DNA of 64,000 bases from Vreelandella neptunia (GTDB taxonomy: Bacteria > Pseudomonadota > Gammaproteobacteria > Pseudomonadales > Halomonadaceae): positions 62,001 through 126,000 of the forward strand of contig NZ_JHQL01000002.1 in NCBI RefSeq assembly GCF_000712975.1, written 5' to 3'. The translations under genes were made by a program, and so were the position numbers. Below, piece by piece: positions 1-64,000 of the stretch (positions are counted from its first letter, which is position 1; every line of letters begins with the position of its first letter). The notes under the pieces are model-generated. The model was given only the letters and a program-made list of their open reading frames with translations. It was not told the origin of the DNA and did no database searches.

Positions 1-167
1 GTTTCAAGGGGAAAGCGGCTCGTCAGCCCATGCGCTTCCATACGTGGGCCGCCTAGACCTCGAAACTCAACGTTGGGATGCATCAGCGTAAGCTCATGCA
101 TCAACCCTGCACCGAGAATATCGCCAGAGAGTTCGCCTGCGACAATGTATACGCGCTGAAGTGTCAT
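1..167 (-). CDS. lpxB: Lipid-A-disaccharide synthase LpxB, N-terminal fragment
   Basis: Partial gene running off the left edge; only about 55 N-terminal residues are present. LpxB joins UDP-2,3-diacylglucosamine and lipid X to make the lipid A disaccharide at the inner membrane. The visible start [16 protein letters not shown] followed by LGAGLMHEL and [12 protein letters not shown] matches the family N-terminus (VAGExSGDxLGA and a G-G-P-x-M segment). It lies just downstream of lpxA in the usual lpxD-fabZ-lpxA-lpxB order. The start is uncertain: an in-frame ATG 12 codons upstream (203..201) is also possible and neither has a clear Shine-Dalgarno. The inner ATG was chosen because it puts the GExSGD motif at the family's usual distance from the N-terminus. 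Confidence 0.9.
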
Positions 168-231
168 GATGAGAAAGGAAGAGATATGAGCATTTGAGTC
201 CATCGTTGATGCTAACTAGCCATCAACGTTG

Positions 232-999
232 TTAGCGGATGATACCGCGCGTAGACCGCTCAATTGAGTCGGCAAACGTGGTGACTTCTGGCAAATCGAA
301 CCGGCTGCGCATTTCGCTAACTGCCTGCTCAACGGTTAAACCTTGGCGATACACTAACTTATAAGCACTGCTTAAGGCATTGATTGCATCACGGCTAAAA
401 CCACGCCGCTTCAAGCCAACCAGATTAAGGCCTCGTGCTTCAGCAGGATTGCCATTGATCATCACGTAAGCGGGGGTATCTTTGGTAATAATAGACCCAC
501 CCCCGGCCATCGCATGTTCACCAAAGTGGCAAAACTGATGAACAGCCGCCAAACCACCTAAAATAGCATGGTCGCCGAGTACAACATGACCTGCCAAAGT
601 GACTTGGTTCGCTAGAATACAGTCGTTGCCAATCACGCAGTCATGGCCGACATGAACATACGCCATAAACAGGTTACGCGATCCAATGGTGGTTTCACCG
701 CGATCTTGTACGGTACCACGATGGAGGGTAACGCCTTCACGAACAACGTTATCATCCCCCATAATTAAGCGTGTTGGTTCGCCAGCGTATTTTTTATCCT
801 GGCAATCCTCGCCTACCGAAGCAAATTGAAAAATTCGTGTACGCTCGCCTAGAACGGCAGGTCCTTTAATAACGACGTGAGAGCCAATCACAGAGCCAGC
901 GCCAATAGTGACATTTGGCCCAATCACACTAAATGGCCCCACCTCGACATCATCAGCAAGCTGCGCTTTAGGATCAACCAGTGCAGTAGGATGTATCAA
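232..999 (-). CDS. lpxA: UDP-N-acetylglucosamine O-acyltransferase LpxA
   Basis: Catalyses the first step of lipid A synthesis, moving a 3-hydroxyacyl chain from ACP to the 3-OH of UDP-GlcNAc in the cytoplasm. The 255-residue length fits the family. Imperfect hexapeptide repeats (left-handed beta helix) fill about residues 1-185. The active-site segment HVGHDC places the catalytic His at residue 119, followed by LAGHV, AAVHQFC and the GLKRRGFS helix of the C-terminal domain. The start codon is TTG, preceded by an AGGAAGG ribosome site, and overlaps the TGA of fabZ (TTGA), so the two genes are probably translationally coupled. No ATG near the N-terminus would keep the conserved IHPTA start. 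Confidence 0.97.
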
Positions 1000-1439
1000 G
1001 CTACCTTCCTCTCAGCACAGATAATTTCTGCCTCGCAGGCTAGCTCACCGTTAACCGTCGCACGGCAGGCGAACTTCCAAATACCACGCTTACCACGAAT
1101 CACATTTGCCTCCAGCACTAATTGGTCACCGGGCATCACGGGGCGCTTGAAGCGTACATTATCACTTCCTACCAAATAATAAACATAGCCATCAGCTGGC
1201 AGTTTATTGACTGTTTTAAAACCTAAAATTCCGCACACCTGAGCCAGCGCTTCTAGTACTAAAACACCTGGCATAATAGGGTGATGAGGGAAATGGCCAT
1301 TAAAAAACGGCTCGTTGATGCTAACATTCTTATACGCAACGATGGTTTCGCCCACGGTTAATTGCGTTACTCGATCCACCAGCAAGAATGGGTAGCGGTG
1401 GGGCAAGTATTCGCGAATTTCGTTAATATCCATAACCAT
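996..1439 (-). CDS. fabZ: 3-hydroxyacyl-[ACP] dehydratase FabZ
   Basis: Dehydrates 3-hydroxyacyl-ACP to trans-2-enoyl-ACP in fatty acid elongation, competing with LpxA/LpxD for hydroxyacyl-ACP. About 147 residues, single hot-dog fold. [10 protein letters not shown] near the N-terminus, then [21 protein letters not shown] gives catalytic His49 and Glu63. A longer reading frame opens upstream, but the ATG at 1439 has an AGAGG ribosome site about 8 nt before it and gives the family's usual N-terminus. It sits between lpxD and lpxA, with a coupled overlap to lpxA. Confidence 0.97.
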
Positions 1440-1577
1440 CGTAACGACCTCTAAATGACAAAAGGCCTGAGTAATATCAGGCACGCACCAGCAAGTTTGC
1501 TGGTAAAAAAGCAGTGAATTATAACCTGCTGCTATACAGCCTCAAGTTACCTGCCTATAAATTGCTGGCATAACGTC

Positions 1578-2621
1578 TCATAACGACTCACTGCGCTGGC
1601 TTTTCTCTAGTCGAGACAAGCGCTTGGCTATTTCATCGAGCTGTTTGAATCGCACCGCATTTTTACGCCATTGGGTATTGTTCATAGCACCAGTACCCGA
1701 CGAATAAACACCTGGCTCATGAATCGAATTGGTCACTAAGCTCATACCCGTTACCTGCACACCATCGCAAATGGTGAGGTGACCAGAAAGCCCAACGCCA
1801 CCGCCGAGCATGCAGTGCTTGCCCACCTTAGTAGAACCAGCAATACCAACGCAGCCTGCTAAAGCGCTGTGATCCCCAATCGTCACGTTATGGGCAATTT
1901 GTACTTGGCTATCAATTTTGACATCGTTACCAATCACCGTATCGCCTAAGGCACCGCGATCAATACTTGAACAACTGCCAACCTCAACGTCATCACCCAG
2001 CACGACGCCGCCTAGCTGAGCAATTTTATGCCAACCAGCACCGTCGTGAGCAAAACCAAAACCATCGCCGCCAATCACACAGCCGCTATGCAAGATGGCT
2101 CGTTTTCCCACTACAACGCCGTGGCAAACAGTAACGTTAGCGTGTAGTCGCGTATCATCCCCAATTACACTATCGGCACCAATCACACTGCCAGCGCCAA
2201 CCACCACATGCTTACCTAGCACTACACCTGCTTCAATCACAGCATGTGCTTGAACAGAAATTCCCTCACCTAAAATAGCGCTGTCCGCTACCACAGCTGA
2301 CGGGTGAATACCGGGAATATCCCGAGCAGGCAATGGATCAAATAGCTGTGAGAGTTTGGCGTAACCCAAATAAGGATTATTCATCTCTAAGCGTGCCACA
2401 GGACAATGTTTAGCATGCTCAGGATGTAACAATACAGCGGCTGCTTTTGTAGTCGCCAAATCTTTTAGGTATGCACGGTTGGCTAGAAAAGCAACGTGAT
2501 CCGACGTCGCATCTTTAAGTGTGGCCAAACCTTTAATTGGCTGGTCGGCGTTACCCTCGAAGTCAATGCCCAAGTGACGTGCGACATCGTTAAGGGTTAG
2601 ATCGTGAAAAGCGTGCGTCAT
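1578..2621 (-). CDS. lpxD: UDP-3-O-(3-hydroxyacyl)glucosamine N-acyltransferase LpxD
   Basis: Adds the N-linked 3-hydroxyacyl chain in the third step of lipid A synthesis. About 347 residues: an N-terminal uridine-binding domain (GLATLKDA...VAFLAN), then a long hexapeptide left-handed helix from about residue 105 to 310, and a C-terminal helix rich in Lys/Arg. The segment IAHNVTIGDHS carries the expected catalytic His (about 244) and CVIGGDGFGFA is a family signature. The frame extends six codons upstream to an ATG at 2639; the inner ATG at 2621 was preferred because it matches the length of related N-termini, though neither start has a strong ribosome site. Follows skp and bamA. Confidence 0.95.
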   Translation of the reverse strand: MTHAFHDLTLNDVARHLGIDFEGNADQPIKGLATLKDATSDHVAFLANRAYLKDLATTKAAAVLLHPEHAKHCPVARLEMNNPYLGYAKLSQLFDPLPARDIPGIHPSAVVADSAILGEGISVQAHAVIEAGVVLGKHVVVGAGSVIGADSVIGDDTRLHANVTVCHGVVVGKRAILHSGCVIGGDGFGFAHDGAGWHKIAQLGGVVLGDDVEVGSCSSIDRGALGDTVIGNDVKIDSQVQIAHNVTIGDHSALAGCVGIAGSTKVGKHCMLGGGVGLSGHLTICDGVQVTGMSLVTNSIHEPGVYSSGTGAMNNTQWRKNAVRFKQLDEIAKRLSRLEKSQRSESL

Positions 2622-2672
2622 GGGAGCCCAGTGAAACATGGGTGCGGGCTAGCCGCACCATCAATCATAATT

Positions 2673-3182
2673 TTAGTTTAGCGAATCAAAAATCTGCGTA
2701 ACCTCATTGGTCACGTTAGGCAGATCTGTTGATGAGTGCAATACCCCTTGAGGCTCTACCAAGACATCAATACTGTGGCGCTCAAGCACTTGCTCAACAG
2801 CCCTTTCAAGCTTTGACTCAGCGCCCTCTAAGAAACGCTGCTCAGAAGCCTGTTGTGCTTGAAGCACTTCACGGCGCAATTCCTCAAAACGACTACCTTT
2901 TTGCTGCAGTTCAGCAATGAGTGGGTCTCGCTGAGATTGGGACATTGTCTCGCCTTCACGCTGCAGTCGCTCTTGCAAGCGTTGAAGCTCTTCGCCTAAT
3001 GCTTGGGCCTCACGCTGCTGGTTGCCAATTTGCCCTTCCAACTGGCTTAGTGACGACTGGGCTGACTGTGTATTCATTAAGGCGGCGCGCCAATCGAGCA
3101 CAGCCACTTCTGCAGCAACGGCATAGGTAGGTAGTGTCATCGCGCCCAGTAAGCACACGGCGGCTGTCAGTTTACGCATCAA
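2673..3182 (-). CDS. skp: Periplasmic chaperone Skp/OmpH
   Basis: Holds unfolded outer-membrane proteins in the periplasm and delivers them to the Bam complex. The 169 residues begin with a signal peptide (MMRKLTAAVCLLGAMTLP, cleavage near residue 24), followed by VAVLDWRAALMNT, the conserved strand opening the body domain, and a long Gln/Glu-rich coiled coil (about 38-125) that forms the tentacles. It lies between bamA and lpxD as in most gammaproteobacteria. Sequence identity in this family is low, so the call rests on architecture and position. Confidence 0.93.
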   Translation of the reverse strand: MMRKLTAAVCLLGAMTLPTYAVAAEVAVLDWRAALMNTQSAQSSLSQLEGQIGNQQREAQALGEELQRLQERLQREGETMSQSQRDPLIAELQQKGSRFEELRREVLQAQQASEQRFLEGAESKLERAVEQVLERHSIDVLVEPQGVLHSSTDLPNVTNEVTQIFDSLN

Positions 3183-3196
3183 TATTACTCCTTATA

Positions 3197-5548
3197 TTAG
3201 AATGTTTGGCCCAGCGAGAACTGGAAGAACTGCGTATCGTCACCGCTCTCTTCGTTTAGCGGTTCTGCCACACTGAAGGTCAGCGGACCCACCGGTGTTA
3301 GCCACGACAGTCCAATGCCTACACTGTAGCGCAAGTCGCCCAGGTCGACCCCAGAGCTGCATTGCTGACGCCCAACATCTGCCTCCTGCACATCATAGCA
3401 AGAACTTAAGAAGGTATTACCTGCATCCAAAAAGAGGGAGGGTTGAATTGACCGCTTATCTTCCACAAACGGCATGGGGAAGAGCACTTCGGCAGAGCCT
3501 TCCACTAATACGTTGCCGCCCAATGTACGATCACGCCCCCCATCACGGGTAGGAGTTGTGCGTTGACCCAACGTGTTGGAGGTAAAGCCGCGCACTGAAC
3601 CTAAGCCACCGGCATAAAAGTTCTCATAAAACGGGTAAGGATCATTGCCACCAAGTGTATCGGCATATCCCAAATTTCCACTAAACTTCAGCGCCCAGGT
3701 CTGATCATCGTTAATTGGAAACAGCTGCTGTGCACGGGCGCGAACCTTGTAGTACTCGGCATCGCTGCCCGGCACACCTGTTTCTAGTGATAGACGTTGA
3801 TAATTGCCTGCTGTCGGCATAATGCCGCGATTTAAATTATTACGCGTCCAGCTCGCCGTTAATTTAAGGCTTTGCGCATTATCGCCTTGATCGTCGACAT
3901 AACGAATAATTTCTGAAGCAGAATCGTTGTAGGTTTTAACCGTCAGCTCTTCAAGGCTAGCACCAAAATTCAGGCGAGAAAGTTCACTAATCGGATAACC
4001 AAAGTTAATGCCGGCACCATAAGCGTCCGTAGAGAACGTAGAGATATCGGAATCGCCGTAATCGGTTTCGCGGTAAAAAAGATTATATCCGCGCGAAATA
4101 CCATCTAATGTCCAGTAGGGGTCGGTAAAGGCAAAATTAACGCTGGTAAACGTATCACTACGTTGCGCGCCCACATTAACGCGGTTACCGGTGCCCAGAA
4201 AGTTATTTTGGGCCAGCCCAACGCCATAAATGACACCTGCGCTTTGTGAGAAGCCGACACTGGCAGAGACAGAACCGGATGGCTGCTCCTCAACGTTATA
4301 CGTTACGTCTAGCAAATCAGGCTGACCAGGGACTGGCTGGGTGCTGACCTCAACTTGACTAAAGAAGCCGAGACGCTCCAGGCGCTGGCGTGACTGGGTA
4401 ATCGATTCAGTTGATGCAGGAGCGCCTTCTAACTGAATCATTTCACGACGCAGCACTTCATCTTGCGTTGTGGTGTTACCGTAGAATTCAATACGGCGCA
4501 CGTAGGTGCGCTGACCAGGATCCACGGCAATGACGATATCAACGGTTTCACCATCGTCGGATAGCTCAGGAATGCCTTGTACGTCAGCAAATGCAAATCC
4601 CTCTGCGCCAAGGCGTTGGCGAAGCGCTTCAGTCGACGCATTTACTTCGCCGCGCGAAAAGGTGTCACCCCTTTCAATTTCAAGTAATTCGCGCGCTTCG
4701 TTTTCGTTAATTTGCAGGTCACCGGCAAAACGAATATCGCCGATTTGGAACTGGTTGCCTTCATCAATGTTTAAAGTGATGAAAATTTCAGATTTTTCAG
4801 GACCAATCGATACTTGCGTTGAAGTAACATCAAAATTAACGTAACCACGATCAAGGTAGAAAGAGCGTAAGCGCTCAATATCACCCGCCAGAGCTTCGCG
4901 GGAGTACTCGTCGCTGGAGAACCAGCCAAAAATACGCCCTGGGCGGTCATTTAATTCAAATACGTCACGCAGCGTATCGTCGTCGAATGCTTCATTACCA
5001 ACAATATTAATTTGCCGGATTTTAGCAACTTCGCCTTCATTGACATTGATATTAACCTGAACACGGCCTTCATCAATTTCATCAACTTCTACGTCAATAC
5101 TTGCGCTATAGCGCCCTTGAGCTTGATAAACACCTTCAAGTTCACGCTGAATCTCTTCTAGCGTGGAAAGCTGCAGCACCTGTCCTTCAGAAAGGCCTGA
5201 TTCGCGCAGACCATTGCGCAAATCCTCATCAGAAATTTGCTGATTCCCTTCGATATTCAAGCGCGCAATGGTCGGTCGCTCAACGACTTGGATGACCAGC
5301 ACGTCGCCCTCGCGCGCAAGAGAAACGTCTTCAAACAAACCTGTAGCAAACAGATCCCTGGCCGCGGCAGCCAGCTGCTGTTCGCTAACGCGGTCATTGG
5401 CATTGACGGGAAACGCATTAAAGACCGAGGCGGCAGATACCCGCTGCAGTCCCTCCACACGAATGTCGGAAACATCAAAGGATTGTGCTTGGGCACTGCT
5501 GGTACCTATCAGCAACAGTGCCGCCATTCCAAGGGTCTTGATTTTCAT
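3197..5548 (-). CDS. bamA: Outer membrane protein assembly factor BamA
   Basis: Central subunit of the beta-barrel assembly machine in the outer membrane. 783 residues: signal peptide (cleavage after SSAQA, about 21), five POTRA domains (about 24-430, first one beginning FDVSDIRVEGLQRVS), then a 16-strand barrel. The conserved loop-6 motif VRGF occurs in GSVRGFTSNTLG. The chain ends in Phe, as barrel proteins recognised by Bam do. The DPYWTLDG segment is typical for the barrel start. Neighbours rseP upstream and skp downstream fit the conserved cluster. Confidence 0.98.
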   Translation of the reverse strand: MKIKTLGMAALLLIGTSSAQAQSFDVSDIRVEGLQRVSAASVFNAFPVNANDRVSEQQLAAAARDLFATGLFEDVSLAREGDVLVIQVVERPTIARLNIEGNQQISDEDLRNGLRESGLSEGQVLQLSTLEEIQRELEGVYQAQGRYSASIDVEVDEIDEGRVQVNINVNEGEVAKIRQINIVGNEAFDDDTLRDVFELNDRPGRIFGWFSSDEYSREALAGDIERLRSFYLDRGYVNFDVTSTQVSIGPEKSEIFITLNIDEGNQFQIGDIRFAGDLQINENEARELLEIERGDTFSRGEVNASTEALRQRLGAEGFAFADVQGIPELSDDGETVDIVIAVDPGQRTYVRRIEFYGNTTTQDEVLRREMIQLEGAPASTESITQSRQRLERLGFFSQVEVSTQPVPGQPDLLDVTYNVEEQPSGSVSASVGFSQSAGVIYGVGLAQNNFLGTGNRVNVGAQRSDTFTSVNFAFTDPYWTLDGISRGYNLFYRETDYGDSDISTFSTDAYGAGINFGYPISELSRLNFGASLEELTVKTYNDSASEIIRYVDDQGDNAQSLKLTASWTRNNLNRGIMPTAGNYQRLSLETGVPGSDAEYYKVRARAQQLFPINDDQTWALKFSGNLGYADTLGGNDPYPFYENFYAGGLGSVRGFTSNTLGQRTTPTRDGGRDRTLGGNVLVEGSAEVLFPMPFVEDKRSIQPSLFLDAGNTFLSSCYDVQEADVGRQQCSSGVDLGDLRYSVGIGLSWLTPVGPLTFSVAEPLNEESGDDTQFFQFSLGQTF

Positions 5549-5648
5549 GCAGTCAGTTCGCTCGCGTTGGTCTGCCTATCATTCCAGATAGGCACCATAT
5601 ACATTTGTGCAGGCAGATGACAAGGCATCCAGCGCCCTACACGCGTCA

Positions 5649-7007
5649 TTACCACAGGCGCATCAGATCAAAATAGAGAGCCGTCAACATTAGGGTGCCT
5701 ACCATGGCAAGCCCTATACGCAACCCTACCGCTTGCGTTTGCTCAGAGACCGGCCGCCCACGCACAACCTCTATAAAGTAATAAAGTAGATGCCCGCCAT
5801 CGAGCACAGGTATCGGTAGTAAGTTCAGCACTCCTAGACTGATGGAAAGATAGGCTAAGAAGCCTATAAATACTTCCATACCTGCCCGGGCAGAATCACC
5901 GGAAATCTGTGCAATAGTAATCGGGCCCGAAAGGTTCGACGGTGAAATAAGCCCTACCAACATTTTGCGAATAGCATCTACCGTTAGCAGCGTCATCTCA
6001 CCTGTACGTGATAGTGCTTGGCCAACAGCCTCGATAGGACCATAGCGAATTTCACGCTGTTGCTCCTCGGGCCAAGATACCTGTTGCGCCCCGGCTCCAA
6101 TGTAACCAACCTCGCTGCCACTCTCCAGCGTATTACGGGCTGGCGTTAAAGAAAGACTAGACTGTTCGTTGCCACGCTGATAACCAACGTCTAAGGTTTG
6201 ACCCGCATTCTCTCGAATAACGGAAACAAACTGCATCCAGTCGTCAATTGGCTCGCCATTTAGCGACACAATACGGTCGCCCACGCGAAGACCCGCTTGA
6301 GAAGCCGGCTGCCCCTCTACTACTTGGCCTAGCACTGCGGGAACGTTCGGACGCCATGGCGTAATTCCCAAGCTTTGTAGCGGTTGAGGCGGATCCTGAC
6401 GGACCATATAGTCGCTCACGGGAAGCTGGTAAACCCGAGCAGCATTAGACCCTTCTGGCTGCGCCTCAAGTATTAAGTCGCCATCGAATCCGATCATAGA
6501 GACAAGCTTTAAATTAATCTCTTCCCAGGAGCGCATGGCATCTCCCTGGACCGAGGTAATTTCAGCGCCATGAGTAAGGCCTGCCTCTGCCGCCGGGGAG
6601 TTAGGCGTAACGTCGCCAACGACAGGAATCACCGTTGTAGTACCAGCAACAAACAGTGCCCAATAGGCAACTATCGCAAGTAAAAAGTTAGCAATCGGCC
6701 CCGCGGCAACAATTGCAATACGCTGCCACACGGTTTTGCGGTTAAATGCTTGGTCTAATTGCTCATCAGGTACAGGTGCTTCGCGCTCGTCCAGCATCTT
6801 TACATAGCCACCCAGGGGGATAGCCGCTACTGCAAACTCGGTACCATGGCGATCAACTGTCGACCAGAGGGGTTTACCAAAACCAACAGAAAAACGCAGT
6901 ACCTTGACACCACAGCGTCGCGCCACCCAGAAATGACCAAACTCGTGGAAGGTTACCAACAACCCAAGCACCACGATCACCGCTAATATGTTCTGTATCA
7001 GGCCCAC
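5649..7007 (-). CDS. rseP: Site-2 intramembrane zinc protease RseP
   Basis: Cleaves the anti-sigma factor RseA within the membrane to release sigma-E during envelope stress, and clears signal peptide remnants. 452 residues, close to the E. coli length. The zinc motif HEFGH (His21, Glu22, His25) lies in the first membrane helix. Two PDZ domains lie in the periplasmic region (about 125-310). The second metal-binding motif is in NLLPIPVLDGGHLLYY near the C-terminus, and membrane helices occur around 100-120, 380-400 and 430-450. Lies between dxr and bamA, linking it to outer-membrane biogenesis. Confidence 0.97.
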   Translation of the reverse strand: MGLIQNILAVIVVLGLLVTFHEFGHFWVARRCGVKVLRFSVGFGKPLWSTVDRHGTEFAVAAIPLGGYVKMLDEREAPVPDEQLDQAFNRKTVWQRIAIVAAGPIANFLLAIVAYWALFVAGTTTVIPVVGDVTPNSPAAEAGLTHGAEITSVQGDAMRSWEEINLKLVSMIGFDGDLILEAQPEGSNAARVYQLPVSDYMVRQDPPQPLQSLGITPWRPNVPAVLGQVVEGQPASQAGLRVGDRIVSLNGEPIDDWMQFVSVIRENAGQTLDVGYQRGNEQSSLSLTPARNTLESGSEVGYIGAGAQQVSWPEEQQREIRYGPIEAVGQALSRTGEMTLLTVDAIRKMLVGLISPSNLSGPITIAQISGDSARAGMEVFIGFLAYLSISLGVLNLLPIPVLDGGHLLYYFIEVVRGRPVSEQTQAVGLRIGLAMVGTLMLTALYFDLMRLW

Positions 7008-7049
7008 TCTTTGCTCCTTTACGTGACTCGCTGATCAACGGTGATGATG

Positions 7050-8246
7050 CTAAACAGCTTGCTGATGAACGAGGCGTTCTGCCTGCTCTCGCGCCCACTG
7101 ATCTGCGGCTAGTATCTGTTCAAGCGTGTCAGCCTGCTCTTCAAACGGCAACGCCATTACGCTAGCCACTACATCAGCAATCGCGCTGAAGCCAAGCTGT
7201 TTTTCAAGAAAGGCCTCTACAGCGATTTCATTAGCAGCATTTAAAATCGCTGGCGCTGCCCCCCCCTTGTGCATTGCCTCACGAGCAAGCCTCAAGCAAG
7301 GAAAAAGTAATTCATCAGGTGCCTCAAAATCCAGACGCGCTACTTGAAAAAGATCCAGCGTTTCAACTCCGGCGTCAATGCGTTCCGGCCACGCTAAACC
7401 ATATGCGATCGGCGTACGCATATCCGGGTTACCTAATTGCGCAATGACCGATCCATCATCATAGGCAACCATCGAATGAATAACGCTTTGCGGATGAACC
7501 ACGACCTGTATCTGATCAGGCGTTGCATCAAATAGCCAGCACGCTTCGATAAGCTCTAGCCCTTTATTCATCAACGTTGCGCTATCAACCGAAATTTTAC
7601 GCCCCATCGACCAGTTAGGATGATGACAAGCCTGCTCGGGCGTTACCTTAGCAATATCGTCTGCCTGCCAGCCGCGAAACGGCCCACCAGAGGCGGTAAG
7701 CAGCAACTGGCGAACACCGTGCTGACGCAGCCCACCTCGATGCTCGATAGGTAGACACTGGTATATAGCATTATGTTCGGAATCAATCGGCAATAAGGTA
7801 GCGCCGGAGCGTGAGACGGCGTCCATAAATAGCGCGCCACTCATTACCAGGGCTTCTTTATTGGCTAGTAATACACGCTTTCCTGACTCAGCTGCCGCTA
7901 ATGCAGGCAGTAGTCCGGCTGCACCAACAATAGCGGCCATCACCGTATCTACGTTTGGATCTTGAGCAACGTGACACAATGCTTCAGGGCCAACGAGCAC
8001 TTCAATATCCAACCCTACTGATGCAAGCGCATGCTGCAACCACACAGCATCAGCAGGGTCATTGAGTACGGCAATTGAAGGGCGGTGAGCATTACATTGT
8101 GTGAAGAGCACTTCTTTGGAGGTATGAGCCGTTAAGGCATAAACGTGATAACGATCTGGATACCGCGCAATCACATCAAGCGTACTTTTACCAATTGAGC
8201 CTGTTGAACCAAGCACAGTAATGCGCTGAACAGCTGACTGACTCAT
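7050..8246 (-). CDS. dxr: 1-deoxy-D-xylulose 5-phosphate reductoisomerase Dxr (IspC)
   Basis: Makes 2-C-methyl-D-erythritol 4-phosphate, the committed step of the MEP isoprenoid pathway, using NADPH and a divalent metal. 398 residues. NADPH-binding [14 protein letters not shown] near the N-terminus, [12 protein letters not shown], the metal-site IDSEHNA, ASGGPF and [15 protein letters not shown] followed by TLMNKGLE are all present. The start overlaps the end of cdsA by 4 bases, so it is part of the uppS-cdsA-dxr run that supplies undecaprenyl carrier. Confidence 0.98.
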
Positions 8247-9064
8247 AGAACGCTTACCTGTAAGTGGATCACCTGCAGATAGAACAGTGCAAAAATAGGC
8301 ACTGCCGCTGTCAGGCTATCAATACGATCCAGTACGCCACCATGGCCTGGCAGGAGCTGGCTTGAATCCTTAATGTTTCGATAGCGCTTGAGCATACTTT
8401 CTAGCAAATCACCCAGTACTGACACCAGCGTAACTAGTCCGGTGATCACTACGAGGGCAATGCCGCCCATAAGGCTAATGGGCTGCCACGCAGCAAACAC
8501 AATCGCTAACAGCAGTGTGGCCGCCAGGCCACCATAAACACCCTCCCAGGACTTACCTGGGCTTACTTTCGGTGCTAGCTTATTTTTCCCCCACCGCCTG
8601 CCAGCAAAGTAAGCACCGATGTCCGCTGTCCAAACCAGCAACAACACAAACAGCAGCCATACTGCGCCACTGTCGCGGAGCACATTGAATCCTACCCAGC
8701 ATGGCAGCAATACCCAGCCTCCCATCAGCAATCGCCGTGAGGTGGCTTGCCACTGACCAACGGTGCCAGGGTAGTGGGTCACCCAGTAAAGGTTTACCAG
8801 CCACCCAACAGCTGCCAGCCACAGCGGCCAAGCGGCAAAAGCAGCCCCCCCTAACCACATCGCCAGCATCAACACTGCCATCACTGCGACCAGGGCAAAA
8901 CGTGCTCCATGACGAGTTACACCAGCTAAGTTGGTCCACTCCCAAGCACTTAGCAGCACAATTAACGCTGTAAATAGTGCAAAGGCCCCACCTTGTAGTC
9001 CGAACAAGCCGATCAGCGTTAAGGGTGCTAACCAGGCTGCAGTAATTATCCGCTGTTTAAGCAC
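8243..9064 (-). CDS. cdsA: Phosphatidate cytidylyltransferase CdsA
   Basis: Forms CDP-diacylglycerol from phosphatidate and CTP at the inner membrane, the precursor of all phospholipids. 273 residues with about seven to eight membrane segments. The CDP-DAG synthase signature is visible near the C-terminus in [20 protein letters not shown], and [10 protein letters not shown] lies on the preceding cytoplasmic loop. Overlaps uppS by 8 bases and dxr by 4 bases, so it is in a tightly packed operon. Confidence 0.96.
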
Positions 9065-9842
9065 CTTGCGCCTCTATTTGTGCATCGGTCATACCAAAAC
9101 GACGGCGACGCAGGCAAAAATCATTAAGCGCCTCATCTAGTGCCGCCCCATTGAAATCTGGCCATAGCAGTGGTGAAAAATGCAGTTCCGCGTAGGCCAG
9201 CTGCCATAACATAAAATTAGATAGGCGCTGCTCGCCGCTGGTGCGGATACATAAATCTACTGGCGGTACATTGTGCGTATTCATCGCCGCATCGAAGCAC
9301 GCCTCATCAATGTCATCAGCTGCCAGCTCACCTGCCGCTACTTGTTTCGCCAACTGCTTAGCCGCTCGTGCAAGATCCCATTGGCCACCGTAGTTTGCAG
9401 CGATAACTAGATGCATGCCAGTGTTCTCTGCGGTCAATGCCTCAGCACGTTGAATATGCTTTTGAATAGCATGAGAAAAACCTCTTTGTTCGCCAATAAT
9501 GGACAAACGGATATTACGCTCGTTGAGCTTTTTGACCTCACGCTTAAGCGCCATCAAAAAAAGCTCCATCAACGCATTCACTTCAGCAGTCGGACGCTTC
9601 CAGTTTTCACTAGAAAAAGCGAAAAGGCTCAATGTCTGAACGCCTCGTTGTGCAGCGCGTTCAATAACCGCTCTCACGGCCTCGACACCCGCTCGGTGGC
9701 CACGCACACCAGAAAGCCCTCTTGCACGCGCCCAGCGGTTATTACCATCCATAATAATAGCAACATGGGATGGCGGCACCTCCTCGGATCGAGAAGGCGG
9801 CGCGCTCTCCTGCTGCGCTTGAGGAAGCTGCGGAGACGTCAT
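9057..9842 (-). CDS. uppS: Undecaprenyl diphosphate synthase UppS (IspU)
   Basis: Cis-prenyltransferase that extends farnesyl diphosphate to the C55 carrier lipid for peptidoglycan and O-antigen. About 261 residues. Catalytic Asp lies in IIMDGNNRWARARG (Asp32 from this start), followed by GHRAGVEAV, SSENWKRP and the C-terminal RTSGEQRLSNFMLWQLAY. The frame opens five codons upstream at a TTG (9857); the ATG at 9842 was preferred. A short Pro/Ser/Glu-rich leader precedes the conserved domain. Confidence 0.96.
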   Translation of the reverse strand: MTSPQLPQAQQESAPPSRSEEVPPSHVAIIMDGNNRWARARGLSGVRGHRAGVEAVRAVIERAAQRGVQTLSLFAFSSENWKRPTAEVNALMELFLMALKREVKKLNERNIRLSIIGEQRGFSHAIQKHIQRAEALTAENTGMHLVIAANYGGQWDLARAAKQLAKQVAAGELAADDIDEACFDAAMNTHNVPPVDLCIRTSGEQRLSNFMLWQLAYAELHFSPLLWPDFNGAALDEALNDFCLRRRRFGMTDAQIEAQGA

Positions 9843-9943
9843 GGGTTCTCGTACCAAAGATCAGTCATAATAAAGCCAAGCGATGGCCCACGGGCAGCGA
9901 GGCTCCCCGTGGTTGATTGAAAGCAGGTAGCTATTTTTAAAAA

Positions 9944-10501
9944 CTATACCTGCATGAGATCCTGTTCTTTTGCGGCAAGCGCTTTATCGATCTCAGCAAT
10001 ATACTTATCCGTCAGCTTCTGGATTTCATCTTCACCCTGGCGCTGATCGTCTTCGGTAATCTCTTTATCTTTTAATAAAGATTTAAAATCACCGTTGGCA
10101 TCACGACGTACGTTACGAACCGCCACGCGCGCATGTTCAGCTTCGCTACGTGCCTGCTTGATGTAACCTTTGCGTGTCTCTTCGGTCAGCATTGGCATTG
10201 GCACACGAATGACATTACCAGCACTAGAAGGGTTCAGACCTAAGTCAGAGGTCATAATCGCCTTCTCAATCTTAGGCACCATGCCTTGTTCCCAGGGCGT
10301 TACCGTTAGCGTACGGGCATCTTCAACGTTAACAGAAGCTACTTGATTCAGCGGCACCTGACCACCGTAATAATCAACGGTAACAGCATCTAGAATACTG
10401 GGATGAGCCCGCCCTGTGCGGATCTTGTTGAAGTTGCTGTTAAGCGCTTCAACACTTTTTTTCATGCGAGAATCTGCATCTTTTTTGATGTCATTGATCA
10501 C
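9944..10501 (-). CDS. frr: Ribosome recycling factor
   Basis: With EF-G, splits post-termination ribosomes. 185 residues, the standard length. The N-terminal long helix ([20 protein letters not shown]), the small domain ([22 protein letters not shown]) and the C-terminal helices ([31 protein letters not shown]) are all recognisable. It starts 4 bases after the pyrH stop, so the two are co-transcribed. Confidence 0.98.
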
Positions 10502-10505
10502 GTGG

Positions 10506-11279
10506 TTACCCTCTATATATCAGCGTGCCTTCCTTGCCCCCTACTACTAAATTTAGTAGAGCACCAGGCTTGTTCATATCAAATACCCGCACCGGCATAT
10601 TATGGTCACGTACCAGGCAGATTGCGGTCAAATCCATAACGCCTAACTTTTGGTCTAGCGCGTCATCATAGGAGAGCTGGTCATATTTCACAGCATCGGC
10701 GTGCTTAACCGGGTCTTTATTGTACACACCGTCTACTTTGGTCGCTTTGATCACGACATCAACATCTACTTCAATGCCGCGTAAGCAGGCGGCAGAGTCG
10801 GTCGTGAAGAAAGGGTTTCCCGTGCCCGCGGAAAACAGCACCACATCGCCTGACGTTAAGTAGCGGATGGCAGTGCGGCGATCGTAATGCTCCACCACAC
10901 CACTCATGGGAATCGCTGACATTACACGCGAGCGAATATTAGAACGCTCAAGTGCATCTCGCATTGCTAGCGCATTCATTACTGTTGCCAGCATTCCCAT
11001 GTGGTCACCCGTCACCCGATCCATACCCGCTTCATTAAGCGCCGCACCACGGAACAGGTTGCCACCACCGATTACAATACCCACCTGAACGCCAATACCA
11101 ACCAATTGGCCGATCTCTAGCGCCATACGATCCAGCACTTTCGGATCAATACCAAAATCGTGCTCACCCATTAGCGCTTCGCCAGACAACTTCAGCAAAA
11201 TACGCTTGTATTTTGATTTCGACTTTTCAGTCTTACTGACAGCAACCGCGGGGGTGGACTCTTGAACTTCACGTGACAT
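10506..11279 (-). CDS. pyrH: Uridylate kinase PyrH
   Basis: Phosphorylates UMP to UDP with ATP, a hexameric amino-acid-kinase-fold enzyme. About 257 residues from this start. [16 protein letters not shown] opens the kinase fold; [51 protein letters not shown] and [11 protein letters not shown] are family motifs. An upstream in-frame start at 11330 exists, but an AGGAGAG ribosome site sits 5 nt before the ATG at 11279. The roughly 20-residue Ser/Lys-rich N-terminal extension is longer than in E. coli. Confidence 0.97.
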
Positions 11280-11349
11280 GGCATCTCTCCTGAGGCAGAC
11301 CTGAACACAGGCGGGCGAGACGACCCCCATTTTTCACAGGGGCCGGATA

Positions 11350-11380
11350 CACAAAGGCGTGCGCTCGCGCGCACGCCATT
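11350..11380 (-). terminator. Strong hairpin between tsf and pyrH, weak terminator or processing site
   Basis: A 9-bp perfect GC-rich stem (11356-11364 with 11369-11377) closed by a four-base loop that reads GCGA on the minus strand. On that strand it is followed by TTTGTGT, a poor U-tract, so read-through into pyrH-frr is expected. It probably attenuates expression after rpsB-tsf or stabilises the mRNA end. Confidence 0.6.
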
Positions 11381-11401
11381 TTCTTTCTAAAACATCTGAC
11401 C

Positions 11402-12271
11402 TTAGCGACGGCCAGCCTGTTCCATAACTTCTTTAGCAAAATCGACTTCTTCTTTCTCGATGCCTTCGCCCACTTCGAAACGGGTGAAGCTAACCACTTC
11501 ACCACCCGCTGCCTTAACAAACTCAGCAACCGACTGGTTCGGGTCTTTAACAAACGGCTGTTCGGTCAGGCTGTTCTCAGCCAAGTACTTTTTCAGACGG
11601 CCTTGAACCATTTTCTCAGCGATCTGCTCAGGCTTACCGGCCATGTCCGGCTGGGCCAGAATAATCGCTTTTTCTTTATCTAGCTCTTCTTGCGGCATAT
11701 CTTCTGGATGGGCAACCGACGGATTAATCGCTGCAACGTGCATAGCAACGTCTTTAGCAGCTTCCGAGTTACCACCTTTCAGAACGGTCAAGACGCCGAT
11801 ACGGCCGCCGTGAACGTATTCGCCTACAAGGCCACCTTCAACAGCGTTTACAACAACAGCACGACGCACGCCGATGTTCTCGCCGATTTTCTGTACTAGC
11901 TGCTCACGAGTGGACTCGAGTTCGCCAGCCATTACTGCTGCAACGTCTTCGTTTTTCGCCGCAAAGAACGCGTCAACGATCTTATTGGAGAAATCAATGA
12001 AGTTATCATCACGAGCAACGAAGTCAGTTTCGGAGTTGATCTCGACCATCACACCGTAACTGCCGTCTTCTGCTACACGCGTAACAACGGCACCTTCTGC
12101 AGCGGTACGACCCGCTTTCTTCGCGGCTTTAAGGCCAGAACTTTTACGCAAGTTCTCGATTGCAACTTCGATATCACCGTCGGCTTCAGTAAGTGCTTTT
12201 TTACACTCCATCATGCCAAGACCGGTACGTTCGCGCAGTTCCTTAACCTGAGAGGCGCTGATAGCTGCCAT
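11402..12271 (-). CDS. tsf: Translation elongation factor Ts
   Basis: Nucleotide exchange factor for EF-Tu. 289 residues. The N-terminal UBA-like module ([19 protein letters not shown]), the conserved [12 protein letters not shown] core and the C-terminal helical module ([16 protein letters not shown]) are present. It follows rpsB with a terminator-like hairpin in the 219-bp gap, the standard rpsB-tsf arrangement in which tsf receives partial read-through. Confidence 0.98.
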
Positions 12272-12420
12272 GAGTTTTCACCTCGGAAATGGTTCTAGCT
12301 GAAAGTTAAACGCGCTACAGAGTATAAGCTCGGTAGATGACCGTTGCGTATCACTTTGCAGAGCATTCGCCGGCATTAAGCGTCCGGCATAATCGGCCCG
12401 CCTGAGCGAACTCAAAGCGG

Positions 12421-12443
12421 GAAAAAGGGGGCGTAAGGCCCCC
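12421..12443 (-). terminator. Intrinsic terminator/attenuator between rpsB and tsf
   Basis: On the minus strand GGGGGC, a 5-base loop and GCCCCC are followed by TTTTTC. It lies about 48 bp after the rpsB stop and would reduce tsf transcription relative to rpsB. Confidence 0.8.
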
Positions 12444-12490
12444 TCTTAAACATGATGCGGCTTTAACTGACCGCCGCACCACTGCAACCG

Positions 12491-13240
12491 TTACTCGGCA
12501 GCAGCGTCAGTGTCAGCAGAAGCGGCTTCTTCAGTCACTTCGACAAACTCATCCGGACGACCTTCTTTCGCACGACCACACGCGTCAGCAATAGCTTTCA
12601 CGTAGATCTGAATAGCACGAATGGAGTCATCGTTACCCGGGATCACGTAATCAACGCCATCTGGGTTGGAGTTGGTATCAACTACACCAATAACCGGGAT
12701 ACCCAGCTTGTTGGCTTCGTTGATCGCGATGCGCTCGTGGTCAACATCGATAACGAACAGTGCGTCCGGAAGGCCACCCATGTTCTTGATACCGCCGATA
12801 GAACGCTCAAGCTTTTCCTGCTCACGCGTTGCCATCAAGACTTCTTTCTTGGTCAGCTTCTCGAACGTGCCGTCTTCGCGCATTGTTTCTAAGTCACGCA
12901 GGCGCTTGATGGACTGACGAATGGTCTTGAAGTTGGTCAACATACCGCCCAACCAGCGATGATTGACGAACGGCTGGTTAACGCGGTTTGCTTCTTCTTT
13001 GATAATCTTGCTAGCGCTGCGCTTGGTGCCAACAAACAAAATTTTGTTGTTGGATGCCGCCATCTTCTCAACCACGTCGATCGCTTCATTCAGCGCCGGC
13101 AGGGTGTGCTCAAGGTTGATGATATGAATCTTGTTGCGCGCGCCGAAGATGAATTTACCCATCTTCGGATTCCAGTACTTGGTTTGGTGACCGAAGTGAG
13201 CGCCTGCTTTTAGCAGGTCACGCATATTAACGTGAGACAT
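12491..13240 (-). CDS. rpsB: 30S ribosomal protein S2
   Basis: Small-subunit protein S2. 249 residues. [20 protein letters not shown] is the canonical N-terminus; [38 protein letters not shown] and the [21 protein letters not shown] signature follow. The acidic, Ala-rich C-terminal tail is usual. The gene begins a housekeeping run that continues with tsf. A long leader and a likely stringently controlled promoter lie upstream. Confidence 0.98.
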
Positions 13241-13371
13241 GATAAAACTCCTGAAACTCGGGTTAGGCCTCCACGCACCCCATGGATCCGACCAGTGGCG
13301 TCGTTACACGTCGCCAGCGGCACCCGGGACCATGTGCCGGTGCATGTGTGTTTTCAAGGCTTGCTGTTTAA

Positions 13372-13392
13372 CAATGCAGACTTCCTGCATTG
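13372..13392 (-). repeat. Inverted repeat in the rpsB leader
   Basis: Eight-base arms CAATGCAG and CTGCATTG separated by ACTTC form a perfect hairpin in the rpsB 5' leader, about 130 nt before the start codon. S2 is known to repress its own mRNA in other proteobacteria; a role for this hairpin in that is inference only. Confidence 0.45.
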
Positions 13393-13466
13393 CGTTTAAA
13401 TAGCCTTTCTGCAGATAACCAACCAACAAAGAAGCGTGGGATGGCGATTGCAGGAAAGCGCGCGGC

Positions 13467-13495
13467 TTTATACCATAGATCATTACCAAGATGAA
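13467..13495 (-). promoter_or_regulatory. Candidate sigma-70 promoter of rpsB with GC-rich discriminator
   Basis: On the minus strand TTCATC, a 17-base spacer and TATAAA are followed immediately by GCCGCGCGC. A GC-rich discriminator after the -10 is a known mark of rRNA and ribosomal-protein promoters repressed by ppGpp. The -35 match is weak. The rest of the 334-bp rpsB-map gap holds the rpsB leader; I saw no gene in it. Confidence 0.45.
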
Positions 13496-13574
13496 GTCAC
13501 AGCGCATGTAACGGTTTTAATTTACCGCTCACCATTGCCGTTCACCACTTACTTAGAATCCACATCGAGAATTC

Positions 13575-14366
13575 ATGAACGTTCCTATCAAGACGCCTTC
13601 TGAAATCGAGAAAATGCGCGAAGCCGGGCGCCAAGCCGCCAGCGTCATTGAAATGATCACTCCCCACATCAAGGCAGGGATCTCCACCGGAGAAATTGAT
13701 CGCCTATGCCACGATTACATTGTTAACACTTTAGGCTCTGCACCTGCACCGCTGAACTATCACGGTTTTCCGAAAGCAACCTGTACATCGATTAATCACG
13801 TGGTCTGCCATGGCATTCCCGATGACGCCAAAAAGCTAAAGAATGGCGACATCATGAATCTGGATATCACCGTCAGAACGACGGATGGCTACCACGGTGA
13901 CTCCAGTGTGATGTTCGTGATTGGCGACACCATTCAGGGCGAGCGTCTATGCCGTATCACTCAAGAGTGCTTGTACAAAAGCATTGCCCTGATAAAGCCA
14001 GGCGTACGTCTGTCGGAGCTCGCCCGAGTAATTCAGCAACATGCTGAAGCCCACGGCTATTCTGTGGTACGCGATTTTTGCGGCCACGGCATCGGCGCAG
14101 ACTTCCACGAGGACCCACAGTTTCTTCACTATGATGGCTATGCGCCAGATGCTGATATTCCACTGGAAGCAGGCATGTGCTTTACCATCGAGCCCATGAT
14201 TAACGTGGGCGGCTACAAAACCAAGGTTCTACGCGATGGCTGGACAGCGGTCACCAAAGACCGCAGCCTGTCTGCTCAGTGGGAGCATACGCTGCTGGTC
14301 ACGGATACCGGTGTTGACGTGCTGACCGCACGCAGCGATGAAGACTTCAGTTTTTTGAATCGCTGA
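13575..14366 (+). CDS. map: Type I methionine aminopeptidase
   Basis: Removes the N-terminal Met from new proteins. 263 residues, M24 pita-bread fold without N-terminal extension. Metal ligands appear in order: Asp in MNLDITVR, Asp in GYHGDSSVMF, His in DFCGHGIGADFHEDPQ, Glu in FTIEPMIN and Glu in AQWEHTLLVT. It is divergent from rpsB, the usual arrangement, and its TGA overlaps the glnD ATG by one base (TGATG), so the two are probably coupled. Confidence 0.98.
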   Translation: MNVPIKTPSEIEKMREAGRQAASVIEMITPHIKAGISTGEIDRLCHDYIVNTLGSAPAPLNYHGFPKATCTSINHVVCHGIPDDAKKLKNGDIMNLDITVRTTDGYHGDSSVMFVIGDTIQGERLCRITQECLYKSIALIKPGVRLSELARVIQQHAEAHGYSVVRDFCGHGIGADFHEDPQFLHYDGYAPDADIPLEAGMCFTIEPMINVGGYKTKVLRDGWTAVTKDRSLSAQWEHTLLVTDTGVDVLTARSDEDFSFLNR

Positions 14367-17041
14367 TGCTTCTTCATCACTACCGGTTTGAACCGGACAC
14401 CACGCTGTACGATCTCGCTATGTTTCGTACCGAGCTAGCCGGATCACGCTCTCCGATAGCGCCGTTTAAAGCGGCGCTGCGCGAACTCCAAGCTAGATTG
14501 GATGAACAGTTTCGGTCAGGGGCAGATATACGCGACTTAGTCCGCGGACGGGCGTGGTATCTGGATCAGTTGCTAGCAATCGCCTGGGAACAGCACGATT
14601 GGCCTGACGAAGGTGTTGCTCTGGTGGCTGTGGGTGGCTATGGGCGTGGCGAGCTACATCCGCACTCAGATATCGATCTGTTGCTGCTGCTAGAGCACGA
14701 CGATGACACTCCCTTCCAAGAATCGCTAAGCGCTTTTATTACCTTCTTATGGGATATCGGTCTTGAGATCGGTCATAGCGTACGCTCACTAAATGATTGT
14801 GAACGTGAAGCTAAGGCTGATGTTACCGTGATGACCAACCTGCTTGAATCACGCCTCATCGCTGGCCCTGAACATCTTCGCCAAAAGATGCGTGAACGCC
14901 TTAGTGCCGAGCACATTTGGCCTGCTGATCGCTTTTTTGAAGCAAAATGGCAAGAGCAAATTGCCCGCCACTACCGTTACAACAATTCTGAGTACCACCT
15001 AGAACCAAACCTTAAGAGTTCGCCCGGCGGGCTGCGCGATATTCAAATGATTGGCTGGGTCGCCAAGCGCCATTTTGGCACTGAGCATTATGCCGACATT
15101 GTCGCGAATGGCTTTATGAACGATGCCGAGCTGCGCATCCTCAGCCAGGGGCAGGCCTTTTTGTGGCAAGTGCGTTACGCCCTGCATATGCTCACAGACC
15201 GTGCCGAAGACCGCTTGCTATTTGATCATCAGCGTACTATTGCCGAGATGTTTGGCTTTCGAGACACCCCTGAGCGCCTAGCCGTTGAGCAGTTTATGAA
15301 GCGCTACTACCGGCATGTAACCGCCTTAGCAGGGCTTAACGACATGCTATTACAGCACTTCGATGAGGTTATTCTACGCGGTAAAGAAGCGCTGGAAACC
15401 GTTAAGCTGAATGAGCGTTTCGAAACGAAAGGCGGCTACATCCAGGTACGCTCACGCAATCTGTTTCGTGAGCGCCCTGCGGCCATGCTGGAACTGTTTC
15501 TGCTAATGGCTAAACACCCAGAAATAGAAGGCGTACGTGCAGACACGATTCGTCTAATTCGCGATCACCGTCATCAAATTGATGATCACTACCGCGAAGA
15601 CCCACGCCATCAGCGGCTTTTCATGTCAATCTTGCGTTCACCGGGCAATGTACCCCGCCAGCTAAGACGCATGAATCGCTACGGTATTCTAGGTAAGTAC
15701 TTGCCCGAATTTGGTCGTGCGGTTGGGTTGATGCAACACGACTTATTTCATATTTACACCGTAGATGCTCATACCCTCCTTTTACTAAAATTTTTACACG
15801 GCTTTCGCAAGCCCGATGCTAAAGACGACTTCCCGGTTGCCGCAACACTGATTCATCAATTGCCTAAAATGGATTTGCTGTGGATTGCCGGGCTGTTCCA
15901 TGACGTCGGCAAAGGCCGCGGTGGCGACCATTCTGATATCGGCGCGCGCGACGTAGAGCAGTTTTGTCATCGCCACCATGTCTCTCAACACGACACCAAC
16001 CTAGTGCGCTGGCTGGTGGAGCACCATCTACTGATGTCAATGACGGCTCAAAAACGCGATATCAGCGACCCCGATGTGATTCGCGATTTCGCCCTCACCG
16101 TGCGCGATGAGACTCGCCTAGACTATCTCTATGTACTCACCGTGGCTGACATTAATGCCACCAACCCCACCCTTTGGAACGGCTGGCGGGCGTCGCTGTT
16201 GCGTCAACTACATGCTGAAACCAAGCGGGCGCTGCGAAGGGGGCTTAAAAATCCGCCTGACCGAGATGACTGGGTGCGCGAAACTCGCACAGAAGCCCGC
16301 TCGTTACTGCAAACCGTCGGTGTAGATAGCGCTCAGATTGATCAACTATGGGAATCCCTCGGCGAAGAATATTTCCTTCAATACGCACCTAGCGAAATTG
16401 TCTGGCAGACCCAAGGTATTCTTGCCCACCAGCCGTCTGAATTGCCGCTGGTCTTAATTAGCGCCCCCACCGCCGATATGGCCGAAGGTGGCACCAAGGT
16501 GTTTATCCATACCCGCTCGGTAGATGATCTGTTTGCGGCGACTGCCGCTGCCATGGAGCAGTTAGGCCTGTCTATCCATGATGCCCGCATCGCCACCTCG
16601 CACAACGACTGGACGCTAAATACGTTTATTGTGCTAGATCATTATGGCCAGCCTATCCGCGATCCTGAGCATATTGAGGAGATGCGTCGACACCTTGTTG
16701 AAGAGCTGGACGACCCAGATGACTACCCAGAGATCGTCACGCGCCATACACCGCGCCAACTGAAACACTTCAAAGTGCCCACAGAAGTCGTCATTGAACA
16801 AGATCCAGCCAACGAACGTACGCTGCTAGAATTGACAGCCCCAGATCGCCCAGGCCTTCTGGCACGGGTAGGACGTATTTTCATGGAACAGGATATTGCC
16901 CTCTCTGCGGCAAAAATTGCTACTTTGGGCGAGCGAGTTGAAGACGTTTTCTTTATTACCACGAAATCCGGTGAACCACTGACCGACGTAACACGGCAGC
17001 AGCAGCTTCGCGAACGGCTGATCGAAGTGCTTGGCGTGTAA
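14366..17041 (+). CDS. glnD: Bifunctional uridylyltransferase/uridylyl-removing enzyme GlnD
   Basis: Nitrogen sensor that uridylylates PII proteins (GlnB/GlnK) when glutamine is low and removes UMP when it is high. 891 residues. The nucleotidyltransferase motif GGYGRGELHPHSDIDLLLLL puts the metal ligands at Asp102 and Asp104. The UR activity is in an HD domain with His512-Asp513 in FHDVGKGRGGDHS. Two glutamine-sensing ACT domains occupy about 710-790 and 818-891. Adjacent map and the following dap genes match Pseudomonas-type order. Confidence 0.98.
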   Translation: MLLHHYRFEPDTTLYDLAMFRTELAGSRSPIAPFKAALRELQARLDEQFRSGADIRDLVRGRAWYLDQLLAIAWEQHDWPDEGVALVAVGGYGRGELHPHSDIDLLLLLEHDDDTPFQESLSAFITFLWDIGLEIGHSVRSLNDCEREAKADVTVMTNLLESRLIAGPEHLRQKMRERLSAEHIWPADRFFEAKWQEQIARHYRYNNSEYHLEPNLKSSPGGLRDIQMIGWVAKRHFGTEHYADIVANGFMNDAELRILSQGQAFLWQVRYALHMLTDRAEDRLLFDHQRTIAEMFGFRDTPERLAVEQFMKRYYRHVTALAGLNDMLLQHFDEVILRGKEALETVKLNERFETKGGYIQVRSRNLFRERPAAMLELFLLMAKHPEIEGVRADTIRLIRDHRHQIDDHYREDPRHQRLFMSILRSPGNVPRQLRRMNRYGILGKYLPEFGRAVGLMQHDLFHIYTVDAHTLLLLKFLHGFRKPDAKDDFPVAATLIHQLPKMDLLWIAGLFHDVGKGRGGDHSDIGARDVEQFCHRHHVSQHDTNLVRWLVEHHLLMSMTAQKRDISDPDVIRDFALTVRDETRLDYLYVLTVADINATNPTLWNGWRASLLRQLHAETKRALRRGLKNPPDRDDWVRETRTEARSLLQTVGVDSAQIDQLWESLGEEYFLQYAPSEIVWQTQGILAHQPSELPLVLISAPTADMAEGGTKVFIHTRSVDDLFAATAAAMEQLGLSIHDARIATSHNDWTLNTFIVLDHYGQPIRDPEHIEEMRRHLVEELDDPDDYPEIVTRHTPRQLKHFKVPTEVVIEQDPANERTLLELTAPDRPGLLARVGRIFMEQDIALSAAKIATLGERVEDVFFITTKSGEPLTDVTRQQQLRERLIEVLGV

Positions 17042-17085
17042 GCTTTCAAGAAGCGTTTAAATAAACCAAGTCCTGGTGGTTAAGT

Positions 17086-17114
17086 TTGAGGTGGCCCCAG
17101 GGCTTGCCTATAAT
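17086..17114 (+). promoter_or_regulatory. Sigma-70 promoter of the dapC-dapD-dapE cluster
   Basis: TTGAGG, an exact 17-base spacer and a perfect TATAAT lie 65 bp before the dapC start and after the glnD stop. It gives the dap genes their own transcription. Confidence 0.75.
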
Positions 17115-17178
17115 CGGCAGTTTAATGGGCCGCTTTACGGACCTCCAGCACCGCCTTTAGGCTATCAACGGACTCGCC

Positions 17179-18375
17179 ATGAACCCCGATCTGAACGCCC
17201 TTCACCCCTATCCGTTTGAAAAGCTAGCAGCCCTGAAAGCGGCGCTGGTGCCCCCGACGGACCTTGAGCATATTCCGCTCACCATTGGCGAGCCGCAGCA
17301 CGCGCCTTATTCTGGGGCATTACAAGCACTGGTGGCTCATCAATTAGAGATGGCCCGCTACCCAGCAACCAACGGCCTAGCTGCTTTACGCGAAACGATT
17401 GCCCGATGGGCAACGCGACGTTTCTCACTTGCCGGATTAGATGCCGAACGCCAGGTACTCCCGGTTAACGGCACCCGAGAAGCCATCTTTGCGTTTGTGC
17501 AAGCAGCCCTGGATCGCCATCGCCCAGCCAAGGTGGCTGTCCCTAACCCCTTCTATCAAATTTACGAAGGAGCCACCCTACTAGCAGGGGGCGAGCCGCT
17601 CTATTTAGATTGCACAGCAGACAACGGCTTTCGCCCTAACTTTTCGGCGGTAAGCGCTGAAACTTGGCGCGATGTACAAATTGTATTCATTTGCTCACCT
17701 GGCAATCCCACAGGGGCGGTCACGCCACTTTCTGAATTCAAACAACTCATCGCACTGGCCGATGAGCACGACTTTATCATCGCCTCCGATGAGTGCTACT
17801 CAGAGCTATACCTGAATGAAAACACGCCCCCTCCTGGGCTGCTACAAGCCTGTGCAGAGCTTGGCCGCGACGATTATCAACGTTGCGTAGTATTTCATTC
17901 ACTTTCTAAACGCTCCAACTTACCAGGGCTACGCTCTGGGTTTGTGGCAGGCGATGCTGATCTTCTGGCACCGTTTAAGCGCTATCGTACCTACCACGGC
18001 TGTGCAATGTCGCTACCGCTTCAGCACGCCTCTATTGCCGCCTGGCAGGATGAGACCCACGTCCGCGCCAACCGCGATGCGTACCGCGAAAAATTTAGCG
18101 CCGTGACCAACGTTCTCGCACCAGTAATGGACTTCCCCACACCGGAAGCTAGCTTTTACCTATGGCCAGCGGTGCCCGACGGTGATGATATCGCCTTTAC
18201 CCAACGGCTGTTTAGCGAGCAACACGTCAGCGTGTTACCTGGCAGTTTGATGGGCCGCATGGGGCAAAACGGCCTTAACCCAGGTGCTGGTCGGCTGCGC
18301 CTGGCATTAGTGGCGGAACTCGCGCCAACGCTAGAGGCTGCTAAGCGTCTGCGCCAATTAGTGGAGCGCGGCTAG
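17179..18375 (+). CDS. dapC: Succinyldiaminopimelate transaminase DapC
   Basis: PLP-dependent class I/II aminotransferase converting N-succinyl-2-amino-6-ketopimelate and glutamate to N-succinyl-LL-diaminopimelate in lysine/peptidoglycan precursor synthesis. 398 residues. The PLP lysine is Lys244 in SLSKRSNLPGLRSGF; PNPFYQIYEGA, CSPGNPTGAV and SDECYSELY are fold-type I motifs. Function is supported by the linked dapD and dapE, which act before and after it in the succinylase branch. Annotators might otherwise call it a generic aminotransferase. Confidence 0.93.
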   Translation: MNPDLNALHPYPFEKLAALKAALVPPTDLEHIPLTIGEPQHAPYSGALQALVAHQLEMARYPATNGLAALRETIARWATRRFSLAGLDAERQVLPVNGTREAIFAFVQAALDRHRPAKVAVPNPFYQIYEGATLLAGGEPLYLDCTADNGFRPNFSAVSAETWRDVQIVFICSPGNPTGAVTPLSEFKQLIALADEHDFIIASDECYSELYLNENTPPPGLLQACAELGRDDYQRCVVFHSLSKRSNLPGLRSGFVAGDADLLAPFKRYRTYHGCAMSLPLQHASIAAWQDETHVRANRDAYREKFSAVTNVLAPVMDFPTPEASFYLWPAVPDGDDIAFTQRLFSEQHVSVLPGSLMGRMGQNGLNPGAGRLRLALVAELAPTLEAAKRLRQLVERG

Positions 18376-18402
18376 AACGCCGCCGATTTATAAGGAGGTT
18401 GT

Positions 18403-18750
18403 ATGCTGACACTCTATATCATCAACACCTGCGACACCTGCCGCAAGGCACGCAAAGCGCTTGAAGAGAAAGGCATTCCTTTCAAGACCCATGACCTGCG
18501 CAAAGATGGCCTGTCCGCCAGTTTGCTCGAGCACATTCTTGAGCGTGTACCACTATTAGAAGCCATCAATAAACGCAGCAAAACCTGGCGCGACTTACCC
18601 CAGGAAGAAAAAGACAGCTTAGATGCTACGTCTGCCCGTAGGCTATTGCTTGAACAGCCCACGCTGCTCAAAAGACCACTACTAGAAGTTGATGACGACA
18701 CTATTTTAGTGGGATACCGCGACGGCGATTACGACTCTCTCAGCGGCTAA
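18403..18750 (+). CDS. ArsC/Spx-family thioredoxin-fold protein (YffB-like)
   Basis: 115 residues of the ArsC-like family. A CxxC pair (Cys10, Cys13) sits in TCDTCRKARKAL, followed by FKTHDLRKDGLS and a C-terminal KRPLLEVDDDTILVGYRD, typical of YffB-type members. An AAGGAGG ribosome site precedes the ATG. It lies between dapC and dapD on the same strand, 27 and 56 bp from its neighbours. YffB members are often found beside dap genes, but the role is not established and it may be a glutathione-dependent thiol reductase. It is unlikely to be the arsenate reductase of an ars operon because no ars gene is near. Confidence 0.9.
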   Translation: MLTLYIINTCDTCRKARKALEEKGIPFKTHDLRKDGLSASLLEHILERVPLLEAINKRSKTWRDLPQEEKDSLDATSARRLLLEQPTLLKRPLLEVDDDTILVGYRDGDYDSLSG

Positions 18751-18806
18751 TATGCCACTGAATCTTAACAACTGATTGTTATTCAAAACTTAAAGGAAGA
18801 CGCGTT

Positions 18807-19832
18807 ATGCTGAGCTTCGCGCTTGGAATCGGCACCCAAAATACTCAGGGCGACTGGCTGGAAATCTACTACCCAGCTCCGCTGCTTAATCCTGCAGACA
18901 GCTTAGTAACCGCAGCCAAAGAGGTGTTAGACGCCCCCACCGGCAATGCATCGATCAGCTTTCTGCCCGAAGATTGCACGCGCTTAGCAAAAGCATTGGA
19001 AGCTGCTGGCCACTCTGAGCAGGCCGCACTCGCTGAATCATTCGCCGCCAGCCATCGCCCCTTGGTCGCAATGTTTTTAGAAAGCGATCAAGCTCCGCAA
19101 ACCGCTCCTGAAGTCTACTTGAAGCTGCATCTACTCTCTCACCGCTTAGTGAAGCCTCATGGCTTGGATTTGACGGGGATGTTTGGCCTGCTGCGCAATA
19201 TCGCATGGACCAACGAAGGCGCGATTGATATCGAAGAGCTGCCCGCCCGCCGCTTGAAAGCACGCTTAGCGGGTCGCGCGCTATCCGTCGACTGCGTCGA
19301 TAAATTCCCTAAAATGACCGATTACGTAGTACCTACCGGCATTCGCATTGGTGACACCGCTCGCGTGCGCCTAGGCGCTTACCTGGGTGAAGGCACCACG
19401 GTAATGCACGAAGGTTTCGTCAACTTCAACGCAGGTACTGAAGGCCCCGGCATGATTGAAGGGCGCATTTCTGCAGGCGTTATGGTCGGCAAAGGCTCTG
19501 ATCTGGGCGGCGGTTGTTCCACCATGGGCACGCTATCGGGTGGCGGTAACATCATTATCAAGGTGGGCGAAGGCTGCCTGATTGGTGCCAATGCTGGCAT
19601 CGGTATTCCATTAGGTGATCGCTGCACCGTAGAAGCGGGGCTGTATATTACCGCAGGCTCGAAAGTTACCCTGCTCGACGATCAGAATCAGGAAGTTAAC
19701 ACCGTGGCGGCACGCGAGTTAGCAGGCCAAGATGACTTATTACTGCGCCGCAATTCACAAAACGGCCGTATTGAGTGCCTGACCAATAAAAGCGCCATTG
19801 CGCTGAACGAGGCACTGCATGCCCACAACTGA
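18807..19832 (+). CDS. dapD: Tetrahydrodipicolinate N-succinyltransferase DapD
   Basis: Transfers succinyl from succinyl-CoA to tetrahydrodipicolinate, opening the succinylase route to DAP and lysine. 341 residues, the longer Pseudomonas/Actinobacteria-type form rather than the shorter enterobacterial one. The C-terminal half is a hexapeptide left-handed helix ([36 protein letters not shown]). An AAAGGAAG ribosome site precedes the ATG. The 3' end overlaps dapE by 14 bases. Confidence 0.97.
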
Positions 19833-20991
19833 GCCTGAAACGCTGTCGCCCACGTTGCAGCTTGCGTTTGAGCTACTTAGCCGGGCGTCGGTAACGCCGG
19901 ATGATGAAGGCTGCCAGGACCTTATGATCGAGCGCTTAACGGCGCTCGGTTTTCATATCGAGCAACTGCCGTTTGGCGATGTCAAAAATTTCTGGGCAAT
20001 AAGAGGCCATCATGGCCCCGTATTAGCCTTTGCTGGCCACACTGACGTCGTGCCCAGTGGGCCCCACACAAACTGGGAATTCCCACCGTTTGAGCCGTGT
20101 ATTGATGAGCACGGCATGCTCTGTGGGCGAGGCGCAGCAGACATGAAGGGCAGTCTAGCGGCTATGCTCACTGCTGTTGAGCGCTTTGTGATGACCTATC
20201 CAGAGCACGATGGTCGAATAGCATTTTTAATCACCTCCGATGAAGAAGGCCCTGCCGTTGATGGCACCCGTGCTGTGGTTGAGCATTTACGCGAACGCAA
20301 CGAACGCCTGGACTACTGTATTGTCGGTGAACCTTCATCAACTTCACGACTGGGCGATATGATTAAAAACGGTCGCCGCGGGTCATTGGGCGGTGTTCTA
20401 CATATCAAAGGGGTTCAGGGTCATGTGGCCTACCCACACCTTGCGCGCAACCCTATTCACCAAGCGATGCCCGCACTGGATGCATTGGTTAACGAGCACT
20501 GGGACTCGGGCAATGACTTCTTCCCTGCCACCAGCTTCCAGATATCTAATTTTCGCGCGGGCACCGGGGCCACTAACGTCATTCCAGGTGAAGTAGAAGT
20601 TGTGTTTAACTTCCGTTATTCCACGGAAGTTACCCATGAGATGCTAAGAAGCCGCACCGAATCGATTTTGGATAAGCATGGCCTCGAGTACCACATCGAC
20701 TGGACCCTCAACGGCGAACCATTTCTGACCGCAGAAGGCGAATTAGTCGATGCTGCCATTCGCGGTGTAGAAGCCGTTACCGGCGAGCGCCCTGCGCTTT
20801 CGACCAGCGGCGGCACCTCAGATGGCCGATTTATTGCAACACTTGGCGCTCAAGTAGTAGAGCTTGGCCCACTCAACGACACTATTCACAAAGTGAATGA
20901 GCGCGTACGCGCCAGCGACCTGGATGAGCTCAGCCGCATCTATGAAGCTACGCTTCAAGCCCTGTTAACGGATAACGAGGTAAGCGTATGA
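19819..20991 (+). CDS. dapE: Succinyl-diaminopimelate desuccinylase DapE
   Basis: Di-zinc M20 hydrolase releasing LL-diaminopimelate and succinate. 390 residues. Metal and catalytic motifs: [11 protein letters not shown] (His74, Asp76), [15 protein letters not shown] (bridging Asp), TSDEEGPA (catalytic and ligand Glu), and a C-terminal [12 protein letters not shown] (ligand His). [10 protein letters not shown] is a DapE-specific substrate loop. Overlaps dapD upstream and the small unknown gene downstream by 4 bases, so it is translated as part of one operon. Confidence 0.98.
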
Positions 20992-21377
20992 TGGAGCGGT
21001 TTCCGGATATCGAAGTGTACTTGGCGAGCGTAACGATAGACGACATCAATACATGGCTACGCGACGCCCTCAACGCACCACCGCTTAGCCCCGCGGGCAA
21101 AGGCAAATGGAAAACCCGCGGGCACTACCAGGGCGACGCGGTACCAGTATTACTCGTGGATAAAGCTGCCGATGGCTTTGCCAGCCTATGGTTCGATAGC
21201 CAACACACCCCGTGGCGTACCGACCAAGAGTGCGCTCAGCACGCTGCAGAAGCTTTGCAAACGGAAGTACGTTGCTCGCTAGGTGGCTGGCACCCAGGCG
21301 ATGATCCCGACCGCTTCTGGCAAGTATTGCCTGGCGGCCAGGAAAAAGCTATTGAATGGCCCGATTCAGGTCGTTAA
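20988..21377 (+). CDS. Conserved small protein of unknown function, last gene of dap operon
   Basis: 129 residues, not a family I can name. Its ATG overlaps the dapE TGA (ATGA), so it is almost certainly translationally coupled. It is soluble, with no signal or membrane segment. Visible features are a conserved-looking [20 protein letters not shown]-terminus, a central [27 protein letters not shown] stretch and many Trp residues ([24 protein letters not shown]). No catalytic motif is evident. A strong terminator starts 3 bp after the stop, marking the operon end. Confidence 0.85.
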
Positions 21378-21380
21378 ACG

Positions 21381-21413
21381 CACAAGACCCCGCATTGCGG
21401 GGTCTTGTGTTTT
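21381..21413 (+). terminator. Rho-independent terminator of the dap operon
   Basis: CACAAGACCCCGC, a two-base loop and GCGGGGTCTTGTG followed by TTTT: a perfect 13-bp stem. Just downstream (21417-21433) is a second small perfect stem, CGCTGGC/GCCAGCG with a 3-base loop, that lacks a U-tract. Confidence 0.92.
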
Positions 21414-21478
21414 AGTCGCTGGCGACGCCAGCGTTATTCAATAAAAGCGACGTCTAAATACAAACGATTTAATAAAAG

Positions 21479-22027
21479 CTACTCAATGATACTGACATCA
21501 TCCGCCTGCAGACCACGGTCGTTTTTAATCACGTGATAACGGACAATTTGACCTTCGGCAAGCATACGTGGACCACGACCCCGGATCGCACGAAAGTGCA
21601 CAAACACATCCTCGCCATTATCCCGGGTAATAAAGCCGTAACCTTTATTGGTATTAAACCACTTCACCTCACCCTCTTCACGCCCATCATTGGGGTCGAT
21701 GATATCTTCCTCTTCTTCATCATCGTCTTCCATCTCAGGAGCCGCTTGAGGCTGACGTGGAGCAGGCTTAGTACGCGCAACATCCGCTTTTACTACCATT
21801 GGCGGAGCCAAAGCAGCAGCGGCTAACGTGCCAATAAACAGCGCGATAAAACACCCTAGAGCAGCAGCAATATAAACGCCACTAGCGCCGCTAATAGCAA
21901 GCTCAGCTAGCCACTGCTCAGCAAGTGGGGCATTTGTTAAATGAACAATCCCCGCCAAAAGAAGTGGCGTGGGGGCGGCAAGTAAAACACTGATGAAGAA
22001 ACAGCGAAAAACAACTTTTGGATTCAT
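21479..22027 (-). CDS. Membrane-anchored cold-shock-domain protein
   Basis: 182 residues. Two hydrophobic segments at about 6-27 and 44-78 ([20 protein letters not shown]...) are followed by a Pro-rich linker, a highly acidic stretch ([18 protein letters not shown]) and a C-terminal cold-shock domain (about 116-182). The domain has [15 protein letters not shown] (RNP1 GYGFI) and DVFVHFRAI (RNP2 VFVHF), the nucleic-acid-binding aromatic set. A CSD alone is about 70 residues, so the N-terminal half is extra and would tether an RNA/ssDNA-binding domain to the inner-membrane face. Function is inference; no neighbour explains it. Confidence 0.88.
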
Positions 22028-22151
22028 AGATGATAAAAGCTCTCTTGTTGTATGGGTAACAGACGAAGGACAATACTCGGCCAGCTAGGCCCATTCCTAA
22101 CCGTACCGAGCATACTACATACTATCTACTACATAAGGTGACGATGTTATC

Positions 22152-22400
22152 ATGACAAACGAATTATCGCCTGCTGAGCTAACTCAACTTCTTGAATCTT
22201 TAGAGAGTCGACTGGCTTACCAGGAACACTGGTTAGACACCCTTGACCAGGCGGTTGCCCAGCAAGAACGTCGTCTAGAAAAGCTGGAGCAGCTAAGTAC
22301 ACTGATGCGTGACCGCTTACGCGAGCAATATCAGGCGCTTCAGGCAGGTGATTCGCAGGGGGATACTCGCCCAGAAGACGACATACCCCCTCACTATTAG
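22152..22400 (+). CDS. slyX: SlyX family protein
   Basis: 82 residues, a predicted coiled coil: LESLESRLAYQEHWLDTLDQ, then QERRLEKLEQLSTLMRDRL, ending in the family's PPHY motif (DIPPHY). Role unknown; SlyX is named only from a phage-lysis link in E. coli. The stop codon lies inside the first unit of a 15-bp tandem repeat. Confidence 0.93.
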   Translation: MTNELSPAELTQLLESLESRLAYQEHWLDTLDQAVAQQERRLEKLEQLSTLMRDRLREQYQALQAGDSQGDTRPEDDIPPHY

Positions 22401-22439
22401 TACTAATTCTATTAGTACTAACTCTATTAGCACTAACTC
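22395..22439. repeat. Three tandem 15-bp repeats over the slyX stop codon
   Basis: Units TATTAGTACTAATTC, TATTAGTACTAACTC and TATTAGCACTAACTC, each differing by one base from the next. The first includes the slyX terminal Tyr-stop codons. Confidence 0.9.
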
Positions 22440-22484
22440 TCGGTTACTCGCAGTAACAACTACTACTAATTGACGTCCTGATTA

Positions 22485-23600
22485 TCATGCCACCGCGCTT
22501 GCTGGGTCGATGCTCTTGAGTCCAAAAGCATCGGCAACGGCCTGATAAGTCACTTGGCCATTGTGAACGTTAAGCCCTGGTAGGAAGTGTGGGTCGTCTT
22601 TAAGCGCCTGTTGCCAGCCTTTATCAGCCAGCGCCAGCACAAACGGCAAGGTGGCATTGGTAAGCCCCAACGTAGATGTACGCGCTACCGCTCCAGGCAT
22701 ATTAGCTACGCAGTAATGCACGATGCCGTCCACGATATAGGTCGGCTCGGCATGCGTTGTGGGTTTGCTGGTTTCAAAGCAACCGCCCTGGTCGATAGCG
22801 ACGTCTACCAGCACACTACCCGGCTTCATATCCGCTAGCATGGCCCGGGTAATCAGCTTAGGCGCAGCGGCACCGGGGATAAGCACGGCGCCAATAATCA
22901 TATCGGACTCTTTTACCGCCTGATCAAGGGCGTCCGCCGTTGAGTACACGGTTTTGATGCGTCCCTGATAACGGTCGTCCAGCACTTCCAAGCGAGCAAT
23001 CGACTTATCTAGAATAGTCACTTCAGCTCCCAATCCTAGCGCCATACGGGCGGCATTTTCACCGACCACACCACCGCCAATCACGGTTACTTTACCCGGC
23101 GCAACGCCTGGCACACCTGGCAATAGCACGCCAGAGCCCCCCTGAGCTTTTTCCAGGCTATGCGCGCCCGCCTGAACTGCCATGCGTCCGGCTACCGTGC
23201 TCATCGGCGCTAGCAGCGGTAAGCCTCCTTTTGCATCGGTGATGGTTTCATAAGCAATGCAGGTAGCACCACTGGCCATCAGTCCTTGTGTTAATTTTTC
23301 CTCCGCAGCCAAGTGCAGGTAGGTGAATAGCGTCTGATTGGCTGTTAGACGCGCCACTTCTTCGGCTTGTGGTTCTTTAACTTTGAGAATCAGCTCGGCG
23401 CTTTGCCACAGCGCGTCTACATTTGCCTCTACTTTAGCGCCAGCGGCTTCATAGTCTCTGTCGTTAAACCCTGCGCCTTCTCCTGCAGCAGCCTGCACGC
23501 TGACCGAGTGGCCGCGCCCCACAAGTTCCCGCGCACCTGTCGGGGTGAGCGCCACTCGATATTCGTGATTTTTAATTTCTTTTGGAACGGCGATTTTCAT
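22485..23600 (-). CDS. ald: Alanine dehydrogenase
   Basis: NAD-dependent interconversion of L-alanine with pyruvate and ammonia. 371 residues, the family length. [20 protein letters not shown] is the canonical N-terminus, [14 protein letters not shown] is a signature, and the NAD-binding [20 protein letters not shown] lies mid-protein, with [16 protein letters not shown] near the C-terminus. A longer frame opens at 23642, but GAAGGAG lies 6 bases before the ATG at 23600. It could supply alanine/pyruvate for transaminations in the neighbouring amine-catabolic genes. Confidence 0.97.
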
Positions 23601-23685
23601 TGGCGTTCTCCTTCTCGATTGTTTGTTAGCGCTGTTAAGCAAATTACAGCACAGCAGGCGCTAGCCACCACCCCAAGCAAGAAAA

Positions 23686-23712
23686 ACAAAAAAAACGCCG
23701 GCTAAGGCGTTT
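23686..23712 (-). terminator. Terminator downstream of the decayed gene
   Basis: On the minus strand AACGCC, a short loop and GGCGTT are followed by a run of eight T. It follows the minus-strand pseudogene and precedes ald, so it probably ended that gene's transcript. Confidence 0.75.
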
Positions 23713-23765
23713 GTTAAGAGAAGAATCTAGCGTTTAACGGAAATCAGCGAAAAAATCGACGGCAT

Positions 23766-24180
23766 TTACCATGGCTTTGTTAGGGGGCGTATCAAAGACT
23801 GCTCGTCGCGCCATTAGCCTTGGAAGCGAATCGGTTGAGTGACGCCGTGTACGGCGCGCTGTTTTGTGGACGTGCTGCCCAGTCGCCGGGCTTACCGAGC
23901 CAGCAGGGTTGCCCGTTGAGCGCTGTCGATCACCCGTACCAACAGGCCTGCTTCCCAGTGATACGGGGAGGTATAGCCATTGCGGTAGCGCTCTTCAATC
24001 AGTCGCCAGGTGTTGACGATTGTCTCATCATTACCGCGTAAACATGACATCCAGGTGTTCAGCAAACAGAACGTAACGCATCCACTGTTGCCGTGGCTCG
24101 CGCTCAGCTTGCATCAGCTGGGCTACTACCTAGCCGGGCACATCGACAAATGTTAAGCCAAGCTGAATCTCGTGCTTCAG
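23766..24180 (-). pseudogene. Decayed gene of unrecognised family
   Basis: This stretch between ald and gabT has no intact gene, but the minus strand still reads as protein in pieces. After an AAGGA ribosome site comes CTG where an ATG would fit, then KHEIQLGLTFVDVPG, a TAG, VVAQLMQAEREPRQQWMRYV and LFAEHLDVMF. A one-base frameshift near 24045 leads to GNDETIVNTWRLIEERYRNG, YTSPYHWEAGLLVRVIDSAQ and RATLLAR, then TAA and more Arg-rich sequence with a further TAA. Lost start, several stops and a shift mark it as dead. The original was about 140 residues. I do not recognise the family. A matching terminator lies downstream. Confidence 0.6.
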
Positions 24181-24259
24181 TTAAACGTCCTTCCTGCCGC
24201 CTTTTTGGCCCCCTAATTGCTCACCTGCCAAACGTTCTTTCTTGACCAGAAATAAACCT

Positions 24260-25537
24260 TTAGCTAAGCGCTTCCAGAGACTGCTCGATAATACTTAAGC
24301 CCTCTTCCAACACCGTAGAAGAAACCGTTAGCGGCACCAGAATGCGGATGCTGTTGCCGTAGAAGCCACAAGAAAGCAGGATCAGGCCTTTCTCACGGGC
24401 TTTGGCACAAAGCGCTCCGGTCATCTGAGTATCCGGCTTGCCTTCGCTGTTGAGCAGTTCGAAGGCTGCCATGGCACCGAGCTGGCGGCCGTGGGCGACG
24501 GCGGGGAAGCGTTCTTCCCACACGGCAAAGCGCTCGGCCAGCATTTTGCCCATCTGTTCGCTGCGCGCCAGGATATTTTCTTCTTCGATCACCTCGATGA
24601 CCGCCAGCGCCGCTGCGCAGGAGAGCGGGTTGCCGCTGTAAGTGCCGCCCAGGGAATTGGGGCCAGAGGCGTCCATCACTTCGGCACTACCCACAACCGC
24701 CGATAGCGGCATGCCGTTCGCCAGGCTCTTGGCGGTGGTGAGGATGTCCGCTTCAATACCGCTATGTTCGAGCGCAAACAGCTTGCCGGTACGGGCAAAG
24801 CCGGACTGCACTTCATCGGCGATCAGCAGAATACCGTGCTCGTCACACAGCGCACGCAACGCTTTCAGGTAATCCGGTGAGGCGATGTAGAAACCGCCCT
24901 CGCCCTGTACGGGTTCAATCACGATGGCCGCTGTGCGATGCGGGGCAATATCGGTTTTGAACAGCGTGCGAATGGCGTCTAACGACGCTTCTTCGCTGAT
25001 ACCGTGCAGCGGGTTGGGGAACGGCGCGCGGAAAACATCACCCGGCATAGGGCCGAAGTCGTTCTTATAGGGCAGTACCTTGCCGGTCATGGCCAGCGTC
25101 ATCATGGTACGGCCGTGGAAAGCACCGTCGAAAGTGATAATGCCTGTACGGCCAGTCGCCGCGCGGGCAATCTTCACGGCGTTTTCCAGCGCTTCCGCAC
25201 CGGTATTCACCAGCATTGCTTTACGCTCGGGGCCACGCACCGGCGTCAGTTCACAAAGTTTTTGGCACAGCTGCACGTAAGGGGCGTAGGAGATCACCGC
25301 CGCACTGGTGTGCATGACTTTTTTAAGCTGCGCTTCTACCGCTGCGACAATTTTCGGGTGGCGATGGCCCAGGTTGAGCACACCAATGCCGCCCGCGAAG
25401 TCGATCCAACGGTTGCCGTCGGCATCCCACAACTCGGCGTTTTCAGCGTGCTCGGCAAACTGGGTTGTCGGCGTGGCGGCACCGTTGGCCACGTAGCGGT
25501 TTTTTAGTTCGTTCAATTCTTGGTTATTCATCATCAT
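24260..25537 (-). CDS. gabT: 4-aminobutyrate-2-oxoglutarate transaminase GabT
   Basis: Converts GABA plus 2-oxoglutarate to succinate semialdehyde and glutamate. 425 residues, class III aminotransferase. PLP lysine Lys270 in LTTAKSLANGMPLSAVVG; NTGAEALENAVKIARA, FDGAFHGRTMMTLAMTGK and LLIADEVQSGFARTGK are class motifs. An AAGGAAA ribosome site precedes three consecutive ATG codons. It starts 5 bases after the gabD stop, forming a gabD-gabT operon. Confidence 0.96.
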   Translation of the reverse strand: MMMNNQELNELKNRYVANGAATPTTQFAEHAENAELWDADGNRWIDFAGGIGVLNLGHRHPKIVAAVEAQLKKVMHTSAAVISYAPYVQLCQKLCELTPVRGPERKAMLVNTGAEALENAVKIARAATGRTGIITFDGAFHGRTMMTLAMTGKVLPYKNDFGPMPGDVFRAPFPNPLHGISEEASLDAIRTLFKTDIAPHRTAAIVIEPVQGEGGFYIASPDYLKALRALCDEHGILLIADEVQSGFARTGKLFALEHSGIEADILTTAKSLANGMPLSAVVGSAEVMDASGPNSLGGTYSGNPLSCAAALAVIEVIEEENILARSEQMGKMLAERFAVWEERFPAVAHGRQLGAMAAFELLNSEGKPDTQMTGALCAKAREKGLILLSCGFYGNSIRILVPLTVSSTVLEEGLSIIEQSLEALS

Positions 25538-25542
25538 TTTCC

Positions 25543-26994
25543 TTATAGACCGCCAACGCAGACGTACTTCAGCTCAGTAAACTCATCCAACCCGTGATGG
25601 GATCCTTCACGCCCCAACCCGGACTCTTTCACGCCGCCAAACGGCGCTAGTTCGGTAGAAATCAGTCCTTCATTAACGCCAACCATGCCGTATTCCAACT
25701 GCTCCATGGTGTGCCAGATGCGGCGGTAACCCGTGGCGTAGAAGTAAGCTGCCAAGCCAAACGGCGTATCGTTGGCCATGGCAATCGCTTCTTCATCACG
25801 CTGGAAACGGAATATGGGAGCCACTGGGCCGAAGGTTTCTTCATCGGCCACTGCCATCTGGGTGGTGACGTCAGCAAGCACCGTGGGCGTGAAGAAACGC
25901 TCGCCTGCCGCGTGGGGCTTGCCACCGCAGAGCAGTCGCGCGCCTTGATTCACCGCGTCGTCTACGTGACGCTGCACTTTTTCCACCGCTGCTTGGTTAA
26001 TCAACGGGCCGATGGTGCTGCCTTGTGTTAAACCATCGCCGACCTTCAGCGCGCTAACACGCTCGGTCAGCTTGCTGACGAACGCATCGTAAACGCCATC
26101 CTGTACCAGGAAGCGGTTAGTACACACGCAGGTTTGCCCGGCGTTACGGAATTTTGAGGCAATCGCCCCTTCTACAGCGGCGTCCACATCAGCGTCATCA
26201 AAGACGATAAACGGCGCGTTGCCGCCCAGCTCCATGGCGGTTTTCTTCACTGTGCTAGCGCACTGAGCGAGCAGGTGTTTACCCACCGGGGTCGAGCCGG
26301 TAAACGAGACTTTACGCACCCGAGCGTCGGTGGTGAGCACGTCGCCAACCGCTGCCGGTTGTGAGGCGGTAATCACGTTAATGGTGCCGGCTGGAAAGCC
26401 CGCTTCTAGTGCTAGGTAAGCGGCAGCAAGCGCGGTTAACGGCGTAGCTTCCGCAGGCTTAATCACCACGGTGCAGCCTGCGGCCAAGGCCGGGGCACAC
26501 TTGCGGGTAATCATCGCTAGCGGGAAGTTCCACGGGGTAATCGCGGCTACCACGCCGACCGGCTCGCGCAGCACCAGCAGGCGCTTGTCTGCGCCGTGGC
26601 TGGGCAGGGTTTCCCCGGCCATACGCTTGGCTTCTTCAGCGAAAAACTCAATAAATGAAGCGCCGTAAGCCACTTCACCTTTAGCTTCCGTCAGTGGCTT
26701 GCCCTGCTCTAGGGTCATCAAGCGAGCTAAGTCGTCGGCATGCTCATTGATCAGCTCAAACCAGCGGCGCAGCAATGCCGAGCGCTGCTTCACTGGCGTT
26801 GCGCGCCAGGCTGGCCCAGCGGCATACGCTGCTGCCACTGCGTCGCGAGCGTCATCGGCGCCTAAGTCGGCAACGCGGGCAATCGTCTCGCCGGTAGCGG
26901 GGTTATCAACGGCAAAGGTTTTTTGGCCCTTACGCCACTCGCCACCCACCAGGGTGGGCACTGCATCGTGTAACCACTGTTCGATAAAGCTCAT
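25543..26994 (-). CDS. gabD: Succinate-semialdehyde dehydrogenase GabD
   Basis: NAD(P)-dependent oxidation of succinate semialdehyde to succinate, completing GABA degradation. 483 residues. Catalytic Glu255 in MELGGNAPFIVFDDADVD and Cys289 in NAGQTCVCTNR; the second Cys two residues later is usual in GabD and allows redox control. NAD-site PWNFPLAMITRK and FTGSTPVGK are present. An AGGAGAAGACC ribosome site precedes the ATG. First gene of gabDT, divergent from the GabR-like regulator. Confidence 0.97.
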   Translation of the reverse strand: MSFIEQWLHDAVPTLVGGEWRKGQKTFAVDNPATGETIARVADLGADDARDAVAAAYAAGPAWRATPVKQRSALLRRWFELINEHADDLARLMTLEQGKPLTEAKGEVAYGASFIEFFAEEAKRMAGETLPSHGADKRLLVLREPVGVVAAITPWNFPLAMITRKCAPALAAGCTVVIKPAEATPLTALAAAYLALEAGFPAGTINVITASQPAAVGDVLTTDARVRKVSFTGSTPVGKHLLAQCASTVKKTAMELGGNAPFIVFDDADVDAAVEGAIASKFRNAGQTCVCTNRFLVQDGVYDAFVSKLTERVSALKVGDGLTQGSTIGPLINQAAVEKVQRHVDDAVNQGARLLCGGKPHAAGERFFTPTVLADVTTQMAVADEETFGPVAPIFRFQRDEEAIAMANDTPFGLAAYFYATGYRRIWHTMEQLEYGMVGVNEGLISTELAPFGGVKESGLGREGSHHGLDEFTELKYVCVGGL

Positions 26995-27056
26995 GGTCTT
27001 CTCCTGGTCTGCAACATGATAGGCACGCTAGCAGCAATGTGTTGGCAGGCGAATGC

Positions 27057-27086
27057 ACCACTTTTGCGTTCAACCAGACCACTTTT
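27057..27086. promoter_or_regulatory. Candidate GabR operator: two direct repeats between gabD and gabR
   Basis: ACCACTTTT occurs twice, at 27057-27065 and 27078-27086, exactly 21 bp apart (two helical turns), in the 140-bp gap shared by the divergent regulator and gabDT. MocR/GabR proteins bind direct repeats spaced this way, so this is a good candidate site. Binding itself is inferred. Confidence 0.55.
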
Positions 27087-27134
27087 CTGCTTTACTAGTT
27101 AAACGCTAAGCCGCATGACAATCAGAGGATGTAA

Positions 27135-28553
27135 ATGGATCGCCAGAACGTGTTACAGCAACTTGTAAAACGCTATGCCCAGCAACCTGAGCGTTTAAGC
27201 AAACAAGTACGACTGGAGCAGGCGTTGCGACAAGCGATCACTAGGGAGTGGCCAAACCAAACTCGATTGCCATCGCACCGGCAGCTAGCAGTAACGTTGG
27301 GCGTTGCTCGACATACGCTGTCTCGTGCCATTGCGTCGCTTATTGAAGAAGGCCTACTGACGACGTTTCATGGCAAAGGCACCTGGAGTTGTAAGAAAGA
27401 AGTGTCTGCCGCGCCAACACCGCCAAGTGTTAAGCTTTCGAAACGCGCTCAGCAAGTGTTGCGCTGGCCAGGGGCGAGCACGGTGCAAAGCGGTGCCTTT
27501 GTGCCTGGCATACCGGACATCGCGCAGTTTCCAATGCGCAAGTGGCGTCAGCTTTATGCCAGCGTCACCGTGCCACAAAATGCTTTGCTGCTCTCTTACT
27601 CTACCGGCGGATATGGCCCGCTTAAGCGCGCAATCCGAGAGTTTCTGGCACGCTGGCGCAATATTCATTGTGATATTGAGCAAATCATTATCACCGACGG
27701 TACCCATAACGGCATTGAGCTATGCGCCATGGCATTAGCCGATGTAGGCGATACCGTGGCAATAGAGTCACCCTGCTACTGGGGGGCGCGCAACATATTC
27801 ACGGCGGCGGGCCTTTCGATTGAGATGCTGCCTTGGTTTCCCGATAGCGGGCACGCTTTACCGCAGACAACCGATAATATTGCGCTTGCCTATTTGACCG
27901 GCTCACATCACTACCCGCTTAGCGTGCCTACAAACGCTACGCATAAGCAGCAGTTGTGTACTGCGCTATCGCCTACTTATGTGGTTGAAGATGACTACGA
28001 ATTCACCCGAGACGATCACACTAACCTGCTGTTTGATCCACACTCGGAACGCCATTTACTAGTAGGTTCGTTCTCTAAGATGATGTTTCCCGGCCTGCGG
28101 CTTGGCTACTTGGTAGTGCCACACCACTTGGCAGGCCCGATGAATCGCTTGCGCAGCGAGTTATTTCGCGAAGGCCGTATGCTTGAACAAGCGGTATTGG
28201 CACAGTTTATGTTTGATGGTGATTTAGATGCCTGGTGCCGCCGTATTCAGCGCGACTATTTAGGCCGCCAGCAGGTGCTTCATGACCAACTCAGCTCACT
28301 GCCCAAGGTAAGCAATGTGTCTCCCCCGACTAGCGCAATTAGCTTGTGCGTTGAGTTTGCACCAGGGGTTAATGATGTGGCACTTGCCCAAGCACTGCTC
28401 AAAGAACACTTCATTGTTCGTCCGCTAAGCACGGTATGCACTAAGACAGATCCACGCGTTGGCTTGGTAATGGGCGTGGGCATGCTATCAGGGGTAACAT
28501 TAGTGCGTGAAGCACAGCGGCTGCGCCGCTGTTTAGAGTTACTGCTGCGTTAA
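27135..28553 (+). CDS. GabR-like MocR-family regulator (GntR HTH plus aminotransferase domain)
   Basis: 472 residues. The N-terminal winged-helix GntR domain (about 20-88) includes TRLPSHRQLAVTLGVARHTL and SRAIASLIEEGLLTTFHGKG. It is followed by a fold-type I aminotransferase-like effector domain with the PLP lysine retained (Lys315 in GSFSKMMFPGLRLGYLV). By analogy with GabR it would sense GABA through PLP and activate gabDT while repressing itself; divergent placement and the direct repeats in the gap support this. It could instead answer to another amine, as MocR family members vary. Confidence 0.9.
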   Translation: MDRQNVLQQLVKRYAQQPERLSKQVRLEQALRQAITREWPNQTRLPSHRQLAVTLGVARHTLSRAIASLIEEGLLTTFHGKGTWSCKKEVSAAPTPPSVKLSKRAQQVLRWPGASTVQSGAFVPGIPDIAQFPMRKWRQLYASVTVPQNALLLSYSTGGYGPLKRAIREFLARWRNIHCDIEQIIITDGTHNGIELCAMALADVGDTVAIESPCYWGARNIFTAAGLSIEMLPWFPDSGHALPQTTDNIALAYLTGSHHYPLSVPTNATHKQQLCTALSPTYVVEDDYEFTRDDHTNLLFDPHSERHLLVGSFSKMMFPGLRLGYLVVPHHLAGPMNRLRSELFREGRMLEQAVLAQFMFDGDLDAWCRRIQRDYLGRQQVLHDQLSSLPKVSNVSPPTSAISLCVEFAPGVNDVALAQALLKEHFIVRPLSTVCTKTDPRVGLVMGVGMLSGVTLVREAQRLRRCLELLLR

Positions 28554-28636
28554 GCGCAAGGTTTAGAAAGTATTAGTGGCACGCTTTAGGTCTATTGATA
28601 AAAGCGCAGCCGCAAAAACGTCTTCACTAGAACTCA

Positions 28637-28678
28637 TTTATAAGAGCTTATTTATAAGAGCTTATTTATAAAAACTTA
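28637..28678. repeat. Three tandem 14-bp repeats upstream of the lipoprotein gene
   Basis: TTTATAAGAGCTTA twice, then TTTATAAAAACTTA, ending 18 bp before the ATG. The AT-rich unit lies where a promoter or ribosome-access region would be. Confidence 0.9.
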
Positions 28679-28695
28679 TTCACAAGGATTTTGTC

Positions 28696-29391
28696 ATGCG
28701 TCGCCCTGTTGATAATTCTATCGATAAGCGTTTTAGGGTCAGGTTCTCGTTACCCTTCACGGCACTCCGCCTATTGATAGCGCTGAGCGCCATACTCGTT
28801 GTTTCAGGCTGCGCAACCTTTGCTCCTAGCCCGCCTGAAGATCAGAGCAATATTTGTGAAATCTTTCGTGAGCAGCCGAGCTGGTATGACTATGCTCGGG
28901 AATCAGAAGAGAAATGGGGCACGCCTATTGCCACGCAGATGGCGTTTATTCAGCAGGAATCTTCATTTCGCAGCCATGTGCGCCCAGACCGCAAATATTA
29001 CCTGGGCTTTATTCCCGGCCCCCGTCCTTCTTCAGCTAAAGGTTATGCCCAGGCCCAAGACCCAGTATGGGGAGAGTACCGTGACCAAGCAGGCAGTTTG
29101 ATGGCACGGCGTACGCATATGAAGCACGCCACTGATTTTATTGGTTGGTATAATCGCCGTTCTCAGCAACAGGCGGGCATTTCGCTAAGTAATCCTGAAC
29201 ACCTTTATTACGCTTACCATGAAGGCGCAGGGGGTTATCAGCGAGGCTCCTACCGCAGTAACCCCCACGTACTGCGTGCAGGCAGCCAAGTGGCAGCCCG
29301 CGCTAACCGTTATCAAGCGCAGCTCAACGCTTGCGAAGCAGAGTTTCAGTGCCGCAAGTTTTATCAAGTCTGGCCGTTTTGTCGTAGTTAA
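28696..29391 (+). CDS. Putative SLT-domain lipoprotein
   Basis: 231 residues. A signal anchor at about 22-40 ends in a lipobox (VVSGC, Cys about 39), so it is probably a lipoprotein. The rest resembles lysozyme-like lytic transglycosylases: IATQMAFIQQESSFRSHVRP carries a well-placed Glu, followed by GYAQAQDPVWGEYR and HLYYAYHEGAGGYQRGSY. These fit the E-S-F, G-x-x-Q and A-Y-N/H-E-G features of SLT enzymes. The Cys-rich C-terminus (CEAEFQCRKFYQVWPFC) could form disulfides. An AAGGA site precedes the ATG. No linked cell-wall genes; it stands alone between gabR and the PuuR-like gene. Confidence 0.8.
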   Translation: MRRPVDNSIDKRFRVRFSLPFTALRLLIALSAILVVSGCATFAPSPPEDQSNICEIFREQPSWYDYARESEEKWGTPIATQMAFIQQESSFRSHVRPDRKYYLGFIPGPRPSSAKGYAQAQDPVWGEYRDQAGSLMARRTHMKHATDFIGWYNRRSQQQAGISLSNPEHLYYAYHEGAGGYQRGSYRSNPHVLRAGSQVAARANRYQAQLNACEAEFQCRKFYQVWPFCRS

Positions 29392-29542
29392 GAGGCTCAC
29401 TCATAGCACTACTAAGTGGCGTGTAAGTGACATGGCTAATAAGTGGCACGGCATTAGTAAGCGTTGTGTTTTTGACAACACTACTTTCTGGCGTGGTAAT
29501 AGTTGGCATGGTGAAACAATAACGGTAGCCATGCCAATGATG

Positions 29543-30094
29543 TCAGAACGCCTTACCGGGCGTAGCGCAGCTAATTATCTTACAGGGAGCATCCCCAATG
29601 TTTCGGAAACGATGCGGAACGCTTGTCTTGAAATAATAAGACTCCCCCGGCCCTAAACGTCTAGCAGTGCTCCCAACAATAACTTCGATCTCGCCTTCTA
29701 CTACAAAGCCAGCCTCTTCACCATAGTGAGTAATCATAGCCTGGCCAGTGTCAGCGCCCGGCAAATATTGTTCGACCATAAACGCCAATGCACGGTTGGG
29801 CCGATTTGCTCCGACCAGCTTGAAGGAAATATCACCGGATGCGATATCAACCAAGTCATCCGCCGAATAGAAAATCTGCTCCTGGCTATCAAGATCCATC
29901 GTAAAAAAATCACCAACGCTCATAGAGAAAGCGTTTAGGATTTTCTTCAGAGAACTGACTGATGGGCTAACTTTTCCTTGCTCTATAAGCGAAAGGCTTG
30001 AGTGAGTGACCCCACACAGCTTTGCCAGTTCACGCTGCGAAATTCCTCGCTGTTTGCGCAAGGAGCGCAAGCTCGCACCCACGTCATCCGACAT
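29543..30094 (-). CDS. PuuR-like XRE-cupin transcriptional regulator
   Basis: 183 residues. N-terminal helix-turn-helix (about 7-62: LRSLRKQRGISQRELAKLCG, VTHSSLSLIEQGKVSPSVSS) and C-terminal cupin (about 105-180: GEEAGFVVEGEIEVIVG, LGPGESYYFKTSVPHRFRN). This is the PuuR arrangement, and its length is close to E. coli PuuR. Because puuA, puuB, puuC and puuD homologues lie nearby, it is the obvious candidate repressor of the putrescine genes, with the cupin sensing the amine. It is downstream of the NhaC-like gene but separated by a terminator, so it has its own promoter. Confidence 0.88.
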   Translation of the reverse strand: MSDDVGASLRSLRKQRGISQRELAKLCGVTHSSLSLIEQGKVSPSVSSLKKILNAFSMSVGDFFTMDLDSQEQIFYSADDLVDIASGDISFKLVGANRPNRALAFMVEQYLPGADTGQAMITHYGEEAGFVVEGEIEVIVGSTARRLGPGESYYFKTSVPHRFRNIGDAPCKIISCATPGKAF

Positions 30095-30117
30095 GCCTTT
30101 TTCACTCCCTATTAATA

Positions 30118-30144
30118 AGTGAATTAATTTAAATCAGTGAATTA
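30118..30144. promoter_or_regulatory. Direct repeats in front of the PuuR-like gene
   Basis: AGTGAATTA occurs at 30118-30126 and 30136-30144, an 18-bp period, 24 bp upstream of the start codon. Possible autoregulatory operator; this is inference from position. Confidence 0.4.
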
Positions 30145-30178
30145 CGTTGACGGTTTATTGACGGGCACATAATAGCGC

Positions 30179-30202
30179 AAAAAAAACCCCACGGCTGTGG
30201 GG
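30179..30202 (-). terminator. Terminator downstream of the NhaC-like gene
   Basis: On the minus strand CCCCAC, a four-base loop and GTGGGG are followed by eight T. It ends the NhaC-like transcript before the PuuR-like gene. Confidence 0.88.
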
Positions 30203-30270
30203 CAATCTCTCAATTAACGTGGTGTTTTGAAAAATAGGTATCTTAATCAGCCTCAGCCATCATACTCCGC

Positions 30271-31725
30271 TCAGGCGCTACGGGCACCGGCCAACCCTGC
30301 GTCGTTACCCGCCGTTTGAGGGTCGTCTTCATAGGCGATACGGAAGCCGGTAAAACCATAAAGAAGAGCAAACATCGGACTCAGCAACGCCAGAAAGGCG
30401 TAGGGCGCATAGCTAAAGGCACTGACCCCAAGCGTGGCAAACATAAAGGCACCGCAGGTATTCCAGGGCACCAATGGTGATGTCATGGTGCCTGCATCTT
30501 CTACCGTGCGAGACAGGTTTTTCAGCTTGAGCGAACGGCGCCTGTACTCGTTGGCATACATACGGGCAGGCAGAATAATACTCAGATACTGATCGCAACC
30601 CACGACGTTAGCGGCCATTGATGTTGCTACCGTTGTAGCAATCAGGCTGCCAGTAGTCTTAGCCAGTTTAAGCAGACTCTCAACAATCGTGCGAAAGAAC
30701 CCTGCCGACTCAAGAATTCCGCCAAAGCTCATCGCGATAATGATTAGCGAAACCGTCCACATCATGGCGCTGACACCGCCGTTGGTCAGCAGCTCGTCTA
30801 CCGTCACGTTTCCAGTATCGACCGCGTAGCCTTCCACAAAAATAGTGAAGCTATCGCCTAAAGGCACGTCCTGAACCACAATCGCGCAGACAATCCCCAT
30901 CAATGAGCCTACAGAAAGCGCAGGAATGGCGGGTACTTTCTTAATCATCATCACGATAACCGCCGCTGGTACCAGCAGCAGCCAGGGGCTGATGATAAAC
31001 AACTCATTGAGACTCTGCTGCAACTCGGCTACTTGTGTTGCGCCATCACCAGAAGGCGTCATGTTCAAGCCGATGATAGTATAAAGCACCAAAGCAACTG
31101 CTAGCGCAGGGACCGTGGTGTAAAGCATATAGCGAATGTGTTCAAACAGATCAACGCCAACCACACCTGGCGCCATATTGGTGGTTTCAGAAAGCGGAGA
31201 AATTTTGTCGCCAAAATAAACGCCTGAGATCACGGCTCCCGCGACCATTGCGGGATTAAGGCCTAGCCCTTCACCAACGCCCATTAAGGCGATACCAATA
31301 GTCCCGGCCGCCGTCCAGGCATTTCCCCCAGCCAACGATACTAAACAGCAGATTAAGCACGCCGCGACCAAGAAGTAATCTGGCGCCAGAATGCTCAGGC
31401 CGTAATAGATCATCGTGGGCACAATCCCACCAGCAATCCAGTAGCCAATAATCGTGCCGATAATAATCAGAATGACAATTGCCTGAGTCGTCAGGCCAAT
31501 AGAGCGCATGATACCCGCTTCAAGTTGTTTCCAGCGGCTACCCGTCGCAATAGCCACCACCGTCGCCACAATCGCACTTAAAAACAGTGGCAGGTGCGGA
31601 TCTGTCTCGAAGTAGCCAATAAATACGCCCAATGATGCCGCCATAAACACAATCGGTATCATGGTCGCTTTTAAACTTGGCCGCGGTGTTTCCTGATCGT
31701 CCTTAGCAGTAGTGTCGGTCGACAT
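30271..31725 (-). CDS. NhaC-family sodium-coupled antiporter
   Basis: About 484 residues with 11-12 membrane segments. NhaC-type motifs are LVSLAGGNAWTAAGTIGIAL, VAGAVISGVYFGDKISPLSE and TTNMAPGVVGVDLFEHIRYM. A longer frame opens at 31860, but TGAGGACATT directly precedes the ATG at 31725, and the skipped leader is a low-complexity GTTGGT repeat. Family members exchange Na+ for H+ or for organic acids/amino acids. Here it lies next to puuC and a PuuR-like gene with no PuuP-type importer in view, so it may move an amine-pathway substrate; that is inference from position only. Confidence 0.88.
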   Translation of the reverse strand: MSTDTTAKDDQETPRPSLKATMIPIVFMAASLGVFIGYFETDPHLPLFLSAIVATVVAIATGSRWKQLEAGIMRSIGLTTQAIVILIIIGTIIGYWIAGGIVPTMIYYGLSILAPDYFLVAACLICCLVSLAGGNAWTAAGTIGIALMGVGEGLGLNPAMVAGAVISGVYFGDKISPLSETTNMAPGVVGVDLFEHIRYMLYTTVPALAVALVLYTIIGLNMTPSGDGATQVAELQQSLNELFIISPWLLLVPAAVIVMMIKKVPAIPALSVGSLMGIVCAIVVQDVPLGDSFTIFVEGYAVDTGNVTVDELLTNGGVSAMMWTVSLIIIAMSFGGILESAGFFRTIVESLLKLAKTTGSLIATTVATSMAANVVGCDQYLSIILPARMYANEYRRRSLKLKNLSRTVEDAGTMTSPLVPWNTCGAFMFATLGVSAFSYAPYAFLALLSPMFALLYGFTGFRIAYEDDPQTAGNDAGLAGARSA

Positions 31726-31966
31726 AATGTCCTCACTCAGCATTTGCTTGTTGTTGGTGTTGGTGTTGGTAGCGATATAGCCGCGTAAAAAACCGTTTTG
31801 CAGGTCCGCTAGGACCATTGCAAAGCGTGTTATTACATGTTTGATACGGTGTTTAGGCACAGGGGAGCCGTTACCAAGTGCCGCCGCTTGAACGGCAGCG
31901 CCTGGCGCTGTAGGTAACTCAACGTAATGTCTTCAATGGCGGTTCGCTCGTCACGAACCGCAATGT

Positions 31967-33466
31967 TTAGGGGCTAAGCGACATCCACACTGTTTTCACT
32001 TCACAGTATTTCTCTTGCGCGTGAAGCGATTTATCGCGCCCATTGCCGGACTGCTTAACGCCACCGAAGGGAACAGTCTGATCGATACCAGCCCAGTTAT
32101 TCACATATACCTGGCCAGATTGCAGACGCCGAGAGACCCGCATGATGCGGTCAATATCTTGGCTCCAAACTCCAGCAGCAAGGCCGTAGTCGCTGTCATT
32201 AGCCAGCGCAATCGCTTGCTCTTCGCTGTCGAAACCAAACACACTCAGCACAGGGCCAAATATTTCTTCGCGGCCAATGCGCATCTCGGGAGTTACATCA
32301 TCGAAGACTGTAGGCGGCAGGAAATACCCATTGGAACCGCTAGGTTCGCCGCCTAGCTTCAGGGTAGCGCCTTCATTTTCACCTTGGCGGATATACTCCA
32401 GTACGCGTTGGTACTGCGCTTCATCCACCATGGCGCCCATGAAGCTAGCTGGATCGAGCGGGTCTCCAGGTTGCATATGCTCAGCAGCTTTCACCACGCG
32501 GGCCACAAAGTCTTTGCGAATACTGTTTTCCACCAACAGGCGTGAACCAGCAATACAGACTTCGCCTTGGTTGTGGAAAATAGCTTCCGCAGCGCTTTTA
32601 GCGACGGCATCAAGGTGTTGGCAGTCGGCGAAAACGATGTTGGGGCTTTTGCCGCCACACTCCAGAAACACGCGTTTCAGGTTGGATTGTCCCGCGTACT
32701 GCATCAGCTGTTTGCCCACGCCGGTGGAGCCTGTAAATGCCAGACCATCGACCTGCATGGAAAGCGCCAAAGCCTTGCCCACCGTATGGCCGTAACCTGG
32801 CAGCACCTGAAAGACGCCATCGGGAATACCCGCTTCCTTGGCAAGATGTGCCAAGCGCAGCGCTGACAAAGGAGATTTTTCCGACGGTTTGAGAATGACG
32901 CTGTTGCCCGCCGCCAGAGCCGGTGCAATCTTCCACGACGTCATCATTAGTGGGAAATTCCACGGCACAATGGCAGCGATAACGCCCATTGGCTCGCGCA
33001 GTACCAACCCTAGCGCGCGATCTCCAGTAGGTGCCACTTCACCGTAAAGCTTGTCGATACATTCCGCCTGATAGCGCAGGCAGGCAACAGTGCCTGCCAA
33101 ATCCCCTAGCGAGCTGGAAATCGGCTTGCCCATATCCAACGTATCTAACAGCGCTAATTCATCGCGGTGGGCCTCTACCAGCTCGGCTAGACGCAGTAGC
33201 ACCCGCTTGCGCTTACTTGGGTGGCAACGTGACCAGACACCACTTTCAAAGGTTGCACGGGCTGCTTGCGTCGCAAGCTCAGCATCTTGAGCATCGCAGC
33301 TGGCCACCTCTGCAAGAACATGCCCGGTGGCAGGGTTAATGCTGGTCAGCGTGCTGCCATCGACGGCAGCGACAAACTCACCATTAATGAAGGCGCGCGT
33401 TTCAAAGCTCAACGATGAAGCTTTTGATTGCCAGTCGGCGAGGGTTTTCGGTGTATCTGCCGCCAT
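31967..33466 (-). CDS. puuC: Gamma-glutamyl-gamma-aminobutyraldehyde dehydrogenase PuuC
   Basis: NAD(P)-dependent oxidation of gamma-glutamyl-gamma-aminobutyraldehyde to gamma-Glu-GABA, and likely of free 4-aminobutyraldehyde. 499 residues, close to E. coli PuuC. Catalytic Glu269 in FLECGGKSPNIVFAD and Cys304 in NQGEVCIAGSR; the E-V-C-I-A-G-S-R context is characteristic of PuuC/AldH rather than GabD. PWNFPLMMTSWK and FTGSTGVGK form the cofactor site. Its ATG overlaps the upstream aminotransferase stop by one base, so the two are coupled. Confidence 0.93.
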   Translation of the reverse strand: MAADTPKTLADWQSKASSLSFETRAFINGEFVAAVDGSTLTSINPATGHVLAEVASCDAQDAELATQAARATFESGVWSRCHPSKRKRVLLRLAELVEAHRDELALLDTLDMGKPISSSLGDLAGTVACLRYQAECIDKLYGEVAPTGDRALGLVLREPMGVIAAIVPWNFPLMMTSWKIAPALAAGNSVILKPSEKSPLSALRLAHLAKEAGIPDGVFQVLPGYGHTVGKALALSMQVDGLAFTGSTGVGKQLMQYAGQSNLKRVFLECGGKSPNIVFADCQHLDAVAKSAAEAIFHNQGEVCIAGSRLLVENSIRKDFVARVVKAAEHMQPGDPLDPASFMGAMVDEAQYQRVLEYIRQGENEGATLKLGGEPSGSNGYFLPPTVFDDVTPEMRIGREEIFGPVLSVFGFDSEEQAIALANDSDYGLAAGVWSQDIDRIMRVSRRLQSGQVYVNNWAGIDQTVPFGGVKQSGNGRDKSLHAQEKYCEVKTVWMSLSP

Positions 33467-34842
33467 TATGCACTCTCCATAGGGTGTGTTATCGCCAGCT
33501 TTTCAGCGGTTTTATCCAACGCCAAACGCGCCTTGCTGACTAATTCATCGATTTCATCGCAGGTAATAGTGAGCGGCGGAGAGATCACCATCGTATCGCC
33601 CACTGAACGCATCACCAGGCCACTTTCAAAGCACAAATCACGACACAGATTGCCCGCAGAAAGAGACTTATCGAAGCGTTCGCCGGTACTCTTGTCGGCG
33701 ACTATTTCTAGTGCACCAATCAAGCCTAACGAACGGGCTTCACCCACCAACGGATGCTCAGCCAGTTCCTGCCAACGCTTAGCCAGATAGGGTCCCAATT
33801 CATCGCGGACTTTCTCGACTACCCGTTCACTTTCCAGCAATTCGAGGTTTTTAAGCGCAACAGCCGCACACACAGGGTGGCCGGAATAAGTAAAGCCGTG
33901 GAAGAACTCACCGCCGTCTTCGATCAGCGTATCGGCTACGCGATCTCCCACCAGCACCGCGCCAATGGGCAGATAGCCCGACGACAACCCTTTGGCAATC
34001 GGCATCAGGTCAGGTTTTAACCCATAGTGAGTACTGCCAAACCACTCGCCTAAACGTCCGAAGCCGCAAATGACCTCATCGGCAATCAACAGAATGTCGT
34101 ACTTGGCCAACACCTCTTTCACCGCAGGCCAATAGCTGTCCGGCGGAATGATCGCACCGCCTGCGCCCTGCACCGGCTCAGCAATAAAAGCCGCCACTTT
34201 GTCTTCACCTAACGCCAGAATTTGCTCTTCCAACGCTTGGGCACACTGCTTGCCAAAGGATTCCCGGCTCATGTCGCGCCCTTCACCAAACCAGTAAGGC
34301 TGGCAAATATGGGTAATCCCCGGCACACATGGACCGCCTTGATCATGCATCGGCGCCATCCCGCCAAGGCTCATGCCTGCGACAGTAGAGCCGTGATAAC
34401 CATTTTCACGCGAGATAACCCATTGCTTTTCCGGCTTGCCCTTAATCGCCCAATAGCGTCGTATCATGCGCAGCACAGTATCGTTGGCTTCAGACCCGGA
34501 CCCCGTGAAGAACACATGATTGATATGCTCGGGTGCCAGCTCACTCAGCTTTGCGGCCAGCTTCACTGCCGGTGGGTGGGTGGTTTTAAAGAAGTTGTTG
34601 TAATACGGCAGCTGCTGCATCTGCTCGGTGGCGGCGTCAACCAACTCCTGACGCCCGTAACCGAGATTGACGCACCAAAGACCCGCCATACCATCAAGAA
34701 TACGACTGCCCTGACTGTCGTAAATGTATACCCCATCGGCATGGGTGATGATGCGGCTACCCTCTTCACCAAGTGATTTAAAGTCAGTGAATGGATGAAG
34801 GTGATGTTGGCGATCCAGCGTCTGATAGTCCTGGGTCTGCAT
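33466..34842 (-). CDS. spuC: Putrescine (polyamine)-pyruvate aminotransferase, SpuC-like
   Basis: Class III aminotransferase, 458 residues. PLP lysine Lys284 in LMPIAKGLSSGYLPIGAVLV; GLWCVNLGYGR, FFTGSGSEANDTVLRMIRRY and SRENGYHGSTVAG match the omega-transaminase/SpuC branch. Pseudomonas SpuC transfers the amino group of putrescine to pyruvate, giving 4-aminobutyraldehyde, which PuuC could oxidise to GABA. The coupled puuC supports this. The exact amine donor cannot be read from sequence; beta-alanine or other omega-amines are possible. Confidence 0.87.
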   Translation of the reverse strand: MQTQDYQTLDRQHHLHPFTDFKSLGEEGSRIITHADGVYIYDSQGSRILDGMAGLWCVNLGYGRQELVDAATEQMQQLPYYNNFFKTTHPPAVKLAAKLSELAPEHINHVFFTGSGSEANDTVLRMIRRYWAIKGKPEKQWVISRENGYHGSTVAGMSLGGMAPMHDQGGPCVPGITHICQPYWFGEGRDMSRESFGKQCAQALEEQILALGEDKVAAFIAEPVQGAGGAIIPPDSYWPAVKEVLAKYDILLIADEVICGFGRLGEWFGSTHYGLKPDLMPIAKGLSSGYLPIGAVLVGDRVADTLIEDGGEFFHGFTYSGHPVCAAVALKNLELLESERVVEKVRDELGPYLAKRWQELAEHPLVGEARSLGLIGALEIVADKSTGERFDKSLSAGNLCRDLCFESGLVMRSVGDTMVISPPLTITCDEIDELVSKARLALDKTAEKLAITHPMESA

Positions 34843-34877
34843 AGGTCAGTTCCTGTTCAAGTCGTTGCAACAAGCGT

Positions 34878-35684
34878 TCAGCTAGCAGCAAGCTGGGCGG
34901 CGCGTTGGGTACGATGCTGACGGCAGGCCGCCGCAAACCCCTGAAACAGTGCGTCATAGAAAGGATGTTCTTTAGGACGCCACTCCGGATGCCACTGAAC
35001 AGCCAGGGCGAACGCAGCAGCGTCGCGTACGGAAATCGCTTCAACTAACCCATCAGGCGCCCAGGCTTCTGCCTCAAGGCCCGTTGCAAGCTGATCAATC
35101 CCCTGCTGATGAAGTGAGTTCACCTCAGCCTGCTCGCTGCTATAGAGCGCTGCCAAGGCACCACCCGGGCGGATGCTTACCGTATGAGAGGGAGCATAGT
35201 GGCCCGCCACATCGTCAGCGGGCGGCTCACGATGATCGAGCATGCCTGGTAGCGTTTGAACTGCCTGATGAAGCGTGCCCCCAAAGGCGACATTCATTTC
35301 CTGAAAGCCGCGACAAATGCCAAACAGAGGCAACGCCTGACGTAGCGCCTCATGCACCCAGCAAAGCGCCGCTTCATCGCGCCGAGCATCAGCGCGGGTA
35401 TTCTCTTGGGCGCGTTCAGCACCATAGCGGTCAGGAGCAACGTTGGTATAACTACCGGTTAGCATCAAGCCATCCAGACTACTCAACAGAGCGACGGCCT
35501 GCTCAGTACGCTGCTCGGGCGTCAACATATCAGCAGCTAACACAGGAAGAATCACCGGCGTGATGTCGTACTGGTAGAGTGCCTCCAGATATTTATCGGT
35601 CACTATCTGCGCAGGATGGCCTTCCACTTCTCGGCAGCAGGCGATAACACCCACCAGTGGGCGTCGGAAATGCGTTGCTTGCAT
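34878..35684 (-). CDS. puuD: Gamma-glutamyl-gamma-aminobutyrate hydrolase PuuD
   Basis: Class I glutamine-amidotransferase-fold hydrolase that releases GABA and glutamate from gamma-Glu-GABA. About 268 residues. Nucleophile Cys124 in PLFGICRGFQEMNVAFGGTL, with the partner His/Glu in VQWHPEWRP. A TTG two codons upstream is in frame, but the ATG at 35684 is more likely. It is the first gene of the minus-strand puuD-spuC-puuC set, divergent from puuA across an AT-rich gap. Confidence 0.93.
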   Translation of the reverse strand: MQATHFRRPLVGVIACCREVEGHPAQIVTDKYLEALYQYDITPVILPVLAADMLTPEQRTEQAVALLSSLDGLMLTGSYTNVAPDRYGAERAQENTRADARRDEAALCWVHEALRQALPLFGICRGFQEMNVAFGGTLHQAVQTLPGMLDHREPPADDVAGHYAPSHTVSIRPGGALAALYSSEQAEVNSLHQQGIDQLATGLEAEAWAPDGLVEAISVRDAAAFALAVQWHPEWRPKEHPFYDALFQGFAAACRQHRTQRAAQLAAS

Positions 35685-35950
35685 AGTCAAACCACTTTGT
35701 CAGTTGTTATGTTTTATTCAACAGTCACTTCAACATAGCGTGGCTTGTTTTATTTTCCAATAGCAAAATAGAATTTTTATGAAAAAACACCACAATTATC
35801 TGATAAACAAGCAATTAAAAAATAAAATTAACAATTCCTAAATTAAAACCACTATTTTTTGTTATTAAATAATTGACACGGACGACTGTCGACGCAAGGA
35901 TACTGTTAGCAGAAACACAACTAAAACGGCATAAAAATAAGGTACAACGT
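35685..35950. promoter_or_regulatory. AT-rich divergent promoter region between puuD and puuA
   Basis: 266 bp, markedly richer in A/T than the flanking genes, serving both directions. A perfect -35 TTGACA at 35874-35879 faces puuA, with GATACT 20 bp later or AAGGAT 17 bp later as imperfect -10 boxes. I saw no convincing inverted repeat. It is the likely place for PuuR-type control of both operons. Confidence 0.4.
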
Positions 35951-37339
35951 ATGTCCTCTGCCAATAATTCAGACGTTCAAAACGTAGCCTCGGACTTTCT
36001 TGACAGTCACCCAGACATCACCAGCATTGACCTGTTAATCAGTGATCTTAACGGCGTTATTCGTGGTAAACGCATTCCTAGCGACAACCTTGGCAAAGTG
36101 TTTGAAAAAGGCATTTATTTGCCTGCTTCGGTATTTGCGTTGGACATCAATGGCAACACCGTGGAAGAGACAGGCCTGGGGCTTTCCAGCGGCGACGGCG
36201 ACCGCGTATGTCGCGCCATTCCCGGCACGCTCAACCCGGTCACCTGGATGAATAACAACCAGTATGGCCAGCTATTAATGACCATGGAGGAGATGGATGG
36301 CTCGCCGTTTTTTGCTGATCCACGCCAGATTCTCCGGCGCATTCTTGAGCAATTCTCCGACCGAGGATTGACCCCCGTTGTTGCTCTCGAGCTAGAGTTT
36401 TATCTGGTTGATCGTTTACGCGACGAAGAAAACTTGATTCAGCCACCGCAGTCTCCTTGCAGCGGCGAGCGCGCCACTCAAAGCCAGCTTTATTCGGTGT
36501 TGGAGTTAGACGAGTATGCTGAATTTATCAATGACTTGCAGAGTGCCGCCCAGGCGCAAGGCTTGCCGCTGGATACTGTATTAAAAGAGTGTGCACCCGG
36601 CCAGTTTGAAGCCAACCTGATTCACACAGATGATGCGTTAAGCGCCTGCGACCACTCGGTACTACTCAAACGACTGATCAAAGGCGTTGCATTAAAGCAC
36701 GGCTTTGAAGCTACTTTTATGGCCAAGCCTTACGGCTTAGAAGCGGGTAGCGGCACCCATGTTCACGTCAGCCTGGTAGATAGCAACGGACATAATATCT
36801 TTGCCGAAAACGGCGACGAACCGCTGGAGAGCTCCGCACTGCAACACGCGGTAGGAGGGCTGCTGGAACTGATGCCAGACTCCATGGCACTGCTGGCCCC
36901 CAACCTCAATTCGTTCCGCCGTTTTCAGGAAGGACTCTATGTGCCCATGGCACCTACCTGGGGGTACGACAACCGCTCTGTGGCAATACGCGTCCCCGCA
37001 GGTCCTAAAGAAGCGCGGCGCATAGAACACCGCGTGGCGGGTGCCGATGTTAATCCCTATCTGTTACTGGCCACCGTGCTAGCCTCTATTCACCATGGCC
37101 TAACTCAACAGATTGCACCTGCGGAGCCAATCATCGGCAACGCCTATGACCAAGTCGCGCCTCAGCTGACTAACAGCTGGACACAAGCACTACACCTGTT
37201 GAATAACAACCGCGTACTTGGCGAACAGCTTGGCGAAGACTTTATTGAAGTGTTCATTGCCAACCGCCAAGCAGAGCGCGCCGAAACCATGCGCGAAGTT
37301 AGCGCCATGGAGTATGACTGGTACTTACGACACGTATGA
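35951..37339 (+). CDS. puuA: Gamma-glutamylputrescine synthetase PuuA
   Basis: Glutamine-synthetase-fold ligase joining glutamate to putrescine with ATP, the first step of the gamma-glutamylated route. About 462 residues. GS catalytic motifs are KECAPGQFEANLIHTDDAL, AKPYGLEAGSGTHVHVSL, NSFRRFQEGLYVPMAPTWGY and IEHRVAGADVNPYL. The N-terminal DLLISDLNGVIRGKRIPSDN is the PuuA-type version of the beta-grasp domain. The open frame begins at a TTG (35873), but the ATG at 35951 is preceded by AAGGT at proper spacing. Confidence 0.93.
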   Translation: MSSANNSDVQNVASDFLDSHPDITSIDLLISDLNGVIRGKRIPSDNLGKVFEKGIYLPASVFALDINGNTVEETGLGLSSGDGDRVCRAIPGTLNPVTWMNNNQYGQLLMTMEEMDGSPFFADPRQILRRILEQFSDRGLTPVVALELEFYLVDRLRDEENLIQPPQSPCSGERATQSQLYSVLELDEYAEFINDLQSAAQAQGLPLDTVLKECAPGQFEANLIHTDDALSACDHSVLLKRLIKGVALKHGFEATFMAKPYGLEAGSGTHVHVSLVDSNGHNIFAENGDEPLESSALQHAVGGLLELMPDSMALLAPNLNSFRRFQEGLYVPMAPTWGYDNRSVAIRVPAGPKEARRIEHRVAGADVNPYLLLATVLASIHHGLTQQIAPAEPIIGNAYDQVAPQLTNSWTQALHLLNNNRVLGEQLGEDFIEVFIANRQAERAETMREVSAMEYDWYLRHV

Positions 37340-37372
37340 TTTGGTAGGCAACTAATAAATAGCTAATAGAAA

Positions 37373-37406
37373 AGAGAGAGGTCCTCGCCTCTCTCTATGT
37401 GCTTTT
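37373..37406 (+). terminator. Terminator downstream of puuA
   Basis: A 9-bp perfect stem AGAGAGAGG/CCTCTCTCT with a six-base loop, followed after a short gap by TTTTT. Confidence 0.6.
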
Positions 37407-37493
37407 TATAGGTGCTTTTTTTAATAAGCACGCTTTTAAACCCTCCCCCTCTACGACTTTTCACCTGCTTTACCGTGCTATCTCATTTAATCT

Positions 37494-37528
37494 AAAAACG
37501 GGGTGACGAATATCTCCGTCACCCCGTT
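37494..37528 (-). terminator. Terminator downstream of puuB
   Basis: A 12-bp stem AACGGGGTGACG/CGTCACCCCGTT. On the minus strand it is followed by TTTTAGATT. It lies 28 bp after the puuB stop; with the puuA terminator it separates the two convergent genes. Confidence 0.85.
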
Positions 37529-37555
37529 GCCAAGAAAGTGGTTCGCTCTAGAGCG

Positions 37556-38848
37556 CTAAACTGCCAGCCGGTCACGCATGGCGTAGAACCACGCCCCCAT
37601 CGCGGAAAGCGGGACACGTAACAACCGCCCACCAGGCATTGGTAAGTGGGAAATTTGTGCAAAAGCTTCAAAGCGCGTCTCTTCACCGCTGATCGTTTCT
37701 GCCACTAACTTGCCAGCCAGATGAGAGCACGTTACCCCGTGACCAGAGTACCCCTGGGCGTAGTAAACGTTGCTATTAATGCGGCCGAACTGCGGCAGGC
37801 GATTAAGTGTCAGCAAAAAGTTACCACTCCAGGCGTAATCGACGCGGACATCGCCAAGTTCTGGAAAGGTAGACAGCATTTTCGGCCGAATAGCGGCCTC
37901 AATACTAGCGGACGCCTGCCCGCCATAGTTCACCCCGCCGCCATACAGCAAGCGGTTATCGGCGGTCAGGCGATAGTAATCCAAGAGGTAATTGCAATCC
38001 TCTACCGCTTTATCGTTAGGCAGTAACCGTGCAGCTAGCGCTTCAGGCAGCGGCTCAGTGGTAATGATCTGGGTGCCACACGGCATCGCTTTGCTTTCCA
38101 GCTTGGGTAGCAACCCTTGCAAATAAGCATTGCCAGCCATGACAACTCGTTGAGCGGTCACGCGGCCTTTGGGCGTATGCAGCGTTACCGGCTCACCGTG
38201 CTCCACGCGCGTCACGGGGGAGTGTTCAAAAACCTTGCCACCCAACGACTCCAACGCTGCTGCCTGCCCCAGCACTAAGTTGAGCGGATGCAGGTGTCCA
38301 CCAGAATGATCCACCAACGCTCCCACATAACGGTCGCTGCCTATTTCTCGTTTGACCTCTTCACCTTCCAACAGCTCCAGTTGCTGATGGCCGTAACGCT
38401 CCCACAAGGCTTTTTGCTCTTTCAGGCCTTCCCACTGTTTCTTGTTACAGGCGGCAAACAAATTGCCTTCTTTTAGGTCGCAGTTGATCTGATACTTTTC
38501 AATGCGCTGACGGATAATCTGGTTTCCCTCAAAGGCCATCGCACCCAGCGCTCGGGCAGTTTCAGCGCCGTTTTGTTTCTCGATAACATCCATATCACGG
38601 CTATAGCTGTTAACGATCTGGCCACCGTTGCGCCCAGACGCCCCAAAGCCAATCGCCACGCTTTCCAGCACCACTACACGGTGGCCGCGCTCTGCCAAAT
38701 GTAGAGCTGCAGAAACACCCGTAAACCCAGCCCCGACGACGCAGACATCACACTCAATGTCCCCTTCCAGCATAGGCCTTTGAGAAGTGGAGTTTGACGA
38801 TGCCGCGTAGTAAGACGCTACATGACCAGAAGACGCTTGAGGTTGCAT
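37556..38848 (-). CDS. puuB: Gamma-glutamylputrescine oxidoreductase PuuB
   Basis: FAD-dependent DAO-family enzyme oxidising gamma-glutamylputrescine to the aldehyde used by PuuC. 430 residues. The FAD dinucleotide motif is in DVCVVGAGFTGVSAALHLAE (about 35-54), followed by GFGASGRNGGQIVNSYSRD, and NVYYAQGYSGHGVTCSHLAG near the C-terminus, all PuuB/OrdL features. An AAGGAAGG ribosome site precedes the ATG. Convergent with puuA. A free-putrescine or other amine oxidase is possible, but the neighbours favour PuuB. Confidence 0.92.
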   Translation of the reverse strand: MQPQASSGHVASYYAASSNSTSQRPMLEGDIECDVCVVGAGFTGVSAALHLAERGHRVVVLESVAIGFGASGRNGGQIVNSYSRDMDVIEKQNGAETARALGAMAFEGNQIIRQRIEKYQINCDLKEGNLFAACNKKQWEGLKEQKALWERYGHQQLELLEGEEVKREIGSDRYVGALVDHSGGHLHPLNLVLGQAAALESLGGKVFEHSPVTRVEHGEPVTLHTPKGRVTAQRVVMAGNAYLQGLLPKLESKAMPCGTQIITTEPLPEALAARLLPNDKAVEDCNYLLDYYRLTADNRLLYGGGVNYGGQASASIEAAIRPKMLSTFPELGDVRVDYAWSGNFLLTLNRLPQFGRINSNVYYAQGYSGHGVTCSHLAGKLVAETISGEETRFEAFAQISHLPMPGGRLLRVPLSAMGAWFYAMRDRLAV

Positions 38849-39204
38849 TTGCCACCTTCCTTTTGTTGATTATTTTAACCAATCTGATCATATAGACCGG
38901 CGTACTAATGCGCAAGCAACAGCATAAAATGGGGATATAGAAGGTAACCGCACCTTTTACCACAAAATAAATGTTATTAAAAAAGCAACAGCTGGGTATA
39001 AAACACACGACCATTACACTGAAAATAGGCACCACCTGTTTTATGCATCGCCTCATTGAGGGCGAGATGTCGTGCTATCTGTTGGTATCTTATTAAAGGG
39101 CATGATTGAGTCGCGGCTCGCCGTTATCGCTAGCGTTGATAACCTCAGCGGCGTAACGCTAGCGCATCTGCTTATACTCACCATAGCCGCCACCGGAGAC
39201 CGCT
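38849..39204. other. 356-bp intergenic region between puuB and the M24 gene
   Basis: Divergent promoter region with no convincing gene. It contains a conspicuous inverted repeat at 39128-39164 (listed separately). The puuB-proximal half is AT-rich. An open frame on the minus strand across it encodes an odd Cys/Ile-rich peptide and has no gene-like features. Confidence 0.6.
39128..39164. repeat. Inverted repeat CGCTAGCGTT...AACGCTAGCG upstream of the M24 gene
   Basis: Two 10-bp arms at 39128-39137 and 39155-39164 separated by 17 bp. Each arm contains the self-palindrome CGCTAGCG, so it can be read as two dimer half-sites 27 bp apart or as one hairpin. It lies 40 bp before the ATG; a regulator-binding site is the likely meaning. 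Confidence 0.75.
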
Positions 39205-40395
39205 ATGGATTATCAACACTACCGCACCGCCCTTGCCGAGACGCTCGCCCAAAGTGAGTTGCCCTTTGCGCCTTCCGAATACCAAACGCGCCTAGATAAG
39301 GTGCGCTATGCCATGGCCCAGCGCGGGCTGGATGCACTGCTGCTCACCGACCCTGCCGACATTAACTACTTAACCGGCTATCACACTTTTGAGGTATCAG
39401 TACACGCCTGCTTAGTGTGCACACCTACACAGCTGGTGTTGCAGGTGGCCTCTATCGAAACAGGGGCAGCCGTGGTCACGGCGCGTGTTGATGAAATCAT
39501 TGGTTACCGATGGGAAAGCCTGGATGAGATCATCACGCCGCTTGCGGACTTACTCACTTCTTGCGAGCAAATTGGCATCGACGGCTGGAGCAGCGGTTTA
39601 CGTGTAGGCGTGATGGACGCGCTGGCCAGCTCGGTGGGTAAAGAGCGCTTCTGCGAAGCAGGTGATCTGCTCGATACGATTCGCATTGTTAAAAGTAGCG
39701 CCGAGCTTGAAATGCTCAGCGAGAGTGCGCGCATTACCGCCGCGGGCTTAGAGGCAGCGATGGCCGCTATTCGCCCAGGCATGACCGATAACGATATTGC
39801 GGCCATCGGTGCTAAAGCACTGCTAGAAAACGGTAGCGAGTTCATGAGTTTGCAGCCTATCGTGACCAGCGGGCACCGCATCGGCGTGATTCACGTTAAC
39901 CATAAGCGTCGCGTAATCCAGCCCAATGAACCGATATTTTTAGAATTTGGTGCTGCTTACCAGCGCTATACCGCCCCAATGATGCGCACGGCGGTGACAG
40001 GTAAGCCTAACGCTGAATTAACCGCCACCCGCGACTTGTGCCGCTCGCTGTTCGAGACGCTGTGCAGCCACATGAAACCAGGCAACACCTTTGATAATGC
40101 CGCGAGGGCAGCGGATGCCCTGCTGGCTCCCACCCGTGACCAGCTGTTTTTCTCGGGGGTATTTGGCTACGCCGTAGGCGCACAATTCCCCCCTAGCTGG
40201 GTGGAAGGCACCGGCTATATCGCCCAAGGCCTACATCGCCCCTTCGAAGAAAACATGGTCTTCCACTTACCGCTTTGCCTACGCGTTCCAGGCCAGTGGG
40301 GAGTAGGGTTAAGCGATACCGTGGTGGTTACCCAACACGGCGCTGAGCCACTGACCAACAACGATTGGCAGCTCTATCAGGCAACCGATCAATAA
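39205..40395 (+). CDS. M24-family creatinase/ectoine-hydrolase-like protein without metal ligands
   Basis: 396 residues with the two-domain layout of creatinase, prolidase and ectoine hydrolase DoeA: N-terminal creatinase-N domain (about 20-160, INYLTGYHTFEVSVHACL) and C-terminal pita-bread domain (about 170-390). The metal positions of M24 peptidases are replaced: the D-x-G segment reads LEFGAAYQRYTAPMMRT, the GHGIG His is Tyr in GYAVGAQFPPSW, and the terminal I-E-D is GLSDT. This points to the metal-independent creatinase/DoeA-like branch. GGAG precedes the ATG. The substrate is unknown; a linear or cyclic amidine/amide is plausible. No doeB partner is adjacent. Confidence 0.75.
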   Translation: MDYQHYRTALAETLAQSELPFAPSEYQTRLDKVRYAMAQRGLDALLLTDPADINYLTGYHTFEVSVHACLVCTPTQLVLQVASIETGAAVVTARVDEIIGYRWESLDEIITPLADLLTSCEQIGIDGWSSGLRVGVMDALASSVGKERFCEAGDLLDTIRIVKSSAELEMLSESARITAAGLEAAMAAIRPGMTDNDIAAIGAKALLENGSEFMSLQPIVTSGHRIGVIHVNHKRRVIQPNEPIFLEFGAAYQRYTAPMMRTAVTGKPNAELTATRDLCRSLFETLCSHMKPGNTFDNAARAADALLAPTRDQLFFSGVFGYAVGAQFPPSWVEGTGYIAQGLHRPFEENMVFHLPLCLRVPGQWGVGLSDTVVVTQHGAEPLTNNDWQLYQATDQ

Positions 40396-40425
40396 CGAAT
40401 AGATCATCGCGCTAATAACCTAAGA

Positions 40426-40454
40426 TTGACAGTATGATTAACCAGCGTTATTGT
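40426..40454 (+). promoter_or_regulatory. Candidate promoter for the 40.6-kb small gene
   Basis: Perfect TTGACA, 17-base spacer and TATTGT (4 of 6). The -10 overlaps the left arm of a 9-bp inverted repeat (ATTGTCACC at 40450-40458, GGTGACAAT at 40507-40515) that could be an operator or form the 5' end of the transcript. Confidence 0.5.
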
Positions 40455-40515
40455 CACCAAAGATGCAAATGAGAACTACTATCTTTTCATAGATGCTTTC
40501 ATCTGAGGTGACAAT
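40450..40515. repeat. Long interrupted inverted repeat after the promoter
   Basis: Arms ATTGTCACC/GGTGACAAT, extended inward by AGATG (40460-40464) and CATCT (40500-40504), giving a 14-bp stem with a small bulge and a 35-nt loop. Confidence 0.65.
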
Positions 40516-40536
40516 CAGTGGAGGTAACGACAAGCT

Positions 40537-40588
40537 CTGTTAGTAAGCCCTGATAGTAAGTTCTGTTAGTAAGCCCTGATAGCAAGTT
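40537..40588. repeat. Two direct 26-bp repeats
   Basis: Two adjacent 26-bp copies differing by one base (consensus begins CTGTTAGTAAGCCCTGATAG), followed by a degenerate partial copy, 40 bp upstream of the small gene at 40630. Confidence 0.9.
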
Positions 40589-40629
40589 CGATCAGTCATT
40601 ACTAAAAGTAAGCTCTATGGATAAGTGCC

Positions 40630-41004
40630 ATGACTAGTGAGCAACGCCAGCTTCGCCAAACGTTGATTTTTTTACGCACCTCTTTTGAAGCAGTGCAGCA
40701 CTCGATTGCCGGCCGGTTAGACGACCCCCTGCCCTGCTGGCTAGACACCAGCATGCTCACCCTGATGTCGCGGGAATTAGCCCGCTGCAGCCAGCAAGCC
40801 AAACCGCTCTTCCCGCCACTTGTCACCGAGCAAGTGTTTATCGCCTCTCAGCAGTGCGACTTGCTCCTCAAGCAGTGCCCTGGCGTACTAAGCAGCGCTG
40901 TTTGTTACCGTCAGCTAAGTGCGATTATGCTGGCGCTAACCAACGCGATTGAACAAACCGACACGCCAGCCAAGCGCCGCTGGCCTTGGCAGCGACGCTT
41001 TTAA
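40630..41004 (+). CDS. Small protein of unknown function
   Basis: 124 residues, not recognised. Mostly helical by eye, Gln/Leu-rich (RQLRQTLIFLRTSFEAVQHS), six Cys residues and a strongly basic aromatic C-terminus (AKRRWPWQRRF). No signal peptide or membrane segment. It is preceded by a candidate promoter and repeats, which supports a real transcription unit, and is convergent with the chemoreceptor gene only 12 bp away. Confidence 0.65.
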   Translation: MTSEQRQLRQTLIFLRTSFEAVQHSIAGRLDDPLPCWLDTSMLTLMSRELARCSQQAKPLFPPLVTEQVFIASQQCDLLLKQCPGVLSSAVCYRQLSAIMLALTNAIEQTDTPAKRRWPWQRRF

Positions 41005-41016
41005 ATGGTTGGTTCG

Positions 41017-42696
41017 TTAGAATGTTTCCCACTCGTCAGCAACAAGCTCAGCTTTTTGAGTAGGTGCTTGATAGCTAGAAACAGGTTGCTTACTCACGCT
41101 TGCTGATTTTTGTGGCATCGGTAGCTGATAGCCCTCCGCCACTTTAAAATAGGCAACTGCGTTCGCAAGGTCTTGCGCCTGCTCTCCCAACGAGGCCGAT
41201 GCAGTGGCCGTTTGCTCAACCAGTGAGGCGTTTTGCTGAGTGACATCATCCATCTGGTTAATCGCAATGCTCATTTGATCAATGGCTGAGGTCTGCTCAT
41301 CAGATGCTCGGCTTACGTCCTCCATAAGGTCCGACACTTTACCGATATTTACCACTATCTGTGCCATTGACTCCCCAACGGCTTTCACCAGATTGCTTCC
41401 CTGCTCAACCACGCTGTTATTGTCGGTGATCAAGTCTTGAATTTGTTTGGCTGCGTCCGCGCTGCGCTGCGCCAGGCTTCTCACTTCTTGAGCAACCACC
41501 GCAAAGCCCCGCCCCTGCTCTCCAGCACGGGCTGCTTCTACCGAGGCATTCAACGCCAAAATATTGGTCTGAAAGGCAATACCGTCGATTAAAGCCACAA
41601 TACCGCTAATTTTTTCTGAACTGTGATTGAGTTCATCCATTTTATTGACGGCTTCTTTGACTTTTTCGCCACCATAGCTCGCTGAGCGGCTAGCGGTGTG
41701 TGCAAGCGCGTTCGCTTCGCCAGTGTGCTGGGTATTATTTTTTACCGTCGCAGCCACCTGTTCCATACTTGCGGCAGTCTCTTGAAGGCTAGATGCCTGC
41801 TCTTCAGTACGCTGTGACAGGTCAATATTGCCCGACGAAATTTGACTTGAAGCGCTCGAGATGGCGCCCGCTGAGGCCTGAATACTACCGATAAGTCCTT
41901 GCAGCTTGCCTTGCATATCGCCTAGTTCATCAAGCATATCGCCGATTTCATCGCGGTGGGCATGGTGAATTTTTTGCGTTAGGTCGCCTTCTGCCATCGC
42001 ATGAAAATGACGACGCGCTTGTACCAGCGGCTGCAAGATACGTTGAATTAGCAGCCAGCTAAGAATACCCGCCAGGATAACAGCGACCAGTAGGGCACCG
42101 ATCATTAAGTTCCTCATCGTTGCCGCGCGTGATACTGCATTTTCATAGCCCGCCTGAGCCTCGCGCTCTTCCTGTGCAATGAGTTCATTTAACGTGGCGT
42201 GCATTTGACGATAGGCAGGTAACGCTTGGGTGAAGGCCATCTCATTGGCCTCTTCGTAGTTACCGACTGAGTAAAGAGGCATCGTGGGAGCTACCGTCAC
42301 TAAAAGCTGCTGATAACTCTCGCGGAAACGCGCCGCGAGCGCTTCTGTTTCAGCAGACATTTCATTAGACGAGTACGCATGCCATATAGCATCGATCTGC
42401 GAGATATTTTGAATAATATTATCCATATGCATCTGCACAGAGTGATCGTGAAGCGTACTAACTGACAGCACCGGGTCATGCTGCCCCGAAAGTGACAACT
42501 CCATAATCATATCTTTAGAGTGGTCATTAAGCTGAGCAATGCGTTGGGTATCACGTAAATTTTCTTGATAAATCGTATCCACAGCGCGATTAGAGGAAGC
42601 CATTCCGCTAAAGCCCATTGCGCTAATACCTAACATGAGTATTAGCATTACGATAACCATCAAGATCAGGCGTTTTTTAATTGTCATTCGCAACAT
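41017..42696 (-). CDS. Methyl-accepting chemotaxis protein, Tsr/Tar type
   Basis: 559 residues. Membrane helix at about 10-32, a periplasmic four-helix-bundle sensor (about 33-190), second helix at about 195-217, HAMP (about 218-270), then the signalling coiled coil with the hairpin tip IDGIAFQTNILALNASVEAA and RAGEQGRGFAVVAQEVRSLA. It ends in EWETF, matching the CheR/CheB-tethering pentapeptide (NWETF in E. coli Tsr). The ligand cannot be told from sequence; its position beside amine-catabolic genes suggests an amine or amino acid but does not show it. No che genes nearby. Confidence 0.93.
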   Translation of the reverse strand: MLRMTIKKRLILMVIVMLILMLGISAMGFSGMASSNRAVDTIYQENLRDTQRIAQLNDHSKDMIMELSLSGQHDPVLSVSTLHDHSVQMHMDNIIQNISQIDAIWHAYSSNEMSAETEALAARFRESYQQLLVTVAPTMPLYSVGNYEEANEMAFTQALPAYRQMHATLNELIAQEEREAQAGYENAVSRAATMRNLMIGALLVAVILAGILSWLLIQRILQPLVQARRHFHAMAEGDLTQKIHHAHRDEIGDMLDELGDMQGKLQGLIGSIQASAGAISSASSQISSGNIDLSQRTEEQASSLQETAASMEQVAATVKNNTQHTGEANALAHTASRSASYGGEKVKEAVNKMDELNHSSEKISGIVALIDGIAFQTNILALNASVEAARAGEQGRGFAVVAQEVRSLAQRSADAAKQIQDLITDNNSVVEQGSNLVKAVGESMAQIVVNIGKVSDLMEDVSRASDEQTSAIDQMSIAINQMDDVTQQNASLVEQTATASASLGEQAQDLANAVAYFKVAEGYQLPMPQKSASVSKQPVSSYQAPTQKAELVADEWETF

Positions 42697-42963
42697 AATA
42701 GCTCTCGGCGCATTAGCGCATGGCGGTTTGGTTTAACAGTTCAACAACACACTCATTTTACTCTTTAACTTTTTTTAACAAAATTCACGTAATTGACACG
42801 CATCAAGCAAATGGCGCTTTTATCTACAAATGTTGCAGCTCTGTGATGTAACGAATGCCCCTGGCGGCCTAACGGCATCTATATCACTGCTTAGCAGTTT
42901 ATAGTAAACTGGTCTATTCTATTCATCTCGATCTAATTGACCGTTTCCAAAAGGAGTTTGCCC

Positions 42964-44082
42964 ATGGCGTATGAAACGCTCTTCACCCCTATTCAGTTAG
43001 GCAGTTTATCGATTCCGAACCGCGTGATCATGGCGCCCCTAACACGCTCACGCACCCCAGACAGCGTTCCAGGCAAGATGCAGGAAGCCTATTACGGCCA
43101 ACGAGCAGGGGCTGGGCTGATTATTAGTGAAGCCACCAATATTTCCCCTGCTGCCAAGGGTTATGTGTATACACCAGGCATCTGGACAGATGAGCAAGAA
43201 GCTGGCTGGAAGGGTGTGGTGAATGCAGTACATGCCAAAGGCGGCCGTATCGCGCTGCAGCTGTGGCACGTTGGGCGCGTGTCCCATGAAATGGTGCAAC
43301 CGAATGGCCAACAGCCTGTTGCCCCTAGTGCATTAAAAGGGGAAGGCGCTCAGTGCTTTGTTGAGTTTGAAGACGGCACTGCTGGCCAGCACCCTACCAG
43401 TACGCCCCGTGCACTGGAAACCGATGAGATCCCAGGCATTGTCGATGACTACCGCCAAGCGGCCGTTCGCGCCAAACGCGCAGGCTTCGATATGGTTGAA
43501 GTGCATGCAGCCAATGCTTACTTGCTTAACCAGTTTTTGGCCACCGGCACCAATCAGCGTACCGACCAATATGGCGGCTCGTTGGAGAATCGCGCACGCT
43601 TTCCATTGGAAGTCGTCGATGCGGTGATTGAGGTATTTGGCGCAGCACGTGTTGGCATTCGCCTGACGCCGTTTATCGAACTGTTCGGCCTGACCGATGA
43701 TGAGCCTGAAGCCATGGCTTTCTATCTTGCGGAGCAACTGTCCAAACGCGGCTTAGCCTATCTGCACTTAAATGAGCCTAACTGGATTGGTGGCGACATC
43801 ACCTTCCCTGACGGCTTTCGGGAACAAATGCGCGAACGCTTTAACGGCTGCCTGATCTACTGCGGCAACTACGACGCTGCTCACGCAGAAGCTCGCATTA
43901 GCGAAAAAACTGCTGATGCGGTGGCCTTTGGCCGTCCTTATATCGCCAACCCAGACTTGCCAGAACGCTTCCGAGTGAACGCGCCACTTACCGAACCGAA
44001 CCCCGAAACGTTCTACGGTGGTGACGAAAAAGGCTATACCGATTATCCATTTATGGATAACGGCTACGATCGTATTGACTAA
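42964..44082 (+). CDS. nemA: N-ethylmaleimide reductase / old yellow enzyme family NADH:flavin oxidoreductase
   Basis: FMN-dependent ene-reductase acting on electrophilic alkenes and nitro compounds. 372 residues. FTPIQLGSLSIPNRVIMAPL and TRSRTPDSVPG open the barrel; LQLWHVGRVSH, GFDMVEVHAANAYLLNQFL, QYGGSLENRARFPLEV and VAFGRPYIANPDLPER are OYE signatures. The ATG at 42964 has an AAGGAG ribosome site. Its identity as NemA rather than another OYE rests on close overall resemblance. A NemR-like half palindrome lies upstream. Confidence 0.92.
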   Translation: MAYETLFTPIQLGSLSIPNRVIMAPLTRSRTPDSVPGKMQEAYYGQRAGAGLIISEATNISPAAKGYVYTPGIWTDEQEAGWKGVVNAVHAKGGRIALQLWHVGRVSHEMVQPNGQQPVAPSALKGEGAQCFVEFEDGTAGQHPTSTPRALETDEIPGIVDDYRQAAVRAKRAGFDMVEVHAANAYLLNQFLATGTNQRTDQYGGSLENRARFPLEVVDAVIEVFGAARVGIRLTPFIELFGLTDDEPEAMAFYLAEQLSKRGLAYLHLNEPNWIGGDITFPDGFREQMRERFNGCLIYCGNYDAAHAEARISEKTADAVAFGRPYIANPDLPERFRVNAPLTEPNPETFYGGDEKGYTDYPFMDNGYDRID

Positions 44083-44113
44083 AGAGCTTGCCCAACAACA
44101 TGCCATAAGAATG

Positions 44114-44144
44114 AAAAGCACCACTTAAGTGGTGCTTTTTTTTT
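44114..44144 (+). terminator. Terminator downstream of nemA
   Basis: AGCACCAC, TTAA and GTGGTGCT followed by nine T. Confidence 0.92.
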
Positions 44145-44206
44145 GTCTGCGCCTGCCCAAACGCTGCTAGGCTATTGATTCTGGCGTTTTAACCTACAGG
44201 TGAGTC

Positions 44207-44677
44207 ATGCTCGGTTCGCTGTTCGCTCTGCTCGTGTCGCTCCTGCTTGTTGGCCTTACTGCCACCACGGGGGCGCGTTTTCGTCCTGATGACTGGTACC
44301 GCGAACTGCGCAAACCCAGCTGGACGCCACCTGACATCGCCTTCCCTATCGCCTGGGGCATTCTTTATCTATTGATGGCCATTGCGGCATGGCGCATTTA
44401 TATGGCCGATGACACACCCTTACGCACGGCAGGCTTGATAGTTTATGGCCTTCAACTGTTGGTTAATGCGGCGTGGTCATGGTTGTTCTTTGGCCGAAAG
44501 CAGATCACCACAGCGCTGGCAGATATCGTGCTCCTGTTGGGATTAATTACACTAGCCATTGTGCTATTTGCTAATGTGAGCCTGTTGGCAGCTTGGTTAA
44601 TGGTGCCTTACTGGCTTTGGGTGGCGCTTGCGTTGACGCTTAATACGTCTATTCTACGGTTAAATCACAGGGCCTAA
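44207..44677 (+). CDS. tspO: TspO/MBR-family membrane protein
   Basis: 156 residues, five membrane helices. The family signature WYRELRKPSWTPPDIAFPIAWGILY is reproduced as RELRKPSWTPPD plus PIAWGILYLLMAIAAW. Bacterial TspO binds porphyrins and affects tetrapyrrole export and stress responses. It is 24 bp before the ZipA-like gene on the same strand and may share its transcript. A nearby CbiX-like chelatase is the only tetrapyrrole-related neighbour. Confidence 0.93.
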   Translation: MLGSLFALLVSLLLVGLTATTGARFRPDDWYRELRKPSWTPPDIAFPIAWGILYLLMAIAAWRIYMADDTPLRTAGLIVYGLQLLVNAAWSWLFFGRKQITTALADIVLLLGLITLAIVLFANVSLLAAWLMVPYWLWVALALTLNTSILRLNHRA

Positions 44678-44701
44678 ACGCCCATCGACAGGGTTTATCA
44701 C

Positions 44702-45295
44702 ATGGATGTCACTTCGCTTCCTTTCCTACTCGCTGTTGCCTCATTAGTCTTAGGCTTGTTGGCAGCTGCCATTTTTGTGTATGTGGTGGTACCTAGAAGA
44801 CGCCGCGCTAAAGCAAAGGCCGCCACGCCGCCGACAACGCCCAAAGCCGAACCACAATCTCCCTCGCCTGAACCAGAGGCCCCCGCTCCTGCTGCGCGTA
44901 AAGAGAAAGTAAAACAACACTCCCTTTTTGTGATTTTTGCCCACCCCGATACCACCACAGACGAACGTTTGGCCGAGTGGTTGCGGGGAAAAGAAGCCAC
45001 CTATGACCCAGTTAAGAAAATTTATCTTATCAGCGGCAAGCAGCCTTCCAACCCAGTTACTATCGCTAACGCCTTTCCGCCTGGTGAGATGCCCGACCTA
45101 CTGCGCGGGGAAACCCACGAACCCATTCGTGGGGTTAGCCTGCTAGTAAAACCGCCGCTGCATAAACGCCGTAATCAGCAAATGTACGTTTATGTCGAAC
45201 TCGCCAAAGAACTACACGAGACCTTTAGCGGCGATTTACTGGATGTCGACCGGCTACCTGCCACGGAAACGACCTACACACAGATTATTGGCTAA
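44702..45295 (+). CDS. ZipA-like membrane-anchored protein
   Basis: 197 residues. One N-terminal membrane helix (about 6-30, LLAVASLVLGLLAAAIFVYV) with an extremely short periplasmic end, a basic stop (PRRRRAKAK), a Pro/Ala/Glu-rich linker (about 38-68) and a C-terminal globular domain (about 74-197). That layout and the C-terminal pattern (SLFVIFAHP; VSLLVKPPLHKRRNQQMYVY; VELAKELHETFSGDLLDVDR) resemble ZipA, whose C-terminal domain binds the FtsZ tail. It is shorter than true ZipA and lies outside a ligA-zipA context, so I take it as a paralogue or look-alike. The assignment is by eye. Confidence 0.6.
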   Translation: MDVTSLPFLLAVASLVLGLLAAAIFVYVVVPRRRRAKAKAATPPTTPKAEPQSPSPEPEAPAPAARKEKVKQHSLFVIFAHPDTTTDERLAEWLRGKEATYDPVKKIYLISGKQPSNPVTIANAFPPGEMPDLLRGETHEPIRGVSLLVKPPLHKRRNQQMYVYVELAKELHETFSGDLLDVDRLPATETTYTQIIG

Positions 45296-45307
45296 CCTGT
45301 TTAGCGA

Positions 45308-46897
45308 TTAAACCACGCCTTGGCTACGCAGGTAGTCATCATAGCTACCGCTAAAGTCGACAAGTCCCTCGGGCTGCATATCGATAATGCGCGTGGCCAG
45401 TGACGAAACAAACTCGCGGTCGTGGCTGACAAATATCAGCGTGCCTGGATAGTTCTCCAGCGCCAAGTTCAGCGCCTCAATCGATTCCATATCCAGGTGG
45501 TTGGTCGGCTCGTCCATCAACAAAACGTTGGGGTTAGTGAGCGTTAGCTTGCCAAACAGCATGCGTCCTTGCTCACCACCTGAAATCACTCTGACAGATT
45601 TATTAATGTCGTCGCTGGAAAACAGCATCCGCCCCAACGCACCGCGCACCACCTGCTCGCCGCCTTTGGTCCATTGACTCATCCACTCGAAGAGCGTGGC
45701 ATCGACAGGAAAGTCATCGGTGTGATCTTGAGCAAACATGCCCACTTCCGCGGCATCAGTCCATTTCACTTCACCGGCATCGGGGTGCAAGTCACCCGCC
45801 AGGGTTTTCAGCAGGGTGGTTTTACCTATGCCGTTGGGGCCGATAATGGCTATCCGCTCACCCGCTTCGACGGTCATCGAGAAACGCTCAAAGAGCGGCT
45901 TCTCATCGTCGTAGCCTTTAGTGATCGCATCAACGTTCACCGCATTGCGGTGGATCTTTTTATTCTGATCGAAGCGGATAAACGGGCTAACCCGGCTTGA
46001 AGGCTTGATATCTTCCAGCTTGATTTTGTCGATCTGGCGCGCCCGTGAAGTGGCTTGTTTGGCTTTAGAGGCGTTGGCCGAGAAGCGGCTAACAAACTGC
46101 TGAAGCTCGGCAATTTGGGCTTTTTTCTTGGCATTATCCGAATGCTGGCGCTCGCGGGCAGCAGTGGCAGCGGTCATGTAGTCGTCGTAGTTGCCAGGGA
46201 ACAGGGTAATCTCCCCGTAATCCAGGTCCGCCATGTGCGTGCACACACTATTCAGGAAGTGACGGTCGTGAGAAATAATCACCATGGTACTGCTGCGCGC
46301 TTTAAGGATATCTTCCAGCCAGCGGATCGTATTGATATCCAGGTGGTTAGTCGGTTCGTCGAGCAGCAGTACATCCGGGTCGGAAAACAGCGCCTGGGCG
46401 AGCAGCACGCGCAGCTTCCAGCCGGGAGCAACTTCGCTCATCGGGCCGGTATGCTGTTCAATGGGAATACCTAGCCCTAGCAGTAGCTCTCCGGCGCGAG
46501 ACTCAGCGGTATAGCCGTCAAGCTCGGCAAAGCGCACTTCAAGATCAGCCACCGCCATGCCATCTGCTTCACTCATTTCTGCCAACGAATAGATCCGCTC
46601 GCGCTCGGCGGCTACTTTCCAGAGTTCAACGTTACCCATGATAACGGTGTCGATGACCCGCTCGTTCTCATAGGCAAACTGATCCTGACGCAGTTTACCC
46701 AGCCGCGTGCTGCTATCAAGCATGACCTGACCGGACGAAGGCTCAAGCTCGCCACCCAAAATCTTCATAAAGGTGGATTTACCGCAACCATTGGCGCCAA
46801 TCAAACCGTAGCGATTGCCGTTATTAAATTTGACGGAAACATTTTCAAACAGGGGCTTGGCCCCAAACTGCATGGTGATATTGGCGGTTGCGATCAA
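45308..46897 (-). CDS. ABC-F family ATPase, YbiT type
   Basis: Soluble tandem-ABC protein, 529 residues, the E. coli YbiT length. Two Walker A motifs ([18 protein letters not shown]), a degenerate first signature ([15 protein letters not shown]), a good second one ([14 protein letters not shown]) and two Walker B/ABC-F tails ([22 protein letters not shown]), joined by a charged helical linker (about 240-310). ABC-F proteins act on the ribosome E-site region; the exact role of YbiT is not settled. Confidence 0.94.
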
Positions 46898-46980
46898 GAT
46901 GTGAGCCCTGGTTAACAGTGTAATTGCGCGTTCAAAGGCCCGCGATTCTACGCGCCTTTGAGCAGCGTTACACCTCCCCT

Positions 46981-47847
46981 CTAGCGGGCATTCCCTAACT
47001 TAGCCGGCAGCTCAAGTAGAAAGCGTTCACCATCAAGCGCTTGGCGCAGTCGCGTGCTGAGTATATCGACAATGCCAGCGTGTTCGCCCACCAGCGCTGT
47101 GGTTGTCACGCTCAACCCAGGGTGGCGCTGTGCAGCGGCGGCGCAAATCTCAGCGATATCGCCACCTTCACCCGCATGACGCCCAGGCGAGAGAAACAGC
47201 ATCGCTAAAATCACCGAGCCTGTTTGAAACTCCGGCGTATCCAGCAAATGTTCCAACAGCGGCTCATTAAAGCGATATTCGTCACCATCACGGCGCTCCA
47301 TGGAAGCCGCTGCTACGCAGCTAACGTCATCTCCCAGTAGCACGCTTAACTGCCCAGCTAAGCGATTGCGCACGGCTGTCACGTCAGGAATCGGGCTACC
47401 GTGATCCACCAGGGCTACGTGTGGCGTCGTTCCCGCCTGGCGCTTGTCGCGCACGTTGTCAGCCAGCAGCTTGGCTAAACGCAGGTCGTTATTGCCCCGT
47501 TCATCTACCAACGGCTGGGCCACACGAACGCTCACTTGAGGAAACCGCGCCTGCAGTGCTGCCATGCGCTCTGGCAGGTAGCCCGTCAGAGCCTTGCTTG
47601 GCCCAAAGAAGAATGGCAGCACAATGATCTCTGTCGCCCCCTGCTCGGCGCTTCGCTCAGCCGCTGGGCCTAGGGTAATCGCGGGGATACCGTCGACCTC
47701 TTCAGGAGGAATTTTATTGGAGTGCAGCAAAGAAGCCGCCTGCACGGTTTCTCCTAGCTGTTGGCTGAGCGCAAACGCTACACGGCGCAAGCTATGGGTT
47801 GCCTGGGGCCGTAATGAGCCGTTATCGACGAGAAAAATCGCGCGCAT
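46981..47847 (-). CDS. Tandem CbiX/SirB-like chelatase-family protein
   Basis: 288 residues in two similar halves. The first starts [13 protein letters not shown] and continues [18 protein letters not shown]; the second starts [13 protein letters not shown] and continues [18 protein letters not shown]. In CbiX/SirB the first motif His and the later His bind the metal or tetrapyrrole. Here only the second half keeps both (DHGS, GRHAG), while the first has Asn (DNGS) and no second His. A sirohydrochlorin-type chelatase is possible, but no cobalamin or siroheme gene is adjacent. Confidence 0.8.
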
Positions 47848-47908
47848 GTCGGTATACCTATCGGTGTTAGTTGTTGGTTTTTAAACTTACAAGCTACGAA
47901 GTAAGCCG

Positions 47909-48817
47909 CTAAGAAGTAAGCACATCCGCTGCTGCGCGATGCAGCTGGGCGTGACGTTGTGCCAGTGCGATGATATTGCGGTCATAACCGCCGCCAATCA
48001 CTGCCGCCACGGGAATATCTGCATCACGACAGCAGCGAAGCACATAATGGTCGCGGGCATACAGGCCGTCGCTGCTAAGCGCTAAATAGCCCAGCCGATC
48101 CTCTTGGTGGACATCAACGCCCGCGTCATACAGCACTACATCTGGCTGATAAGCTGCCAGAATCCCTGGCAACCGGGACGCAAGCTCGGCCAAATAAGCG
48201 TCATCACTCATACCATCAGGCAGCGCAATATCTAGGTCGCTTGAGGCCTTGCGCGCTGGAAAATTACCCGCGGCGTGCATGGAAAACGTAAATACCCCAG
48301 GCACCCCGGTAAACAATCGGGCAGTACCATCGCCTTGATGAACATCGCAATCAACGATCAGTACCCGCTCAGCCCAACCACGGGCCAACGCCTGGGCCGC
48401 CGCCACCGCCAGGTCATTAATTAGGCAGTAACCGCTGGCAGCATCGGCATGGGCATGGTGAGTGCCGCCTGCCGAATTACAGGCAACGCCATTGGTCAGC
48501 GCCGCTTCAAGCGTGAGCAGCGTGCCGCCGGTTTCTAGCCTCACTCTCTCGACTAATTCAGGTGACCACGTAAAGCCGCTACGCCGTTGAGCAGCACGAT
48601 CTAAAGTGCCCTGTATTAGCGCGTTTAGGTAATCGTGGGTATGCACCCGGGCAAGGGTGCTGATAGGCGCTGGTTCAGGCATTAGCCACTCAACGGGGCA
48701 AGCCAACGGCTGTTCGCCAAGCAGTTGCCTGAGCACCCGAAATTTTTCCATCGGAAAGGGGTGGTTGACTGGTAAATTAATCGTATAACCCGGATGATGC
48801 ACGATCGTTAACGCCAT
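47909..48817 (-). CDS. Histone-deacetylase-superfamily hydrolase
   Basis: 302 residues, zinc amidohydrolase. Motifs in order: HTHDYLNALI, GTHHAHADAASGYCLINDLA (active-site His pair), LIVDCDVHQGDGTARLF (zinc Asp/His), FSMHAAGNFPARK, LYDAGVDVHQEDRLG (zinc Asp) and VIGGGYDRN. Bacterial members include acetylpolyamine amidohydrolases and AcuC-like deacetylases; the polyamine genes 10 kb away make an acetylpolyamine substrate possible, but this is inference. Divergent from chaC. Confidence 0.92.
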   Translation of the reverse strand: MALTIVHHPGYTINLPVNHPFPMEKFRVLRQLLGEQPLACPVEWLMPEPAPISTLARVHTHDYLNALIQGTLDRAAQRRSGFTWSPELVERVRLETGGTLLTLEAALTNGVACNSAGGTHHAHADAASGYCLINDLAVAAAQALARGWAERVLIVDCDVHQGDGTARLFTGVPGVFTFSMHAAGNFPARKASSDLDIALPDGMSDDAYLAELASRLPGILAAYQPDVVLYDAGVDVHQEDRLGYLALSSDGLYARDHYVLRCCRDADIPVAAVIGGGYDRNIIALAQRHAQLHRAAADVLTS

Positions 48818-48866
48818 ATGTGCGTTGCCACTTTGTTAATTAATATTGATTTGGCATAGATGCCTT

Positions 48867-49451
48867 ATGTTGCTTGATACCACCGCCCTAAACCAGCAAA
48901 GAAACTTCTTCGATGGCCATGCCGATATCTGGCTTTTTGGTTACGGCTCGCTGATCTGGAAGGCCGACTTTGCTTACCTAGAACGTCAGCCTGCCTATAT
49001 TACTGGCTGGGCACGACGCTTTTGGCAAGGCTCCCACGACCACCGTGGCACGCCTGATTCGCCGGGTCGCGTCGCGACGCTAATTCGTGCCCAAGGGGCT
49101 GTCTGCCATGGCATGGCGTATCGCATTACTCCTGATGTGTTGGCACCGCTGGATGTACGTGAAAAGAACGGCTACCTGCGTGAAAAAGTGCCGCTGACTT
49201 TTCTAGGGCAACCAGATAAGGCACCACCGCCCCAAGCAACGGCTGAAGGGCTAATCTACTTAGCTACTGACGAAAATCCCGCTTTTTTAGGCGATGCACC
49301 ACTAACCGACATCGCCCAACAGATCGCCCAGGCCCATGGACCAAGTGGTTCTAATAAAGCTTACTTGTTAAACCTGGCCCAAGCGCTGCGCGAATTGGGT
49401 ATCGATGATGCCCATGTTTACTCATTGGAAGAGCAGGTGCGCCGTTTATGA
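48867..49451 (+). CDS. chaC: Gamma-glutamylcyclotransferase ChaC
   Basis: ChaC family, glutathione-specific cleavage to 5-oxoproline and Cys-Gly. About 194 residues. The family hallmark LFGYGSLIWKADF is followed by GWARRFWQGSHDHRGTPDSP and GRVATLI; GSNKAYLLNLAQALRELG lies near the C-terminus. A TTG at 48846 is in frame; the ATG at 48867 was preferred. The end overlaps the next gene by 4 bases (ATGA). Confidence 0.92.
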   Translation: MLLDTTALNQQRNFFDGHADIWLFGYGSLIWKADFAYLERQPAYITGWARRFWQGSHDHRGTPDSPGRVATLIRAQGAVCHGMAYRITPDVLAPLDVREKNGYLREKVPLTFLGQPDKAPPPQATAEGLIYLATDENPAFLGDAPLTDIAQQIAQAHGPSGSNKAYLLNLAQALRELGIDDAHVYSLEEQVRRL

Positions 49452-50392
49452 ACCACCCATCAACACCCTCTTTAACACTCTCTTCAGCACACCCCACCAC
49501 CTCGGCAATCGCCCCTTCTAGCCTGATATTGGCCGTGGTAGCGGCCGTTGGGATGGCCACGATTGGCGTTATTTCTCGGATTACCGAGCTAAATGCCGAA
49601 AGTATTACTTTTTATCGGCTGAGCTTGGGGGCAGCATTTTTGCTGATCTATCTGGTGCTGACAAAACGCCACGTTATGCTGAAAACGCTGCCGGGGCGGC
49701 ACGTGGTGATCAGTGGTGTATTACTAGCGGCGTTTATACTGTTTTACGTTCAAGCCATGAACTATACCCAAATGGCCAACGCTATTTTGATGGTGTATCT
49801 TGCGCCGATTTTTGCCGCCATTGTGGCTCATCTGCTGTTCTCTGAGCGCCTAACACTCACGCAGGTGGGACTTATTGGGTTAGCCCTATTTGGGTTTGCC
49901 ATGATGCAGGAGTTTCGCCTTAATCTAGACAACCGCCAAGACGTGATCGGTATGGGCTTTGGCTTAGCCGCTATGTTTGCCTACAGCGGCTTTATTCTGA
50001 TGAACCGTCGTTTACCAAGCCGTCTGGATGACCGCGCCTGCGCATTTTGGCAGTTGCTGGTCGGTGCGCTGGTTATCCTGCCGTTTGCTTTGTGGCAGCC
50101 TGAGGGGCTCACTGCCGCAGCATGGCAGTGGCCTTGGCTCTTAGTGGCTGGCTTCGTGCCTGGGTTCTTGGCGCTGCTGTGTGCCGTCATGGCGATAAGC
50201 CGCTTACCCACCGCGCTATACGGCACACTGGCCTACTGCGAGCCGGTAGCGGTAGTGATTTTCGGTTGGAGCCTATTTGGGGAGGCGCTATCGCCGCTGC
50301 AGCTAAGCGGCTGCGCGCTGATTATTGCCTGCGGCATAGCGCAAGCCTGGATGGGTGGGCGGCGGCCTAGACCATTAGCCACGACAGGATAA
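49448..50392 (+). CDS. EamA/DMT-superfamily permease
   Basis: 314 residues, ten membrane segments in two EamA repeats (first from about 24, second from about 170). Typical segments are TIGVISRITELNAESITFYR, NYTQMANAILMVYLAPIFAA and GTLAYCEPVAVVIFGWSLFG. Probably exports amino acids, thiols or other metabolites; the substrate is unknown. The start overlaps the chaC stop, so glutathione breakdown products are a conceivable cargo (inference). Confidence 0.92.
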   Translation: MNHPSTPSLTLSSAHPTTSAIAPSSLILAVVAAVGMATIGVISRITELNAESITFYRLSLGAAFLLIYLVLTKRHVMLKTLPGRHVVISGVLLAAFILFYVQAMNYTQMANAILMVYLAPIFAAIVAHLLFSERLTLTQVGLIGLALFGFAMMQEFRLNLDNRQDVIGMGFGLAAMFAYSGFILMNRRLPSRLDDRACAFWQLLVGALVILPFALWQPEGLTAAAWQWPWLLVAGFVPGFLALLCAVMAISRLPTALYGTLAYCEPVAVVIFGWSLFGEALSPLQLSGCALIIACGIAQAWMGGRRPRPLATTG

Positions 50393-50660
50393 ACACCGCT
50401 AGCACAATGCGCACGATGGCTCCCAACAGGGAGCCCCGTAGTAATGCTCGGATACCTCGCCACAACAACCACAAGCCAATTACCAATACCAATAGACTGA
50501 AGAACGACGCATTGATACCCAAAGAGCGAGTAAGACCGTCGATAAAGTCGTCAAACGCGCCAAAAAAATTGGTGAAAAAGCCTAGTAAAAATTCCACCAT
50601 CACGCGAATAGCGTCGCCAATGGCTTCGCCTGTACCGTCAAAAAATCCGTTTGCCTGCAT
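50367..50660 (-). CDS. Small membrane protein of unknown function
   Basis: 97 residues. An amphipathic N-terminal part rich in Phe (VEFLLGFFTNFFGAFDDFI) and a C-terminal membrane helix pair (FFSLLVLVIGLWLLWRGIRA; GAIVRIVLAVFILSWLMV). Its last 26 bases overlap the convergent EamA gene. Not recognised. Composition and position in a gap otherwise lacking genes favour a real gene. Confidence 0.65.
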   Translation of the reverse strand: MQANGFFDGTGEAIGDAIRVMVEFLLGFFTNFFGAFDDFIDGLTRSLGINASFFSLLVLVIGLWLLWRGIRALLRGSLLGAIVRIVLAVFILSWLMV

Positions 50661-50746
50661 GGGTCTCGTCCATCGCTAAAAAAGTTGTCGGTATTGTCAG
50701 TGAAAACATAGCCGTTGCAAAGCATACCGACAAAGCAGCTTGTTCC

Positions 50747-50836
50747 TCCCTTTCGCGCCTCATCCTTTCACGCCCTATCCTTTCACGCCCTATCCTTTCA
50801 CGCCCTACCCTTTTAAACCCTATCCTTTTAAACCCT
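50747..50836. repeat. Six degenerate tandem 15-bp repeats upstream of the glycine riboswitch
   Basis: Three identical ATCCTTTCACGCCCT units (50762-50806), flanked by TCCCTTTCGCGCCTC before and ACCCTTTTAAACCCT and ATCCTTTTAAACCCT after. A minus-strand frame through it would encode repeated GRERI, but it shows no other gene features. Confidence 0.92.
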
Positions 50837-50910
50837 ATGCTTATTACGTCCACCCTTAAGACGTTTACCCTATTTCACTTTCACGGCAAACACGTTAAAA
50901 CGTCAACAAT

Positions 50911-51102
50911 GCAGTAGCGGGAGAGACTGGTGCCTGCCACCAGCGCCGAAGGAGCAACGACCCCGGAAACTCTCAGGCCAACGGACCGCTACTGCCTATT
51001 CAAAAATACGTTCCGAAGAGCGGTTGATGACTGCGTCACTCAGCCCACCGAAGGAGCAAGCGCCTCAATTGATGCGTGAATCTCTCAGGTTCCATGACGG
51101 AA
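50911..51102 (+). ncRNA. Tandem glycine riboswitch (two gcvT-type aptamers)
   Basis: Aptamer 1 spans 50911-50995, closed by a perfect 10-bp P1 (GCAGTAGCGG/CCGCTACTGC), with GGGAGAGACTGG, CGCCGAAGGAGCAA and GAAACTCTCAGGC in the conserved order. Aptamer 2 spans about 51011-51102, closed by TTCCG/CGGAA, with CACCGAAGGAGCAAGC, GAATCTCTCAGGT and ATGACGG. A 15-nt linker joins them. The known family binds glycine, usually turning on glycine use. It ends 65 bp before the ATG of a DadA-like dehydrogenase, its only downstream gene on this strand. Confidence 0.95.
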
Positions 51103-51167
51103 GGGGTACGCCTAGCCATTTGTGTGCTGGGGGTATCGCCCGACGCTCATACAATCTGGAGAGTATC

Positions 51168-52409
51168 ATGCAACGCATTGCTGTTATTGGCGGTGGAATC
51201 ACCGGTATTACAAGCGCTTATGCCCTAGCAAAGCGTGGTTTTGACGTCACTGTTTTTGAAAAACACCGCTATGCGGCAATGGAAACCTCCTTTGCCAACG
51301 GCGGGCAGCTCTCAGCGTCGAATGCAGAAGTGTGGAACCACTGGCCGACAGTCATTAAAGGCCTGCGCTGGATGCTGAAAAACGACGCACCGCTGCTAGT
51401 TAACCCCCGCCCTAGCTGGCATAAACTCAGCTGGTTCGCCGAATTTATCGCCGCTATCCCCCGTTATGCTGACAACACCACAGAAACTACTCGGTTAGCC
51501 ATTGCTGCCCGAGAACATCTCTTTCAGTGGGCGAAAGACGAGCAGATTGAGTTCGATCTTAAGCAACAGGGCATTTTGCACATCTACCGTGACAAAGCCG
51601 GTTTTGATCACGCAGCGCGGGTATCCCAGCTGCTAGCGAAAGGTGGCCTTGAGCGACGTGCAGTGACCCCAGACGAAATGCGCGCCATCGAGCCTACACT
51701 TGCGGGCAGCTACCATGGCGGTTTCTATACCGAAAGCGACGCCACTGGCGATATCCACAAGTACACCAATGGCTTGGCACGCGCTGCAGCCAAGCGCGGC
51801 GTACAGCTGAATTACGGCCACCATATTAATGATATCGGCGCAGACGAGAACGGGGCATGGGTGAGTGCTACGGTCGACAATGAAACAACACGCCAGAGCT
51901 TCGATAGCGTGGTGGTTTGCGCAGGTACTGGCAGCCGCGCCATTGCCGCTAAACTTGGCGACCGGGTCAATATCTATCCAGTAAAGGGCTATTCTATTAC
52001 CGTGCAGCTAGATGACGAAGCTTCTCAGCAAGCTGCGCCAACGGTCAGCCTGCTAGATGATGAAACCAAGTTGGTGACTAGCCGACTAGGAAATGACCGC
52101 TTCCGCGTGGCGGGTACCGCAGAGTTTAACGGCGCGAATCGCGATATACGCAATGACCGTATTCAGCCGCTGGTTCGCTGGGTAGAAGAGTGCTTCCCAG
52201 GTGTGAGCACCCAGCGTGTCGTGCCCTGGGCAGGCCTACGCCCGATGCTACCTAATATGCTACCCAAGGTTGGGCCTGGCCGCTTACCCACGGTGTTCTA
52301 TAACACCGGACACGGCCATTTAGGCTGGACACTTTCTGCGATTACCGCCGAAATGCTGGCAGATGCAGTGGATACTTCTCAAGCAGCTTCACTCGCCGCT
52401 ACGCGTTAA
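51168..52409 (+). CDS. DadA-like FAD-dependent D-amino acid dehydrogenase / glycine oxidase family
   Basis: 413 residues. FAD motif IAVIGGGITGITSAYALAKR at residues 4-23, followed by ETSFANGGQLSASNAEVWN, GGFYTESDATGDIHKYTNGL, PVKGYSITV and NTGHGHLGWTLSAITAEMLA, all DadA features. DadA oxidises D-amino acids to 2-oxo acids with quinone as acceptor. The glycine riboswitch directly upstream suggests glycine, or a compound made from or to it, is the physiological signal and perhaps the substrate. A longer frame runs back through the riboswitch to 51024, but CTGGAGAG lies before the ATG at 51168. It forms a single-gene unit. Confidence 0.9.
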   Translation: MQRIAVIGGGITGITSAYALAKRGFDVTVFEKHRYAAMETSFANGGQLSASNAEVWNHWPTVIKGLRWMLKNDAPLLVNPRPSWHKLSWFAEFIAAIPRYADNTTETTRLAIAAREHLFQWAKDEQIEFDLKQQGILHIYRDKAGFDHAARVSQLLAKGGLERRAVTPDEMRAIEPTLAGSYHGGFYTESDATGDIHKYTNGLARAAAKRGVQLNYGHHINDIGADENGAWVSATVDNETTRQSFDSVVVCAGTGSRAIAAKLGDRVNIYPVKGYSITVQLDDEASQQAAPTVSLLDDETKLVTSRLGNDRFRVAGTAEFNGANRDIRNDRIQPLVRWVEECFPGVSTQRVVPWAGLRPMLPNMLPKVGPGRLPTVFYNTGHGHLGWTLSAITAEMLADAVDTSQAASLAATR

Positions 52410-52536
52410 CGGTATTTATTAGCTGGCACTGTCTAAACAAAAGCTAAAAGCATTATCAGGGATGGTTATTAAAAACAGCCCCTGGAAGCAGCCCCTGAAA
52501 AACGATTCTTAGCAACCGCTACGAACAACTCCCGTT

Positions 52537-52560
52537 AAAAAAAGGGGCCACAAGCCCCTT
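52537..52560 (-). terminator. Terminator downstream of the diguanylate cyclase
   Basis: On the minus strand AAGGGGC, a five-base loop and GCCCCTT are followed by TTTTT. It lies 30 bp after that gene's stop. Confidence 0.85.
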
Positions 52561-52589
52561 ACTTGCCAGAGGTTAGTCTTGCCAGAAGG

Positions 52590-53492
52590 TTAATAGACTA
52601 CCGCATCTCGCCCTTTTTCTTTCGCTTGATAAAGGGCGTTATCCGCCCGTTTCATCACGCTCTGCTGGGATTCATCAGGCGTTACTTCAACTACACCTAA
52701 GCTAACTGTCACACTACCGATCGAGGGAAATTGCGCTTTTCGTATGCAGCAGCGTATTTTATCGGCCAACTTTACCGCCTGTTTTAGCGATGTTTCAGGG
52801 GCTAAAATCATAAACTCTTCACCACCCCAACGTGCGCAGTAATCGGCAGCGCGTAAGTTATCTTCTAACAGTTTGGCAAGCGCAGCCAAGACTTGATCAC
52901 CAACGTCATGGCCCTGGTTATCATTAATTAACTTGAAATGGTCGATATCAAGCATGATTAGCGAAAAAGGGCGCACATAACGATTAAAACGCCCTATTTC
53001 ATGCTTTAGCAAATAGTCAAAACGTGACCGATTAATTAGTCCGGTTAACATATCCGTCGTTGCTAAGCGTTTTAGCTCGGCTTCTTTCTCAACACGCTTA
53101 GAAATATCACGCTGAACAAGTATTAAGACATTATCAGTATAACCAGGCACATTCATGGCGGTGATGCGCCATTCAATAACACTGCCCCCCGCCACATTGG
53201 GCGTGCGTTTGCCATCGTCAAGACCTGATATCGAACAGCCTACGCTTAATTCGCCACTATCTAATGCATTATGCAGTCGGCTAAGAAGCCGCTGATTTTT
53301 GGCTTCGTGATGAACAATTTTTGGAGCTGAGCCAAGCCATTGGTGACGACTTCCTCCCCAAAACTGAGCGTACTCGTCACTCACATCCAAAATGCGGATA
53401 CCGTCGCCATTGGGTTGTCGGCTTAACACGGCAGTCGCTTGGCTACTTGGTTCGCTAATTGCAAGCAGCACGTTCTTCCCTGTTTCCAACAT
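52590..53492 (-). CDS. Diguanylate cyclase with PAS-like N-terminus
   Basis: About 300 residues. The N-terminal half (about 5-130) looks like a PAS sensor (ILDVSDEYAQFWGGSRHQWL; VIEWRITAMNVPGYTDNVLI), then a short linker and a GGDEF domain (about 140-300): TTDMLTGLINRSRFDYLL, LDIDHFKLINDNQGHDVGD, RWGGEEFMIL. GGEEF is an active-site form, so it should make cyclic di-GMP. I saw no RxxD inhibitory site immediately upstream. A TTG at 53507 is in frame; GGAAGA before the ATG at 53492 favours the latter. Confidence 0.9.
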   Translation of the reverse strand: MLETGKNVLLAISEPSSQATAVLSRQPNGDGIRILDVSDEYAQFWGGSRHQWLGSAPKIVHHEAKNQRLLSRLHNALDSGELSVGCSISGLDDGKRTPNVAGGSVIEWRITAMNVPGYTDNVLILVQRDISKRVEKEAELKRLATTDMLTGLINRSRFDYLLKHEIGRFNRYVRPFSLIMLDIDHFKLINDNQGHDVGDQVLAALAKLLEDNLRAADYCARWGGEEFMILAPETSLKQAVKLADKIRCCIRKAQFPSIGSVTVSLGVVEVTPDESQQSVMKRADNALYQAKEKGRDAVVY

Positions 53493-53762
53493 AATCGTTT
53501 CTTCCAATGAATGTTAGCGTGGGGCTGTCTCATCCCAGAAACGAGCCGTTTACCCACAGCCACAGCCAAAAAAGCACTGAGATAAATAAAAAACGACACC
53601 AGCGTCGCTAAGCGTAGCTCATACCCAGCGGTTTGCGCGAAAGTCGCTCGTTTAGCCATCTTTCGTCACTCATTGTAATAGTGGCGTTTTACTTCACTTC
53701 GTTACTCGATGGCTTTCGACATGCCTCAAAGCAACAGCCTCAACATACCAACTGCACGATGC

Positions 53763-53827
53763 TTGTGAGAGGTGGTTGTGAGAGGTGGTTGTGAGAGACG
53801 GTTGTGAGAGACGGTTGTGAGCGATAG
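53763..53827. repeat. Five tandem 13-bp repeats upstream of hemP
   Basis: Units TTGTGAGAGGTGG (2), TTGTGAGAGACGG (2) and a degenerate TTGTGAGCGATAG, ending 19 bp before the Fur box. The last unit supplies a possible -35 (TTGTGA). Confidence 0.92.
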
Positions 53828-53846
53828 CCAAACCTGATAAATTAAC

Positions 53847-53865
53847 GCTAATAGTTATCATTAAC
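53847..53865 (+). promoter_or_regulatory. Fur box upstream of hemP
   Basis: GCTAATAGTTATCATTAAC matches the 19-bp Fur consensus at 14 of 19 positions and contains TATCAT, a good -10. It lies 17 bp before the hemP ATG, so iron-loaded Fur would block transcription of the heme uptake genes. Confidence 0.75.
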
Positions 53866-53882
53866 ACAGGACATAGCCTCTC

Positions 53883-54050
53883 ATGCAGCCTAGGAAAAAA
53901 GATGTTCCGCTAGAAGGCTCGCCTAGCGCATCTCGCGAGGTGACAAGTCAGGCGCTGCTTGATCAAGACGGTCAGTTGGTTATTCACCATGAACAGCGAC
54001 GCTATGTGCTGCGCCGCACGAAAAGCGGCAAGCTGATCCTAACAGCGTAA
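53883..54050 (+). CDS. hemP: Hemin uptake protein HemP
   Basis: 55 residues. The conserved HemP/HmuP core is present: SREVTSQALLDQDGQLVIHH, then YVLRRTKSGKLILTA at the C-terminus (the family ends in Y-x-L-R-x-T-x-x-G-K-L-I-L). Small cytoplasmic protein needed for or regulating expression of heme receptors in other bacteria. It is the first gene after the Fur box and precedes the TonB-dependent receptor by 111 bp. Confidence 0.92.
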   Translation: MQPRKKDVPLEGSPSASREVTSQALLDQDGQLVIHHEQRRYVLRRTKSGKLILTA

Positions 54051-54161
54051 ACCTTTTAAAAATAACCGCTTACCTACTACTACCGCTTTTAGCCAGCCAG
54101 GTAGCCCATCGCACCCAGCCAGCAACATTATCCATCACTTTCTGTTGGAACTGTCTGGCCC

Positions 54162-56135
54162 ATGAAACCAATTCATACGATAGGCCTTTGCCTTACCTTA
54201 CTTCCTCTTCTGCCCGCCTACGCCAATGACACGTACTTAGATCCCGTCACGGTAACAGGCACCCGAGCACCGACGGATCTTTCCCGCGCACCGCTGATTA
54301 TCGACATCATCGACCGCCAAGATGCAACGCTTGCCACCGCAAGTCGCGTTGAAGACGTGCTGAGTCGCCAACCTGGCCTGCATGTTGCTGGCCAAGGACG
54401 CAGGAATGGCCAAACGCTGAGCATGCGTGGCTTCGGGAAAAATGGTGTCCTAGTTCGCTTAGATGGCATTCGCCAAGATATTACCACCGGTCATGTAGGC
54501 AACTTTTTTCTAGACCCAGCGCTGATTCAAGAGGTGCAGATTGCCCGTGGCTCGCTTTCCAGCCTATACGGTAGCAACGCCATGGGCGGTGTTGTTAGCT
54601 TTACCAGTGTAGAGGCCAGCGACCTATTAGCCCCAGATGAAGATAGCGGTGCACGTCTTTCCCTAGGCGGGTCGACGGCTAACGACGAGCTACGCGGCAG
54701 CCTAACGGCATTTGGCCGCCGTGAAACGGCTAATGGGCAAGTGGATGGGCTATTTTCTGTCGGCCGTAGCGAGTCCGGCGATATTCGTCGCGCGGGCGGT
54801 GATGAAGCAGTAGAAGATGCCAGCCTCAATAGCCTGCTGCTCAAAGGCGGCTGGACGCCAAATGAAGAACAGCGGGTGTTTATTAGCTGGCAGCACTATG
54901 ACGAGCGCGCCACCCAACCCGCTAACCCGCAGCAGCTATCAACCAGCGCTAGCAACCCATTACGCGATCGTGACGTTGAGAGCAATAACGTACAACTTGG
55001 CCACCGCTGGCAACCGAGTGGTGCCACTGAAATCACCTCACAGCTTACCTTTAGCCAACAGGATATCGACGAGCCACAGGCTAGCCGTACTCTTGAGCGG
55101 GTCGGCCTGCAGAGCGACGGCTATCACAGCATCGACCATGGCTGGCTTTCACAAACGCTGGTGTTTGGTGCAGAGCTGGAGCAGACCCGCCAGCGGCCTG
55201 ACGGTGAAGCGAATGGTTTCCCTCACGCTGATATCGATACCCAATCAGCCTATCTTGACACCACCCTCACGGCAGGTAGCTACTTGACTGAGGGCGGCGC
55301 GGGGCAGTTTGACGTCGGCATTGGCGCTCGCTACGACCGCTATGACGCCAGCGGTCAAAACAATGCCGACAGCGTGCACGACCAAGTGTCGCCACGCTTT
55401 CGTCTTGCCTGGCGACCCGACGACTCCTTGATGCTGTTCTCCGGCTACGCCGAAGCCTTCCGCGCGCCCAGCCTTTCCGAGCTTTACGCTAACGAGCGCC
55501 ACTTTGCTGGGTTCTGTGCAGGACCGTTTTTCTGTACGCCCGACAACTACTGGATTCCCAACCCCAACCTATCGCCTGAAACCAGCCGTACCTGGGAAAG
55601 CGGCGTGGTATGGCACCAAGGTGACTGGCAGGTGCGTGCCAGCTACTTCGACACCCGTGCAGATGACTTCATCGACACTCAGGTCGATATCATGGCGGGC
55701 ACTACCCAAGCCGTAAACGTGCAGCGTGCCCAGCTATGGGGCTATGACGCACGTCTTACTTGGCAACCTAGCGAGTTCCCGATGCTGACCAGCTTTGTAG
55801 GCCTGTCAGAGGTATCTGGCAAAGACCGCGACAGCGGTGAGGCTCTGGGTAGCCAAACACCCCTGGAAATGACGCTGGGCAGTGATGTCGCGCTTTATAA
55901 CAGCGCTATACGGGTCGGTTGGCAAGGCCGCTTTGCTCAAGCTTTCGACAAGCAAGGCGACGACGAACGCCTCCCAGGCTATGGGCTGCACGATATACAC
56001 CTTGCCTGGCAAATCACCCCTGCTATTGATACCGCGCTGCGCCTCGCCAACCTTGGCGACAAAGTATGGTATCGGCCTGATGGCAGCCTGGGCGACGGAC
56101 GCAGCCTGTTCGCCACTCTCAATTGGCAGTGGTAA
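54162..56135 (+). CDS. TonB-dependent heme/hemoglobin receptor
   Basis: 657 residues. Signal peptide (cleavage near AYA, residue 21), TonB box region DPVTVTGTRAP, plug domain (about 35-150: RVEDVLSRQPGLHVAGQGRR, SLSSLYGSNAMGGVVSF) and a 22-strand barrel ending in the aromatic residue Trp. The heme-receptor signature is present: a FRAP box in AEAFRAPSLSELY and NPNL in IPNPNLSPETSRTWESG. Imports heme through the outer membrane with TonB energy. First transport gene of the hmu operon; TonB/ExbBD are not in the window. Confidence 0.93.
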   Translation: MKPIHTIGLCLTLLPLLPAYANDTYLDPVTVTGTRAPTDLSRAPLIIDIIDRQDATLATASRVEDVLSRQPGLHVAGQGRRNGQTLSMRGFGKNGVLVRLDGIRQDITTGHVGNFFLDPALIQEVQIARGSLSSLYGSNAMGGVVSFTSVEASDLLAPDEDSGARLSLGGSTANDELRGSLTAFGRRETANGQVDGLFSVGRSESGDIRRAGGDEAVEDASLNSLLLKGGWTPNEEQRVFISWQHYDERATQPANPQQLSTSASNPLRDRDVESNNVQLGHRWQPSGATEITSQLTFSQQDIDEPQASRTLERVGLQSDGYHSIDHGWLSQTLVFGAELEQTRQRPDGEANGFPHADIDTQSAYLDTTLTAGSYLTEGGAGQFDVGIGARYDRYDASGQNNADSVHDQVSPRFRLAWRPDDSLMLFSGYAEAFRAPSLSELYANERHFAGFCAGPFFCTPDNYWIPNPNLSPETSRTWESGVVWHQGDWQVRASYFDTRADDFIDTQVDIMAGTTQAVNVQRAQLWGYDARLTWQPSEFPMLTSFVGLSEVSGKDRDSGEALGSQTPLEMTLGSDVALYNSAIRVGWQGRFAQAFDKQGDDERLPGYGLHDIHLAWQITPAIDTALRLANLGDKVWYRPDGSLGDGRSLFATLNWQW

Positions 56136-56166
56136 CCCGCTGCCCTGTTAAGTCTAGAGGTGACGT

Positions 56167-57219
56167 ATGATCGAGTCTCAGCAGATCGCAATTCTAGAAG
56201 CCTTTGACGCAGCACGAGCAGCACAGCCTCGCCTGCCCGCAATTGAAATTGCCGAACGCTTATCGATCAGCGAAGGTGAACTTCAAGCCGCGCGCTTAGG
56301 CCGTGACGTATGGACGCTGCCACTCGCTCCAAAAGATGTTGCAGCTCGCTTCCCTCTGTTAGGCCGAGTCAAAGCACTCACTCGTTCTCGTTTAGCCGTG
56401 CTTGAACAAACCGGCGATTACCCTGACCTCAACGGCGGACCGCAAACCGGCTTGCTGCTTGACCCAGGTGGCTTAGATTTACGGCTGCTGTTTTCCCATT
56501 GGCACTGGGCCTGCCTGATCCGTGACCCGGTGCCCATGGGTAACGAAACAGCCCAGTGGCGCTGGAGCCTACAAGTTTTCAACCAACATGGTTGCGCCAT
56601 TCATAAGAGCTTTGCGCTGGAAAATCCGCTACCTCGCCACTGGGGAGCGCTAGCCGCACTGGGCACCATGGATACTCCCGCGTTTACCCAGTGCGTTCCT
56701 CGCTTAAAGCGCGCCCTCCCGGAAGCGCCAACGCTAGCCAGCGAATGGGCGGCGATGTGCGATGTGCATCAATTCTTCGCCCTCCTTCAGCGCCACCACC
56801 TTGAGCGTCTCGAAGCCAACCAACTAATGGAAGGCCGCTATACGCACGCACTTCCCGTCGATGCCCTGGAAAATTTGTTAACTAACGCAAGTCAGCGCGC
56901 ACTGCCACTGATGTTGTTTGTGGCAAGCCCCGGTTGCGTGCAGATTCGCACTGGAATAGTGCCCGTGCCCCAGCGCGCCCGCGGCTGGCTAAACCTATTT
57001 GGCGAGCAGTTCACCCTGCATCTTAATGACACCGCCATTGAGCAAGTGTGGCAGGTCAGCAAGCCTAACCGCGACGGTGGCGTTACCAGCGTAGAAGCCT
57101 TTGATGCCGAGGGCTCTTTAGTGCTGCAAATTTACGCAGAGCGCCAGGAAGGTCGCGTGGAGCGGCCCGAGTGGCGACAGTTGCTAACTGAACTCGGCAG
57201 CCAAGAGGCCGTGGCATGA
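56167..57219 (+). CDS. hmuS: Heme-degrading/heme-trafficking protein HmuS (HemS/ChuS family)
   Basis: 350 residues, two structurally similar halves. N-terminal PAIEIAERLSISEGELQAAR, SHWHWACLIRD and SLQVFNQHGCAIHKSFALE (the His is in the position used to bind heme in this family); C-terminal GCVQIRTGIVPVPQRARGWL and FGEQFTLHLNDTAIEQVWQV then SKPNRDGGVTSVEAFDAEG. It would receive heme after import and release iron or store heme. Translationally overlapped with hmuT (ATGA). Confidence 0.92.
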   Translation: MIESQQIAILEAFDAARAAQPRLPAIEIAERLSISEGELQAARLGRDVWTLPLAPKDVAARFPLLGRVKALTRSRLAVLEQTGDYPDLNGGPQTGLLLDPGGLDLRLLFSHWHWACLIRDPVPMGNETAQWRWSLQVFNQHGCAIHKSFALENPLPRHWGALAALGTMDTPAFTQCVPRLKRALPEAPTLASEWAAMCDVHQFFALLQRHHLERLEANQLMEGRYTHALPVDALENLLTNASQRALPLMLFVASPGCVQIRTGIVPVPQRARGWLNLFGEQFTLHLNDTAIEQVWQVSKPNRDGGVTSVEAFDAEGSLVLQIYAERQEGRVERPEWRQLLTELGSQEAVA

Positions 57220-58085
57220 GCACCACACGCGTCGCACGCCAGTCACTTGCCGCGCTATTGGTTGGCTGGTTAACCATTGGCGGGGCGCTAGCTAATGAAC
57301 GCTGGGTCATTTTGGGCGGCGATATCGCTGAAACTATCGCCGCGCTTGGTGCGGATATCGAGGTCGTTGCCCGCGACGATACGGTGCTCCACCCGCCAGA
57401 AATGGCCGCACTGCCTTCGGTAGGCTACCTGCGCCAGTTGTCGGCAGAAAGCGTACTTTCAGTGGTGCCGGATCGTGTATTGGCAGCGGGACATTCCGGC
57501 CCGAAAGAAGTGCTGGAACAACTAGAGGCTGTGGGTGTAACGGTTGATGTTATTGAGGCATCTGCTGATCTTTCCTCGATTGCCGAAAAAGTCCGCACAG
57601 TGGCTCAGCACACGCAACGCCAACAAAGGGGTGACGAGTTGGCAACCTCACTCACCGCCACCCTTGAGCGATTGGCAGCCCTTCCCCCGCTGCCTGGCAC
57701 GCGAGCGATGTTTATTCTTCACCATAGCGGCCTAACACCGCGAGTCGCTGGCAACGACACCGCCGCCCATACCGCCTTGGAGGCCGTTGGAATCGACAAT
57801 GCTTTTGGCAATATGGCGGGGTATCAAAGCGTTGCGGCAGAGGCCCTGGCCAAAGAAGCACCCACGCTGGTAATTATGTCCCAGCGGGGGTTAGACGCGC
57901 TGGGCGGTGAAAACGCGTTATGGCAGCTACCGGGTATGCGCTTAACACCCGCAGGACGCGAACAGCGGCTTATTGTGATTGATGATCAGGCGCTGCTTGG
58001 TTTTGGCCCTCGCACGCCTGACCAGCTATTTACCCTGCGCCAAAATATTGAAGCACTGCTTGGCACAGAGCAGGTCAGCCGATGA
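57216..58085 (+). CDS. hmuT: Heme ABC transporter periplasmic binding protein HmuT
   Basis: 289 residues. Signal peptide (about 1-26, LAALLVGWLTIGGALA), then the class III binding-protein fold of HmuT/BtuF: RWVILGGDIAETIAALGADI, VARDDTVLHPPEMAALPSVG, YLRQLSAESVLSVVPDRVLA. The Tyr in the VGYLRQL loop is in the position that ligates heme in HmuT/ShuT. Overlaps hmuS and hmuU by 4 bases at both ends. Confidence 0.92.
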   Translation: MSTTRVARQSLAALLVGWLTIGGALANERWVILGGDIAETIAALGADIEVVARDDTVLHPPEMAALPSVGYLRQLSAESVLSVVPDRVLAAGHSGPKEVLEQLEAVGVTVDVIEASADLSSIAEKVRTVAQHTQRQQRGDELATSLTATLERLAALPPLPGTRAMFILHHSGLTPRVAGNDTAAHTALEAVGIDNAFGNMAGYQSVAAEALAKEAPTLVIMSQRGLDALGGENALWQLPGMRLTPAGREQRLIVIDDQALLGFGPRTPDQLFTLRQNIEALLGTEQVSR

Positions 58086-59122
58086 TCACCAGCGCTTCCC
58101 ATGATCGTTATCGCCCCTTATTACCGCTTAGTCGAACAGCACGCGTGTTAAGTGGCCTTACACTGGCGTTATTGATCGCCATTGGCTGGGGTTCTGCTTC
58201 AGGCGCGTTAGGCGTGTCACCCTGGGCACTCATCAATGGCAGCGCAGATGAGCTCAGTGTTCAAGTGTGGTGGCAGCTACGCCTACCGCGCCTGCTCTTG
58301 GGGGTTGCCGTGGGAGCAATGCTGGCGGGCAGTGGTGCCGCCATGCAGGGGCTATTTAGAAACCCATTGGCCGACCCTACTCTGCTTGGGCTCGCCAGCG
58401 GCGCGGGGCTATTTGTAGCGCTTTGGATTGTACTATTTCAGGGCAGCGCTGCTGGTAGCCTTTACGGCCAGTTTGCAGCGGGCTTTCTCGGTGCGCTTAG
58501 CGTTTGCTTAGTGGTGTTTGGCATTGCCAAGCGCCAAGGGGGTGGCAGTGCCGCCGTTATGTCACTGCTACTAGCAGGTTTGGCAATCAACACCTTAGCA
58601 GGCGCTGGGGGCGGCGTACTGGCGTTTATTGCCAGCGATGAACAGCTTCGTCAGCTCAGTTTATGGGGAATGGGCACGCTTACCAACGCTCTGTGGCGCA
58701 CCACCGCCATAGCCCTTGTCCTTATTGCTGTTGCCCTATGGCTGTTAATACGCAGCACTCGTGAGCTTGACCTACTTCAGCTAGGCGAATCTACCGCCCA
58801 TGCGGCAGGCTTGGATGCCACCCGGCTCAAACGCCGCGTGGTCGTTGCTACCTCGCTGGGCGTAGGGCTGTGCGTCGCGCTGACCGGCGTGATTGGCTTT
58901 CTTGGGTTGCTCGTCCCCCACTGCCTGCGACTTTGGCTCGGGCCTGGTCATCGCCTGCTGCTACCCGCCTCTATGTTAGGCGGTGCACTACTGCTAGCGG
59001 TCGCCGACACCCTGGCACGCACCCTCGGCGCCCCGGCCGAAATTCCCGTCGGGCTGTTAACTAGCCTACTGGGCGGCCCCTATTTCCTTTACCTTCTAAT
59101 GCGTCGGAATCGGGCATGCTAA
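58082..59122 (+). CDS. hmuU: Heme ABC transporter permease HmuU
   Basis: 346 residues, ten membrane segments, FecCD family. WQLRLPRLLLGVAVGAMLAG, GAAMQGLFRNPLADPTLLGL, WGMGTLTNALWR and IGFLGLLVPHCLRLWLGPGH are family motifs; the last contains the coupling helix that meets the ATPase. Starts inside the hmuT stop and overlaps hmuV by 7 bases. Confidence 0.94.
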   Translation: MITSASHDRYRPLLPLSRTARVLSGLTLALLIAIGWGSASGALGVSPWALINGSADELSVQVWWQLRLPRLLLGVAVGAMLAGSGAAMQGLFRNPLADPTLLGLASGAGLFVALWIVLFQGSAAGSLYGQFAAGFLGALSVCLVVFGIAKRQGGGSAAVMSLLLAGLAINTLAGAGGGVLAFIASDEQLRQLSLWGMGTLTNALWRTTAIALVLIAVALWLLIRSTRELDLLQLGESTAHAAGLDATRLKRRVVVATSLGVGLCVALTGVIGFLGLLVPHCLRLWLGPGHRLLLPASMLGGALLLAVADTLARTLGAPAEIPVGLLTSLLGGPYFLYLLMRRNRAC

Positions 59123-59889
59123 CCCTACATCAAGCGGGCTTCACCACCACGCCCTCTATCGCACCGCTGGACGACACCCTTCACCCTGGCGAGCTACTCG
59201 CTATTGTCGGCCCCAATGGCGCGGGCAAAAGCACACTACTTAGCATGCTGTCAGGGTTTCGCCCCTGTGAAGAAGGCGAGCTACACCTGGATGGCAAACG
59301 TCTAAGTGATTGGCCAATCAGCGAGCTTGCCAATCGCCGGGCGCTGGTCGCCCAGCAAGAGTTGCCCGGCTTTGATTGGCAAACCTTTGAGCTGGTGAGC
59401 TTAGGCAGCAACCCTAGTAACGCACTGATTGCGGAACTGCTGCATGACTTAGACCTGATACATTTAGCCAAACGCAGCGTGCTCTCACTTTCAGGCGGCG
59501 AACGCCAGCGGGTAATGATTGCGCGAGGTGCCTGCCAGCTACTCTCACGACGCTCACCTACCGCCAAAGATGGTGGTCTTTTACTGCTGGATGAGCCCAC
59601 TAGTGCACTCGACATCGGCCAGCAGCAGCGCTTAATGCGCCAGCTGCGCACTTGGGCAGAACGGCACCATATAGCCATTGTCTGCGTGCTTCACGACCTC
59701 AATCTCGCAGGCACTTATGCCGACCGGGTATGGCTGTTGCACCAAGGTCAACGCATTGCCCACGGCACGCCAGCCGAGGTGCTTGATCCTCAACGCATAG
59801 CGGCTATCTATCATGCCGATATTACTGCATTGAGCCACCCAGCATCACATCGATCAGGTATTGCCACTTGGCTCGCGCTAGCGCGTTAG
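59116..59889 (+). CDS. hmuV: Heme ABC transporter ATPase HmuV
   Basis: 257 residues. Walker A GPNGAGKST (32-40), Q-loop in LVAQQELPGFDW, signature SLSGGERQRVMIARGACQLL, Walker B LLLLDEPTSALDIGQQQRLM and switch His in VCVLHDLNLAGTYADRVWLL. Energises HmuU. Last gene of the operon; no strong terminator seen in the A-rich stretch after it. Confidence 0.95.
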   Translation: MLTLHQAGFTTTPSIAPLDDTLHPGELLAIVGPNGAGKSTLLSMLSGFRPCEEGELHLDGKRLSDWPISELANRRALVAQQELPGFDWQTFELVSLGSNPSNALIAELLHDLDLIHLAKRSVLSLSGGERQRVMIARGACQLLSRRSPTAKDGGLLLLDEPTSALDIGQQQRLMRQLRTWAERHHIAIVCVLHDLNLAGTYADRVWLLHQGQRIAHGTPAEVLDPQRIAAIYHADITALSHPASHRSGIATWLALAR

Positions 59890-60028
59890 CCATACCTGAT
59901 CCAACGTCATAAGAGGAACAAACGATCACTACAAAAAAATGACTCAAAAAACGATACAAAAAGCTGTACAAAAACATCACAAAATTTAGACTTGAGGATA
60001 GGAGATTATCAGCCAATGAGGTGATGCT

Positions 60029-60376
60029 ATGTCGTCAACGCTTCCCCCGCGCCTTACACTTGAAGAACTCTCACAACGCACAAATACCTCCTTTCCACTT
60101 CCAGAGGTAGAGTTACTGGGGCTCGATATGGGCTGGTATATCGTGCGGTTGCATCACCATGATTCAGTTAGTTTGCTGGTCGATGCTCAGGGTGAAACCA
60201 AGCGTTTTAGCGGCACGCAGTGGGTCAGCCGTGCACTTGCACCGCTTGGCTTTACTCACGGTGTACTCACCTGGGCAGACGCCGTCGATGAAATGATCGG
60301 CAACGACACCCCGCCAGTTTCTGCACAACAGCGCATGGCTTATGGCGTTCGCGTCGCGTTCGAAACGCGACACTAA
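60029..60376 (+). CDS. Small protein of unknown function, possibly DUF6482-like
   Basis: 115 residues. No signal or membrane segment. The layout (LTLEELSQ..., ELLGLDMGWYIVRLHHHDSV, SLLVDAQGETKRFSGTQWVS, LTWADAVDEMIGN) resembles small soluble Halomonas/Pseudomonas proteins classed as DUF6482, which I recall but cannot confirm here. No function known. It stands alone between hmuV and mgtE. Confidence 0.7.
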   Translation: MSSTLPPRLTLEELSQRTNTSFPLPEVELLGLDMGWYIVRLHHHDSVSLLVDAQGETKRFSGTQWVSRALAPLGFTHGVLTWADAVDEMIGNDTPPVSAQQRMAYGVRVAFETRH

Positions 60377-60403
60377 TTAAGCCACCAACTATTTAGCTTA
60401 CCG

Positions 60404-60451
60404 ACTGTTTACATCATCAACTGTTTACACCATCAACTATTTACATCATCA
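60404..60451. repeat. Three tandem 16-bp repeats upstream of mgtE
   Basis: Units ACTGTTTACATCATCA, ACTGTTTACACCATCA and ACTATTTACATCATCA, with half units before and after. Downstream (60469-60504) a 9-bp inverted repeat CCATGATGG/CCATCATGG is followed by CTTTT and may be a weak terminator. Confidence 0.9.
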
Positions 60452-60597
60452 ACTATCGCGTCACTTTTCCATGATGGTCATGCTGGCTTTACACACCATC
60501 ATGGCTTTTAACTACGCCTGTCGATAAGATTCATAGTGAGCCATCAAGTGCTTTCAAGTGGTTGTGTTAAAAATTAATTCTCGAAAGGATGGACTCT

Positions 60598-61953
60598 ATG
60601 CGCGATGAGGAAAAATACACAAATCTTGAAGAGCAGCTACTTTATCTTCAAAAGCTATTAGATGAAGAAGATACTGCCGCCCTGAGTGAGCTGTTTACTG
60701 AGCTTGATATCTTAGCGACTGCGCGCACGCTTGAGTCTTTCCCAACCAAAACTCGCGACCGATTGTGGGAGTTCATTCCTGAAACACTGCTCGGGGAAGT
60801 GCTCGCCGAAGTCGATGAAGATATTCGTGCCGACTATATTGAAGATCTTTCTGCCAGCGATGTAGAACAAATCGTTAAAGGCCTAGATGCCCAGGAAGTG
60901 GCTGAAGTTCTCGACGTCGCCGATGAAGAGATCAAAACGACTGTCTATGCCAGCTTAGATCAGGAGATCCGCGCCCAGGTTGAGAACCTGCATTCTTATG
61001 AAGATGACGTAGTCGGTCGTTACATGGACCCAGAGACGGTCAATGTAAAACAGGGCGTATCACTGGAGGCAGTACAGCGCTATATCCGCATTCATCACCT
61101 ACTGGATGATGAGTCACAACAGATCATGATTACCGATAAGGATAAGCGGCTGCTGGGCACGCTGACGCTCATTGATCTCATCAAACAACCTCAGGAGAGC
61201 GTCGTTGATGAGTATATGGATGTTCCCTTCACGCTAAATGACCAGATGAAGGTGAGCGAGGCTGCCGCTCTACTCCGTTCTAAAGAGCTGCCTTTTGTTC
61301 CGGTTTGCGATAGTGACGGTTTGTTAGTGGGCCAGTTGAACGCCGCTGATGTATTAGAAATCACCCAAGATGATGCTGATATGACGTTAAAGCACATGTC
61401 GGGCGTCAGCGATGAAGAAGAAGTCTTCACTCCGATACTCCGCAGCGCAAAGAGTCGTGGTATTTGGCTGGGCATTAACTTGCTCACTGCCTTTTTAGCG
61501 GCCTTTGTAATTGGACAGTTTGAAGAGGTGCTGGATCAAATTGTAGCGCTGGCCATCCTGATGCCGGTAGTCGCGAGTATGGGCGGGATTGCAGGCAGCC
61601 AAACCCTCACTGTGGTGATACGCGGCTTAGCGCTCGGCCAACTGGCCGGTAACAACAAACAGTGGCTCTATAACAAAGAGCTGTGGGTGGGGATGAGCAA
61701 CGGCTTGGTGTGGGCGCTAGTCGTCGGTGGTATTTCTTATCTGTGGTTCAACGACCCGCTGATTACGCTGGTGATTACGTTGGCCATCTTTGTAAATATG
61801 AGTCTGGCTAACTTATCGGGCGTGCTGATTCCCTTAGTGTTAAAAAGATTTCAGATAGATCCCGCATTATCAGGTGCCGTCATTTTAACCACGGTTACTG
61901 ATGTGGTCGGTTTTCTATCGTTCTTAGGGCTCGCGACAGTAATTATTTTGTGA
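60598..61953 (+). CDS. mgtE: Magnesium transporter MgtE
   Basis: About 451 residues. Cytoplasmic MgtE-N helical domain (about 15-125), two CBS domains (about 130-250) that sense Mg2+, and a five-helix membrane domain (about 285-451) with the family motif PVVASMGGIAGSQTLTVVIR and the C-terminal segment SGAVILTTVTDVVGFLSFLG. A dimeric channel-like importer gated by internal Mg2+. ATG codons at 60589 and 60598 are in frame; the AAAGG ribosome site is abutting the first and well spaced for the second. Confidence 0.95.
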   Translation: MRDEEKYTNLEEQLLYLQKLLDEEDTAALSELFTELDILATARTLESFPTKTRDRLWEFIPETLLGEVLAEVDEDIRADYIEDLSASDVEQIVKGLDAQEVAEVLDVADEEIKTTVYASLDQEIRAQVENLHSYEDDVVGRYMDPETVNVKQGVSLEAVQRYIRIHHLLDDESQQIMITDKDKRLLGTLTLIDLIKQPQESVVDEYMDVPFTLNDQMKVSEAAALLRSKELPFVPVCDSDGLLVGQLNAADVLEITQDDADMTLKHMSGVSDEEEVFTPILRSAKSRGIWLGINLLTAFLAAFVIGQFEEVLDQIVALAILMPVVASMGGIAGSQTLTVVIRGLALGQLAGNNKQWLYNKELWVGMSNGLVWALVVGGISYLWFNDPLITLVITLAIFVNMSLANLSGVLIPLVLKRFQIDPALSGAVILTTVTDVVGFLSFLGLATVIIL

Positions 61954-62045
61954 GCAACACTACTCATCACTTAAGCAGGTGGGACATCGTTCTATTTGCC
62001 TGCTAACATTTATCTCGCCCTGCTTACCTGTGCAAAACTCTGCAG

Positions 62046-62067
62046 CCCCGCGAATGCGGGGTTTTTC
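62046..62067 (+). terminator. Terminator downstream of mgtE
   Basis: CCCCGC, GAAT, GCGGGG followed by TTTTT. Confidence 0.92.
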
Positions 62068-62107
62068 ACGTTAGGCTATTTTAACGACTGTTTGCCAAGG
62101 ATTTTCC

Positions 62108-62851
62108 ATGCTCCCCGATTACTCCGTCATCGCGTGGGTGTTGATCGTATTTTCTGTTTACCTGACCGGCGTTTCAAAAGGCGGCTTTGCAGGTGGTTTT
62201 GGCACCCTTTCGGTACCGTTGATGGCGCTGGCGATTAGCCCTACCCAAGCAGCAGGCTTGTTACTGCCACTATTGCTCGTCATGGATGTGTTTGCGGTGA
62301 AGGCATGGTGGGGAAAACAGTCCAATGCTGAAGTCTGGCGCTTTGTGCCGGGGCTATTTATTGGTGTCACGGTAGGCACGCTGCTATTTGGTAGCCTCAG
62401 CGAAGAGGGCGTACGTTTAGTACTCGGTATTATTTCCGTCGCGTTTGCAGCTTATATGTTGCTGAAGCCTGTCGCGAAGAAGCCGATTTCAACCCGCTGG
62501 GCGCTGCCTGCCGCCAGCGTTTGTGGGTTTACCAGCTTTATTGCCCATGCAGGCGCACCACCGCTAAACATTTACTTGATGCCACGCAAACTCTCTAAAG
62601 AGACCTTTATTGCCACCTGCACGGTTATTTACGCGGTAGTGAATGTCATTAAGTTAGGCCCGTATATGTGGCTTGGCGAAGTCAATGTAACCAGCGCCTG
62701 GGCGTCGCTGCTGTTAGTGCCGGTAGCATGGATCGGCGTGCGCAATGGGCTGTGGCTGCAAAGCCGCGTCAACGAAGCGCTATTTTATCGCCTGGTAATC
62801 CTGGCCATGTTCGTGGTGGGAATTAACTTGGTTTGGCAAGCGGTAGCCTAG
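62108..62851 (+). CDS. TauE/SafE-family anion permease
   Basis: 247 residues, about eight membrane segments. SKGGFAGGFGTLSVPLMALA near the N-terminus and GFTSFIAHAGAPPLNIYLMP mid-protein are the two TauE/SafE repeats (GxxxGFGGG-like and A-H-A-G-x-P). Family members export sulfite, sulfoacetate or other organosulfur anions; the substrate here is unknown. Convergent with the EamA gene 7 bp away. Confidence 0.93.
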   Translation: MLPDYSVIAWVLIVFSVYLTGVSKGGFAGGFGTLSVPLMALAISPTQAAGLLLPLLLVMDVFAVKAWWGKQSNAEVWRFVPGLFIGVTVGTLLFGSLSEEGVRLVLGIISVAFAAYMLLKPVAKKPISTRWALPAASVCGFTSFIAHAGAPPLNIYLMPRKLSKETFIATCTVIYAVVNVIKLGPYMWLGEVNVTSAWASLLLVPVAWIGVRNGLWLQSRVNEALFYRLVILAMFVVGINLVWQAVA

Positions 62852-62858
62852 TGCATGC

Positions 62859-63752
62859 TTAAAGTGCCACCAGTAAAAGTCCGCTCAGCATGATCAGTGT
62901 GCCCAAGGCTTTTGCCCTAGAAGCGGGTTCTTTTAGCCACAACACGCCCATTAATACACCGACTGGAATAGAGAGCTGGCGTAACGCCACGACATAACTC
63001 ACTTCGTCAGTCAGCGCCATTGCCATGAGTACCAAACCATAAGTGCAGGTCATCATCAGTCCTGTGACCACCAGCATCACTAGCCCCTGCTGGCGGAGTA
63101 AGGGCAGCCGGCGACGTTCTGCGGGTAGCAGCGCCAGCAGCGGAATCGCCCAGGTCAACGTCATCACTGCTTGTAGCACCATAAACACCGCGCCTGCGGT
63201 TAAACTGCTATGGCCTGCTATCTGCATCAACGCCAGCGCCTGTTTATCTACCAGCGAATAGCCCACCGTGCCTGCAGCTGCCAACAGTGCAAACCCCATG
63301 GCCGGTGTTAAATAGGTCGATAGCCTGCGCGCCTCTGGGTGGCTTAGTGGCAGGCAGAGTGCGCCTACCACCACCAAGGCCATGCCGATGCCATCCCGCA
63401 CATCCAACGCGCGATTGCCGAGCAGCGCAATAGACACTAGCGGCACAAGCACCACCGGCAGCGCCCGTGCGATGGGATACAGAACGCTGACTTCCCCACG
63501 CGCATAAGCCCAGGCTAAGCCGCCCATATAGAGCATTTGGCACAACCCGGAAAGCACCAACCATCCCCAAAATGTGTTGGGTAGCGCCGCTAATGATGGC
63601 CCAAGCCACACCAGCGGCAGCAGCAACGCACCGCCTGACCCGTAAGCCAAGGCAAAAAATGCCAGTGACGGTGCATGACGCTTACCCAATACATTCCATC
63701 CAGCATGCATACATACCGAAAACAGCACTAACGCTAGTGCGGCTGGACTCAA
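62859..63752 (-). CDS. EamA/DMT-superfamily permease next to phnX
   Basis: 297 residues, ten membrane segments. [20 protein letters not shown] starts the first EamA repeat; [16 protein letters not shown] and [20 protein letters not shown] lie in the second. Its ATG overlaps the phnX stop (ATGA), so it is coupled to phosphonoacetaldehyde hydrolase and may move a phosphonate-related compound (inference). Confidence 0.9.
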
Positions 63753-64000
63753 GGCCGCTCTCCCCGCTGTAAACGAGCATTAATGGCATCCACAACGCTT
63801 GGCAGCTCGGCGATGGTGGCAATGCTGTAGTGCGGTTTTGAGGGGGCAAATTGAGCGGCCACTCGCTCATGGGCTGCACGGCGTTCGCTATCGCTCAGCG
63901 CTTGATACTGGTCATAATGAAGCCCCAAAGCATTACCCGAACAGGTGAGTGCGACCGTCCACATTCCAGCACTGCGCCCTTCTAGAATGCCGGGTGTGGT
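63749..64000 (-). CDS. phnX: Phosphonoacetaldehyde hydrolase PhnX, C-terminal fragment
   Basis: Runs off the right edge; 83 C-terminal residues are visible. HAD-superfamily enzyme that splits phosphonoacetaldehyde to acetaldehyde and phosphate. The visible [35 protein letters not shown] and [20 protein letters not shown] match the PhnX C-terminus, where the family has D-T-V-P-G-I-x-E-G-x-N-A-G-M-W-T-V. The N-terminal nucleophile and Schiff-base Lys lie outside the window. Confidence 0.88.

Follow-up and report, generated by a model that had tools for sequence, protein, structure and literature searches.

The tandem glycine riboswitch of the Bacillus subtilis gcvT leader is, from the accessible part of PMC5666159, the subject of that study. 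In the available text of Kazanov et al. 2007 (PMC2211319), the targets of glycine riboswitches are gcvT, glcB, serC and COG4198 genes, and the flavoenzyme family discussed here, NF009074, is not among them. Sun et al. 2013 (PMC3766115), as far as its main text is accessible, covers a Ralstonia lineage and places twelve orthologues of glycine metabolism under a glycine riboswitch. We found no paper on the pairing of a glycine riboswitch with this enzyme, and the supplementary list of PMC3766115 may already catalogue it. With regard to mechanism, the accessible portion of PMC9495176 describes tandem glycine ON switches that act on transcription termination and OFF switches that prevent translation.

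On the enzyme side, dadA6 of Cupriavidus necator is called a glycine oxidase in the available text of PMC11879842, where it was deleted in engineered C. necator H16 as a possible glycine sink. According to the same text, the deletion brought the engineered strain no further gain in growth or yield, a result that neither helps nor harms the glycine reading developed below.

Here we describe a tandem glycine riboswitch placed before a single flavoenzyme gene in Vreelandella neptunia (GCF_000712975.1, contig NZ_JHQL01000002.1, forward-strand positions 62,001-126,000). This 64-kb stretch is referred to as the window, and coordinates are counted from its first base unless another locus is named. 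Our overall explanation is glycine-induced translation of a glycine-oxidising flavoenzyme, to which we assign a probability of roughly 0.75; both aptamers, the gene and the conserved pairing are directly observed parts of it. The interest of the locus is the stable pairing of a known riboswitch class with a flavoenzyme family, together with the substrate prediction that results.

The riboswitch and its gene

When the entire window was scanned with cmscan at the gathering thresholds of Rfam, three matches appeared, two of them to the glycine riboswitch RF00504 (gathering score 32). The elements of the locus are as follows.

50908-50998 (+), glycine riboswitch aptamer 1 (RF00504), cmscan 74.2 bits, E 1.2e-13, model positions 1-94 of 94
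51003-51110 (+), glycine riboswitch aptamer 2 (RF00504), cmscan 55.0 bits, E 1.4e-8, model positions 1-94 of 94
51168-52409 (+), gene for a 413-aa FAD-dependent amino-acid dehydrogenase of the NF009074/PRK12409 family, from its translation, profile scores and conservation in relatives

The first-pass annotation, made from the letters alone, had proposed two complete gcvT-type aptamers and an Infernal search with RF00504 as their check. That search returned two strong matches, adjacent and each spanning the full model, and with 74.2 and 55.0 bits against the threshold of 32 the pair qualifies as a tandem riboswitch. The limits first given, 50911-51170, need correction at both ends, since the start lies 3 bases within aptamer 1 and the end coincides with the final base of the start codon rather than with the end of aptamer 2. 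Beyond this pair, no RF00504 match was found in the entire 3.8-Mb genome. The RNA itself is a typical representative of an established riboswitch class, and from its sequence it is predicted to sense glycine in tandem.

The enzyme gene begins with ATG at 51168 and ends at 52409. A longer frame with a TTG start at 51024 was taken as spurious, as it passes through aptamer 2. The neighbouring ORF on the 3' side (52590-53507, diguanylate-cyclase-like) is on the other strand; therefore, the enzyme gene stands alone. It had been annotated as the lone downstream gene, and as neither a glycine-cleavage gene nor a symporter; both points hold, the product being an NF009074 flavoenzyme.

Two further elements of the window are recorded for completeness. 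The sole non-glycine Rfam match above gathering is a t44 RNA (RF00127) at 13262-13368 (-), with 68.1 bits. Upstream of the riboswitch, a 15-base unit CCTTTCACGCCCTAT is repeated in tandem at 50749-50842 (5.3 copies, 87% matches); among the leaders of seven relatives compared, a degenerate form of the array is present in the nearest one.

Conservation of the pairing

Counts across genomes, here and below, are not independent of kinship. In a family sample of 151 genomes, the glycine riboswitch is found in 24 and NF009074 above its cut-off in 30, with both present in 22. An enzyme homologue lies directly behind the riboswitch in 23 of the 24 riboswitch-positive genomes, G049 included, and in the 24th (G076) the tandem riboswitch precedes a PF03458 Gly_transporter gene (L053 6689-7528) instead of the enzyme. 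Eight of the 30 genomes with NF009074 above cut-off have no riboswitch (G002, G022, G026, G039, G042, G054, G065 and G086); their proteins are 58-76% identical to the window protein, that of G039 being aligned only from residue 46. Within the genus of the window, 17 of the 25 genomes listed have riboswitch and gene, and 8 have neither.

The G049 locus (L041, about 4865-5845) retains an intact riboswitch, and its enzyme gene is missing about 68 aa in mid-protein with both parts in one frame. It is either a decaying copy or an unusual one.

Among named genomes, at least 586 relatives were found, of which the best 80 were retained. These best 80 of at least 586 include Halomonas/Vreelandella, Marinobacter, Stutzerimonas, Cupriavidus and Comamonadaceae, and in 79 of them two aptamer cores lie just upstream of the gene, the sole exception without cores being a Limnohabitans MAG. 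When 18 of the best 80 were tested with Rfam models, 17 yielded an aptamer, and in 9 both exceeded gathering. At 12 loci labelled riboswitch-free, cmscan gave no aptamer. In a class sample of 370 genomes, NF009074 exceeds its cut-off in 10, and a riboswitch is adjacent in 7 of these 10. G368 and G534 (518 and 530 bits for NF009074) have no riboswitch; in G516 the gene lies at a contig end, no aptamer is listed for the genome, and a second, partial copy has its start but no aptamer upstream. Glycine aptamers as such occur in 159 of the 370 class genomes compared with 10 of 370 for the enzyme, so that a frequent sensor contrasts with a rare enzyme.

At 21 of the best 80 loci (of at least 586 relatives), up to two ORFs on each side revealed no conserved partner gene, the largest neighbour clusters holding 5 and 3 ORFs. 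A gene for the agcS symporter lies beside the enzyme gene in none of the 23 family stretches, and follows it in one of the best 80 loci, that of Polaromonas (487.9 bits). There, the agcS (Na+/alanine-type) gene is on the same strand, 3' of the enzyme gene (L133 5448-6806), and the two possibly form a glycine operon. In Cupriavidus neocaledonicus, a C4 antisense RNA match (RF01695, 52 bits) is found just 3' of the enzyme gene (L132 5502-5594).

The Cupriavidus counterpart

The identity of dadA6 was checked with two published check primers, REV and FOR, across 60 Cupriavidus genomes at no more than one mismatch. The REV primer matches in 10 of the 60, and in nine of these ten the NF009074 gene follows about 1.2 kb downstream of it, with two aptamer cores in the intervening sequence; in the tenth (G191), the surrounding stretch examined holds neither the cores nor the gene. 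At 12 Cupriavidus loci, the 3.5 kb downstream contain no match to the FOR primer. This primer matches exactly in a single genome (G151), near the start of another contig, and is absent at up to one mismatch from the other 59.

From position 2143 onwards, this G151 contig corresponds to what immediately follows the gene in G171 (94%, 3859 bases), and the G151 tail after the enzyme gene matches the same place in G171 (88 bases, 97%). The FOR primer sits in the first 2.1 kb of the contig, a stretch missing from G171. Since contig and gene tail meet at the same G171 place, we infer a join across the contig break, by which the two primers most likely flank the riboswitch gene of G151. Judged by its location in these Cupriavidus relatives, the riboswitch gene is very probably the counterpart of C. 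necator dadA6.

The four Cupriavidus genomes examined for aptamers have four matches each, arranged as two tandem pairs. The second pair precedes gcvT in both of the two genomes checked.

Identity of the flavoenzyme

The window protein belongs to NF009074 (PRK12409), scoring 734.1 bits over positions 1-407 of 410, where the cut-off is 494; the NCBIfam name of this family is D-amino acid dehydrogenase. Its second-best NCBIfam family is DadA (PRK00711), where 347.3 bits fall under the cut-off of 383. It likewise stays under the cut-off of ThiO (TIGR02352), with 134.8 bits against 250.8, and the soxB sarcosine oxidase model gives just 38.5 bits. The Pfam DAO domain scores 247.9 bits.

An AlphaFold2 model was built from a 40-row alignment (mean pLDDT 82.9); row L130, which contains a stop codon, was left out of alignment A1. 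The closest solved structure is the glycine oxidase 4ysh_B (Z 35.9, 23% identity). Just behind it come CmiS2, L-proline dehydrogenase, sarcosine oxidases and other glycine oxidases, and because CmiS2, proline dehydrogenase and sarcosine oxidases nearly match 4ysh, the fold alone cannot pick the substrate. Nor can glycine specificity be read from the active site, because the GHYRNG motif of the solved glycine oxidase 7cyx is replaced by GHGHLGW, which is invariant across the 40 aligned rows.

One alternative takes the family name at face value: the protein would be a true D-amino acid dehydrogenase, acting for example on D-alanine or D-serine, and the riboswitch would report a general surplus of amino acids or cell-wall material. 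The second-best placing of DadA fits this reading, as do the GHGHLGW and PVKGYSIT segments, which resemble those of E. coli DadA. However, the enzyme misses the DadA cut-off, two glycine aptamer cores are kept at 79 of the best 80 loci of at least 586 relatives, and the dadA6 identification points to glycine. We therefore consider a D-amino acid substrate unlikely.

A second alternative reverses the logic of the switch. Here, the substrate would be an N-methylglycine (sarcosine) or a different amino acid from which glycine is formed, and the riboswitch would be an OFF switch through which the product represses its own production. Halophiles break down glycine betaine to sarcosine and then to glycine, and sarcosine oxidases and proline dehydrogenase are close to our model in fold (Z 30.9-34.1). 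Tandem glycine riboswitches occur as both ON and OFF switches, the latter being said to prevent translation (PMC9495176, accessible portion). Against this stand the 734.1 bits for NF009074 in comparison with 38.5 for soxB, the glycine oxidation named for dadA6, and the second tandem riboswitch before the glycine-consuming gcvT in two Cupriavidus genomes, which fits induced consumption. Oxidation of sarcosine under an OFF switch thus appears improbable.

Because the pairing is conserved and the Cupriavidus counterpart is very probably the glycine oxidase dadA6, glycine is the most likely substrate; we are rather confident that it is the physiological one, the activity of the window protein itself being putative. 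The first-pass annotation had called an enzyme acting on glycine or on something tied to it, namely N-methylglycine or a D-amino acid. The widespread pairing and the dadA6 link support the general call, and among the options offered glycine itself is favoured. The NF009074 flavoenzyme family is probably misnamed.

Metabolic setting

The genome of the window groups gcvP, gcvH, the agcS symporter gene and gcvT, and no riboswitch is found at this group. It also encodes a glyoxylate carboligase (1169 bits), which could allow assimilation of glyoxylate, and a separate ThiO (281 bits against 250.8), so that thiamine synthesis need not depend on the enzyme described here. No canonical DadA above cut-off is present in this genome, where the enzyme itself scores 347 bits.

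We propose that glycine excess would be sensed by the tandem riboswitch, which would switch on translation of the single flavoenzyme. The latter would convert glycine to glyoxylate and ammonia and pass electrons onward from FAD. Surplus glycine could in this way be burnt beside, or instead of, the riboswitch-less glycine cleavage system, with the glyoxylate presumably entering through glyoxylate carboligase.

Another FAD-dependent amino-acid oxidoreductase is encoded in the window at 37556-38848 (-). Its nearest family is L-pipecolate oxidase AmaA, at 228.7 bits far under the cut-off of 600, and it adjoins an ORF at 35873-37339 that was named glutamine-synthetase-like by eye.

Control of expression

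The first-pass annotation found the expression platform between 51103 and 51160 not obvious. No intrinsic-terminator-like site is present on the + strand of the leader. Complementarity between the Shine-Dalgarno (SD) region and a strand of aptamer 2 leads us to propose a translational platform. The relevant elements are the following.

51082-51091 (+), 3' core strand of aptamer 2, CTCTCAGGTT, the proposed anti-SD strand, pairing with 51153-51163 in the unconstrained fold
51105-51137 (+), hairpin between aptamer 2 and the ribosome-binding site, predicted in the aptamer-constrained fold, its core also in the free fold
51153-51163 (+), SD region, AATCTGGAGAG, 4 nt before the start codon and complementary to the 3' strand of aptamer 2

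The arms of the 51105-51137 hairpin vary among relatives yet remain complementary, as read by eye from their leaders. Its candidacy as a terminator was rejected because no T run follows it. The 5' strand of the P1 helix of aptamer 2 was also dropped as an anti-SD strand, as most leaders gave it a pairing probability close to zero.

For the window leader folded freely, the probability of pairing between the SD region and the 3' strand of aptamer 2 is 0.78. Across leaders, the corresponding value is 0.69, compared with 0.51-0.62 when the tail of another lineage is attached. For 67 distinct leaders, the duplexes between the two strands average -10.92 kcal/mol compared with -9.47 +/- 0.24 kcal/mol after permutation (permuted minimum -10.11 in 200). 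Permutation of SD regions within groups attained the observed energy in 0 of 200 trials for the beta-type group (39 leaders), 1 of 200 for Marinobacter (18) and 6 of 200 for Halomonas (10). When the SD letters were shuffled, the numbers were 0 of 100, 0 of 100 and 21 of 100, respectively. Among beta-type relatives, the two sides also vary in a compensatory manner, CCAGAAC/GUUCUGG, CCAAGAC/GUCUUGG and CCAAAAC/GUUUUGG changing together.

The contiguous-helix test, which is stricter, gave 6.58 bp in the beta-type group compared with 5.95 +/- 0.19 bp for swapped leaders (swapped maximum 6.67), and no excess for Halomonas or Marinobacter. When the aptamer is forced, the SD region becomes more open in 63 of 75 leaders and less so in 9; with the tail of another lineage, it is opened in 52, 57 and 61 of 75. 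Because the swapped-tail leaders behave almost alike, the SD-opening test was not used for polarity. Computed without tertiary contacts or ligand, the aptamer-constrained fold of the window leader falls short of the free fold in stability by about 17 kcal/mol. Two leaders were left out of the fold, swap and helix tests (L166, without a core, and L128, with a gene start placed late); three more without a recognisable SD were left out of the fold and swap test, and L110, L141 and L165 out of the helix test.

These data suggest a platform in which, when glycine is absent, the 3' strand of aptamer 2 would pair with the SD region and block translation, and glycine binding would free the SD. The platform is probably translational, the case being weakest in the lineage to which the window belongs. 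As for translational control with ON polarity in particular, we see the odds as about even, because the helix excess is confined to the beta-type group, swapped leaders behave alike, and PMC9495176, in its accessible portion, ties translation to OFF switches.

Alternatively, the riboswitch might act at transcription through a Rho-dependent or unrecognised terminator, and the SD complementarity would be a by-product of a purine-rich SD and pyrimidine-rich aptamer strands. The similar folding of swapped-tail leaders, the helix excess in one group only, and the association of ON switches with transcription in the accessible part of PMC9495176 are consistent with this alternative. On the other hand, the leader shows no intrinsic-terminator-like site on its + strand, and the SD and aptamer-strand variants (CCAGAAC/GUUCUGG and others) change together. 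Control at transcription is thus a plausible but not a favoured account.

Distribution and transfer

A quick tree of 107 proteins unites 93 riboswitch rows in one clade with two others, namely the incomplete row of G039 and that of the Limnohabitans MAG; the SH-aLRT of this clade, 85, is not strong. The riboswitch label requires 4 changes on the tree compared with a shuffle mean of 12.5, with 0 of 500 shuffles as low, row L216 (G516) being labelled riboswitch-free although its upstream side is missing. The gammaproteobacterial Stutzerimonas and Nitrincola rows, the latter on a long branch, sit among beta rows, a placement suggestive of joint transfer of gene and sensor.

As a more speculative synthesis, which we hold only tentatively, the NF009074 enzymes of this clade might be misnamed, riboswitch-gated glycine dehydrogenases; enzyme and sensor would constitute a cassette that moves horizontally between beta- and gammaproteobacteria and serves as a self-contained glycine overflow valve, with the ligand-pocket strand of aptamer 2 as its anti-SD.

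For a family loosely named D-amino acid dehydrogenase, the pairing yields a prediction open to experiment, namely that glycine is oxidised and directly controls its own oxidation, and the targets of glycine riboswitches would gain a glycine-consuming flavoenzyme. The leader would offer a natural glycine-responsive element. The pairing is also relevant to the reductive glycine pathway in C. necator, dadA6 having been removed there as a potential drain on glycine (PMC11879842, available text). If the platform is translational, the tandem leader would help to test the working of tandem glycine sensors.

Comparison with known systems

C. necator DadA6 is very probably the orthologue of the window protein, given the 70-74% identity of the Cupriavidus relatives and the placement of the REV check primer upstream of the riboswitch gene, with the FOR primer most likely on its other side; unlike our locus, dadA6 has no riboswitch mentioned for it in the accessible part of PMC11879842. 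The window protein has the same fold as ThiO glycine oxidase (TIGR02352), with Z 32.8-35.9 to solved glycine oxidases, and glycine as the likely substrate. However, it falls under the ThiO cut-off and is without GHYRNG, and its genome has a separate ThiO. DadA (PRK00711) is its second-best NCBIfam match, although the protein is below the 383-bit cut-off of that family. As in other tandem glycine riboswitches of the gcvT type (RF00504), two complete aptamers precede a glycine-tied gene in the window; in contrast to them, the pair would control a lone flavin dehydrogenase and not gcvT or a transporter, and the platform that we propose for it is translational.
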